NCBI GenBank assembly: GCA_003024785.1
Contig: PUQB01000368.1
Coordinates: 124,001 to 188,000 of the forward strand
From: Selaginella tamariscina
Taxonomy: Eukaryota; Streptophyta; Lycopodiopsida; Selaginellales; Selaginellaceae
DNA: 64,000 nt
Direction of reading: 5' to 3'
The translations under genes were made by a program, and so were the position numbers. Under the pieces are notes generated by a model. That model searched no databases, had not been told where the DNA came from, and was given only the letters and a program-made list of their open reading frames with translations. Positions within the stretch are counted from its first letter, which is position 1. Each line of letters begins with the position of its first letter. Below, in pieces: positions 1 through 64,000 of this stretch.

Positions 1-206
1 CAAACACACACACACACACACATATACATACACAGGAGTGTGCGTGTGTGTGCGAGAGATAAAACTAATAAATAATAAAATTATACAGATAAACACACAC
101 ATATATATGTGTGTATATAGATATATAACCCATATGAATATATAAGCAATATATATAAACTAGTGTTGTATACTATTTGTTAATATGCATTGATTATATA
201 TATATA

Positions 207-243
<37 letters not shown>

Positions 244-314
244 TGTAAAGCAGTGCGCGTGTGTGTGGGAGAGATAGATCAATAAAAAAAATTTACAGAT
301 ACTGGTACAACATA

Positions 315-373
<59 letters not shown>

Positions 374-418
374 AGATAAAACTAATAAATAAATTTATAC
401 GCACACTCCTATACATAT

Positions 419-451
<33 letters not shown>

Positions 452-1028
452 GATCTCACCTGTGTGCACAGCCGCCGCCGCCGATTTCACAGCCGCCGCC
501 TCTTGAACCTAAGAATATACCTAAACCCTAAAGGAATTAAATATATATAAACCCTAAAGAATATTCCTTCTGAGAATATACTTAAACCTTAAAAAGAATA
601 AAATATAGATTCGCCCTAAACGAATATTCTTTCATTTATATATAGCGCGTGCGTGTGCGTGGGTGTATCACATACACCTCAAAAATATAAATCATGCAGG
701 GATTTAACATGTGTGTGTCCATGAGAGTGTTAAAGTTTCATGTGTATCAATACATACATACACATTGCATATATTAATACACATAATATATACATACACA
801 CGTGTATACACACAGACATACACACATATTAGTAACATAATATTAGAGAGACCGAGTACATATTATAATCATGCATGGTGTATGTTGAGAAGAGAGACAG
901 TACATATTAACATAGACATGCATGGTGTGTATGTATGAGAGAAGACAGAAAGTACACATATATACATGCACACGTGTATACACACAGACATACATACATA
1001 TTACATGAGTAAATTCATTGTGTTACAT
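1..1028. repeat. Microsatellite-rich region, no gene seen
   Basis: The stretch is dominated by (CA)n/(TG)n and (TA)n runs, for example around 210-241, 330-370 and 428-451. The short open frames are translations of these runs and are not genes. A short GCC-rich patch near 470-505 is the only non-repetitive part, and it shows no recognisable coding signal. Confidence 0.85.
519..640. repeat. Degenerate tandem repeat mixing AACCCTAAA and GAATATTC
   Basis: Four imperfect units, about 28-34 bp apart, carry an AACCCTAAA-like motif, and most are followed by GAATATTC. The first half resembles the plant telomere unit. The second half is a palindrome that recurs at 1.4-2.0 kb and 6.85-6.92 kb. Confidence 0.55.
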
Positions 1029-1029
1029 A

Positions 1030-1056
1030 TTAGGGTTTAGGGTTTAGGGTTTAGGG
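1030..1056 (+). repeat. Short interstitial telomere-like array
   Basis: About four head-to-tail copies of TTTAGGG are visible. TTTAGGG is the usual telomere unit of land plants and many green algae. With so few copies this is an interstitial tract, such as a promoter telo-box or an end-joining scar, and not a chromosome end. Confidence 0.8.
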
Positions 1057-1284
1057 TTGCTCCCAACAAGCTTAATATAAATATTACACATGTAAATTCA
1101 ATGTGTTACATACAGTCACACAGATTGAGTACATATATCATACATGCGTTGAACATGATGTTTTCAATAAAGAAGCAACCTATTTCTTCAGTTTGGTTTA
1201 GGGTTGTGCATGTGTGTGCATATGTGTTTTTGTAAGTTCTTGTAATGCGTGTGTAAATTTATGATTGTGTTTATATATGTGTGC

Positions 1285-2060
1285 AAAACAAACATCGAAT
1301 AATTAAGAAAATAATATTAATAAACACACTAGGAACATATTTTAAATTATACATAATAATATATGATTTTATCTAATATATAGCCATATATAGTTTTAAT
1401 AATATATATTAATTTAATATTGATAAAAAGGTTTAACATTGAAATATTCTTGAAATAATAAGAAATTAATTGAGAAAATCCCATTAATATATACAAATGT
1501 AAATTAAGTACTCAAATAATTAACTAAATTAATTATCATAATCATGTTTAATATTGGAATATTCTTGGAATAATAAGAAAATAATAAAGAATATCCCATT
1601 AATATAAAGAAGATTAATTACTCAAGTAATTAAGGAAAATATTAATATATATTATTAAAACTATATATGACTATATATTAGATAAAATGATGTATTATTA
1701 TGTATAATTTAAATATGTTCATAGTGTGTATTAATTTAATATTGATAATAAGGTTTAACACATGAATATTCTTGAAATAATAACAAATTAATTGAGAAAA
1801 TCCCATTAATATATACAAATGTAGAATAATTACTGCAAAATTAAGAACAAGACTAATTTAATTATGATAATCAGGTTTAATATTAGAATATTCTTCAAAT
1901 ATTAATAAAATATTAAAGAATATCCCATTGATACTAGGAAATGAAAACTAAATACTCGAGTAATTAAGAAAATAATAATAAAAACAGACTATGAATATAT
2001 TTTAAATGATACATAATAATATATCAATTTATTTATTGTATAAGTATATATTTAATATAT
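1285..2060. repeat. AT-rich tandem and inverted repeats
   Basis: Three to four diverged units each hold a GAATATTC-type motif, then AAAGAATATCCCATTRATA, then a TAATTAAGAAAATAAT-like motif. Superimposed on these is a long inverted repeat. The arm at about 1325-1420 is nearly the reverse complement of about 1628-1730, both beginning CACACTA(G/T)GAACATAT. The arms plus roughly 200 bp of loop look like a fold-back or MITE-type element. No coding potential is seen. Confidence 0.6.
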
Positions 2061-2334
2061 ATATATAATATAAATATACTTGAATACTAAGAATGTAGAA
2101 TATAGTCTAAAATTCGTAATATTAAACAGCTTGAATCACTTGAATAACATTAAATGCAATTTTAAAATACTCATTGGAACTGGAGAGTATATATGTCAGA
2201 GTGTCGGATATTTGTGTCAACTCATCTTAAATTTTATTTTCTGTTCTTTTTAAAAAATTTGAATTTTTGACATATGTATTGTCGGTCTGACATGTAAATT
2301 TGAAAATGCATTTAATTTCCCACTCAAATTCAGA

Positions 2335-2483
2335 TCTGGTTCTTTCTCCGGCAAGGGTTTCTTCATTTCTGTATTTTTCACTCTTTAGATCTTCTTTTTC
2401 TTCATAGTGATCATCTCAGGGCGAGATTAAATTGGGTGCTATTCTTTATAGGAAAGCACGGCGCCTTCAGTGCTGTTTACAAG
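2335..2483 (+). promoter_or_regulatory. Probable 5' leader exon of the DUF7869-type gene
   Basis: A pyrimidine-rich stretch (TTCTTTTTCTTC) typical of plant 5' leaders is followed by a less AT-rich segment ending in a strong donor, CAA|GTAAGTATT, at about 2483. A good acceptor, TTTATGTGCAG, lies just before 3380, so a leader intron of about 0.9 kb is plausible. That intron would contain the whole palindrome array. No transcript evidence is available. Confidence 0.4.
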
Positions 2484-2644
2484 TAAGTATTATAAACAAA
2501 TTTAAAAATACTTATAAAGATTCACTCTCTTACATTCTCTCTTAAAATTACAATTTAGGGGTTTAGGAATGCATTAGGATTATAATATATTCCGTTAGGG
2601 ATTTATCCCGTTTAAATATCCTTTTAACTTAATATTCTAGGTTA

Positions 2645-3245
2645 ACCGGGCGGCGGGATTAATCCGGCCATTTCTTTTGCCTCTTCGAAGAGGTGGCGGG
2701 ATTAATCCCGCCACCATCTCCGGGCAATGCTTCTCCGCCACTGAAAAAGAGTGGCGGGATTAATCCCGTCGATAACCTTCTCAACTGATGAAGAGTTACC
2801 AGAATTTATTAGAAAGAGTTGTCGGCGGGATTAATCCCGCCAACCATTTTAGGAGGCAGGGAAGGGGTGGCGGGATTAATCTCGCCACCACTTCCCTGTT
2901 TTAAAGATTTGGGGACAGGATTTATCCCGAGATCTCTTTGAAATCATAGTTTTGGAGAGAGTTATGTGCGGGTTTAATCCGCCACCCATTCCCCGTCGTA
3001 AGAATTGTGGGCGGGATTAATCCCGCCTTGGACTCCCTCGACAAGGAAGAGCCGGCGGGATTAATCCCGCCGCCTCTTCCTCCTCGGGGGAGTCGGCGGA
3101 TTAATCCCGCCGACTCCTCCGGCGAGGAGTCGGCGGGATTAATCCCGCCGACTCTCTCCGAAGGGGTTGAGTCGGCGGCGGGATTAATCCCGCCGACCGT
3201 TCCTCGTCGGAGGGATTCGTGGGCGGGATTAATCCCGCCCATCAG
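2645..3245. repeat. Array of 13 GGCGGGATTAATCCCGCC palindromes
   Basis: Thirteen copies of an 18-bp palindrome start at about 2652, 2695, 2753, 2824, 2869, 2914, 2967, 3010, 3054, 3094, 3132, 3177 and 3222. Most are 38-58 bp apart, typically 44. Copies 6 and 7 are the most decayed. Flanking bases differ from copy to copy yet pair within a copy: GGT/ACC around copy 2, GGAAGAG/CTCTTCC around copy 9, GAGTC/GACTC around copies 10 and 11. Because the unit is palindromic, both strands show spurious open frames rich in GGINPA or AGLIPP. The array is GC-rich in an otherwise AT-rich region. It probably serves as protein-binding sites or hairpins tied to the gene that follows. Confidence 0.9.
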
Positions 3246-3385
3246 TTGTATTAATCAAACATGAGATATTATCTCTAAACATAATTATGCATATGCATAT
3301 TATTAAGTAACCGTAATTCAGATTTCTTAGAAATATTGCATAAACAGATATCATAAATAATACAATTATTTATGTGCAGGACAAT

Positions 3386-6300
3386 ATGTTTAATACTGGA
3401 GATAAAGTATGTCTTCTTCGGAACAACGAGATAGTTGGCACTGGAACTGTGGAAGTTCGAGATAATAATGCATCATGTCACAATATTGCCCAAGGATCTT
3501 GTGTGTACGTATGGGTGAACACCATTTACAAGCATGTTGAGGTTCTGGGAATGGAATTTGAGGAGGGTTCTCCTGTATTGTGGAATTTGGATGAAGTCAA
3601 GGCTGACACAGAATATGCAGAGTCACAAACAAATAGTAGCACGAGTTTACCAGATGATGGCTTGCCTGCTGTATGGATGAGGTGATTCTCTTTCTTCGTG
3701 AGATTGAAGTCGGAAGAGGCATCATCACAGCTATAAATCCAATGGAAGCAGTGTCAGAAGAGAAACTAGGGTCCGACTTCGTGGGTGTAGTTGTGACAGA
3801 GGTTTCACCTAATGGCACATTGTATCCTGGATCCCTCGTGAGGTGGCGAACATCTGAATTAAGACGGCAAGATGGTTCAACATATTCTGGGTTGGATTTC
3901 AATAATAACAACCCGGAAGAACAACTCATATTTGAAGAGGTTCCTTGCATTGGTCCTATTGTAAGAAAAAGGCGATTCATGGGTTGTAGATCTTCCCCTG
4001 CAAGTTTCAGCAAGAGGGTAAAGATGGATCCTACATCTTCCGAAAGTGTTACGAGCATTTCCACGATTGACTGTTGCAAGAAGAAGTGTTGTCAGATGGC
4101 AGACCGGAATGAAATTACCCAATGTAGACATGTCTTTCGTATGCTCACCCAAAAGCAAAGGCATGAGTTTGTATATGCTGCACTAACTGGGTGTATTGAT
4201 GGAATGGCCTCGGACACAGGTTATCAGAGTACATCCATGGTATTTAATAAGGTGGCCATCTGCTTCAAAGCTTGGTACAGTATATACGGGATCCCAAAGA
4301 CCACGTTCTACCGTCGGAGGGATGAGTGGCTAGATGGAGCGCGAACCTCAGTTCATGGGAACACTCTTGGTCAAAACCCGCTCTCACATCATGGCAGCCA
4401 TAGAGATACTCAAGGCTTTTGTGGAAGCAAATGCAGACAGGATGCCTCACAAATGCCGAACCACAAATGCAGGGGTCAGGGAAAATCTCAAGGTTTTACC
4501 TTCAATCTACACTCAATTGAAACTGTGTGAACATGTGAACAAGTGCCTCAGTTTGATGGGGCTCCAAGCAATCTGCACTGGTACCTTCAACAACATATGG
4601 AATACTCATTTTAAGGATGTGGAGATTGCAAAACACTCTAGCTTTTCTAAGTGTGACACTTGTACATCATTGAAGGCTGCAGAGGCTTGTGCAAAAAACC
4701 TTGGTGGAGATCACTACCATTCAAAGGAAGATGGAGGCCCACATGATTGCACAACAAACTTGCCGGTCTCAGTACTATGCACACCGCATGCTTTCTGTGT
4801 CACGCCCATCAGAGTACCTGTGCTTGATCCATGACAAGATGATCATTCAAAGACCAGCATTCCAAAGCTCTTTGCAACACCAAAGTGCCTTGGAAATGTC
4901 ATGAAACTTCCGATTTCATTGACAGGTGTGCTAACACATGGACACGTTGTGAGTCATATGGACACTTTTCACTTCCACATTGGTCTAGCGACTCCAATTT
5001 CACTATTGGGTCGTTAGCCATGTGTTCAGAAACCTTGAAGCCCACTCACAGACAAGTCCTATCAGTGATCTCAAAGTGAAGAAACAACACCTCAAACCTT
5101 TACATAATGCTCTCATGAACACATCTGCACTTGAGGCTACTTGGGAATATGAGAGGCATTGTCAGCAACCTGCACAAAAACAGATGGCCCTGTTGAGAGT
5201 TCAGGTTCAGTGGAGGGATCTAGCTCAAATAGTGTACATGTGTCCTCAACATCAAATAAGCTTCCTCGTCATTTGCTTTTACAGATGGATAATTGTGCAG
5301 GCGAGAACAAAAATAGGTAAATCATTTTACTTAAGGGTTTCTCAAGCTCATACTTACTTTTATTTTCTAGATATGTGCTAGCATACTTGTCAATGCTTGT
5401 TGCCAAAGGTGTGTTTGAAACAATCACGCTCAGTTTCCTTATGGTTGGTCACACTCATGAAGATATTGATGCGTTCTTCAGCAAGGTCTCCAACTCTACA
5501 AAAAGGACAAGTGCACTTACCTTACCGCATATGATGAATCTTTTTGAAAATTGCATCTCCAAAAAAAGTTGTGCTTTGCTTGTGACTGAGGTGCCAGACT
5601 TCAAAAAATTTCTCAAGGAGTATATAAAAGAAGGGAGTGATTCTTTAGTTGGTCACCTTGTGCCGCTACAATTCTTTTTCTCCATACGAGATGGTATACC
5701 TATTATGCAGTACAAGTTACGGCCATCAGAGCAGGAGTGGTTACCGAAAGAGGGCTTAATGCTCTTCAAAAGTGGAGAGGATGGAAAGCCACTTCTCCCA
5801 GAAGGACAACCAGACCCTATTCCATTGAGTGCCCAGCTCAAGGAACAAGAGGTTATTATTGATGGCATCAAAAAATATGTGGCATGGGTTCAAAAATCGA
5901 TGCCAAAGAATTCTGATAAGGCAACTGGTTACTCAGAACTATATAAGCATGTGGTCAACTATTGGGAGACTGTTGTTCGAGAGTTGGAAGGGCCTACTGT
6001 CACAAGTACAGAATTGCAACACCCTTTCTGGCCTAAAACAAGGTGGCGAGAGGAGATTGAAATGACATCACTGAGCACAGACGACATAGAAGCCAGTAGT
6101 GATGTGGAAGTGCAAACCCCACACTTTGTTGGACAAAGGAACCAAAAACCTAAAGCATACTTTGATTGCTGCAAGGATCTTCAAAAACTAATGATGGTTC
6201 TCATTACTCCAGATGCGTCATATAATCAGCCTATTTGGATGGGTCAAATTATCGACACACCTGAAGTAATCACAAAAAATAGTATTGTTAAGGTTGCATG

Positions 6301-6499
6301 GTTCAAACCACAAAAAAGGCGACACGAGAAGGAGAGCGAAAGATATAATGGATGCCTAGAGAAAACATGGTCTCCCAATCAAAAAGACCCAGCATGTTTT
6401 ATAAATGTTAAATCCATTCGATATGGGTGGATGTCAAGAAGCGTTGATAAAGTCACGATTAACAAAACTGCAAGGGAATGTATGTTTTCTGAAGCTTAA
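3386..6499 (+). CDS. DUF7869-type transposase-like protein (several frame shifts)
   Basis: This is a large mobile-element-type protein of the family I recall as DUF7869, which has a probable RNase-H-like fold. The N-terminus (from ATG 3386) resembles the small plant transposase domain seen in Ptta/En/Spm proteins and seems to occur twice. A Cys-rich segment follows (KKCCQMADRN at about 4080), then KCDTC (about 4650). Next come three acidic motifs in the order expected of a DDE-like nuclease: LIHDKM (about 4824), QMDNCAGENKNR (about 5284-5316) and VGHTHEDID (about 5444). A 54-bp intron at 5317-5370 joins NKNR to YVLAYLSMLV. The last open frame (5375-6499) is intact and ends in a basic tail. 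Upstream, the reading frame changes several times (near 3680, 4340 and 4840), so the gene is either decayed or carries assembly indels. Terminal inverted repeats were not found. The family name is from memory; the motifs are seen directly. Confidence 0.7.
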
Positions 6500-7389
6500 A
6501 GCAATTACAAAATTATAAAATATCATATATTTAATATTCATAATTATTATAAACTCTTTAATAATAGTACCAAATTGTATACTTAACTATATAAATTTAA
6601 AAAATGATATGGAAGATTGACTATATTATTATAGGATTTTATATATATATTATTACTACTACAAATTTTTAATTAATAATGTTATATTTAAATATTAATA
6701 TTTTAATAACAACATCAATATTTATATAATGTACCTCTTATGCTCTTCCTTAATTGTTATATTAGGCAATATATTATATAATTTAATACATTCTACTTTT
6801 ATAATGTTATTAATTTTTGTTCAATGAATGCTATAATTTATTAAAGGGTAGAATACAAAATAGAATATTCTAAAGAATATTCTCTTTTCAAACATATATT
6901 CTAAAGAATATTCCTTTAATATTAGAAAATGCTAATTAAATAGCTAAAATTGCTAATTATTAGGAAATGGGACTATAGCCATGCCCATTTTAGTTACAAC
7001 TTGCATTTAAAATTGTTAGAGTTGGAACTCTCAATGGCGAAAATTCGGTTTGTTCCTCAGCTTACTTTTGAACATTTTATGAGAGACTTTACCCAAAGAA
7101 AAAGGTGGATGACCCTAAGTATCATCAATTAAATTGACAACTAACTTTAATTAAGTATAATATCAAAAATTTGACATAAAATCACATAGAATTATAGATA
7201 TTTTTTTAAGTCCTAAAATGCAAGGGTATTTAGGTCAATATAGATAAAAACAACATGGGTATGCCTATTTCCTACACACATGTAAATGTTTTTAACTACA
7301 TTGTTAAAGGTAGAAATTTACAAGCATATGACATCTTATTGTGGAGAGAATAAGGATAGGAAGATTTGTAAGTAGCTTGGAATAAAGAT
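6500..7389. repeat. AT-rich spacer with a dispersed repeat copy (6840-7010)
   Basis: No gene is seen. At about 6860-7010 lies a repeat with two AAAGAATATTC motifs, then GCTAATTATTAGGAAATGGG, then CCCATTTTAGTTACAAC. A clearly related copy lies at about 33720-33870 inside a CEP131 intron. Similar motifs also occur at 1.4-2.0 kb. This looks like a short non-coding transposon family. Confidence 0.55.
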
Positions 7390-7770
7390 TGTATAGGAAG
7401 AAAATCCTTACTGAGAGAAAAAGAAAAAGAAAATCTCAGAAAAAAAAAAAAAAGAAAAAGGATATTGTGGCGAAAGAGGGACTATGGAAGTAGTTAATGC
7501 AAAGAAGAAAGATTGTTCTCTTGTATTCATGCTAGGAAAGAAAGTGCATATTATAAGATCTCTTGTCTATAATTTATATACATACTTCTAATGGGATGTG
7601 TTTAGCAAGGTAATAAACTAAAATTTGTTCTTGCCCTTGACTTCAGAGACTAGTCATTGCGGCACTAAAGAAGTGATCTATATATTAGAGAGCAGGTGAA
7701 TAGGACAAGGTCTAACATTTCTTAACTATCGAGGAAAGGTGATGGTTAAATAGGAAAATGTGGGCTTTTC
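7390..7770 (+). repeat. Left member of a diverged direct-repeat pair (old LTR?)
   Basis: Blocks here recur in the same order and orientation at about 29010-29395: AAATCCTTACTGAGAG, an A/G-rich run, GTGGCRAAAGAGGGA, CTTTTGTATTCATG-like, GTGCATATT and AAGGTGATGGTTRAA. The pair brackets old gypsy coding remains, so these are best read as parts of its two long terminal repeats. Exact LTR ends could not be placed. Positions 7771-8392 show no gene. Confidence 0.45.
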
Positions 7771-8397
7771 CATTCAATAATTGGCAACCACGGAGGGATT
7801 TCATCATTGCATTGTTGGAATTCATTATAATGAGTGTTCAAATGATTAATTGATTAGAATTTTAATAATATAAAGGGCTCAGAAAGTACAATCATATGTG
7901 TATATGATAATAATTGAATAGAACCTTGAAGAAATCATTGTCTTAATTCAACATTAACCAATCAAAAGAATAAAAGGCATGCCTAGAGAGTGGCTGCCTC
8001 AAGAACTTAAATATGACAAGAATAAATGTTAAAATATTTTTGAAAAAATAATAGACGTTATCATAAAATAATAACAAATCAGAGGTTGATTCTAAAAAAT
8101 TGAAAGCAATATCAAATGACTAGTTTTAGAGGAGATTATGAGAAGGGAAGGAGTGCCTATATAATATATATTGAGAATACAAGGAGAAGGATTTCCAAAC
8201 AACTCCAGAGAAATGAAAGAAGTGGAAGAGGAAGTACACCAAAAGAAAGAGTTATTTCAAATAACACTTTTTTTCGAGGTTAACCATTTTCAATGGCTAA
8301 TGGAAATGGATATGACAAGAAGAATATCCACTACTTAAAGGATTTGTTTTTCCTCTCATATACTTTCAAGAGATGCTATAGTTGTTTATCATCCATC

Positions 8398-8954
8398 TGT
8401 TCCAGGAACCAGGAAAAGAGCAGGATTCCAAGAATAAGGAGGCTTGACTCAGGAATAGGACAAAGAGCAGGACAGGAACTAGGAACTCAAGAGCAAGACT
8501 GGAACCGGATAGGATCGGAGAGAGATAGGAACAGGATGATCCGGGAGCCAGACAGGAAGGCGCATGACAGGATCCAGGAACAAGATAGGATCCAGAAGCA
8601 GAATAGGATCCGAGAGCAAGAAAGAGCAGGAGGCAAGGAGCAAGACACGAACAAGACAAGAACAAGAATGATCGTAGAATGCTGGTGTTGATAGTAACTG
8701 ATTGTACAACAAATTAGGTTGGAGCTTTTATGCTCACAACTCCAAGCTAATCTAGTCATGAGTCTAATCTAGTCATGAGCTAAGAATAGTGACCCTTATC
8801 TCTAGGCATATCCGTAGCAATTCCTATATGCATATCTCACAGGAATATCCTGTAGGATATCCTGCAGGCATATCCTGTAACCCGTATCCTGTATCCTGCA
8901 TCCTGCATCCTGTATCCTGTATCCGGAATCCTATATCTGTATCGGGTTGTGACA
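8398..8954 (-). repeat. Chromovirus LTR (3' LTR in element sense)
   Basis: In element sense it begins TGTCACAACCCGATAC, closely matching 13212-13784 and the solo copy at 25412-26032. The LTR itself is built of degenerate short units, CCTGTATCCTGCATCC on one side and GGATCCGGGAGCCAGAC-like on the other. Confidence 0.9.
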
Positions 8955-9117
8955 GCACCTCCTCCCTAAGGACGAGTTCCACGAGTCTTAGGACCTGGTT
9001 TAGCAGGATAATGCCGATGAAAGGCAGCAACTTTGGAAGAAGCATGGAGTAAGTTGGATGCAGGTTCCCAAGTGCGATCGGTAGGCAAATAACCTTTCCA
9101 ATCCACCAGTATTGAAG

Positions 9118-10260
9118 CAGCTTGCTTTGGAGATCCCGATAAGTATCGTTCTACATGCACAAAATTACGGAGGCTCACACAAGGATCCAGACCAACTTCC
9201 GTTTATGCATCCGAATTCCAGCAATTGTGCACGAACATTCCATGGGACGAGACCGCATTGATCGAACACTTCCATTTTGGGCTGAGGGACGACGTGAAGG
9301 ACCTTCTCCTTACGTTACCAGATGCTCAAACGTTAGCGGAGATCATGCAACAGGCTGTTCGTTGCGATAACCGTTTGTTTGAGCGCTGTCAGGAAAAATC
9401 CCGTCAATTCCTGCCAGCCAATCCTGTAGCCGTAGCACATGTTCCTACGACACCTTCTGGAGCAGTTCCTATGAAGGTTAACAAATCCAAGCGTGGCCCA
9501 CTTTCAACTGCTGAGAAGCAACGTCGTCGGGGTGAGAACCTATGCAGTGAAGCAGGACACAAGGTGGCGAAATGTCCTAATAAAGCCAGAAAGTTCAAGA
9601 CACGTGAAGCCGAAGCTGAAGTTCAGTCGGAAAACTTCAATGTCCACTTCGTCTAGGAGCCGCGAAGTTGGACGTAGTGCATGCTCCATTGGTGCTGCTC
9701 ATACCATTCCATCACTCAAGTTTCCTATACACATTCGCCTCAATAACCGAGAGCTCAAGGAGTTTGCCCTGTTAAACACTGGTGCAAATGCATGTTTCAT
9801 GGATGACACTTTTGCAACTCAGCATGGCATTCCGGTGGTGAAGTTGAAGCATGCAATTCCTGTAGAGGTGGCCGATGGTCATTTGATTGCTTCTGGTGCA
9901 GTTACCCACGCTACCACACCTCTCTCTTGCAGTCATGGTGCATTCAACTGTTCGATTTCCTTCAACTTGATCAAGACTCGGTCGACTCCCATCATTTTTG
10001 GCATGCCATGGTTCGTTATTGCTAATCTGCAGATCGATTGGAGGTTTAGGACGCTCACGTTTTCCTCTTCAGCAGCCAGGATCAATCCTATACCTTCCTG
10101 CGTGCAGGATACATCCTTGGTGTCTGAGGCAGTATAAGCTACATGATTGACCGTGCATGTTCCTGTACCAGTGTTGAAGGCTCTCCTTGACAGGATTCAC
10201 CTCATGTCAGTTCCTCAGCACATCCGCAGGCTCTCTCCACTCCTGTAAGTCCGCGGATTC
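9118..10260 (+). mobile_element. Inverted second gag-protease segment within the chromovirus
   Basis: The plus strand encodes the same gag (LIEHFHFGLRDDVKDLL) and aspartic protease region (LLNTGANACFMDD, IIFGMPWFV) that the minus strand carries at 11644-12740. Sequence similarity is very high. The junctions fall next to the chromodomain on the left and the reverse transcriptase end on the right. This is an inverted duplication within a fossil element. Confidence 0.85.
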
Positions 10261-10301
10261 TGTATGAACCGCCTGTAGAAGTTTACAAAGCCAAGGAAAC
10301 A

Positions 10302-10834
10302 TTATACATCTCGTATAGACTTGGGCCTCTCCCACTCCACGATGGTCTTCACCTTGTGCATGTCCATGGAAACGCCAGCAGGGGAGACGATGTAGCCCAA
10401 GAACTCCATAGAATCCCTATCGAAAAAACACTTCTCCAATTTTGCATATAGGCCATGCTCGCGAAGCCATTGTAGAACTAATCGTACATGCTTGTCATGT
10501 GCCGCCTGGTCCTTGGAGAAAATCAAAATGTCATCGAGGTAGATCACCACAAACTGGTCCAAGAAGTCACGAAAGATGTCGTTCACCATGTGTTGGAACA
10601 TGGCTGGGGCATTGGTAAGACCGAAGGGCATCACGTGTACTCGAAGTGTCCATACCTTGTATGAAAGGCAGTCTTCCACTCATCGCCTGGACGAATCCGT
10701 ACAAGGTTGTAGGCCCCTCGTAAGTCAATCTTCGTGAACACCTTTGCTCCTCGCAACCGATCGAGAAGTTCCGGAATCAATGGCAACGGGTACCGATTCC
10801 GAGTGGTGACTTGATTCAAACCCCTGTAGTCCAC
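10302..10834 (-). mobile_element. Chromovirus reverse transcriptase portion
   Basis: The minus strand shows the core reverse transcriptase signatures of Ty3/gypsy: [34 protein letters not shown] and FLGYIVSPAGVSMD. The end of this segment also exists as a separate fragment at about 22250-22466. Confidence 0.92.
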
Positions 10835-11159
10835 AACTAAACATAAACTCCCATCCTTCTTTTTGACAAAGAAATAGGTGCTCCTGTAGGGGATTTTGAG
10901 TGACGAATGAAGCCGGATGCCAAGTTGTCCTCGATGTACTGACGAAGAACCTCCAACTCTGTGGGTGACAGTGCATAAATCGGTCCAAACAGTGGAGTCT
11001 TTCCTTCCGCAAGATCAATAGGACAATTGTAGGACCTGTGAACAGGAAGAACTGCAGCCTTATGCTTGTCAAAAACGTCCTGAAAGGAGTGATACTTGGA
11101 TAGTAGGGAAAAGGAGGAGAAGGAAAAGGAGCAGGAGAAGGAGATTGAAAAACAGGAGA

Positions 11160-11643
11160 GTCAGACACAGAAAGGTAGAAGAGGACGTAGAGTTACTTAA
11201 AAGGCAAAAAGGTGGAAAGGAGCAGGATCAATGGCAAGTTCATGCATGGTAGTGGTAAGAACTCGGAGAGGAGAAGGAGGGAGCTGTGACTGAAAAAGAA
11301 GAAGAGTCTTGGGGGGTGGAATAGAAGCAGAGTAACGAAAAGAGGCAGGATTGGGAGAAACCTGAGTGGATGTTGTTGAGTGTACAGGATTGGAAAAAAC
11401 CTGTACAGAAATCCGTGGTTGCACAGGAGTGAGGGAAGTCTGCGAGTGTGCTGACGAATCAACAGGAGGTGGATTCTGTTGAGGAGGAACCTTTGACACT
11501 GATACAGGATTGGAAGAACCATGTACAGGAATCCGCGGACTTACAGGAGTGGAGAGAGCCTGCGGATGTGCTGAGGAACTGACATGAGGTGAATCCTGTC
11601 AAGGAGGAGCCTTCAACACTGGTATAGGAACAAGCACGGTCAA
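11160..11643 (-). repeat. Low-complexity linker between protease and RT regions
   Basis: A G/A-rich stretch on the plus strand includes a direct duplication of about 120 bp containing CTGCGRRTGTGCTGA. It lies within the chromovirus and resembles a fast-evolving linker. No independent gene is seen. Confidence 0.6.
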
Positions 11644-13109
11644 TCATGTAGCTTGTACTGCTTCAGACACCAAGGATGTATCTGCACGCAGGAAGGTACA
11701 GGATTGATCTTGCTGCTGGAGAGGAAAACGTGAGCGTCCTAACCTCCAATCGATCTGCGGATTAGCAATAACGAACCATGGCATGCCAAAAATGATGGGA
11801 GTCGATCGAGTCTTGATCAAGTTGAAGGAAATCGAACAGTTGAATGCACCATGACTGCAAGAGAGAGGTGTGGTAGCGTGGGTAACTGCGCCAGAAGCAA
11901 TCAAATGACCATCAGCCACCTCTACAGGAATTGCATGCTTCAACTTCACCACCGGAATGCCATGCTGAGTTGCAAAAGTGTCATCCATGAAACATGCATT
12001 TGCACCAGTGTTTAACAGGGCAAACTCCTTGAGCTCTCGGTTATTGAGGCGAATGTGTATAGGAAACTTGAGTGATGGAATGGTATGAGCAGCACCAATG
12101 GAGCATGCACCTACGTCCAACTTCGCGGCTCCTAGACGAAGTGGACATTGAAGTTTTCCGACTGAACTTCAGCTTCGGCTTCACGTGTCTTGAACTTTCT
12201 GGCTTTATTAGGACATTTCGCCACCTTGTGTCCTGCTTCACCACAATACAAGCATAGGTTCTCACCCCGACGACGTTGCTTCTCAGCAGTTGAAAGTGGG
12301 CCACGCTTGGATTTGTTAACCTTCATAGGAACTGCTCCAGAAGGTGTCGTAGGAACATGTGCTACGGCTACAGGATTGGCTGGCAGGAATTGTTGACGGG
12401 ATTTTTCCTGACAGCGCTCGAACAAACGGTTGTCGCAACGAACGGCCTGTTGCATGATCTCCGCTAATGTTTGAGCATCTAGTAACGTAAGGAGAAGGTC
12501 CTTCACGTCGTCCCTCAACCCAAAACGGAAGTGTTCGATCAATGCGATCTCGTCCCATGGAATGTTCGTGCACAATTGCTGGAATTTGGATGCATAAACG
12601 GAACTTGGTCTGGATCCTTGTGTGAGCCTCCGTAACTTTGTGCATGCAGAACGATACTTATCGGGATCTCCAAAGCAGGCTTCAAAGGCAGCCACAAATC
12701 CTTCAAAATCTTCCATCAATGGGTCGTCACGTTCCAGCAAAGGGGCAACTCAAGCTCGTGGAGATCCAACTAGCAAGGATGCTAAAAGGCCAACCTTTTG
12801 TGCATCAGTTGAGTAGTGGCGTGGTTGCATGCGGATCAAGAGCCAGATCTAATTCAGAAAACATTGGAAATCGGTGCGATTGCCACTGAACTTTTCTGGC
12901 ATGCTGATCTTCGGCTCCGAAGAAAAGTTCGATGAAGAGGAAACCACTGATGCTTGAGAGAGAGCCTGCGTAGCAGCCTTGGAGGATGCGTCAGCAGCTG
13001 CATGTGCCGCGTTGGTGGAACCTTGCAGATCTGTGACCACTTGGCGCAAAGTGGCCAGCTCGTGAAGCAACATTTGGTGCTCGCGTTGAAAGTGCTCAAA
13101 ATTGGCCAT
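11644..13109 (-). mobile_element. Chromovirus gag and protease portion
   Basis: The minus strand reads gag (start about 13109, a coiled-coil-like N-terminus with FEHFQREHQMLLHEL) through a CCHC zinc knuckle (CLYCGEAGHKVAKC, about 12250). It continues into an aspartic protease with LLNTGANACFMDD and IIFGMPWFVIAN. This is the better-preserved copy of the segment. Confidence 0.9.
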
Positions 13110-13211
13110 GATCTATGAAAAGAAAAACAAAAAGAGGAAAACGAAGGAAGAAAACCAAGGAAAAAAAGGTAACTAGGAATCGGAGAGCTATGGAAGGAGT
13201 TACTATCAAAC

Positions 13212-13784
13212 TGTGAAGCCACGATCCAGGAACCAGGAAAAGAGCAGGATTCCAAGAACAAGGAGGCTTGACTCAGGAATAGGACAAAGAGCAGGACAGG
13301 AACTAGGAACTTAGGAGCAAGACTGGAACCGGATAGGATCCGAGAGAGACAGGAGCATGATAGGATCCGGGAGCCAGACAAGAAGGCACAGGATAGGATC
13401 CAGGAACAGGATAGGATCTAGAAGCAGAATAGGATCCGAGAGCAAGACAAGAGCAGGAGGCAAGGAGCAAGACACGAACAAGACAAGAATAAGAATGATC
13501 GTAGAATGACTGGTGTTGATAGTAACTGATTGTACAACAATTAGGTCGGAGCTTTTATGCTCACAACTCCAAGCTAATCTAGTCATGAGTCTAATCTAGT
13601 CATGAGCTAAGAATAGTGACCCTTATCCTCTAGGCATATCCCGTAGCATATCCTATATGCATATCCTACAGGAATATCCTGTAGGAATATCCTGCAGGCA
13701 TATCCTGTAACCCATATCCTGTATCCTGCATCCTGCATCCTGTATCCTGTATCGGAATCCTGTATCCTGTATCGGGTTGTGACA
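13212..13784 (-). repeat. Chromovirus LTR (5' LTR in element sense)
   Basis: TG...CA ends, closely matching the partner LTR at 8398-8954. The target duplication CCATC follows at 13785-13789. Confidence 0.9.
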
Positions 13785-13789
13785 CCATC

Positions 13790-16700
13790 TTTATGGAAGT
13801 AGAGGGCTGTATATTTCATTTAGAGAAATCTCTAGAGATAAGACATGTTTCACCACATATATAATAAAGAAAACTCTTACCATGTGGTCCTTATTTATCA
13901 CTTCTTTAATTATATTGATCAATTCCTCCCATTTGACCTTAATAAGGTTTTCTTCTTCTTTATATTGTTTATCATTCCTCTCTATAAAATTTATCATTTT
14001 GCCATTTATTATATGAACCATTCCTTCTTCCATAATACCTTTTCTGCATCATTTCTTTTTCCATAATATACATCATTTTTATTCTGATAAATATCATTTT
14101 CTTTTACCGTATGGTCTGGCATTCATGTTTTTATAAGGAACACCATTATCATTCATATCATTCCCACAGTTCCTATTGAAAAGTAACGTTCTAGAAGGTG
14201 GACAATTACCATTTTTCTATGTATATATATGAGTCATATTTTGATTCAAAAAATGTCTACAATTGCGAGCCATATGTTCTTTCTTTTCACATATCCAACA
14301 TGTAGGCAGTTACAACTTACATTTCTTAACTATATGGTTAAGATTATTACACTTATTGCATTATACCTTCGCCTTTAACTCTTTCTTTACTATCATTCCT
14401 TTCAAGGCTTTCATTAATTGAATTAATGCCTTCTCATACATTGAATATTTACAAACCTTCACCACATTTGTTTCCTCTTCTTCATCATTAATAAAAGTTT
14501 CAATGGAATGAGAAAGAAGATTCTTTCAATATAAATGGAGAGATATGTACAATTCTTGAAAAGAAATTGATCATATTACAAGATAATGCAATTAAACAAT
14601 AATCAAGAAGGCTAGATTAATAATGAATTACAAATTTCTCTATTATATGTTATAGATATAGATAAACAATATTTTTCAATTTTCGTAATTATAGGATAAG
14701 GTAATGAAACAAATGTATTAACAAGCCATAAATTGGGAAGTTAAAGTTACACTTAGACAAATGATTCAAGTTGCCCCTTATATAAAAATTTAAGTATTGA
14801 TGCATTGAATATGGTTTAAAAGTCATTACCTTTAAATGAAGAAGATAAAGTTTGTAAACTAGATAAGAAAGTAGAGTATAAAGGTTATTATGATGAACAA
14901 GTTTCTTGTATCATAGTAATAATTAAAAAGAGTGTTGATTAATGGAGGTTCATAAGTAAATTTTATTAAGGAGAATGAAATGTAAAAAAATGGGTTTAGG
15001 ACCTATACAACTTGCTCTATTTAATTTTAAAATGGTTGATAAACAAAGTGTATATAAATTTTCCTTAATAGTTCTCTAAATGGAAAGACATGATACAACA
15101 TACACTATACTGCTAGGCTGATCTTGTCTCAAAACTACCCAATTGGTGTTGGATTGGGGCTTAGAAAATCACATTAGGACAAGGGGATACAACGATTATT
15201 ATTCATATTAATCATGTTATAAAATATCTAACAAAGAAGGATAAACCAATTAAATTGGAAGGTTATGATTGGATGCAAGGCTTATATGATACAAAGGCTA
15301 ATTTATATACAATAGTGAGGAAGAGAAAGAATATCTTTCAAAAGAAATAGGAGAGGATAAATTAGGATTGCAGAAAAGGTTTTATAAATTTGTACCTTAC
15401 AAAATTAATCTACAAGAACAACCTGTTGATTATAATCACATTTACACTATTGATTTTTCAGAGTAAGTCAATATAGGTATAGAAAAGGAACTTAAATATT
15501 GACTATAGCTCAAGAATTAAATGTCGATTTTAAAAATAAAGGATTGAAATTGTTTGCATTGTATAAAGATCTATTTGCATGGTCCTATAAAGACTTAAAA
15601 GAAATACCTCCTGAGTTATGTACGCACACAATTCAATTATTGTCGAGATGTCAACTAGTTAAACAAAGCGTATATAGGATGAATCCAATTTATACAAAGC
15701 TAGTTAAGGAGGAAATTGATAAGTTATTAACAATTGGATTCATATATCTTATACAAGAGGCACAATGGTTGTCACCATTGGTGATTATTCTAAAAAAGAC
15801 TAGAAAGCTAAGGGTGTGTGTAAATTATAAAAACTAAATGATGTCATGATACCTTTCCTATTCCTTTCATGTAGGAAATGTTTGATAATGTGGCCAGTCA
15901 TAAGATGTATTCCTTTTTGAATGATTTTTCAAAATATAATTAGATCAATGGTAGCTCAACATAAGACATCCTTTATAAGTCTGTGGGGTGCTTATGCATA
16001 TAAGGTTATGCCATTTAGCTTTACATTTCAAATGATTATAATAGATATTTTTCAGGAATATCTTTTGGATTTTATGAAATTATTTATAAATGACTTTATT
16101 GTTTATAGTACAAATGAGGAACATTTGAATTGTTTGAAAAATGTAGAATAGTAAACAAAATTTAGTTGTTTTAAGTTTAGAAAAATGTAATTTCTTTATT
16201 AAGTCAAGAGTTCTTTTATAATATGTGGTTTGCAAGAAAGGTATATTGGTGGACTAGGATAAGGTTAAAATTATCCTAGACTTACAATCACCATAGGATA
16301 TAAAGGAGTTAAAAAGGTTTTTGAGTAAAATAGGCTATGTTAGGCGATTTATAAAGCATTATGTTTGAATAGCAAAACCTTTAACTAATTACTTAAAGTT
16401 GATGTACCATATGAATGGACATCAAAATGTCAAGAGGCATTTGACCAACTTAAAAAGGCTCTTATTAAAGCACCAATATTGGTTCATCCTAAGTGGGATA
16501 GGAAATTTTGTGTATAGGTTGATGCTTTTGACATTGCTATAGGTGTAATCTTTACACAAATGTAGGAGGACGGAAAATCATATCATTATTATTATACTAA
16601 CATAAGGCTAAGACATGTAAAATAAATTACACTACACAAAGAAGGAAGCATTAAGGATGGTATACGCTATCCTTTAGACATTACTTTTTGGCTAATAAAT

Positions 16701-17078
16701 TAAAATTTTTGTAAATCATAAGGCATTATTACATTTACTTAATAAATACATGAAGATTAGCCAAATGGTTCCTACTTTTATAAAAATATGATTTTAAAAT
16801 AATTTACAAGCCATGAAGACAACATGAACATGTTGACCACTTAAACCATGTAAGGTTAAGAGAAGTTCTTATCCATAATATGGATGACTTTCCTGATGCA
16901 CATTTATTCGGATAGATATTTCACCAAGGTGGTTGAATAATATCACCGAGTATTTATCTATAGGAATAGTCCATTTATATAAATTATTCGTCATGAGAAC
17001 ATGACAATTTTCTTTGGTGGGAGGAAAGTATATAAGTTGGGGTTAGATGGAATGTTAAGGAGACGTGCAGACCCTCTA
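13790..17078 (+). mobile_element. Old Ty3/gypsy fossil, left part
   Basis: Plus-strand remains appear in canonical order: aspartic-protease-like (about 14700-15190, ending YTILLGRSWLKTT-like), reverse transcriptase (about 15500-16150, EEIDKLLTIGFI and VMPFSFTFQ), then RNase H-like (about 16300-16900). It is heavily decayed, with many breaks. The matching integrase part resumes at 27107, after two later insertions. It is older than both the chromovirus (8398-13784) and the element at 17079-24550, which lie inside it. Confidence 0.8.
14256..14375 (-). mobile_element. Two gag-type CCHC zinc knuckles on the opposite strand
   Basis: The minus strand reads CNKCNNLNHIVKKC and CWICEKKEHMARNC, both perfect C-x2-C-x4-H-x4-C spacings typical of retroelement gag. 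The adjacent protease and RT remains are on the plus strand. So this gag piece is inverted relative to them or belongs to another fossil element. Confidence 0.75.
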
Positions 17079-18819
17079 TGTCAGAGTTTTAACCCAAAGG
17101 GCCAACACATGGCAACACATGGCTGCCAGGTGGTCATTTGGCGTCATCACCCTGTGTGAGCAACGCTAAGTTTCCCAGAACAACCCCAACGACCCCTAAG
17201 GTTAGACTCTAATGCCCAAGTGGACAGGAGACTTAGGGTTTAGCCTAAGTCTCCTTAGAGTGTCTACCCCCAAAACCCTTGAGGGATAACCCTAGTTGAC
17301 TTAGGGTTTAGCCTAAGTCTCCCTAGAGTGTCTGCCCCCAAAACCCTTTGAGGGATAACCCTAGTTGACTTAGGGTCTTGCCCTAGAGACCTAAGGCTCA
17401 TGCCCTACCCCATCAAGGAGGACGTGTGTTCCACACATACCCTGGACAGAGCTAAGGCATCGTCACTTACCCCTTGAGGAATCACCCTCATCCGGGAGTA
17501 CAACCCCTTTAGGGCGACAAGGGTACCCTAAACCACGACTAACCCCTAAGGGTTTGAGTGGCCAAGTCATACCCTATACCTAGGGCTAGTACTTAGTGCG
17601 CCGAGGCGGACACGAGTGTGCGCCGTAGGCGGACACGAGTGTTCTGCTAAGCAAACTCCCTAAGGCTAGGTTTAGGATAACCCTAAGCACATGACCTTGC
17701 GAGTGCCTTATGAAAGGGCTTCTGCTAATGAGCTTAGGTTGTTCAACCCCTGGATTCCAAGGTGAACACTCCCCTAGCCAAGTGTGCCAAAGCACACCTA
17801 TTACGAGACCTAACCTCCCTTGAGCAGATGCCTAAGGCTTAGCACCCTAGTGCAAGCACAAGCATGCATGTTTGCTAGAGTATCCAACCCCTTAGCGACA
17901 AGCCCATGACATAACCCCAAAGGGCGTGCCTCGGGCATTGTACCATGTGACGTTTAGCCCAGTGTCACATCTCCATGTGACATTGCCTTCCATGATGTGG
18001 GTTATCATGCCATAGCCCTTAGATTCAAGAGTTGCACCAAGTGCCACAAACGTGGCTCCTAAATGCCGACTCTAGAACCCCTCAATGAACCCTCAGGAAC
18101 CAAGTAACATGAACCTGTCAAACAAGATCCCACGCTCACAGTTGGACAAGGACACGGATGTGCCTTGCTTGGCCGTGAGTGCTACACCTAGCTTGACGTG
18201 AAGGAGGAGGTTGGAGACAAGCCTCAACCTCTGCCTCTTGGAACGTGCATTCCGACAAGACCTCCCAGGCATGGATTCGCCAACGTTAAGGGTAAGTTAC
18301 CTCGAAGGTGGGACGTACCCCTGGCATCTGGAAGTTAGGGCGGCACAATAGAGGGTTGTGCCTTGACAACACAAGCTAGAGCTTGCACCCTCACTCCTAC
18401 ATACTACCTTATTTATGTGACAGAGCCCCCCCCCCCTTTTCCTGTTTACATAAGTGGGCTAGCACTGAAATCTCATTCCCATAGGGAACATACTTGGTGA
18501 GTTATCCATCAACCCCTAAACCCTAACCTGTCAAACCTGGGGGTATTTCTAAGCATATCCGACATGCCGAACTCACCGGAACTAGCCATTAATCCAACCA
18601 GGACACAGAAAACGAGGGTAAGAGTTTTCTAGAAGGTAAGTGCTACCTTCGCTTAGAGTTTCTTGAGATAGCTAAGGATAGCCGGCCGGACTACCCCTAA
18701 ACACCTAAGTGCACTAAGTGGGGCTGTTTCTCACTACATCTAGGGCTTGTCAACATAGTACAGTAGGTAACAACAGTCAACGTCCAAAGTAAAGAGGAGT
18801 CATAGTAAAAACTATGACA
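17079..18819 (-). repeat. LTR of the LARD-like element (left)
   Basis: About 1.74 kb. It holds a direct duplication of about 70-75 bp near 17230-17370 (GACTTAGGGTTTAGCCTAAG then TAGAGTGTCT, twice). It also carries many CCCTAA/TTAGGG-like motifs and a C-homopolymer near 18427. Confidence 0.9.
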
Positions 18820-21800
18820 CACTCCCTGCCTTTGAAAATGTCAACGTCCTGTTGACGTCCAACTCCAAGACTAGATAATGTTAGAAAAAACTAACCAAAA
18901 CTAACATATCACTCTATGCGGAGTTAGCCAAAAGTTCACATAAGTTTTATTACCCCCCTTGCATTACGCGAAACCAAGTACTTTAGAACCGTCGTTCACT
19001 GAGTCGTAAACCCAGCTGTCGGAGGCACCACCTGCGACATGAAGTCACTTGGAGACCTTTTGCACATCTGCAAAGTCTGTCACCCGACGCACACAACACT
19101 GGTTAATTTCTTTACTTAACTAGAATTTATATTGGAGGCCTCTAGTTAGTGTTGTTGCCGGCCCCTTGGTTAACAAGAAATAAAGACTTGCTTTATTCCT
19201 TAATATTAAACACTGTTGATGACCTCTGTCATCTAGCGCACAACAAGCACTTCTCAAATGCTTGACCAAACACCTTCGCATTTCTTTGATTTTCCAATGG
19301 TCCCACATGTTAGGATATTATAGCTTACATCTCTGCATCCCTTGGTGTTTCTCATTACCCCTTTTCATAAGGGTCTGCTACTATACCTATCTCTCGTTAG
19401 TATATAGTTACGCCAGACTAAGTATGAGACTTTTATCGGAATCAAGCTCTTTCCAGATATAAGAGTACAAGTCATAAAACCCTGTTATTTGTAAACATGT
19501 CAATCTGGCCAGAGGCGTTCACAGAGGCACATGGCTGTACATATGTATACAACAAGGTCTTGCCAATCTACCAACTGCCATTCACTTGGTGTGTTATTAA
19601 CATAAATTTATTCCCGATAGGAATTAAATTCAGTCAAATTTGCAACCAAGTGTGATAGCACTACCATTCATCTTCCACAATCAACTTTATACTCTTCCAT
19701 AACACCGACCAGTTCAGAGACCAGATAAGCTAACATACTTTCTTATAAACCAATGTGGAAACCAGGAAATTCAACCCATCTCTAATGCCTCAATCAACAA
19801 TTTTGTCTTAATTAGTACCCTCATTGTACTCATTCTCCAAAGAGCACAACATACTAGGTGCCATTCAATAATTCCTAACTCCTTATCGTACTAAGTTCAA
19901 AATACAGAATTTTAAGACTTAGTTTCCACGATAAGAGTCTCTCTGAATTCAGAATACTGCACACCTCTATAACATTATATTTATTTCCAACTCTTAAACT
20001 GATTTCGTAAATGTTTCTCAACACTATACCGAAGTATAGAATTTTCACTAATTGAAGCAACTAGTGTTTTCGATAAACATCTTTTAAAACTAATCCTTAT
20101 TCTATAAATAGTCGCAATTTTGATATTGATACTCTCGAATAGATAATGATCATTTTAACGTTCAAATCCTAAGCTTATCAACTAGTTGTTGTTATACTAG
20201 TGGATATAAACTTACAATCATATCAATTTATCGAAATGCTACAACTACATTATAGATATTTTTAGTTTACATGAACCGAACTTCAATTTTGAGATGGACA
20301 TATAATGTTATGACAGTATTCCGAGGATCTTGTTCAAAGACTAAGAGGAATCATGAACTAGTGTCTGGTTCATCTAATTGATTTAGTAAGATATCAACCT
20401 CCACATAAATGTTATCATAACACTGAAGTATTATATAATTTCATATTTTAGTCATACCTTATAATTCAATAGATCTCCCCAAACATGAATAAAATATCTA
20501 GTTCAGTACACTGAACTAAGATACATTATTCACTCTAGACTCCTAGCAATTCAGAAAGTATCACATTGCCCCTCAAGCAATGTATTGAGAAATGTTTCAT
20601 TTCTCAACTAACTTGAAAACACGTTTCAAGTTATAACACTAAGGTAGTGCCTTACCAAAGTGTCAGACTCAAATCCACTTGAGTCTTTATATTATATGAT
20701 TACGGCCCCTCATGTGATCATAACCAAGTTTGATATTGAGCGCTCCAAACTCAATATTGAAGAGATATCATATATACTTTGACAAGTCATTTATAATCAA
20801 TCTTGAAAAGATTGTCACAAATTCTCCAAAGTTTAGAATATAAATATCTCAACAGATGAGGTGATAGGAAACCTCATATTCTCGAACCGGATATTGGACG
20901 AACCTTGAACTACAATCATCAAGAAGGGACACCATCTTCTTGAGCTAATCCCGCTACACAATATCATACTTACAAGAATATTGAACCAACTCAAGGAACA
21001 CCATCAAACCTTGAGATGAACTAACAACTAACCCAAGGAATACAATCAAACCTTGAGTCAAGAATAGTTCTATTTTTCAATATTCCAAAGATTGAAGATA
21101 CATACTTTATTTGTTCTTTAAGTGCCCACATTTGCGACCATGATGCAGAGTCAAGAAACCGTCTTTTGAATAATCGTATTCGACTCTAAAATAAAAGATA
21201 TTGAAAATCAATATCAACTTTCAATTCTCATCGAACACCGACTCTCTGAGGAGGTACATGCACTTAAACCTCCAATGGAAATCCGACTATTACTAGCTCA
21301 TTGGTAATTCTCAACATAAGTTATCAAACTTAGCAAGTTTCCTTACTTAGTCATAAACAAAGTGAAGAATCCCAAATCATGCTCTTCTTAACCAAGGAAT
21401 CACCCTTGTTCAAGAACTTCCCCCATTGCAAACAACGTTACAGTTTCAAGATTAAAGAGTTAACAATGAAAATGCACAAGTGTGCGCCGAACGCCTTCAC
21501 TATGCAAGTTCTTCATTACTCAGTAAACTAAAAATGTAAACGTATGTTTCCAACATTACTCTTTCTGATAGATCATGCCATCTATCCCAAAAGTTGCATT
21601 GATAGGGATGCAACATTAAATCCGTCTATGCCAAATATATTATTCTATCCCATTCTTAAGATCCCACATGAGATAACTTCATAATCAAGTTAGTTGAGTT
21701 AGCTAACTTGAATACAAAGTGCGCGCCTACAACCAACTAAGGTTTCAAGTTGTACTTTGTTCAAATCAGACGACTTGAACTTAGTAAACTATTTCACCTA

Positions 21801-22779
21801 ATGTTACTTGCAGCTAGCGTCATCAAAGTATTAACCATCGACAATACTTTGATTACATTGGATCTTCGAACCAACTGCTTAACATATTCATCATATGTTA
21901 ATATTCGACATTCGTTGTATTATAAGTTCATCACCATAGTCTGCTTCTAGAGTTACACTCTCGGAAACATGCACTATAATAAGAGCTTATTTTACACTTT
22001 ATGTCAAAATGTAGTGTTCATTCTTATGTTTGAATATGCCCCTTCTCCGAAGTCAAAGATGCACTTCTGAACATAAGTCTTTCCCCGTTTGAACACTATT
22101 GGATCGATATTGAATCTTGACATAAGCCAAAACTCAAAGGACACTGTCTGTTTCAAATCATGTGTTATCCCAAATTCAAACACCTTAAAGAAAAAGAAAA
22201 ATTTTCAATAATGGTAAGCTTAGCATATCACATGATCCACTTCACAAGACTTAGTTTGTAAGCCAGAACAAACTAACACGCAAGTCCTGTGCGCTTGGTG
22301 AGTTCTGTGAGTGGAAGTACACGCTTGGAGAAGTCCTGTATGAACCGCCTGTAGAAGTTTTGCAAAGCCAAGGAAACATTGTACATTTCGTACCGACTTG
22401 GGCCTCTCCCACTCCACTGGTCTTCACCTTGTGCATGTCCATGGAAATGCCAGCAGGAGAGCACACTCTTGTGGAAACATATAGTAAAGTAACCTAGACA
22501 ACCTTAAGGTCCAAGTAACCTAGAGAAAACGTAACCTGGCATGCAACTTGGAAGTTGCCTTCTGAGTGCTACCTTCGACATTGGAGTCCATAACCCACAC
22601 CCACTTATCAAGTAGATGTCTTTTGAAGAGTTATAGATCTCAGGACCATCTCTCCGTGCAGAATTCAGACGTTAGCCGAAAGTGATAGAGTACTTCAAAA
22701 ATTAGAACTAACTAAACCCTGAAACACACTACAACTTTAGGCAGTCTTGCTGACCATAGAGAATGGCTCTGATACCAAT
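18820..22779 (-). mobile_element. LARD-like element interior, no genes seen
   Basis: The interior is about 4 kb of AT-rich sequence with no convincing open frame on either strand. Short direct and inverted similarities such as TTGAAAACACGTTTCAAG (about 20612-20629) occur. The primer-binding site is at 22765-22777. A transferred chromovirus RT fragment lies near the right end. Confidence 0.8.
22250..22466 (-). mobile_element. Chromovirus RT fragment inside the LARD-like element
   Basis: The minus strand reads SPAGISMDMHKVKT and the GRPSRYEM region, matching the chromovirus RT end at about 10302-10450 (SPAGVSMDMHKVKT). It continues slightly further downstream than the window's own chromovirus copy, so it came from a different copy. 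It is a captured or nested fossil fragment. Confidence 0.85.
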
Positions 22780-24550
22780 TGTTAGAGTTTTAACCCAAAG
22801 GGCCAACACGTGGCAACACATGGCTGCCAGGTGGCCATTCGGCGTCCATCACCCTGTGTGAGCAACGCTAAGTTTCCCAGAACAACCCCAACGACCCCTA
22901 AGGTTAGACTCTAATGCCCAAGTGGACAGGAGACTTAGCGTTTAGCCTAAGTCTCCTTAGAGTGTCTACCCCAAAACCCTTGAGGGATAACCCTAGTTGA
23001 CTTAGGGTTTAGCCTAAGTCTCCCTAGAGTGTCTGCCCCAAAACCCTTTGAGGGATAACCCTAGTTGACTTAGGGTCTTGCCCCTAGAAGACCTAAACAG
23101 GCTCATGCCCTAACCCCCATCAAGGGACGTGTGTTCCACACATACCCTGGACAGAGCTAAGGCATCGTCACTTACCCTTGAGGAATCACCCTCATCCGGG
23201 AGTACAACCCTTTAGGGCGACAAGGGGTACCCTAAACCATGACTAACCCCTAAGGGTTTGAGTGGCCAAGTCATACCCTAGACCTAGGGCTAGTACTTAG
23301 TGAGGACACGAGTGTGCGCCGTAGGCGGACAAGAGTGTTCTGTTAAGCAAACTCCCTAAGGCTAGGTTTAGGATAACCCTAAGCACATGACCTTGCGAGT
23401 GCCTTATGAAAGGGCTTCTGCTAATGAGCTTAGGTTGTTCAACCCCTGGATCCAAGGTGAACACTCCCCTAGCCAAGTGTGCCAAAGCACACCTAGTTAC
23501 GAGACCTAACCTCCCTTGAGCAGATGCCTAAGGCTTAGCACCCTAGTGCAAGCACAAGCATGCCTGTTTGCTAGAGTATCCAACCCCTTAGCGACAAGCC
23601 CATGACATAACCCAAAGGGCGTGCCTCGGGCATTGTACCATGTGACGTTTAGCCCAGTGTCACATCTCCATGTGACATTGCCTTCCATGATGTGGGCTAT
23701 CATGCCATAGCCCTTAGATTCGAGAGTTGCACCAAGTGCCACAAACGTGGCTCTTAAATGCCGACTCTAGAACCCCTCAATGAACCCTCAAGAACCAAGT
23801 AACATGAACCTATCAAACAAGATCCACGCTCACAGTTGGACAAGGACACGGATGTGCCTTGCTTGGCCGTGAGTGCTACACCTAGCTTGACGTGAAGGAG
23901 GAGGCTGGAGACAAGCCTCAACCTCTGCCTCTTGGAACGTGCATTCCGACAAGACCTCCCAGGCATGGATTCGCCAACGTTAAGGTAAGTTACCCCGAAG
24001 GTGGGACGTACCCCTGGCATCTGGAAGTTAGGGCGGCACAACAGAGGGTTGTGCCTTGACGACACAAGCTAGAGCTTGCACCGGGAGAAGAGTAACAAGC
24101 TCAGTCATGAACCCAGGAACCCTCACTCCTACATACTACCTTATTTATGTGACAGACCCCCCCCCTGTTTTCCTGTTTACATAAGTGGGCTAGCACTGAA
24201 ATCTCATTCCCAGAGGGAACATACTTGGTGAGTTATCCATCAACCCCTAAACCCTAACCTGTCAAACCTGGGGGTATTTCTAAGCATATCCGACATGCTG
24301 AACTCACCGGAACTAGCCATTAATCCAACCAGGATACGGAAAACGAGGGTAAGAGTTTTCTAGAAGGTAAGTGCTACCTTCGCTTAGAGTTTCTCGAGAT
24401 ATCTAAGGATAGCCGGTCGGACTACCCCTAAACACCTAAGTGCACTAAGCGGGGATGTTTCTCACTACATCTAGGGCTTGTCAACATAATACAGTAGGTA
24501 ACAACAGTCAACGTCCAAAGTAAAGAGGAGTTATAGTAAAAACTATGACA
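22780..24550 (-). repeat. LTR of the LARD-like element (right)
   Basis: About 1.77 kb, aligned end to end with 17079-18819 with scattered small differences, including a short extra segment near 24080-24115. It is the 5' LTR in element sense, because the tRNA-Met primer site abuts it. Confidence 0.9.
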
Positions 24551-25411
24551 CTCTAGATGTCAGAGTTTTTACTCGAAGGGCCACCACATGGCAACATGTG
24601 GCTGCTAGGTGGCCATCCGGTGTCATAACCCTGTATGAGCAGCGCTAAGTCTCCCAGAACCACCCCAATGACCCCTAGGGTTAGACTCTAATGTCCAAGT
24701 GGACAGGAGACTTAGGGTTTATCCTAAGTCTCCCTAGAATGTCTACCCCCAGAACCTTTGAGGGATAACCCTAGTTGACTTAGGGTTTAGCCTAAGTCTC
24801 CCTAGAGTGTCTGCCCCCAAAACCCTTGAGGGATAACCCTAATTGACTTAGGGTCCTGCCCTAAAAGACCTAGACAGGCTCATGCCTTAACCCCCATCAA
24901 GGAGACGTGTGTTCCACACATACCCTCAATAGGGTTAAAGCATCACCTTACATCTTGAGGAATCGCCCTCAATTAAGTACAACCCCTAAAATGACGACGA
25001 GGGGTATCTTGACCCACAACTAATCCCTAAGGGTCTGAATGGCCAAGTCATACCCTGGCTCTAGGGTTAGTACCTAGAGAACACACGAGTGTCCGCATTC
25101 AGCGACACGAGTGATCCCCTAAGCATTCCTTAGAGGCTAAGGTTGGAAAACCCTAACCCTTATTCCCCAAAGGGAACCATGCCTATGTCTAAGAAGACCC
25201 TCGTTAAGGAGCTTAGGTTGTTCAACCCTCAGACATGCTCCCACATCCTGAGAACAAACACCCTTAACCATGTGTGCCAGTAAGCACACTTGGCAAAGAG
25301 ACCTAACCTCCCTTGGGCATGTGCCCAAGGCTTGGCCCTAGTCCTAAAACACGAACATGTGCTTGTCAGGTTCACCAACCCCTCGGCCTTAGGCTCGAGA
25401 CACGACCCCGT

Positions 25412-26032
25412 TGTCACAACCCGATACAGAATACAGGATTCCGGATACATGACATGGGTTGCAGGACTTTCCTACAGGATTCCGGATACAGGATATGGGT
25501 TGCAGGATTTTCCTACAGGATATTCCTACCAGAATTCCGGACACAGGATTCGATTGCAGGATATTCCTATAGGATATGCCACAGGATATGCCTAGAGGAT
25601 AAGGGACATGTGGACTCATCTTAGCCTCTGCATGCATGCAATCACTTTTGCATGCATGCAACCACTTTTGCATGCATGCCTAGATTAGCTCTTGGAGTTG
25701 TGAGCAAAAAGCTCCGACCTAATTATTGTACAATCAGTTACTATCAACACCAGTCTTACTACGATCAATTTCGTCTTGTCTTGTTCTCGTTTTGTTTCCT
25801 GTCCTGTTCCTGTCTCGCTCCTGTTTCCTGTCCTACCCCTGGATCCTATCCTGCTCCGGGATCCTGTCCTGTTCCTGTCTCGCTCCCGGATCCTACCCTG
25901 ATCCTATCTTGCTCTTAGATCCGTCCTGTTCCTATTTCCAGTTCCTGTCCTGCTCTCGGTCCTGTTCCTGAGTCAGGCCTTCCTGTCCTTGGAATCCTGT
26001 TCCCTTCCTGGTTCCTGGATCGTGGCTTGACA
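25412..26032 (+). mobile_element. Solo LTR of the chromovirus family, nested
   Basis: Begins TGTCACAACCCGATAC and ends GGCTTGACA, flanked by target duplication CCCGT (25407-25411 and 26033-26037). At 621 bp it is slightly longer than the two LTRs of the chromovirus at 8.4-13.8 kb and lies in the opposite orientation to them. It shows the family was active after the LARD solo LTR landed. Confidence 0.92.
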
Positions 26033-26465
26033 CCCGTGGGTCATGCCCTGAGTGTTGCACTTGTATGAAACCCATCCTAGTGTCACATGTGTGTGTGGCA
26101 CCGTTTCACAGGACAAGGCTATCTTCATAGCCCCCCCTTAGAGACAAGAGTTAGACCTGGTACCACGATCGTGGTTCACCAGATGCCAACTATTAGAGCC
26201 CACACTCGGATACCCCTTTGGGAACATGTCTGCCTGAGAGCTCATCCCTTGAAACAGAGTCTTAACGATTACCCAGATGTGCGAGTGGGTTACCGGACGA
26301 AAGGAGTTGGCTAACTCCCTGGATGTGGCGTACCCGGGCACTGCAATGTAGATTTGCCAATGATAAGGGTAGGCTACCCCTAACGTGTGATGTACCCTGC
26401 GGGCGAGTGGGACACGGCATAGCGAGTATGCCTTGACGACATGAGACGAACCCATGCCGACGGGG

Positions 26466-26576
26466 AGCACACCTGTCAATGAAATCGGAAGTTTCATGAC
26501 ATTTCCAAGGCACTTTGGTGTTGCAACGAGCTTTGGAATGCTGGTCTTTGAATGATCCATCTTGTCATGGATCAAG
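26466..26576 (-). pseudogene. Captured fragment of the DUF7869-type gene
   Basis: The reverse complement matches 4823-4932 of the transposase-like gene with only one substitution and one single-base length difference visible. The piece covers the LIHDKM motif and reads on as HSKTSIPK. It is absent from the two LTRs of the related full element, so it was gained by this LTR lineage. The near identity means the capture is recent or the source copy is recent. Confidence 0.9.
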
Positions 26577-27106
26577 GAAGGAACTAGAGACCTTTTAGTC
26601 TCTGGCATGCTTGCCCCACTCCTTCTCTACCTTATTTATGTGATGGAGCCACCCCCCCTAAAATGCTGTTCTAATAAGTGGGCTGGCACAGAAATCTATC
26701 CCCAATGCAAAAGAGACGATGAGTTTATCCAATTGACCCAATCGACCCCATCAACCCCTAAACCCTACCCCAAGGGGTTTAGGGAATGGGGTTGGATCGA
26801 CCCTAGGGTTAGGTCAAACCTACAAGTGTTTTTAAACATATCTGACACGCCGAACTCACCGAAGCCAACCAGAAATCCAACTGGGACACGAATCGCCGAG
26901 AGGGGGCTTTCTAGAAGGTAAGTGCTAGCTTCGCCTAGAGTTTCTTGTAAATACCTAGTGACACCCGGTCGGACCATCACTAGATACTCAAGTGCACTAT
27001 GCGGGCCTGTTTCTTACACCCTCTAGGGTCTGTCAACGGACTCGGTAAGTAACAACAGTCAATGTCCAAAGTAAAGAGGAGTTATAGTAAAAACTATGAC
27101 ACTAGA

Positions 27107-28250
27107 GGTCTTAGAGGTCCTTAAAGAGGCTCATTTGGGCATGGTAAGAGGCTAGTTCATAGAGAATATAACAATAAAGAAAATCCTTTAAGCAAGGTTA
27201 TGGTGGCTTACCATATAACAAGATGTAAGTGAGTATGGTAGAGCATGTGACAAATGCCAATGTGCACAATTGTCCCCAAAGGAACAAAAGCAACCTTATA
27301 CCCTAGTTTCTCACTAGAACATTTCCAAAAGTGGAGAATGGATTTTATAGGACCTATTAATTTTACGAGTTCAAAAAGAAACCAATATGTATTGGTGTTA
27401 ACGGATTATATAACAAAATGGGTAGAAGTAGAGCCCATGAGGAAGGTTGACACGTATAATACAACACATGTTATATATAAGTGCGCTATGGAATTCTTAA
27501 GATTGTGAGTGATAGGGGATTGCATTTCATTAATAAAACGATAGATATGTTTATGAAGGAGTTTATAATAAAACATAAGAAGTTAACACCATATTACCCT
27601 TAGGGTAAAGGACATGTAGAGCTTTCAAACAAAGTTCTTAAGAATGTTTTAAGAAAGGTAATTAAAGAAAATAGAAAGGATTGGGATGAAAAACTATCAA
27701 AAGTTCTTTAAGCCTATAAAACAACCCATAACATATGGACTAAAGGTCATAACTCTTATTGAGTATATTGTGCCATCCTTAAAACTTGTTGTTCAATATA
27801 ATATATGATGGAAGGAATCATTGGCAAATCATTTAATAGAGCTAGAAAGGTTGGATGAGCTAAAAATGGATGCCTTATGAACAATATAAATAATTCAAAG
27901 AAGAAAAAAGGCTTAGCTCGATAGGAAGAGATATGGAAAGGAGTTTAAGGAAGGGACCTTGTCCTCTAGTATAGAAAAAAGGTCGATGAAATAAATAAAA
28001 AACTTAACCTGAATTGAATAGGTTCTTTTTAGATTAAATTAGTAAATGAAGAAGGTGTTGTGGAGTTATAAACATTGGAAGGGGAGAACATTGAATGAAT
28101 GGTTAACACAAATAAGTTAGAAGAAATACAAATGGCAAGATAATGTTATAGTAAACAATATTTTTATTCATTCAAGAGGCATATCCTTTCTACCATTCTA
28201 CATTAATTAAATTTAGAGTTTTCTAAAGTGTGTAGTGAGACAAAGAAGGG
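27107..28250 (+). mobile_element. Old Ty3/gypsy fossil, integrase part
   Basis: The plus strand resumes the old gypsy with an integrase zinc-binding-like region (HLGMVRG, then CDKCQ, about 27127-27270) and catalytic-core-like sequence (KWRMDFIGPIN, YITKWVEVEP, about 27330-27450). It is heavily decayed. Together with 13790-17078 it makes one interrupted element. Confidence 0.8.
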
Positions 28251-29009
28251 AATGTCGCCTACAAGAAATTATAGGGAGTTGGTAAATACTAGAAGGTAAG
28301 AAATTATGATAGGTGCAACCAAATAGGATTTTTCTCTAAAAATTGAGAAGGTCTTAAAGGAATTGGATCTATGGACATATGTTGAAATCCTAAAAGATGA
28401 AGAGCCCCATGAGGAATAGTGTTTCACACTAGTCATACTTATAGAAAAGGTCAATCAATTTTGTCATGTATATGAAAGAGAAAAAACTCTTCAAGCCTGA
28501 TTCAAAAGGTTTTTTTTTCTTCTCCTGGCTGAAGCTGAGGTGAAGGTAAATAAGGTTTACTTGATAACGTATTTGAATGAGGGTAAACAATATGTTAACA
28601 AAATTGGTCTCAAGCTTTTAAATATAGTGGAGGAAGCTCAATTGGTGGTGAACTTTATCATCAAGGCCTTTGAGTTTTGTACTTTCCACATTACAATGTC
28701 TAATCTAGTGATGTCTTGTATGAAGGGCTGAAGGAGAAGAGGCTAGTGGGTATTTGCTCAAGAGCATGATGCATAAATTGTAGAAGCATGGTGAGCAATC
28801 ATCCATGATAGCATTTACTTGGGTGCAAGTGATTGCAAACTATGTGTGGCAGTATGGAGTTGACCACACACGAATGAAGCAAGTATAGAGAGAGAGAGAG
28901 AGAGAGAGTAGCTTTTGAAATGGCAAGCTAAACGAAAGGAGCCAAAAGCGAAATGCAATGAGCTCAAGTCCAAGACGAAAGAGTTGGGTAGTGATTCTCT
29001 CATGGAGGT
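28251..29009. other. Unresolved stretch, probably gypsy 3' region
   Basis: Short open frames (for example 28540-28731) match no family I recognise. A (GA)n run lies at about 28888-28908. From context this is probably untranslated sequence or LTR start of the old gypsy element. Confidence 0.4.
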
Positions 29010-29395
29010 AAAGAAGCAAGTAGGGAAGACTAAGAAATCCTTACTGAGAGGACAAACAAATGGAAATTTTGAAAGGAAAAAAAAAAGGATGATGTGGCAA
29101 AAGAGGGAGTATAGAAAGGTAGTTAAGGGTAGGGAGAAGGAGTCTCTATGCTTATTCTTTTGTATTCATGTTATGAAAGAAGGTGCATATTGTGTGTAAT
29201 TATATATACATCTGCTAGAAGTATATATAAATTACACACAATATGCACCTTCTTTCAATAAAGCAATAGTTTAAAGATTAGAAGTGATATATATATATTG
29301 GAGAACAAGTAAATATGAAAAAGTTAATCTTTTCTAATGTTGGGGGAAGGTGATGGTTGAAAAAAAAAAAATGGGCTTTTTCATTTAACATGTAT
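29010..29395 (+). repeat. Right member of the old direct-repeat pair (old LTR?)
   Basis: Pairs with 7390-7770. It also contains a local inverted repeat near 29175-29255, where GAAAGAAGGTGCATATTGTG is followed by its near reverse complement. Confidence 0.45.
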
Positions 29396-31171
29396 CATTG
29401 CCAATGCAAAACAATTGACTATGTTAATTAAAATTAAAGAAATACTAACTGCATATCAATCAAAATAACCAACATAAGTGGAGACAATTAACTTAAGCAT
29501 ATTTGTGAAACTGAAAGTGACAAAGAAAGAAAAGAAGGGGACCTAGAGATAAAGAAAAGTGTATATTTTAAATTTTTTTTTCTCTTTTCATTCTTTTTTC
29601 TTTATTATTTTTGTTTTGCATTATTGTTATGTAATAACTTTTTGGAACACATCTCACATCACACTTTACAATGAGAAATTGAATCAACATTTACAAGTTA
29701 CTAGTCTTATTTCTCTTCCTCCTTAGTCCAACCTTTAAAGTGTTCGTTCATCATTGGCTTGCACATTTTCTTAATATTGCAACATATCATAGTTAAATAA
29801 TTAAATATCATACATGTCTTTTGAATATTATTCTTTAGTTGTTTAATAATTCTTTATCACTATTTGTTTTTTCAATAGTTTAATAATTATTCACCACTGA
29901 TCTTTTAATAAACGAATAACATTGATTTGATAAAGTTTTTAGTGATGCATTTTTAAATACAGTTGTTTAGTTCATATTAAGGAATTTGAGTACATCATTT
30001 TTAAAAAGTGGCTCATATGTTCATTTAATTACAAGAGATTAGGCTTAAATTGAAGAAACTCAAATTTGTTTTTGGCACAGTTGAAATAATGTATTTAGGA
30101 TACATGATTTCACATGAAGCGTTAAGACCCATTTAAGAACAAATGTTCGATTTTTATGATGGTTTTTTGGTAAGATTACATATTTAAGACGTTTTTATTT
30201 TACTTCGGTTAGTTAATTTTTATTAGTTCCAAAAGTATTTAATGTCTCTTTCGATTCTTCATTATCCAAATTTATATTGTTTGCTTAAAATATGTATAAA
30301 TGTTTATGAAATTAATATTGTTGAAATGTAAATTAAAGATATTGCATCTCAAATCTAGAGTGTTAAACTACATTGTGGGTTTATAAGCATCTTCATGTGT
30401 ATTTTTATGGATCTTGTACACTTTTGGAGTGTGATAGTGTAGTTGTTTTTGTTTTGTTAAACTTATTAAAATAACTTATCAAATGGACTCTTCAGCTCTA
30501 ATTGTATAACTTTAAAATTAAATAATCCTAATGATAATATGGTGAACATTGATGTTCTTTTTTTAGTTCCTTATATAATATTCGTTAATCAATTAGATCT
30601 TGTGATTTCATTATCACAAATGTCTCAAAACCCAAAAAATAAATGCTTAGATTTAACTTAGTTGTTTAGTACTTATTAATTATTCAATTCTTATTTATTT
30701 TATTTGTGGCTCAATTTTTTATATTTGATGATGTGATTTATTTTATTGGCATAAATGTTATAGTTTCACTATGCTTGATAACTAGATTTTTATTTTTAGA
30801 TATTTCACAATATATCATGATTTACTACTTTCTAATGAACATTTTAAATATTAACAAACTTTGATAAATTTGCAATGTTCTATAATATAAATTATCTATT
30901 ATGTTAGGTTCAAAATTTTTTATAGTAAACTAGTGTTTAACATCAATATAGTATTCAAATTTGTGACATGAGATTTAATTAATTTTTTTTTTGCCTTTAA
31001 TTATTCAAAGTAAACAGATTTTGAATCATAATGAATATGCCTTTATTATTAAAGTTTTAAAAGTTCTAAGTTTGTGAATGAAAATATAGTCATATATTTG
31101 ATTCGCATATTGACGTGGCGGGGTTCAAGTGGTTGACGGTTTTCGCGGGAGAACTTTTAGGGTTTGAGGAT
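29396..31171. other. AT-rich spacer with a faint RT trace
   Basis: There is no host gene. A short plus-strand trace at about 29960-30140 reads MYLGYMISHEALRP, the end of a gypsy-type reverse transcriptase, so another very old element lies here. The rest is A/T-rich without clear structure. Confidence 0.55.
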
Positions 31172-32183
31172 ATGGGTTTTGATGACAAGGATTTGCGCGC
31201 TTGGAATGTGAGGGATTCCGGCGAACTATGGAGGAAATCCTTCCGCCTAACGCCAGCTCCACGCACGGTATGTTCAAGCGTGTGTGTTAATACACGCACG
31301 CATAATCACTTAATGTATCAAGAAATCTCCAGTATATATGTGAAACAAAATAATTGAATACATATATAACTTATATAAACGATATATATATTTTTATATA
31401 TAATTTCCGCTTGAAAATGTACTAGAAAATCTCCAACAGTTGGATACTTTCTCTCTCTCCACACACACACACACACACACAAACACAAACACATATTGCT
31501 TATAGAAATGATGAAATAAAATCTTCCTAAGTTATTATGATATTGTTTTACCTTGCAGAAGTTAAGAAAAGTGGTACATTTTTACAGAAGAGTTTACAAA
31601 AGCTGCCTCCACGCTCACCCAGAACTACAAGGAATTTAATACCTCCTGTAAGTTCTTAGTCTTCATTATATAATAAAATGATGCTACAATTTATACAATA
31701 AATAATATACCACTGCCTTATTCATATACATGTGTATATATACATAAGAGAATATAAGCATTCTATTGTATTTAATTTTCTTTAGGCAAATGAACCCAAG
31801 TTGGAGCTTACCATTTATAGCTTGTCACCACGCTCAAGCATTTCAAGTTCACCACGTAACTATGGCAGACCCTCCAAGGTAGTTTGATGTAACACACACA
31901 ACACACGTGTGTGTGTGTGTGTGCGCGCGCATTTACGTTCGCATATATATAATTAAATTATGTATTTTGCTGTTTTTTCTTGTTGGAATGCAGTTGGATC
32001 CTGTACAAACAACATCAATATCAAAGGTATGTATGTATTATCGAATAAGTCAATCTTAAATAACATGTAGCATTTCTAACTTAATATAACTGGTTCAGCT
32101 GGATTTGGATCAGTTACAAAGGAATAAAGAGGAGAGTACCAGAACAAACGAAGAGCAAACCAAGTACACACACACAAATATAA

Positions 32184-32278
<95 letters not shown>

Positions 32279-34871
32279 TCGTTTATGCATACAGACGTAT
32301 TTGTGTTTATGTATTCTCAATATATATGCATTATGTAGGGGTGAAGAAGATGATGATGAAGCAGGCTTGTTTTCGACAATTAATTTGGATAATCAGAAGG
32401 AGCTGCTCACTGATGAATCCGAGATCGACTTTTGGGATTGCCAGAGGGAGGAAGAAGAATCAACTTACAGGTAACTTTTATTATGTAAATCTATGGATGT
32501 GCATGTATTTAAACTTAAGTTATTCAAATTATCATATGTTTATATAATAAGTTTGATTTGATGTAAAAACTAAGTACAATTTAAAGTTACATAAGTTTCT
32601 AAGATATTAATAATCAATTGTAGTTATTAATTTGACTATATAATATATTGTTTAATTCTTTTTTTTTATGTTTAATTAATATACAGAGGCTCGCTGCGAG
32701 ACGACACGGTGACGATAACGTTGAATGGTGAACGTGTTGTGATGCAAACTAATATTGCATATCAACATGAGCAGGAGCTTTCAGGATATGCCCAGGCATC
32801 TAGAGAGTACTTAGAATCTCAGCAACATGTCATGGAGTATTTTGATAATCTTCAGGTATTTTAATCAAATATTTATTTTATATAGTACATTATTAATTCT
32901 TAACATACTTCAAAGGAAAATGATCAGAAGAAGGAGAATGTTGATACTGAACCCATGACCACTACACCCTACGTATTTGCAGGTTTTGTGTGTGGGCGTG
33001 TGCGTGTGTTGCAATATACTACCTTAAATCAAATAAAGATTGTTATTATTTAAATTATTTATTATTATTAATACTATTGCTTTTAATTATTTAGAAGAAG
33101 AGAGACAAGAACAAGTTCCAACGTTTATGGTTTCACCTAAGAGGAGGTGGCCAGGGTTCCAAGAACACCAAATCGTGCTTATAACCTTTCAAGCAGTGGC
33201 TCTGGTATAATATACATCATGTGTATATGTGTGTGTTTATATACATATATAGACGTGCGTGCGTGCATGTGTGTGTGCATAACATAAAATTCACATAAAG
33301 TCTCTACACAACTTCCTAACTCTTCAAAACATTAATCAATGTTTGTTTCATTATAAAACACCACCAACTTGTTTAATATCTATTGTGTGTATGTACGTAT
33401 GTATGTGTATACTGATGTATTTTATAAATTTGAATGTCAGTGGACGGTGATCTATCTGCTAGAAGCATTTGTAGCAACAAGAGCAGTAGCCGGAGGTCAA
33501 AACACTCGAGACCACTACCAAAGGTAGCCTTAAAATCTGTTGTGAAGAAGCCCAAGAACAAATCAGGTGATTAATTACGCTAAACATCACTTAATAATTA
33601 TAATAATTATAATGTATAGTTCACATTTATGTAGATTCAATGGAGGAGTCGGAATATAGAGTAGACCAAAGTAAGTGTATGAACGTAAAAAAAAAACTTA
33701 TGTATTAATTATTAATATTTTAAACATACATTTTAAAGAATATTTTTTCTTTAAATATATATTATTTAAAAAAATATTTTTTTATATTAAAAATATTAAT
33801 TAAATAATTAAAATTGTTAATTATTAAGAAAATGGACTATAGACGTTCCCATTTTAGTTATAACGTTAGTCATATTAATAATATATAACATATAATAACT
33901 ACATTTTATATAAAGCTATATAATAATTATATAACTTTATATGTTTAACTATTATCTCACTTATACATTTGTCCAGAAATAATGGAGGTTTTGGAACCCC
34001 AAGCGCTCCAAAGTAAGATTCTTGAGTTTAATATGAACTACTATTAATAAATAATTCCTTAATACATTACCTTATAATATAGTCTAGATTATGTATATAT
34101 TTTAATATCATATTGCGCTATTTCTGCAGACACAACAGATGCTTTGGAACAAAATGTAGATCAAAGTAAGTTTTTGAAATGTTAATGTAATACATGACAT
34201 TAACATTAATATCTACTTATACATACTATTATACTGATTAATACTTCAAAATAAAATATCAGTGTTAATATTTGATAACATAATTAATTATCACATATAT
34301 ATGTATATATATATATATTATAACGCAAATGTGAATTCATACTCAGTAGTTTTATTCACCTGACTGCTGATTTTTAATAGAAACAGAGGAGGTTTTGCAA
34401 CAAGAAGTGGATCAAAGCAAGATCACAAGCGGTAATGTGCTTAACTTAATAGCAAATAATTATCATATAATAAATAATATAAATTTCTATAAAATAATAT
34501 GTCATTTGAGTAATATATAATTAAGCTAAACTAATTATAGTATTTACTTCATGTAGATACAACAGAGGTTTTGGAACAAGAGACTAACCCTACTGAAGAC
34601 ATCAAACCACAAGAGTTAGAAGAAAGGTATAAACGATGAACCACACACACATAATATATTTAATTTATGTACTTAATTTCTATATTAATATATATTTTTA
34701 TTTTATTAAGTTCTGTATCCAGGGAAAGCGAAACCAGAAATGCGGGGCCTGATACAGCCATGTGAGTTTTTGTTTATAGCATGACCATTGGTTTTAATAC
34801 ATGTATATACATCATTGTATATACTTATATTAATATATACAGGATATACTTCCATATGCATGAACACACAC

Positions 34872-34913
<42 letters not shown>

Positions 34914-35226
34914 CCATGTGCAGTGCGCAAGAGGACGAATGTGTGAGAGAAGAAAACGGAGAACGGAACTCTCTTTCAGCTGAGAAGTTTTGTAGCATCA
35001 TATCATTTTTAAAGCAAGTGGAAAATCCAAAATCAGGTACTAAAATAATATTTAATTAATAATAATTAGATAATAATGGTAAGGTTAATATATTTAATAA
35101 TTAATTTAATTTTAGGTGAGCATTATTCTCCGAGAACTGTTCTTGAACAGGACGATACTGTTTCTATTGCTGACTCTACATACACAACTACTTCTGTTAA
35201 TCCACATGAAGGTATATTTTGTGTGT

Positions 35227-35266
<40 letters not shown>

Positions 35267-36126
35267 TAATAATAATGTGATTTATAGGTGATTATAAGGT
35301 GAAATTACCAGATTCAGCTTTCAGTGGGATTAAGAATAAAATACAGGAGCTTAAGGATAAGATAATGAAGCAGAAAGAGCGTATTCAAGAGCTTGAAACT
35401 GAAAAAGAAGATATAAAATCAGACAAGAACAAAGAACTTACCTTGTAAGTATTTAATAATATTACAATATTATTGTTTTAACTATATACATATATATTAA
35501 TTTGTTTATACTTATCTAATACTATGTTCAGATATGTTTACTAACATAACACTTGTATATATGTTTATATACTTTTTATCGTATATGTATACATAATCTC
35601 TCTCTCACACACACAAATACACATACACGCACGCACGCACATTACACTAATATCCATTTAGTATTTTGGCAGAGAGAGGGAGAAATATTCTAAGGAACTA
35701 CAAGAGCAAGCACAGGAGTACAAAGGAGCAATTAAGAAACACATATCTATAAGCGAGAAATTAATGAAAGATAAGGAGGTACTGTCTGAGAGATGCTGTA
35801 GCCTTTCCATGGTTGAAGCTAAGGTATGTTTAACGAGCAATATGCATATTTAAAACTTAAAACTCTAGTTAAGTTTCATATTTAATATAATCAATGACAA
35901 CCAGTTAAGCTTGTAAGAAATTAAACTTTAAAACTTTTGTTTCTCAATGTGTACCAATTCTGGTTGTTTTTGTTTGTTCAAACATGAATTATTCTTATTG
36001 TTAGCTTAGAATAGTTTGTTATGAAAACAAACTACATTATAATGAACGTATTAATTATGGTCTTTTCTTGATAGTTTGAAGAGAAGATGAAAGCTGCTAA
36101 AGAAGAGTGGTCCAAACAGTTGAAAA

Positions 36127-36164
<38 letters not shown>

Positions 36165-37154
36165 GTGTGTCTGTGTGTGTTATTGATTAAATAATTAGAC
36201 TTTTTTTAAACTTTATTTCTTTTGCAGCAAAAGGAAGCTTGGAATGCAGGTGAGAAAGCAAGGCGTGATGCGTGGATTGAAAAAAAAACTAAGGAAATTA
36301 AAGAAATGACAATTGTGGGGCTGGAGCCTCATATTGAAGGTATCCACGAGGTACGGATACACACACACACACACGTACGCGTATGGTGTGTATATTTGTA
36401 TGAGCATACAGACACTTATATACACGTTTTTATATCTGTATATGTGTTGCATGTAGATTTCTCTGTTCAAGTATTGTTGTGTTTGTGTGTGTCCTATATT
36501 CATATTCTTAATAAGAAAGAAATCACACACACACACACACACACACAATATGTTTATTTATAATTTCTTTATACTACAGAACCATAGGAGAGAAATAGAG
36601 GCCTTAGAAGAATGCCATAGTGAAGACTTAAGAAAGCAATTGCAAAAGCAAACCATTAAACACCGTGAAGAGATGTCCGAGCTGCGAGCCCAAATGTTAA
36701 AGGTTAGATTATTAGTATTATTATTAATAATTAGTATTAAGAATGATTATGTAATATTTTTTTTAGGAAAGAGATGAGCTGCTGGATAAGGAACGTCTTG
36801 CAGCACATTCTAGAATCAATGAAATGGCTGAGAAGTAAGAACATAAGTGTAGTGCATATAAGTATACACTATAAATATATATGTATACTTATATTATATA
36901 TATTGTTTATATTTTAATAGATGGTTAAGTTTGCATTTAACTAAATCAATCTATATATTAACGTGTTTAATACGTGATTAGATATGAGCAACAATCTTTG
37001 CAACAAAGGATGCGTATTGCAAGTGACCTAGCTTTACAACTTGAACGTTCAGAGGCCAGCAGAAGAGATGATAAACAGTATACACAGGAACTACTTGCAA
37101 GGTGCCAGAAAGAAGCTGCAGAAAGGTGTGTATGTCTCTCTCTCTCTCTCTCTT

Positions 37155-37214
<60 letters not shown>

Positions 37215-38241
37215 ATGTTTACAGAGAGGAAGCTCTTAGAAGACAACATGAACGGGTGGTTGAGAATATACAGAGCAAAGTACAAGCAGAGATGTCTGGA
37301 CTTAAGTTATCAATAGAAACGGAGAAGTCTGAATGGCAACAAACACTTAATGAGCGTGTTATTAGAGAACTTAGATTAAGAGAACCTGAAATCGAAGCCA
37401 GGTGTGTGTGTGTGTGTGTGTATAAGCACGTGTACGTTTGGTTCATGTAATTCTCCTGAGTTACTGTCCTTACGGAGAGAGAGAGACGTACACATACATA
37501 TATAGTAGGAACACACACACACACACACACATTTATATATGCATACATACAGATGTTTGGAGGAACGTAATAGGGAGATTGAGATAATAATAGACAAGCT
37601 GGAGAAGGAAAAAGATAACTTAATTGCGGATCATAGAAGAGAGAGAGCTGTTAGAGTGGATGAACTTCTTCAAGAGAAGAAAATCCTACTTAAGAAGCTT
37701 AAGGATACTGAGGCCACCTATATGGACCTTTGCAAGAGTTCCCTCGAGGCAAGCTAACACTATGTGTGTGTGTGTATATATACTCTTTATTTGTATGCAG
37801 ATGTGTCTATGTATGTCTATAAGCAACAATTCATATGTTGTTATATGTCTTTATGTGTGTGTGTGGAGATGGACCTTCGTTGAACATTGATGCACATTGG
37901 TTAAGCTGTAGTTAAATAAATATGTAGAAAGATATATATACACAAACTTGTACACGCATATGTGTTTTTTTTTTTTTTCAAAAGTTTTTTTGTTTTGATA
38001 TATGTTACGAGTGCATAAAATGTATATATGTAGATATATTTAAGTTTGATGTGTATAGAGTGTACATATGTATGTGTGTGTGTGTGTGTGTGTGTATTAT
38101 GCAGGCGAAGGCACATGCAGATGCCGAGCGTTCTGAGATAACTTCTAGAACGGATGAGCTACGGGCAGAATTGCTAGGCCAATCTGCAGTCATAAACCAG
38201 CTGAAAAACCAGGTAAAATCGCATGTGTGTGTGTGTGTGTA

Positions 38242-38280
<39 letters not shown>

Positions 38281-38379
38281 TGTTTAATAAACTTCCAGGA
38301 TTTACTTCCAGTGTCTCTGTGGAGTTTTATTGTTGATACATCTTATTACTAAATGTTTAAGTGAAGAATAACAAGATTG

Positions 38380-38412
<33 letters not shown>

Positions 38413-38660
38413 AAATGTATCAATGCAGATTGGAAGCGAGAAACGAGAGGCAGCTAAGGAACATGAGAAACTTGAATCGTGCATTGCAAAACAGGAGCAG
38501 CACATTAAATCTACGCAATCCGAACTACACAAGTCACGTGCTGAAGTAGAACAGCTCCGTGTACGAAAGGTACATATGTGTTTCAATACGTATGTATTCT
38601 TGATGTATACATACACGTATGCATATGTATTCTTCTCTTACTCTCTCTCTCTCTCTCTAC

Positions 38661-38712
<52 letters not shown>

Positions 38713-39046
38713 CGCACGGTTACATGGTTTCTATTACTGAATATCAAATAATAATAAGTTATAATCATTTTCAAAGTATTGAAATGTCTCATGAAAAACT
38801 GCAATTCAAAACATATATATTGATAAACCATTATATTTTAATTAAAATATTAATTAAATTATTATTATTATAATATTATATTATAGGTAGAGGAATTAGC
38901 AGAGCTAGAGAGAGTAAGTGAAGGTGGCTATAGAAAGAAAAGACGAGATTATTTCCGGCTTAAGAAGTCAGCTTGAGAATGCTCACAATCAGATCCGTCA
39001 CACAGAACAGCTTCTACTTCAGGAACATAATATACTTTTTTCATAA
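31172..39046 (+). CDS. CEP131: CEP131/AZI1-like centriolar coiled-coil protein
   Basis: A gene of about 30 short exons. CEP131 (AZI1) is a centriolar-satellite and basal-body protein needed for cilium assembly, so in a plant it should act in sperm flagella. The N-terminal half is disordered: SLSPRSSISSSPRNYGRPSK (about 31822), an acidic stretch, and small exons with a repeated EEVLEQ..VDQ-like unit (33640-34600). From about 35290 it is continuous coiled coil. The family hallmark lies at about 36267-36350, where AWIEKKTKEIKEMT and VGLEPHIEG match the CEP131 consensus, followed by a REIEALEECH-type segment. The C-terminus (RKDEIISGLRSQLE, about 38935) also matches. Clear exons include 36228-36350, 36579-36701, 36982-37125, 37225-37401, 37552-37748, 38105-38212 and 38429-38568. 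The last exon needs a one-base shift near 38925. The first exons are uncertain. Confidence 0.85.
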
Positions 39047-39314
39047 TCAAGGAATATTCCTATTTACAGCTTAAAGTGAAAGTAAATATTTCATTGAAAT
39101 TTTTAATATGAATATGCATGGGCATACTTACGTCATCTTTAAATATAATATATATGTGTTGAATATGTAATATGTGTATAAAGTTTGTTTTAACTATTCT
39201 TAAACAAGATAACTATCATCTTATATTTTTGTGGTTAAAAGATCATTAAATAGAATATTTAATGAGTATATTCCAAATTTAAGATCGTTTAACAAACTTA
39301 TTTAACAGCCATAC

Positions 39315-40179
39315 TTAACCTCGGGTGGTGTTGAGTTTAACAGTCTTGGTAGCGTTGATCTTGGCGTACGTGGATGCGTTGACGCCCAAACACACGTCGT
39401 AGGTGTAAACCCCCACGCAGTTTCCAAACTCGTCGGAGTTTAATCCATACTGAGGAGCCATGGACAGCACCAAGCACTTGCAACGCGTGGAGGGAGCCTG
39501 TTAATTGCATACAACAAGTGTTACTGCTGTATGTGAATACATTTGTTTAATGTGTGCGTTTTCATCGTGTTCGAAGACATTAATAAATAAATACATAATA
39601 AACAATGTGCATTGGTATGATATTCACTATTTCATTATGCATTAGCCTGGACCATAAAACACACACACACACTCTTCTCTCTCTCTCTAACTGATTTGAT
39701 CAATGGAATACAATTACATACAACACAAGCAGAAACATAGACTCTCTCTCTCCCAGGCACACACACAAGCACACATATGCAATTGATTGCGTAACCAGAA
39801 GTCAATTGTAAGTAATGAAGTACATAAAATACTATATGACAAGTTTTAAGGCATATATCTACATACGCACACAGACACACAAACAAACAAGCACACATGC
39901 AGCTATAAGTCGTTTTAAGAGTATACATTAAGTTTCCGGGCAAGAATTAAATTAAGACTATACCAGTTCTTACTATGAACCACACCACGCGCGCGCGCGC
40001 ACACACAACGAATGAACATATATATATATAAAAAGATAGAATAGAACCTGACGGAGATTGTAGCAACACTGCTGAATGCCGTTGAACATACAATCCGTTA
40101 GAGTCTTCTCGCAGCACTCAGATGCAACATGGGTGGTCACTAAAGCCACGAGGAAAAGAAATACAAAGAGCTGCTTCAT
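39315..40179 (-). CDS. 8-cysteine-motif secreted protein (nsLTP-like), copy 1
   Basis: Two exons, 40048-40179 and 39315-39497, with clean CAG|GT donor and AACAG acceptor in phase 0; 104 residues. The N-terminus is a signal peptide (MKQLFVFLFLVALVTTHVAS). The mature part has ECC, TDC, QQCC, CKC, GNC and DVC, which fits the C..C..CC..CxC..C..C pattern of the lipid-transfer/protease-inhibitor fold, with unusually short early loops and one extra Cys. A C-terminal NAS and NTT could be glycosylated. It is tandem with a paralog at 40748-41435 on the same strand. A lipid-transfer function is inferred from the Cys pattern only. Confidence 0.75.
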
Positions 40180-40747
40180 GTTTGATAAATACACACGCTA
40201 ACACACTATATATTTATATATATATATACAGATAGAAACACCTTATAGTGCAATATATACACATATACCTGTGTATGTGTGTGTGAAGTCAAGTGAAAAG
40301 CTTGTGAATCAAAAATGCAGGAAATGAGGATGTACCTCACAAACATGCTATTTTTTCTTTGTACTGATACAATAGCTACCACTCAATTGACCAACCAAAA
40401 TCAATCATGTGTGTGAATTACAACTCAGCACGCAGGCACGCACGCACACACCTTACACTAATCTACATTATATGGAGCGTAATAAGATAAGAGAACCATT
40501 AATTGAAATATGCTTACAGAAGAGCTTATGTATAACTATGTATAAGTAGAAATCGGAGACATCTCCATGATGTAAGTCCTGTCAGGAAAATAATGTTATA
40601 TAGATATGCCTACATTCAATGTTAAGCACATACATAGGGATGTATACGCACCATGCATGAACGTGGCTTCTATGCACACTACCGAACGTGTATAAACATT
40701 AGACATCTTAGATACATATAGTTCGTATGAGCGCAGTATATTGTACC

Positions 40748-41435
40748 TTAAGGAAGTATATTCGTTGCAGGACAACGCTGGTACTCGTACTGCCCCATGC
40801 ACTTGCTCACTTCAGCAGCATATCCCAAAGGCTCAGCCAATGCAATCATCATGCATCTGTGATATAGCATAATCTCACATGGATATAGAATGTTACACAA
40901 GTCCCTCCTCTCCCCTCCCTCCCTCCCGTCTCTCACTCTCTCGCTCACACACACACACACACACAAACTAAGAATGGTAACTATAGATGTTACAGCATAA
41001 TCAAGCAACTATAAACTACACACATCAGGTGTACATACATGCATTAATTGTAATATACAGGCATAATAAACATATTGATTTACAGATACATATATAGTTA
41101 CCATACCGTCTTAATAACACAGCAAAGTTCATGTTCAACAGGGTAGAAAATGTATAGTTATATAATATCGTCATATATTACATACAGTTATCTGCTTATT
41201 TGTACACAAAACGAGAGAGAGAGAGAGAGAGAAGAGAGGGGGAGGGGGGGGGGGGGGGAGGGAGAGAGAGCTAACTCACTTGCAGTGAATTGCAGAAGCT
41301 CGAATCTTGTAGCAGCAGCTATCTACGCCGTTGAGTGCACAGGAAGCGATCATAACATCACAGCATCCATTTGCGTGTATGAGAATCATGGAAACTACCA
41401 GAACGCCCACCATGAGAACACTAGCCATTTTCATT
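40748..41435 (-). CDS. 8-cysteine-motif secreted protein, copy 2 (shifted frame)
   Basis: Exons at about 41280-41435 and 40748-40856. The mature part reads GCCDVMIASC, then DSCC, then HCKC (formed across the splice), SKC and QRC, the same Cys order and the same intron position as the neighbour at 39315-40179. The hydrophobic signal peptide (MKMASVLMVGVL) is one base out of frame with the mature part, near 41400. It is therefore either a recent pseudogene or an assembly indel. The exon 2 sequence ends cleanly in TAA. A GA/G-homopolymer run lies directly beside the donor, a place prone to sequencing error. Confidence 0.65.
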
Positions 41436-41614
41436 GCGTAAAACACTGTATCTTAGCGTATTTTATAGATGAATGAATTTATGATTATTTAATGCATACT
41501 GGTTTTCAGGGTTAAAACTGTATGCGGTATATGATATAGTTACTAATAACATATACACACAAAACGCCTGTCTAAAATATATTAAATCATACACATGTAT
41601 ATGTAGACAGCACA

Positions 41615-42596
41615 TCAGGGACCAGAACCATAGTCTTCTTCACTGCAACACATGAAGTAATGTATGTTTCATGCATTATATTGCTCAATATATTATACAA
41701 TATAAGTACGAAACATAGTATACACATGACAGCATTCTATAAACGTCTGCTAAACATATAAATATCTAGTGTATAATAGCGTAAAGATAATGTATAGGAC
41801 TAACATGTAGAAAACACGAGAAAATAAATTTCATTAATGTAACTTTCGTGTATAAGCATATAATGCGAAAATATTATATATAAAACTGCATTTCTACGAC
41901 CAACAAATTACAATCAGTAACGAAACAATATGTACAATATGCATATCACAAAAGAAATTTAATATATTACACATAAAACCATATAAATGTGCACAAGTAT
42001 GAGTACCAGAATGACAGCACCTCTTCATCCGTAAAACCTGCAAAAAATGCTGCAAATATTGGGTACACATTAGTGTCGAGATAGATGTGGACATATGAAA
42101 TGGCTGAGTATATATATCAATTCATAAAATCAAGCAACAATGGGAATTACTCTAACATGTTAAAAGCCTGTGCATAATGCGTTGATCGAAAATAACTGTA
42201 ATACGAACTATGTTAAAAGCAATAAACGTGTGAAAGAATAGTAAATTATAAACTAAAAATAAACATACACATATAAGAAGCATGGTGACGTTAAACATGT
42301 TAAGTCCACCATCAATATGACATGACAATACATTCATGTGTTAAATATATTATATGATATATACTAGTAAAATATTGAACAAATAGTCTTAACAGAGATA
42401 ACATGTAAACAGCCTGGATACTTCACATAATATTGAACGAATCGATAACATGGCATGACCAGATTTACGCACAACAACACATTTATATACCTAAAGATCA
42501 TAAGCGTTTCATTATAGCATCATGATATCACACACACGCACGCACGCACATACACACACCTTAAAAAGCGTGAAAACACACTAGCTTTCTTGATGC
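41615..42596 (-). CDS. Possible small gene from splice-consistent mini-exons
   Basis: Three short minus-strand segments have good acceptor and donor signals: 42560-42596 (IKKASVFSRFL), 42007-42037 (FTDEEVLSF) and 41615-41642 (EEDYGSGP then stop). Frames of the last two join; the first needs one extra base. No family is recognised. This may be the tail of a small conserved protein or chance. Confidence 0.2.
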
Positions 42597-43059
42597 CTGT
42601 AGAAATATTAAGAACAATCTATACGTCGGAGCCATGCAAACTAGAGTGGGCTATTACATGATATACATTGATAGCATATGTGTATATACATTATATCACT
42701 ATTATACGTGTATATATACATTAAAAAGATGTACTATATTAAAAAAACCATTCGTACTGTTACAACCACATTGTATATCAAGTCCAGGTGTGTTGTGAAT
42801 GCATGTATAAGTGTGTACCTGCTGACTTTTAGTGTACAACATAACATACACATACCTTATGTACTTACAAATGCTAAATTGGGAAAAATATATATCGAAT
42901 CATTCTCTGGATGAAAACTTGATAAAATTACAAAAATTTATCTTTTAGAGCCTTTATACATCTGTCACACACAAAAAAAAACTTATGTACCCATGTATAT
43001 AACAAAGATATATGTGTAAAAATGTATAGATAAATTTGTATATATGGTGTTTAATTACC

Positions 43060-43282
43060 TTAACATGCTTGAAAACCATGTCCTTGTGCTGTTATTCTGG
43101 ATAAATTACTCAACATTCCCCTAAAGAAACTCACCGTATCTTTTCTCAATTGAAATGACCACGATGGATCATTCAAAGCACGTACTGAGTTTATGCATAC
43201 GAGTAGAGTACCTCCTTCATGAAGAAGCACCTATAAATAAAAAACAGCCTTAAACATAAACTTACAGTACAATTATACGAAT

Positions 43283-43333
<51 letters not shown>

Positions 43334-46300
43334 CGATGCATAGACATAAATATATTAATACAAATGCTCTCTCTCTCTCACTCTCTCTCTCTCACACACA
43401 CGGATACGGTATAGATATAATATCTACGACAAATAATATATTATACTTTAAAACGATATGTCCCCCATGTATTGCTACCAATCACTTATGCGTACACATG
43501 TTTCAAAAACTGTAACAAGCTGTAAATATATCCATAAGTTGTATATATAAGTTTGTTTATATGATTTACCGTAATCCACAGAGGAAGAAGTCCCCAACGG
43601 AAGACAAGCCAGCAACAAATATGGACAACAAAGCCAAAGCAACGTTTTGTTTCACCTGAAGCATTCACTGTCATTGACTATTACTAGTACACACACGTGT
43701 ACACACATGTATCCAGTGCAAGTAGTAAGAATGATACTATAACACTTCGAGACACCATCAAAACAATAACAATAACACACACACAGATATACATACATGT
43801 GTGTGTGTGCAGGTATACATGTATATAGAGAGACAATGTTGATATAGATACTTACATGAAAGAAAATATGTGTGTGCGTATGTATCAATTAACTCATTGA
43901 TGCTAGGTGTTAAATGAATATATACGTATGCACACAACACGTGCATCTAGAGGCATACACAACGCGTAATATACCGTACGCACATGTGTCTGTGTGTAAA
44001 GTAGTTACGATGCCTAGAGGTAAACATATGAATATATATACAACATGCATAAACAAATATACACATTAATAAATGTATGTATGTATATATATGATACACG
44101 CATGTAATTAATAATTACGATGCATAAAACGTTGAAAGCTACATACATACACATATATGTATCAGTTATATCTATACATGTCATGTGTATATCAGATATT
44201 AAACCAGAGTATTTAAAAAGGTATCTGTATATACATAGGTACATGCCTATATACAAAATATATACATACATGCATACACTTATACACACATACATACCAG
44301 AGAAGTTGTTTGGTGGGCTTTAGAAATGACGAAGGGAACTCCATCAATGGCATCTTTTAGAAGCAGAACATCGGCAACAGCTGCAGCCGTGGCACTTGCA
44401 AAACGGGCTAACACGATCCCCACTGTAGAAGCTGCTAATGCTGGAGCATCGTTTATACCGTCCCCCACCATTATCAAGCCTCCAGATTTTCCTTCATCTG
44501 GAAAGAAAAAACGCATGTGGTGTGTGCATGTCAATATTATATTTAAATACAAATACACTCAGATGTATGTGCAGACAAACACACGTACACTCTCTCCTAT
44601 TTCACACACCTACGCAGGCGTGTACAATAAAACACGCACATACACGCATTTTATAAATGTACCTTTTTTACGTGCTAAAATTCTAACGTGGCGAAGTTTA
44701 TCCTCGGGTTTAAGTCCTGAATGTACTTCCTCAATACCAACCGCCTTTGCAACTCTTTCAGCACTCCTTGAATGGTCTCCAGTTAGCATCAACAACCTCT
44801 GTGCAAAGTCCTCACTTTCAATATTTATATATGTTAAAACACCACAACACACACAAAAAAAACAAAAAAAAACGTTACGTAATTATACAAAGTATATAAA
44901 TATATGGCAATACAAATAATGTTTAATATACAGTGTACAATTATATATGTATCTATAGTAATCATATATATATAAATATCGTTAAATTATTCATTAATGA
45001 AAAACGTGTGATGGTTTCACTTACTAATCCTGCATTTTCCTTCAATGAACGCAATACATCTGCAGTTCCCGCACGAATTCTATCTTCAAAGTGAAACAGT
45101 GTAACCTGTAGTACATAATCCAACTTACATGAAAAAGTACTTCATAGATAACACAGATGGCATGACTACCATGTCTACAGTTTCTATATTAAAATATCAA
45201 CATTTATATATGGAATTACTATATATACATCAGAGTGGAAAAAAAGCACCAGAAACACGCGTGTATCCTATACATGTTCGATACAGTAACCATTTCAAAC
45301 TTACTAATACATACACACTAACGAAGGCATCTGCATTATGTGTGCGTCTGTAGCAGAAGTAATTTCCAGAATTTGTCGCATGTATCAATATCATATATAA
45401 TAAAATATAACATAGATTATATATATACCTTCTCGTCAATAGACAGGGCTGCATGAACCAAGTCACTGCCGTACGTTGATAGCCTTGCAGCCTCTCTGAT
45501 TTTCTGCGAGCTGGATGTACTAGGGAAAGAAGAAGCAACATACTCAAGAGACCCTATCAAGGCCTTCTGCATACCACCGTTCCCTGACTAAAATGAAGTT
45601 AATTATACAATTGAAAAATAGTGTAATAGAATCTGTCATGCACACACACGCATACACATAAGTATATACACATGCACACATATAGATGAACATAAACATG
45701 CATACATACATAGATATTATGAATATACAAGCATAAACAATTACACACGCGCGCGCACACACACACACATCACATCTATATATAGATATGCATACACAAT
45801 AAATTTATGTGTACCTCGGAGCTTGCAATCGTTGCAAAAGTCCTTGCCCAGGTAAGGATTCAAAATTGTCAATAACAATAGCTGGAAGCTGCTTTCCTTC
45901 ACTATGTTCTACAACAGCTCTGCACATTATATAAGTCAATCTAATTACACGTTAATTCAACATATATATTTGAGTATTCAGAAGTAATTATGATAATTAT
46001 TATATTAATACGATACCGTGCAATAGGATGTGTGGCTCCACGCTCTAAGGCAGCAGCTACAGCAAGAGCTTCCTCCTCGCAGCTTGGCTTACAGCACTGT
46101 GTACGAAGATGTCCATGTATAGGTTCAATAGCTTTACACTCCAATTCTCCAGTAGTAAGCGTCCCCGTTTTATCAAATGCAACCGTATCACACGCTGCAA
46201 GTGCGTCAAACACCTCTCCTCCCTTCAGCAAAATCCCCTGTGAACAAATGCATTACAACAATTACTATCATCTCTCTCTCTCTCTCTCTCTCTCTGACAC

Positions 46301-48306
46301 GCACACGCACACGCGCGCGCACACACACACACGAACACACACACATTCACATTTACCTTCGTAGCACAAGCACTAATTGCAGTAGCATAAGCTAGAGGAG
46401 CTACAGCTAAAGCACAAGGTGATGCTGCCACCATTAGCCCTAATCCTCTGTATAAGAACCACGAACTCCTGCGACCATGAGTCGGTAAACTGACTTGAAT
46501 TTCATAATGCATATTAAATAATTATAAAGTTATTAGAAAGTTAGAATGTAAACTAGTTATACTACTAGTGCAACAGTCAGTTTAGACTTAGGACTTAACT
46601 ACAGTGTCAGTAATACAAAATGTATCAGTACAATGGTTATAACTAGTAAACTAATACAAAACCAAATACATACTGTAGAAGCAGAATATTTAAATTTAAT
46701 ATAAACCTATATTAACCAATATAATAGATAATGTACCAAAGTATGTAGTATAGCTATGTAGTGGGCTACGCATTTTTAATTACATCGTGTACTTACTAGT
46801 AGTGCATCTATGTTAAGAATGGCAGCATTGTTAGTATAGTTGAATATTGCGATACTATACATTTTGATCAAAATCATCTCGTTTATAAACCATAACATTA
46901 GCATATGCATCTAACAATGACTAACCTGAAGTGCTGAGTAGGGCCATTTGAAAAACGAAGGGGCCGAGAAACTACAGCCATTGAAAGGGCTACAACAGTC
47001 CTGCTATAAACCTCCCCAAATTCATCAAGCCATCTTTGAAGATTTGGCTTGTTTGCCTGTGCTTCTTCAGTTAACTTCATTATCCTCGCGAGCGTAGAAT
47101 CTTCCCACGTTTTAATTGCCTGTACATAGTGATTTGCTCATTAATGCATGTGGATGAAAAATGATGTTATCTTTCAAATAAATTATTATACATTATTATA
47201 TCCTGTGCCTATCCGTATAACATTGTAAAATAGCACTATAAGTACACTGCATAATTATTATGTACGTTGTATCATAGCATTATATAGCTGCGGAATGTAT
47301 ATAATACTGAGTCATATAATTATATAAAATGTATTTAACCGTGTACGATATTAGAATTTAGTAGATTATTTTAGATGTAAGAATATAATGCATATATTTA
47401 CGATATTAATGTTATACTGTCAGAACGTTAATATAAGATGATGATATTAAAGCTTAAATGCAGTTATTACATTTTATTAGCTGTAGTTAATAAATTGCGC
47501 TGCAACTACACTAATCGTGTTACTGTATTATAAAGTGTAGCTATTTAATACTCATCTATGATGTATACTGTAGATAATATATTGTACTACAACATAAGAA
47601 CATACCGTATTATTATTCCTTATACTAGTATACGTTATTACTTAAGTTTATTCATAGTATTATTATTTACTTATGATAGAATTATTATTGTAAATAATCA
47701 ATACATATATAATTACCTTGACTACAAAGCATTCCATCCAGATTCCGTGCACCCCCTGGGATGGTGTCTCCAACCTATAATTAACAGACATGTAAGTATA
47801 TTATGAAGCATTAATGTATATAATGGGTCTTTACACCACACCACACACACACCACACAACACACACACACAACACACATATATATAACATATTAAAAGAA
47901 CATATTGTACCGTCTCAGACCTGTTTTTCCAGGGATGTGATTCCCCTGTTAGATGTTCCACGGTCACCGTTGATCTTCCTTGCCAGACTTTGCAATCAAC
48001 GGGTACTCCCTGAAGAAAATAGTTTAAGCATAAAAACTATAATGCTAATGAACACAAAATAATACTATTAATAATAAAATAATAATATTGGTATATACCT
48101 CACCCGCTTTAACCAGAAGATAAGAGCCAACTTCAACCTTAGAAACGTCAGTTTTTCTGTAAGGCATTGTCGTGCTTAAATGGGTGTGGGAAGATACTGG
48201 AGAATCTAGAACATATGCAAACTCTGGATTGCTTTTCCTCAAAGCCTGTACATCACCCAGCGCTTTACTCGTGAAATAATCCTCAGCTGAAATAATGAGC
48301 ACATTA

Positions 48307-48348
<42 letters not shown>

Positions 48349-49825
48349 GATGCGATATGCTGAACATTGCAAGAAGCAAAGCACCCTCCAAAGTGTTTCC
48401 CATGAACACGGAAGCGAATGCAGCAAGTGCCATTAGGACATGAATGTTCACTTTCCCGCCAGCAACATCCAAGCATGCATCCAATACTGCCGGCACCTGC
48501 ATATCACATGTTTCAATGGAGAACAAAACAACGCACTCACACATATATTCATTGTATAAAAAATAACTCTAAACACACACACACAATATCATGCAAGATA
48601 TTGAATTCTTATATATAGTGCAAAAAATACTTTTAATTCTTAACATGAATACGCATATGAATATACTATCTAACGATGTCAAGTCCAAATCATATGACTT
48701 TGTTGGATATTATAGATTATTTGTGGCACGACATGGCATCCAGACATATATTTATTATACTGTGAAAAGTTTATATAGAATGTATAAGCATCATATAGAA
48801 TTTTCTCTAATGTATACATCATGAATTCACACACACACACACACACACACATATGCTTGTATATTATAAATCATGAATTCATATATATATGCTTGTATAT
48901 TATACACTCAGAAATGATGTCTCTATTCTATTATAGTGTATACATGTGTGTAAAAGGCCTATACGAGTGTGTATGCTAAGCACTTGTATGTAAATTTGTA
49001 TATACATATTTATAATGACTTACCCCAGTGAGCGAAAATGCTACAATAGGGAAAGCGGTCTGTAGAGATTGCCCCACATTTCTGGGCAGTAATCTCGGAG
49101 AAACAATACCAACAAAGAGCAAGCCGAGAGAGATACAGCACATCCGAAGATTATCCCGCCACGAATCCGCAATAGCAGCAATTCCAGTCGCTTTGGCAAA
49201 CCGGAGGAGGGCAATCTGTATCCGATTCAACTCGTGCTCGTCTCCATGACAATGTCCGTGATCGGAATGGTGATCGTGCCCATGATTGTGTCCAAAACAG
49301 AGAATTTTCTGCTTATTCAATCCGGATATCAGAGATTACCACCTAAAAGAAGGATTTTTGGCAGAGTATGTACCTGGAACCGAGGATTTCTTGGTGGATT
49401 CAAGGCGCCATAGCTTCTTGCAGCGAGAAGATGCACCTGGAATATGGATTTGTACAGGCGCATTTAGAAGATTATACAGCTCACGCACCTGATTCCTGTG
49501 TCGATGCAAGGCGACGTAACCTGGAATGCTGATTCGAGAGAGATTATGCACCTGAAGTATGGATTTATACACGGATTCAAGGCGCATTTCAAAGATTATA
49601 CAGACTACGCACCTGAATGCGACGATCACTGTGCGTATTGAGGGTGCATTTGAACCCTAGAGTGCTTGTTCGAGCAGCGATTCCACAGGGATCTTTGTTC
49701 CGGCGCTCTTGGGTGCACGGATTGATGGAGTAAATGCGGCACTCACTCTCGTTGTGTCGATCCCAGCTGGCGCAGGCGCCATAGCCGTGGAACAGCAAGG
49801 ATTCAAACCCTTTTATTCCATTCAT
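43060..49825 (-). CDS. HMA1: Chloroplast P1B-type metal ATPase HMA1
   Basis: Heavy-metal P-type ATPase of the plant HMA1 group, which moves Cu/Zn or other divalent ions across the chloroplast envelope. Sixteen exons match HMA1 throughout. Exon 1 (49613-49825) encodes a Ser/Arg-rich putative transit peptide, and exon 2 (49024-49308) the His-rich metal-binding tail ([20 protein letters not shown]). Later come VEHLTGE (about 47955), [11 protein letters not shown] with the HMA1-type SPC instead of CPC (about 46420), the phosphorylation loop DKTGTLTTG (about 46163), THPIAR, MLTGDH (about 44780), [10 protein letters not shown] (about 44450) and the group hallmark HEGGTLLVC (about 43208). Single-base frame shifts are needed near 43600, 45838, 46455, 46973 and 47735, although conservation resumes at once each time. 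This points to assembly indels, or a very recent pseudogene. Start 49825 was chosen as the first ATG giving a transit-like N-terminus. Confidence 0.93.
49330..49612 (-). repeat. Tandem repeat in HMA1 intron 1 carrying the splice donor
   Basis: In gene sense, CAGGTGCGTAGTCTGTATAA starts at the exon 1 donor and recurs about 122 bp later as CAGGTGCGTGAGCTGTATAA. Each copy is followed by AAATGCGCC, AAATCCATA and CAGGTGCAT. The intron thus contains two or more copies of a module that starts with a usable 5' splice site. Confidence 0.7.
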
Positions 49826-50213
49826 TGTGGGTATATGCGTAAGGATATTCCCAATCGTTCTATCGATGAGGACATAATGTAGACATGTACATATATAATC
49901 ATTCATAAAAACATAAATCATTTCATAATCACTTCTTAAAATGTAGTTTCGATAAACATTTTGACAATATACAATTCAACCGTGATATTGAGAAAAAAAA
50001 AAATACCTTTTTATTAAATTAATTAATAATGAAAACCTAAAATTCCATATTCAAATACTTTCATAAAATAAACTCACATTTTGCACTAGGACTTTAATGA
50101 AATTAAAATCATGTGTATTTGTAATGTCAAATAATATGAATGTTTATTTACGTTTGTATACATTTGTATACTTGTTGCTGCCTTAATATTACATTTTTGT
50201 ATATATTATTCAG
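49826..50213. promoter_or_regulatory. Likely HMA1 upstream region
   Basis: AT-rich sequence upstream of the HMA1 start. No conserved element was identified. Confidence 0.35.
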
Positions 50214-50499
50214 GGTGCGGATATTGTGATTCGTGGGCCAGATTGCAATGTATGAAGCAACTTCAAACAGGTATACGTGTGTACACACACATATTGCACT
50301 AGTTGTATGTATGTGCATATGATATCATTAGTATAATTATATTTATACAGTTTTAATGCTTTAAAACCCCTTATACTACATATATAATTATTGTTATTTA
50401 ACTTACTGTTTATATTAATTATTTACAGTATGGTTTGCCAGGCTTAATTCGTGCAGACAACAATACGCGGCCTTGGAGAATATATATTGCCTGCATTAA
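50214..50499 (+). CDS. Possible last two exons of a small unknown protein
   Basis: Segments 50214-50270 and 50429-50499 are bounded by TTCAG and ATTTACAG acceptors and a CAG|GTATAC donor. One frame runs open across the splice: CGYCDSWARLQCMKQLQT, then VWFARLNSCRQQYAALENIY, ending in TAA. The regular W/C/R/Y spacing looks like a conserved helical tail, but no family is recognised and no upstream exon or start was found. Confidence 0.3.
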
Positions 50500-51470
50500 G
50501 TCATGCAAGTATATACCAGTTTAAGAACTAATTACTTCTCCTTGGCTTATGGGGTAGATGGTTAATGTATATGGGCACATAATGTACATAGGCTTAACAT
50601 ATGTATGTGTGCGTGTGTTTGCGTGTGTACATATACATGTACATACACAAAGTAAAGTAGCTACATTGTGGTACACAATTAACACACATGGGTATAAAAC
50701 ATATTCCATATATTATAAAAGTATTGAATTACAAATGCTGTAGCCCTGAAGCTCACGCTCACTCAACACACACACACACACACACAGAGAATTTACTTTA
50801 TATGTGATAACACTTTGATATAACTTATATATCTTGTTCAACAAAATTTATTTAAATTAAACACGCACGCACAAGAACACGCGCACGCGCTCACACACAC
50901 ACACACAATTTTCAAGCATTTACTTTGCACTTAAGAGCAGTTCTATATAAATATTGCTGGAAATAAATAATAATTATAAGACTCCATTAAAACGAACTGA
51001 TTAATATGTATTTAACCATCCTAAAAATGCTTTTGCATTCCTTATAACTAGTTTTATTATCTATATTGTTTAATTTATTTATTTCCCATGTTAATGAAAC
51101 TTTTCTCTTTTGGCTAAAACACTCACTAAACATTAAAATGTAGATTAACCTTTCTTGTAATTTGATCTTGTGGACCTGCAATAACGTTGAAATATTAGTT
51201 TATATGCATACATAATACACATATATATCTCTCTCACACACACAAACACACATGTATGTATATACTATGACAAAAACCGTTCGAGTCTATCTTCTTAACC
51301 ACTCGGACATGTTGACAATACGGTGTATAGACTATCATATAGACATGCATATCTGTAGTGTTTGTGTATCGTGTATATATTGTGCGTGTGTGTGTAGGCC
51401 TAGGAGAATTGGTGAACATATACATATGTGTGTGTGTGCACACACACACATGGACTAGTACTTACTAGTT
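50500..51470. other. Intergenic, microsatellites, no gene seen
   Basis: (CA)n, (GC/AC)n and AT-rich tracts fill the interval. A terminal exon of the minus-strand coiled-coil gene may hide here, because its last seen exon at 51471 ends in a donor-like ACTA|GTAAGTAC. Confidence 0.5.
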
Positions 51471-54400
51471 TCAACAAGTGGATGGGCGGGATCGCTGGAC
51501 AAAGAGTTGAAGCTCAAACTGTCGAAGATGACGCTCGTGGGCCTGGCCGGGGGCGGGTCCATTCCCACAATTTGTTTTGTGTCCTCCGCATAGTCCCGGT
51601 CCGCCATTAGTATTTGCCTCCTCATTGGCCTCCTCCTCCCATCTGAGACGTATGCATATATGCTTACATATATATTCCATCTCTCTCCCTCTCCCTCTCC
51701 CTCTCTCTCTCTTATATCTGTTTACACGCATATATACAAGATGCATGTAACACACGCGCGCACCTGTTGCTGAGCTTCTGGCACTCTGCATGGGCTGTTC
51801 CTTCGGCTTTGGAGGTTCAACTTTGGGCTTTGGGCTTTGGAGGTTCAACTTCGGGCTTTGAAGGTTCAACTTTGGGCTTTGCAATTGTCCCACTCCTCTT
51901 CACCGTGGGCTTCTTTGCGAGTTTGAGATCCACCTTCTTGTCTTCGGGAATGGGAGCAGGCTTTGCAATACTCTTACTTGTTGTCAATGGTCTCTTTGGT
52001 GTAACTGTTGCTGTTCTAGTTATTGGTGGTGAAACAACCCTTGGAGACGCTTCCTATAGAGCACAATATCACATTACTTGTGTGTGTGTGTGTGTGTGTG
52101 TAAAGGAGAGAGAGAGAGAGTACCCGAGAAGCAAGTTCATCCTCCAACTTCCGGACTTTCTTCATCAACTCATCATAACTTTCTAACGTCTCCATTGTTT
52201 GAGATGCCTTCTCCGTGCGTTCCACCTTCAGACACATGTGCGTGTGCATGTGTGTGTTGTGTGTGCGTGTGTTCATACCTTCAATCTATGCTGCAACTCA
52301 TTTGCTGTATTTTTGCCATTGGTACTCACAAGCTTGACTTCATCGCCTTTGTTTTGTATTCTCTCCTCGGCGGTGCTTGGACTCCCTGTCCTATCTTTCC
52401 CATCTCTCTCGCTCGTTTCTTTACTGCTGGAACCATCCTTATACCTTGCCTCTTGCCCTTCCTCATCCCCTTCTTCTTGCACCTTCCCGTCTCTTGCGTC
52501 TTGACCACTCCCCACTTTAGTACTAGAACATGTACACAATAAGTCCCATATACATACATATGTATATGCATACACCAGACACACACAAGAAATGCTACCT
52601 GTTTTAGAAATCTCAGCTCTGTCATCTTCAGTAATGCTTTCTCCCCCTTTACTGGCCTCATCAGCAATCTTAAGGGCCTGTTTCTTGTCGTCCCTAACAC
52701 GAACTGTCTGTCTCTTGGCTGCCTCATCTTGTTTCTGCTTACTAATCCTCTCCTTTGATTCTGGCTGCTGCTTACCTGGCTGCTTACTAGTTCCCTCTTG
52801 TTTTCCTTGGGGCTTCAAAACAGGCCTTCCAACCGCTTCAATAACACAGATATACTCTAGCTTTAATGCACACACATGTGTATAGTATATATAGTGTATA
52901 TTTACATATGTAAATGCACATACATACACACAGGGATAGAAATTATATGTGCGTACCTGAGGTTTGATCTGGAGCAGTACCAGCCCTGAAGTTGGATGTC
53001 TGTTGCTTCTTGAATGCATCACTAGTTATTGGCCTTGACTCAAGCTCCGGTTTTTCTGTCTTTGATGCAGCTGCTGAGATTTCTATTGTCTTTGAAGGAC
53101 TTGCAGGAATTTCCATCTTGGCAGCAACCGCACCTGGATCAAAAAACTAAGATACATACGTGTGCATGCGTGTGCGCGTGTGTGTGTGAGAGAGAGAGAA
53201 GAGTTAGAGCTGTGTATATATTAAATGGAATGAACAAAACACACACCTGGCTCTTGAGTGAATCTCCACGTTAACGACTTTAAAGAAGATTGAAAACCTG
53301 CGCCCCCAGTAGGAGGACCTACTGCGGCTGGTGTGTCTTTTACTTTTGTGAGTTTACCTTTTCGGATAATATAAAAATCAGATACAAGCTATATATATAT
53401 ATATATATACATCTGGAGCTTAAAGAACAAGTGCATGCTACATGTACATATGCATGTAATATAGGTGTATAGAAGCATCATACACACTGATATTTATACA
53501 TAAACAGGAGATAAATACGTTATATTATGTATTTATAAACTAGTACTATATACTACCTTTGGGCTTGGATCGAGGTGTGCGTGGGCTAGTCGTAACTTCC
53601 TTCTTTGGAGGGCTGACTTCCCATATCTTCTGCCTTGGCTTTGGCTTTTGTTTTGCTGGAGTACCGGGTTTGAATCCTTTTGCTGCTAGTTCTTGCTCTG
53701 CCTTCTTAAGTTGCTCCTCTAAACACACTAGTTGCTTATCCAACCCAAGTCGCTCGGACCTATACACAAGTGAGTGCGTGTGTGTGTTAAGCAGTTACCA
53801 ACTAATTTTCAATAGTAAGTTTTATAAAGAATGTATTAAACACACACACACACACACACATGTGTAAACCTCTCTTCTTCAATTAGGATCTTCAAAGCTG
53901 CTGTGTGCTCCTGAAGCTCCTTGAAATTCCTTGCATTTTTTCTAGCCTCCATACTTGACTCGATCATCTTTTGCCTAAAGATAACCATGTCCTGGTTTGT
54001 CTTTTCCAAATCCTTGTTTACAACCTACGATACATACAAGTACCTGAATATGTGTGTGTGTGTGTGAGAGAGAGAGAGAGCTTACATCCATGGTGTTTCA
54101 AGCTTATGGTTGAGATTCTCCAACTCGTCTGATTTATCCCTGATAGAATAAAGCTCCTGCTGCTCGCACCGGAGCACGTTTTGTATTGTTCTCAGGCCTT
54201 TGACATCCTTCTGCATCCTCAGTATCTCTTGAAATAGAGCATCTCTTTCCATCTCCATCTCCTGTAACAATCTAGACTTCCTCATAACAAATTTTCCTGT
54301 ATGTATATGTGTCTATGTATATGCATCTCTCTCGGTGTGTGTGATGATTTGCTTACTTGAGTTGTTGTGACCCGAACATCCCTCCTGAGGATGGCTATTT

Positions 54401-54642
54401 CTTCATGTTGAGCATCACACGCATCTCTCATGTCGTCGTATCTAATCTTCAAACCTGAAACACTCTTATATCAATATATTATATTACGATCTTTCAACTA
54501 AGTCAGATCCTGCCTTTGAGTCTGGTCCGTATGCTGCGTCCACGGGAAGACTTTATACTGTCTAATGTGGAGCCTTGCATTTCTAAGTCCTTGATATCAA
54601 ACTCTAACTTTCTGTAAAATATATATATATATATATATATAT

Positions 54643-54686
<44 letters not shown>

Positions 54687-55137
54687 ATATATATTCTATA
54701 ACAAGCACTCACGCACACGCACACCACCTGTTTTCAGCTTGCAAAGCCAATGCATACACCTTATCCCTCCGGAGATACAAGTCCTGCTCATGCAAGGCCC
54801 GCTTCAGCCTCATAATTTCCTCTAGCAAAGCCTCCTTGTCCTTGGCATTGAGCATGATATTCTTCACAGCACTGGGACTTCCTGGAGTGGGACTGGTGGG
54901 GATTTCCTGGATACCGTCGCACTCACAGTCGGGTGGTGGGCTAATCTGCAGCCATGCCCACCCATGGTTATCCGCATCCTCGTATACAAACGGATCGAAT
55001 CTGAGTGACATGGGGCTTGTTGGTCTCCTTGTTCCTGTCCCATTCGATCGCTTGCTCCTGCTTGTTAAGTTTCCAACTCCATACACAGCCTCAATACCGT
55101 CCATTTCCTCAGAGCTACATATGTATACAGCTACCAT
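51471..55137 (-). CDS. Unrecognised coiled-coil protein with basic, Pro/Lys-rich tail
   Basis: A gene of about 12 exons whose family I do not recognise. Exon 1 (54728-55137; an alternative ATG is at 55104) has a Ser/Arg-rich start, the segment RFDPFVYEDADNHGWAWLQI and an acidic Pro-rich stretch, then begins coiled coil (EEIMRLKRALHEQDLYLRRD). Exons at about 54515-54613, 54360-54455, 54085-54260, 53870-54030 and 53560-53760 continue the coiled coil (LNHKLE, DLEKTNQDMVIFRQKM, LGLDKQLVCLEEQLKKAE). The C-terminal half is disordered and basic: GFKPGTPAKQKPKPRQK, then Lys/Glu/Gln-rich exons, a short coiled coil (YDELMKKVRKLEDELAS), and repeats of K(V)EPPKPK type near 51800-51880. The last coding segment seen (51471-51645) ends in a splice donor, so the true 3' end is missing. 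A cytoskeletal or microtubule role is a guess. Confidence 0.6.
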
Positions 55138-55748
55138 GAGCCCGGTCTCCACTTATCACTCGTCTAAGCTATAACTTGTGTTGGATATGGGTACACATGC
55201 AGTCTTGAAGTTCGGATTCTCTGCAAACTGCAAACAAGCCCCCGACAAGCTAACATGATTTCTTTGGGATTACCCACACTGGTTTATTGATTGAGATCTG
55301 GAGATGTAAATGCAGATCTTATGTAATCTTCAGCACGGTGAATCGCTGCGAGAGGATCTGTGTATAGCAGTGTTCTTCTACACAAATTTATGTAATCTTC
55401 AGAACGATGAATCGCTAGCGAGAGGATCTGTGTATAGCAGTGAAGAACAGGCCGGGACACTACACAAATTGTAAAAAAAACCCTGGTTTTCTTTTTGAAT
55501 AACTCCGCGGAGGAAAGGGACGAGTATGTGTTGGCTAATGAGTATTTGACACGTCATCAGTGACAGCGTATCCCGGAGTCACGTTTGTTTAACGATAGTT
55601 TGTTATTAAATTATGTATCATCTGGTGCCGACATGCATTAAATAGTTTGATTTATGTAATTTTATAATTAAGTTAATATAATTAAGTTAAATTGATGTTA
55701 GGGTAAATGTTTTAGGGTTCATCAGCTGCGTGCGAGCGATTCCAGTCC
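55138..55748. promoter_or_regulatory. Shared divergent promoter with a 69-bp tandem duplication
   Basis: The interval separates the minus-strand coiled-coil gene from plus-strand YIF1. Positions about 55320-55371 and 55389-55441 are near-identical direct copies (ATGTAATCTTCAG, GAATCGCT, GCGAGAGGATCTGTGTATAG). TTAGGGTTCATC lies just upstream of the YIF1 ATG. No TATA element was assigned. Confidence 0.6.
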
Positions 55749-58032
55749 ATGGCGTGGCCACAGCAGTCGACGCCTCGCCCAATGCAGGTATTATCGGTAT
55801 TTCAGTTGAAATCTGGCAGTTTTTTTTTAATGGACGAATTTATGTATTTCATGTATTTTTCATGAAATTCTCGTTTTATGAATGATTTCATACGATTTTA
55901 TAAATGGATCTTTTGGAACAGTTTCAGCAGCCGTATCATTCTTATGGTCCGTACAACAATTATCCCGGGACGCAGCAAGGGCCTGTGAATACGGACGCCT
56001 CCGTCTTCTACAATTCGGATCTCATTCGGACTGGATTAGGCGCTTACGGTGAGCGTCTCTTCGGCTCCAGCAAAGACTATGTTCAAAGCAATGTAAGCAT
56101 ATGATATGTAGTAGTAGTCTACGTTATGCATGGTGTAAATCGTATATGTATGTGTGTGTGTGTGTGTGTACACACACAACACAAACGTTTACTGAATAAA
56201 CAGGAAGTAAGCTTGCTGTTTATGTTTCCATATAGTTGATAGTTGGTTTATGTACATAAGAAAGAATATATATATATATATATTTCTATAAAGCTATGAT
56301 ATAGTTATATATTTTTATTTTCCTTTATCTGTACTCAATATACTGAAATTCTTAAACTGAAGAACTTAGTTCAAATGTGTGTATTGTGAACGTTCCGATA
56401 TATACATACTCACGGTAACAAAGCGACATCTGTCTGTACATTTTTCTCCGGATATGCATGTAGTTAGTTAAATTCTAACTGGCGTGAACATAAAACTTGT
56501 ACTTTGATAGCCACACACAACATATGTCATCGTTGTTTTGACTGATTGTACACATGCAGATTTCTAGATTCCTGGCAGGTCAAGACATCTACTATTACTT
56601 TCAGCTGAACGAGCAATACGTGTCTAACAAGCTCAAGATAATTCTTTGCCCGTTTCTTCATAAGGTTAGTGAGTTTTATTTTGCTATTAAACAAGTTGTT
56701 ACACATATGACTTATGCTACATCATATTGTTTATATTATAATAGTGTGGCTTTTGTGTTTATTAACAGGGCCATTGGACAAGAATTGCAGAGCAGGTTGC
56801 AGGTGGTATAACATACAAGCCTCCCAGATATGATATAAACGCTCCGGACCTGTACATTCCGTTCATGGCTTTTGCAACTTACGTTGTCCTTCGCTGCCTC
56901 GCACTTGGCTCCATGGGCAAGTAAGCTATCTAGACGCATACATACATAAACATATACACATATACACACGAGTATATGTATCTGCATGTACGTGTATAAA
57001 TTCTATTAATGTGTATAGCAGTATACTATTACAGTTTTTGGTTCCATGTTTTCTAGTTCTATGGTCTTACTCTCTAGTGTGAATATGCAAAGCCACTGTA
57101 TGTAATAGTTCGTATGCTATCATATATAGGTTTATATATTATAAAAATCGACTTTTACTTTTATTAAATACAGTAGCTTGAATATTCAAGCTGAAGTATG
57201 ACTGCATAACATTAACAGCGTACAGTTTCCATGTTTTAATCCTTACTTCAATGTTTTAAGCTTCTATCTCAACTCAAGTATTAAGCATAGCTTAATATCA
57301 TATATGCAAGCAGTATTCATGCATACATTGATACATATACGATTAGTAGTAACAAGTGGTTATATAACATTATATTTGTTTTGTTATATAGATTTACACC
57401 GGCAATCATGCAATCAAGTGTTTCAAATGGGATTGGGGTTTGGTTTTTAGAAGTTATTATACTGAAGTCCATGTTGTTCACAATGGGAGGCGGGGATGTA
57501 CCATGGCTTGACACGTTAGCTTACAGTGGATATTCCTTCGTGGGGTTGTGTCTCAGCCTTGCCACTGGCATCTTCTCCAAGTATGCCTACTATGGAGTTC
57601 TCTTGTGGAGCAGCTTCTGCATGGGCGTATTTCTGGTGTGTGTGTGTGTGTGTGTGTGTTTTATTGTGTGTGCGGTGTCAACATTTGTACACCATTAATA
57701 CGTTATACTTTTATATACATATGTCATATAGTATCTACGATATGCAGATGTGTTTGTGAAAATTTGTGATGCATTAAAACGTATAGTTTCATATATATCT
57801 ACACATGTAATATACTATCTACTATATGTACATACGTATCTAGACCATCCATGTTGTCACTGTTAAGTACCGTGTGTTTAACGCAGAACGAAGTTATTAT
57901 ATGTTTGTTAAATGTTTAATTATTTACAGGTGAAGACGCTGAAGAGAATATTGTTTGCGGAGGCAGCACGCAGCTATGATAGAGATTCTAGCAGACATCA
58001 CTACATGCTGCTTTTTGTAGCTATTGTGCAGG

Positions 58033-58093
<61 letters not shown>

Positions 58094-58154
58094 TGTGTGT
58101 GTACATGTATAGGTGCCATCCCTCTTCTATAAGCTTGTATATTCACACTTTTAG
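55749..58154 (+). CDS. YIF1: YIF1 family ER-Golgi transport membrane protein
   Basis: Seven exons join without any frame problem: 55749-55787, 55922-56092, 56560-56664, 56769-56920, 57392-57635, 57930-58031 and 58113-58154; 284 residues, the usual size. YIF1 works with YIP1 and Rab GTPases in COPII vesicle traffic between ER and Golgi. The cytosolic N-terminus has the YGPYNNYPG region and the family motif [18 protein letters not shown], followed by [19 protein letters not shown] and [13 protein letters not shown]. Then come [15 protein letters not shown] and five hydrophobic segments, from about residue 135 to the end: [65 protein letters not shown] and [16 protein letters not shown]. Intron 5 begins directly in a (GT)n run and intron 6 in a (CT)n run. 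It is divergent from the gene ending at 55137. Confidence 0.95.
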
Positions 58155-58804
58155 AGAATTGCACAGGTTCCAACCTCTAATCCATCTAAGTTGTGTCTCT
58201 ATACATGTGAATGCACACATGTATGTGTATACTACAGATTTTCATGTGGGTATACGTTCGTGTCTCTCTCTCTCTCACACGCACACACACACACACACAC
58301 CATACACTTACAGTGGTAATCATACAGGTTCCCATTTCTTCTGGTTTAGCAGGCTGTGATTACTTTTAATTCTTTGTATCTCTAAGTTTGTACAACTTGA
58401 TCTTGTTTTTACTCATAAAGTTAATGGTTTCCTATTAAATATCGTGTGGTGTGTGTGTGTTATTTCACTGATGTAGTCTACAGCAATATGTAAGACATAC
58501 ACACAGAGGTATCATTAACGTCATAAAATGATCCTACTTATTGAGAAATACGGTTTTGAATTTTGAATTTTTAAACTTTAATGAATGGTTATGATGTAAA
58601 TTTATGAATGGATATAAAAATAAATTTATTATGGTATAATTCATAGTATGTTTAATTCATGTAATTCATATGTATCTTTATATATAAACATGGACCTAGT
58701 TTGCTGTCGAGTTGATCTCTAGTCTTAATTTTGCTTAAAAATTTTCCTTTTTTTTAATATAATTTACATAAAACCTAATTAGGGCAGATTTTAGGGCAGA
58801 AGCA
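58155..58804. other. Intergenic spacer
   Basis: Contains (CT)n/(CA)n tracts near 58262-58300 and AT-rich sequence. It covers the YIF1 3' region and the upstream region of the Arc1/AIMP1-like gene. No other gene is seen. Confidence 0.6.
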
Positions 58805-61596
58805 ATGGGCGTTCCAAGCGGCGCTCAAGAAATCATCCAATTTCTTCGAGCTCGTTTTAGTGGTCAGGTAAGAGACACACAGACAAATAGAGAGATACTC
58901 ATATTTTTTCCTTAGAAGATGGTGCCATTTGATACTGATTTCAACAGCGAGGACCAAAAAGAGGTAAATGTTTTATACACATACATGTGTATGGTATGTC
59001 GAAAGCATTTTGTGATTATAGTTCGTAACAATTAAAAATATATAGTCGGAAGTTTCTGTGTGCTGAAGCATATCAAATACATTTCTATAGACACATGCTT
59101 CTGTATATTTTGTATACAAACGTACACACATTAGATAATACGTTACTGATATATCTGGCCGTTATTCTATATTAATATATGATATATCTACACCATATAT
59201 CTATATGAGTTCTATTATTGCAGGCAATGGAGTGGCTGTCTGAGGCAGAAGCAATTGTGCAGGGAAATGTTTCAGCGAGTGCGAAATTAGAAGTTTTGAA
59301 TGTATATCTTCAAGCCAGGACAGTCTTTGTGGGAGATGGGACACATATAACGCTCGCTGATCTTGGCATGTTTGTGGCCATTCGTGATTCCGTGGTAGTA
59401 TGTCTTTTCATGTGTGTGTGTGTGTGTGTGTATCGTAAGGAATGGTCAGATGTCATATGCATAAATACCGTTCATATACGTATGTATGGACTTACAATTA
59501 TATGATAACTGTGTTGTAATAAATGTGTGTATGTGCGTGTGTTGTGGTATGCACATTATATTATACTATATATTTACGTTAATACTATCATAACATACGT
59601 TTCTTATATCATCTAGAGTCATATCTTTGGGACTAGTACCTGATTCATCAACGTATTTCTTGGATACATATAATGTAATATATATAGATATATATCTCTC
59701 TGTGTGCGCGCGCGCGCGTCTTATAATTTATGATGCATCAGACATATACTCATATACTTGATGTTTTATTATTCATTAAATTATATACTTGTGTACAAAA
59801 TTCACATATTCATTTATATTCAATATGTTACATGTACGTATTTTATATATGATTATATACACCTATGCTTCATGTTACTACAATCCATGGGTATGTGTAT
59901 AACGTCTCTTATGTCATATATACCAAATATATAATGTAACAAACTATTCATGTATATTTCTTCTGAGCATTCATCTTCACTATTGTTTTATTGTTTTTTT
60001 TTAACGTCAAGTATATAAATTTTCTTCATATGTAGATCTCTCTTCCAGAGGAAGAACAAGAACATTTACCAAACTTATTCAGATGGGTTGACTACGTTCA
60101 GGTATGTGTGTGCGTATACAAATTTCATGTATACAGCTGTCTATAGTGAACACACACCCCACAATCTAGTAGTTTTTCAAGGCATATTATAATTTCCATA
60201 TGAATGCAGAACAAAGAAGAAGTTCGTCATGTCTACGGACTCATTCCAATTAAAAAGCCAAGCTTCTTCCCACCGGTAACGAACTAAACCAATAAGAAGT
60301 AGTTTATTAACTTTTAATCAATGTTATTATAATTATTGGGTATTTTGGTATAGAATTTGAATATTCTGGATCCGGTTCGACCAGCTAAAGCAGAAATAAC
60401 ATCTAATGGTAGAAATGCAAATGGTGACAAGGTATGTACATGTTTGTATATGAGAGAGAGGGGGAGGAAGGGAAGGAGAGATTGCTGTGTGTAAATTGCT
60501 GGATATATACATGTACGAATGTGCTTTATAAATATTAACCGGTGCATATAATTGTTCTTTTATGATCTGAGTTGAAGTTATTTACAGGATAATAAGCAGG
60601 TGCCAACTAAGCCGGAAGTCCCTACGCAAGAAGTAATTTTTTCAAAGCTCAAGGCACACACACGTGATCTATGTATATATACATACATATACTTCTGTTT
60701 GCATATATAAATATTCTTTCTTTGTATACAAAATATTTTTAATATAAATACAGGCCCCAAAGCAAGCTGAAAAGGAAAACAAAGAGAAGCAAGTAAAATC
60801 TGAAAAGAAGGCCTCCTGCACAGAAGAAGGATGTTGATTGTGATGTGAGCGTGCTTGATATATGCGTGGGACAGATAAAGAAAGTGTGGAAACATCCATC
60901 TGCAGATACGTAAGTAGAGAGGGAGAGGGAGAGGGAGGAGGGAGCGGGAGAGGGAGGAGAGAGGGAGGGAGAGGGAGAGAGGAGAGGGAGGGGAGAGGGA
61001 GGAGAGAAGAGATTTATAAGTCTAATGTTGAATTTATAGTTTATACGTGGAGGAGATTGATGTTGGTGAGCCAAAACCAAGGCAGATTGTTAGTGGTCTC
61101 GTGAAATATGTCTCTGAAGATGAGCTACTTGTAAGTTTGCATATATATAGTGTTTGTGTGTGTGTCACTGAACCATATATTCTTTTAGAACAGGAGAGTG
61201 CTTGTTTTACTCAATATTAAACCTGGAAAAGTTCGCGATGTAGTGTCTGCTGGCTTGGTAAGTATTGCTAATTAATGGTTGTATTTTATGTGTGTGTGTG
61301 TTTGTGAACTTATTACTAATTCAACAGGTTCTTTGTGCCTCTAATGAGGACCATACTAAATGCGAGCCTGTGGCTCCTCCAGCAAGTGCAAAAGTTGGGG
61401 AGAGGGTGAAATTTGCTGGGTATATTGGTGTGTGTGTGTGTGTGTGTCTCTCTATATATATATAAAATATGTATGTTTTAATTTCGGACCATTTTGTAGA
61501 CATGATGGGAAACCAGAGGACGTATTAAATCCAAAGAAGAAACAGTGGGAAAAGATTGCTCCGGTAAGTATTGAAATTTTATGTCATATATATAAG

Positions 61597-61638
<42 letters not shown>

Positions 61639-61810
61639 TCTTTTGAAGTTTTTCTTGTTAATTATATAAATATAGACATCATTTAATAAGATATTGTGTA
61701 CGCAGGAACTTAGAACAGATGCAGAAGGTGTGGCTAATTATCAAGGTGTTCCTTTTGAAATTGGTGGAGGTTTGTGTAAGTCTTCCATTGTTAAGGGATT
61801 GATTAAGTAA
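58805..61810 (+). CDS. AIMP1: Arc1/AIMP1-like tRNA-binding cofactor (OB-fold/EMAP II)
   Basis: Thirteen exons encode about 370 residues: 58805-58867, 58916-58963, 59224-59394, 60036-60101, 60210-60275, 60354-60431, 60588-60632, 60754-60909, 61040-61130, 61189-61257, 61328-61419, 61500-61563 and 61706-61810. The N-terminal third is a GST-C-like module ([20 protein letters not shown]), which in yeast Arc1p and animal AIMPs docks aminoacyl-tRNA synthetases. A Lys-rich linker follows, then the EMAP II-type OB-fold: [58 protein letters not shown] and [17 protein letters not shown]. It matches the plant OB-fold protein of the same architecture and presumably presents tRNA to MetRS or similar enzymes in the cytosol. 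A single extra base near 60811, in a GGCC context, breaks the frame between linker and OB-fold. All other junctions are clean, so this is probably an assembly indel. Confidence 0.93.
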
Positions 61811-62030
61811 ACAGTTAATTATAATTAATTGTGTACAAATACTTTTGTTTGCAATTTCATTTGATTATTTATTTTTATAAGCTATTATCATTTCCTGATA
61901 ATATCTTAATATTGCACAGTTGAGTTTAGTATTATGAATTTAAAAGTTTATATTGAGTTCATTTTTGTAAATTATTATTACTATTTAGATATATATAAAT
62001 AAGGGAAATTTTCATATATACTACCATATG

Positions 62031-62062
<32 letters not shown>

Positions 62063-63490
62063 TTGTGTATACTCCCTGGAAGTTTTAATTTACATACATT
62101 GTATTATAATTTCTAAAATTGTAATAATTTAATTAGATATTAAATAGATATTTAGTTAAAAAAAGAATTATCAAATTAAAAACTTTGTTATTATAAAAAT
62201 TATGAATAAGTAAATGTTAGTAAATGCCACTATAACTAAAGTTTGATTGCGATGTATCTCTTTAGTTGATCATATTATAAATTAGAAACTAATTAAGTCT
62301 TTTGTTAAGTTTTAGTAATATAATCTAATTTTTAAATTTAAAATGATTTCAAGACTGCAAATTCCAGGTATATATAAATTATGGTGCAAATATTTAATTT
62401 TTAATATACATATAATAAAACAATATGTACATTGTAATATTTAAGATTTTAAGCAAACTATGTATTTTATTATATGCATGCAAAGAGAAAATATATTTTG
62501 ATTTATAATGTTTAAATATATAATAAAGTAGTTTATATTGTGAATATTTTATTGACAATGGAATATCAGTGTAAAATAATAAAGTAGATACAGAAGTTAT
62601 TAAAAGTTATTGTAGTTATTTATGATGTGGTTAATTATAATAAAGACAACTTTTATATGGTTTATAGAACAATCTAAATACGATGAAAGAATATACCTTT
62701 ATATATATATATATATATATATTATATTAAAATACAAATCTTTGTATGTAGTTTTTTTTATCTTTTGTATATTTATTATGTAGTATTTCAATGTACTTGA
62801 GATGTTGAGCATTTTCTAAGAGAGATTTTTTATTATTATTTTCTTTTTATTAGTTTGTTTTTTTTCTAATTATTATAGAATAATTTTATAATCAATTGAT
62901 TTGCATTACACGAATAAATTTAATTTCTCTTGTTCATGATAGAAGTTAGAGTTTTGACATATATTAAATTCATATTGTTATTGATTTTTTACTCATTCGT
63001 ATAACTTTGCATCATTTGTGTCCATAATTTTGTCGCATAATATCATGGCTTTAAACATTTTTTAAAACATCCACTTGGTAAACATCCAATTGTCTTATAA
63101 ATTAATATAGTATAAGTTGTACAATCAATAATTTCGGTCATATTTATTTTATTCCCTTATATTTTCTCTTGTGAGAAAAATGAACTTCTTTATTTATGTA
63201 ACATGAACAACTAAAGAGACTTTTCAATTTTTTAACATCATTGCACATGGTATATACTCATTTAAAACTTTGACATAATAAATTCTTTTTAGACATAATA
63301 ATACAAAATTCATGATGAGCTGTGGCATTAACAAATTTCATAAATATCAATTTCAAAATTATTTGTACACTATAAATATATACAAGAAATTTGGGTTTGG
63401 AGTGATCAATTAATTTGCAAGCTATTCTTCCAAAACAATCAAACATAATAAAAATAATAAAAGAAAAGAAACTCTCTTAAGTAAAAACCC
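61811..63490. other. AT-rich spacer, no gene seen
   Basis: About 1.7 kb of very A/T-rich sequence with a (GT)n run near 62036-62062 and a (TA)n run near 62700-62720. The open frame at 63258-63446 on the minus strand shows no recognisable features. Confidence 0.7.
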
Positions 63491-63494
63491 TAAG

Positions 63495-63832
63495 TTATTT
63501 ACTCTAACACTCCTTGAGAAATCTTGAACACCCCAAAATTTGTGCATTTACACTCTTTGAGTTTATTCACTTGGATGTGTGCACAATTTTGATTGAGTCA
63601 TTGGGTGACAATCACTATGTGGTATAATAATAATAATAATAATATAAGACACTATTTTTAGTGGTATTTATTATTATAGGACACTATTATTAATGAGCTA
63701 GCTTATTATTAGTCATCCAGGAACATAACCACATAATGGTTGCCACCCAACAACTTAGTCAAAATTGTGCACACGTTCAAGTGAATCAACTTAAAGAGTG
63801 TAAATGCACGATTTTGGAGTGTTGAGGAAAAG
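63495..63832. repeat. Fold-back (inverted repeat) element
   Basis: The arm at about 63510-63625 is the imperfect reverse complement of about 63715-63822. Shared blocks include GTGCATTTACACTCTTT(G/A)AG, GTGTGCACAATTTTGA and an ATGTGGT block. The loop is an AAT-repeat-rich stretch of about 90 bp. The structure fits a MITE or fold-back transposon. Target duplications were not identified. Confidence 0.75.
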
Positions 63833-63839
63833 GAAAATG

Positions 63840-64000
63840 TATTGTTTTCTTCCTACATAGGCCTCACAAAAGGGAAGATCACCTAGGGCCATTGGCAAAT
63901 CGACCTACTTCAGCACATGCTCATTTGAATGGCCTAGTCATTGGTGCCAAACTTGAATTGTTGGAGGAACTCGAGCAACTAGTGAATTTGGTGGAATCAC
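63840..64000 (-). mobile_element. Edge of a Ty1/copia fossil
   Basis: The minus strand shows a short run resembling the copia GAG-pre-integrase region: LGHSNEHVLK followed by LPMALGDLPFCEA. It is cut by the window end and is clearly a broken remnant. Confidence 0.5.

Follow-up and report, generated by a model that had tools for sequence, protein, structure and literature searches.

The window, by which we mean the whole 64-kb stretch of DNA that was analysed, opens inside a DNA transposon and carries, next to a transposase-like gene, an array of the palindromic core GGCGGGATTAATCCCGCC. Searching the window at three or fewer mismatches returned 11 matches, all inside 2652-3239 and seven of them exact (starting at 2695, 2824, 3010, 3054, 3132, 3177 and 3222), against none in 100 dinucleotide shuffles of the same sequence. 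Two degenerate cores centred at about 2922 and 2975 bring the total to 13, so the thirteen-copy palindrome array of the original prediction is real. A motif scan added a 14th copy, weak and isolated, 5′ of the array at 2598. We call this array B; a second one, array A, lies at about -971 to -518, beyond the window's left edge, on the 5′ side of the neighbouring gene.

1..7006, unstranded: right part of the array-bearing DNA transposon (alignment of eight copies, ends and gene directions)
2483..3379, + strand: intron predicted in the right gene's 5′ untranslated leader, containing array B (splice-site consensus only)
2598..2609, unstranded: isolated upstream motif copy GGGATTTATCCC (motif scan)
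2652..3239, unstranded: array B, with the palindromic core in 13 copies, seven exact (motif search)
3386..6499, + strand: DUF7869 (DDE-type transposase-like) gene, frame-broken in the window copy (PF25273, E 9.8e-27; homolog model)
6980..7006, - strand: right terminal inverted repeat, 27 bp (end comparison)
7007..7010, unstranded: target-site duplication TTAA of the window copy (end comparison)

Several further claims made for the array were borne out. Its units had been placed about 44 bp apart, and centre-to-centre distances, counted over spacers shorter than 40 nt and pooled over related copies of arrays A and B, peak at 44-45 bp, a class that takes in 150 of 277 spacings. It had been described as GC-rich within an AT-rich setting, and the arrays of the four elements measured have a GC content of 0.52-0.59. 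Its assignment to a first intron or leader is backed by splice-site consensus, with a predicted GTAAGT donor at 2483 and TGTGCAG acceptor at 3379, each matched in eight of the nine copies searched.

The host transposon and its divergent genes

Alignment of eight copies identified array B as an internal part of a repeated 12.7-kb DNA transposon. In the window copy the element spans C691:118289-131006 (about -5711 to 7006 in window coordinates), its left end falling outside the window, and the eight excised copies measure 11.9 to 14.8 kb, R7 among them having masked or missing bases. Its termini, ATGCACGTTGTAACTAAAGTGGGCATG and, inverted, ATGCAAGTTGTAACTAAAATGGGCATG, are identical at 25 of 27 positions. 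The element has imperfect 27-bp terminal inverted repeats (TIRs) with two mismatches and a 4-bp target-site duplication (TSD), as expected of a DDE/RNase H-like DNA transposon. The TSDs are AT-rich and exact at four of seven independent sites (TTAA, ATAA, ATGT and TTAT); among the other three, one reads ATAT if a terminal base has been lost, one matches at three of four bases and one has a degraded left end. In this count copies R2a and R2b, which have common flanks, were scored as one site. R2a (G000 C1:898958-912566) and R2b (C1:917618-931174) have identical flanking sequence and lie about 18.7 kb apart, and therefore represent one segmental duplication rather than two insertions.

The element is abundant. 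Across the genome (300.7 Mb, 1391 contigs) we counted 27,128 exact copies of the 18-mer core, and among the first 100 listed, 95 lie in the window element's family, whose copies here are complete, truncated or read in part, and five in a related family. Linkage of the array to the DUF7869 gene family, on which the original prediction had hung a functional connection, accordingly held for 100 of these 100. Over 1161 bp of the transposase gene, all 40 copies scored among 1316 candidates are 100% identical, which indicates that the element was active recently. The set of cores has spread through the genome with the element.

The right gene has coding exons at about 3386-5316 and 5371-6499. Modelling of a DUF7869 homolog suggests that the domain probably folds as an RNase H-like transposase, in agreement with the earlier description of the gene as transposase-like, and together with the element's ends this model points to a DDE-type transposase in a large, recently active transposon. 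The DUF7869 matches listed (n = 115) include bryophytes, coral and molluscs. We found no paper on DUF7869 by name in the literature searched, and a sequence search of the PDB gave a single, uninformative match (E 0.9). DUF7869 is a domain of unknown function, and the element, if the model is right, would link it to DDE-type transposases. A diverged piece of a DUF7869 gene is also present at L039 5036-6169, with 39-51% identity over two longer stretches; no cores lie upstream of it within the sequence read.

The left gene lies on the minus strand, divergent from the right one. Its C-terminal part matches NIF/FCP1-like phosphatases, and Pfam recognised no DNA-binding domain in it. A ParB-like domain, suggested by eye, was dropped: Pfam found nothing, a protein search had no match at E ≤ 0.001 among 2575 candidates, and the single-sequence model reached a pLDDT of only 35.8. 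In the three copies read, the left gene has an ATG preceded by a TTTTGCAG acceptor, and array A lies about 300 bp 5′ of that acceptor. This leader acceptor is matched in six of eight copies, being absent from the window's own copy and from R7, and since the acceptor region comes without an identified donor, an intronic position of array A is something we infer. An internal intron of about 60 nt in the left gene, at window about -2310 (C691 near 121690), is taken up by a lone core (GGCGGGATTTATCTCGCC in the sense of the gene) in all seven elements in which this intron was found. About four telomere-like TTTAGGG units lie at 1030-1058, between the two arrays, where the promoters would be expected.

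Arrays A and B have a common core and unrelated spacers. The mean best local alignment score between their spacers was 8.18, compared with 7.99 for shuffled spacers and 21.6 within array A, and the downstream flanks of the two arrays showed no homology in the four elements compared.

A distant relative of the left gene, on L029, matches it in segments at 34-50% identity, with a single piece of 18 residues at 67%. The motif is matched six times in 2.4 kb there (0.28 expected; none of 1000 shuffles reached this), against one match in the next 4.9 kb of L029 and three in window positions 7101-64000. Four of the six matches lie just 5′ of the first matched residues and two in an internal intron, at L029 3290-3360, which is the same left-gene intron that holds the lone core. 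The relative retains the motif in its leader as well as in this intron. The asymmetric centre of the L029 motif occurs both ways round, as ATTTAT and ATAAAT. Copy R3 lies between two pieces of diverged left gene (L027 8821-8971 and L029 2702-4632), as if inserted in an older related element.

Flank pairing, inverted spacers and array turnover

The bases outside the core had been said to differ between copies yet to pair within each copy, and this had been taken as a sign of selection on a hairpin or cruciform. Within the window's 13 copies the pairing is marginally significant (p 0.03-0.05). A copy's own flanks pair at 69 of 156 cells, compared with 59.1 ± 5.5 after permutation (p = 0.046), and contiguous runs of pairing give p = 0.032; the effect comes mainly from two copies. 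It was lost, however, in wider samples. Flank folding energy was slightly worse for own than for swapped partners in array A (p = 0.14, 83 unique flank pairs) and slightly better in array B (p = 0.44, 77 unique flank pairs). Position by position, pairing clearly exceeded permutation only at d = 8 in array A (z 3.9) and at d = 1 in array B (z 4.4), and at d = 4 in array B it fell below (z -3.3). In the related family it was below permutation overall (151 vs 166, p = 0.96, 33 copies). That flanks in other arrays pair no better than chance counts against the hairpin reading. The permutation and swap tests, along with the similar folding of arrays whose intact spacers were reshuffled, do not uphold covariation as a sign of selection and rule it out as proof of a hairpin.

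The other explanation offered for the paired flanks, a copying process that yields inverted copies, fared better. The spacers are homologous copies in both orientations: the array of R6 carries TTGGACTCCCTCCGACAAGGAAGAGCC together with its exact reverse complement, and array A of R5 includes a 28-mer whose exact reverse complement occurs in R6. Exact reverse-complement spacers are thus found both within and between copies of the element, and where oppositely oriented homologous spacers meet at a core, the flanks of that core will be complementary. Complementary flanks in a palindrome array should therefore be viewed with caution, as they need not imply a selected hairpin.

The arrays also turn over rapidly. 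Among the 40 copies with the identical 1161-bp stretch, eight young ones were read, and in all eight the length from a fixed slot to the array's end differs (393, 439, 130, 351, 530, 460, 441 and 467 bp; the masked bases of one copy lie outside this stretch). Losses, tandem gains and chimeric spacers are all present in these copies. A strict alternation of spacer orientation, which we considered as a rule, holds for the last nine spacers of L040 and R4, is broken in most other younger copies and is absent from the older subfamily. A block a b′ in R4 occupies the place of b a′ in R6 and R5, as might be seen in a shufflon-like invertible array, an arrangement that gene conversion from a downstream copy explains equally well. 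General Pfam scans of the element's proteins listed no recombinase family.

The arrays may be remodelled at their palindromic cores, by template switching or by unequal recombination from one core to another, and spacers would in this way be duplicated, deleted or inverted, with unequal recombination contributing tandem gains and losses. As the core is palindromic, both orientations of a unit are permitted, and such remodelling would produce complementary flanks without selection acting on them. Template switching between inverted repeats is described for yeast as inverting spacers and homogenising arms (PMC8604942, in the available text), which resembles the inverted spacers and the symmetric core variants seen here, and the available text of a further report has it creating or mending perfect stems (PMC8794818), which again matches symmetric core variants. 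The present case differs in that the process would act on a multi-unit palindrome array within a transposon, and in that unequal recombination could also be responsible. The paired arrays may offer a testable case of template switching reshaping palindrome arrays.

Constraint on the core and readings of the array

Comparing matched slots between two subfamilies of the element, cores differ at 6 of 140 sites and spacers at 42 of 276, against 20 of 346 sites in the upstream and 27 of 703 in the downstream surroundings. Within subfamilies, variation amounts to 1.4% in cores, 2.0% in spacers and 1.0% in upstream sequence. Cores therefore change more slowly than spacers, and no more slowly than their surroundings; the copies compared are related, which makes these tests of constraint not fully independent. 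Counting unique contexts, exact cores make up 41 of 112 in array A and 45 of 94 in array B. In the related, diverged family (L017 and L030 1-7811), which has copy R4 inserted beside it, GT...AC borders the cores, spacers are built around ACCTTTCTAGGAGCCCTAAAAGGAGT, and a higher-order repeat measures about 480 bp. Among 33 of its cores, six are compensated perfect palindromes, five are exact and 22 are asymmetric; arm pairing exceeds permutation (p = 0.0027), and the compensated variants possibly represent just two events. The observed/expected ratio of CpG, determined in four elements, is 0.94-1.26 in the arrays and 0.63-0.73 in the spacers alone; the left gene has 0.74-0.77, the right gene 0.38-0.40, and window sequence beyond the element 0.60. 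Undecayed CpGs in the cores are compatible with hypomethylation, constraint or recent turnover.

The array is a real, large-scale feature, and probably a cluster of putative protein-binding sites. With moderate confidence we favour a DNA site for a dimer, and we infer the binding itself. Each of the two divergent genes has on its 5′ side an array of the same dyad-symmetric site, array B in a predicted leader intron, and this site would be bound as DNA by a dimeric protein, encoded by the element or by the host, that would co-regulate both genes. What speaks for such a DNA site is the occurrence of a common core among unrelated spacers in two 5′ arrays, the motif kept in the L029 leader and intron, the lower divergence of cores than of spacers, the compensated palindromes of the related family and the high CpG ratio of the arrays. 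The exact reverse-complement spacers and the array lengths, different in every young copy read, fit this site combined with remodelling. Against operators stand the lack of a recognised DNA-binding domain in the left gene, cores that evolve no more slowly than flanking sequence, the modest fraction of exact cores and compensated variants that may trace to two events. As a whole, our tentative preference, a little short of an even chance, is for a pair of cis-regulatory arrays that would serve as operators of a dimeric protein and be reshaped when cores switch templates or recombine unequally. In a bolder version of it, which we regard as rather unlikely, the two operator arrays would shuffle themselves; both would consist of the same perfect 18-bp palindrome, each would sit at the leader of one divergent gene, and a single dimeric regulator would bind them. 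If this were true, the palindromic site would let units be inverted, duplicated and deleted with every site intact, so that regulatory strength would drift with copy number at each new insertion, and the more than 27,000 sites seeded by the element would form a genome-wide reservoir able to titrate or redirect the regulator.

The array could also be a passive satellite, a fast-changing minisatellite that is harmless in introns. Its unit, being a palindrome, would readily expand and undergo template switching, and its number in the genome would only reflect the success of the transposon. The losses, tandem gains and chimeric spacers of the young copies, their variable array lengths, the fewer than half of cores that are exact, the absence of slower evolution relative to flanking sequence, and the confinement of the first 100 listed cores of 27,128 to the window element's or the related family would all be expected of it. 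Such a satellite accounts poorly, however, for the same core appearing at two unrelated places, both on the 5′ sides of genes, for its presence in the leader and same intron of the distant relative, and for cores that diverge less than spacers in matched slots; we place it on the unlikely side. The introns have also suggested a function in RNA, with transcripts of the arrays folding into stable hairpins and so influencing splicing or supplying a double-stranded RNA or small-RNA pathway. The arrays lie in predicted introns, a lone core occupies another intron, and folding is strong: the minimum free energy of the window array is -369.7, whereas its dinucleotide shuffles reach -222.5 (z -20.9) and versions in which just the spacers are shuffled reach -305.0 (z -11.5), and in some younger copies (L040 and L044) an inverted block folds into one long stem. 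Across 22 arrays, taking the longest short-spacer run of each and including six of the eight young copies, real arrays likewise fold better than those with base-shuffled spacers (z ≤ -4.4 in 21, -2.5 in one). Yet when intact spacers are placed in random order and orientation, the same arrays fold about equally well (z -2.8 to +1.6), with five at z ≤ -2.0, all from the younger subfamily, and this rules out an arrangement tuned for folding as a general rule. Selected hairpins in the sense RNA predict that C>T in the right arm (giving G.U) is tolerated more than G>A in the left arm (giving A.C). In unique but related contexts the counts are 23 vs 11 in array B, which leans the RNA way, and the opposite, 22 vs 30, in array A, so there is no consistent bias. 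In Rfam, 50 matches up to E 1 were returned for window 2300-3500, every one below its family's gathering score, and flank pairing is not copy-specific outside the window. Taken together, we consider an RNA function unlikely.

A last possibility is that the sites are bound by the transposase and serve transposition itself, as the subterminal repeats of CACTA elements do. Many identical symmetric sites in two clusters would suit this role, and arrays of binding motifs are cis-determinants of CACTA transposition according to the available text of PMC2613891. But the arrays are internal, B ending 3.77 kb from the right end and A beginning about 4.7 kb from the left, and the core is absent from the terminal repeats, which makes a role in transposition very hard to credit. 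The same distances, 3.8 and 4.7 kb from the ends of the element, exclude a foldback-type element with the arrays as its termini.

Comparison with known systems and further repeats in the window

Transposons with arrays that resemble binding sites are already known. The soybean CACTA element Tgmt* has 24 repeats at one border, able to form 12 palindromes (PMC2613891, in the available text), and with En/Spm it shares with our element multi-copy, short, palindrome-forming motifs in a plant DNA transposon, read there as sites for an element protein (TNPA-like). In CACTA elements, however, the repeats are subterminal, the termini are CACTA, the TSD is 3 bp and the genes are Tnp2/TNPA, whereas the window element has internal leader arrays, ATGCA termini, a 4-bp TSD and a DUF7869 gene. 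Its termini and TSD thus exclude membership of CACTA/EnSpm. The downstream control region of Spm, which lies in its leader, is a closer analogy. The leader of the gypsy retrotransposon contains an array of sites for the host protein Su(Hw), and so offers the parallel of a mobile element whose transcribed leader carries arrayed binding sites of a host protein, but gypsy is a retrotransposon with non-palindromic sites and a single array. According to the available text of PMC3627910, the TIRs of Sola2 transposons are short and imperfect, at 12-21 bp in the amoebozoan examples, and their 4-bp TSDs are AT-rich. The AT-rich 4-bp TSD is found in the window element too, with TIRs of 27 bp; this likeness concerns ends and TSD, and the available text of PMC3627910 does not mention palindrome arrays for Sola2.

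What is unusual here is that the palindrome is perfect, that its arrays form a pair, one on the 5′ side of each divergent gene, and that a distant relative has retained it. We found no paper giving the 18-mer in the literature searched; an inner 12-mer of it does occur in two papers. The paired leader arrays may provide a testable case of a transposon regulating two divergent genes.

The remainder of the window contains other repeats. Near-identical sets of short tandem repeats (TATCCTG type) at 8569-8943 and 13384-13773, about 4.83 kb apart and in the same orientation, resemble the two ends of an LTR element. Further tandem arrays of CAGGATATTCCTA or TCCTG units occur at 25432-25601 and 25797-25933, and a common tandem unit of 67-68 bp (GACTTAGGGTTTAGCCTAAGTC...) is present at 17230-17376, 22932-23076 and 24709-24854.
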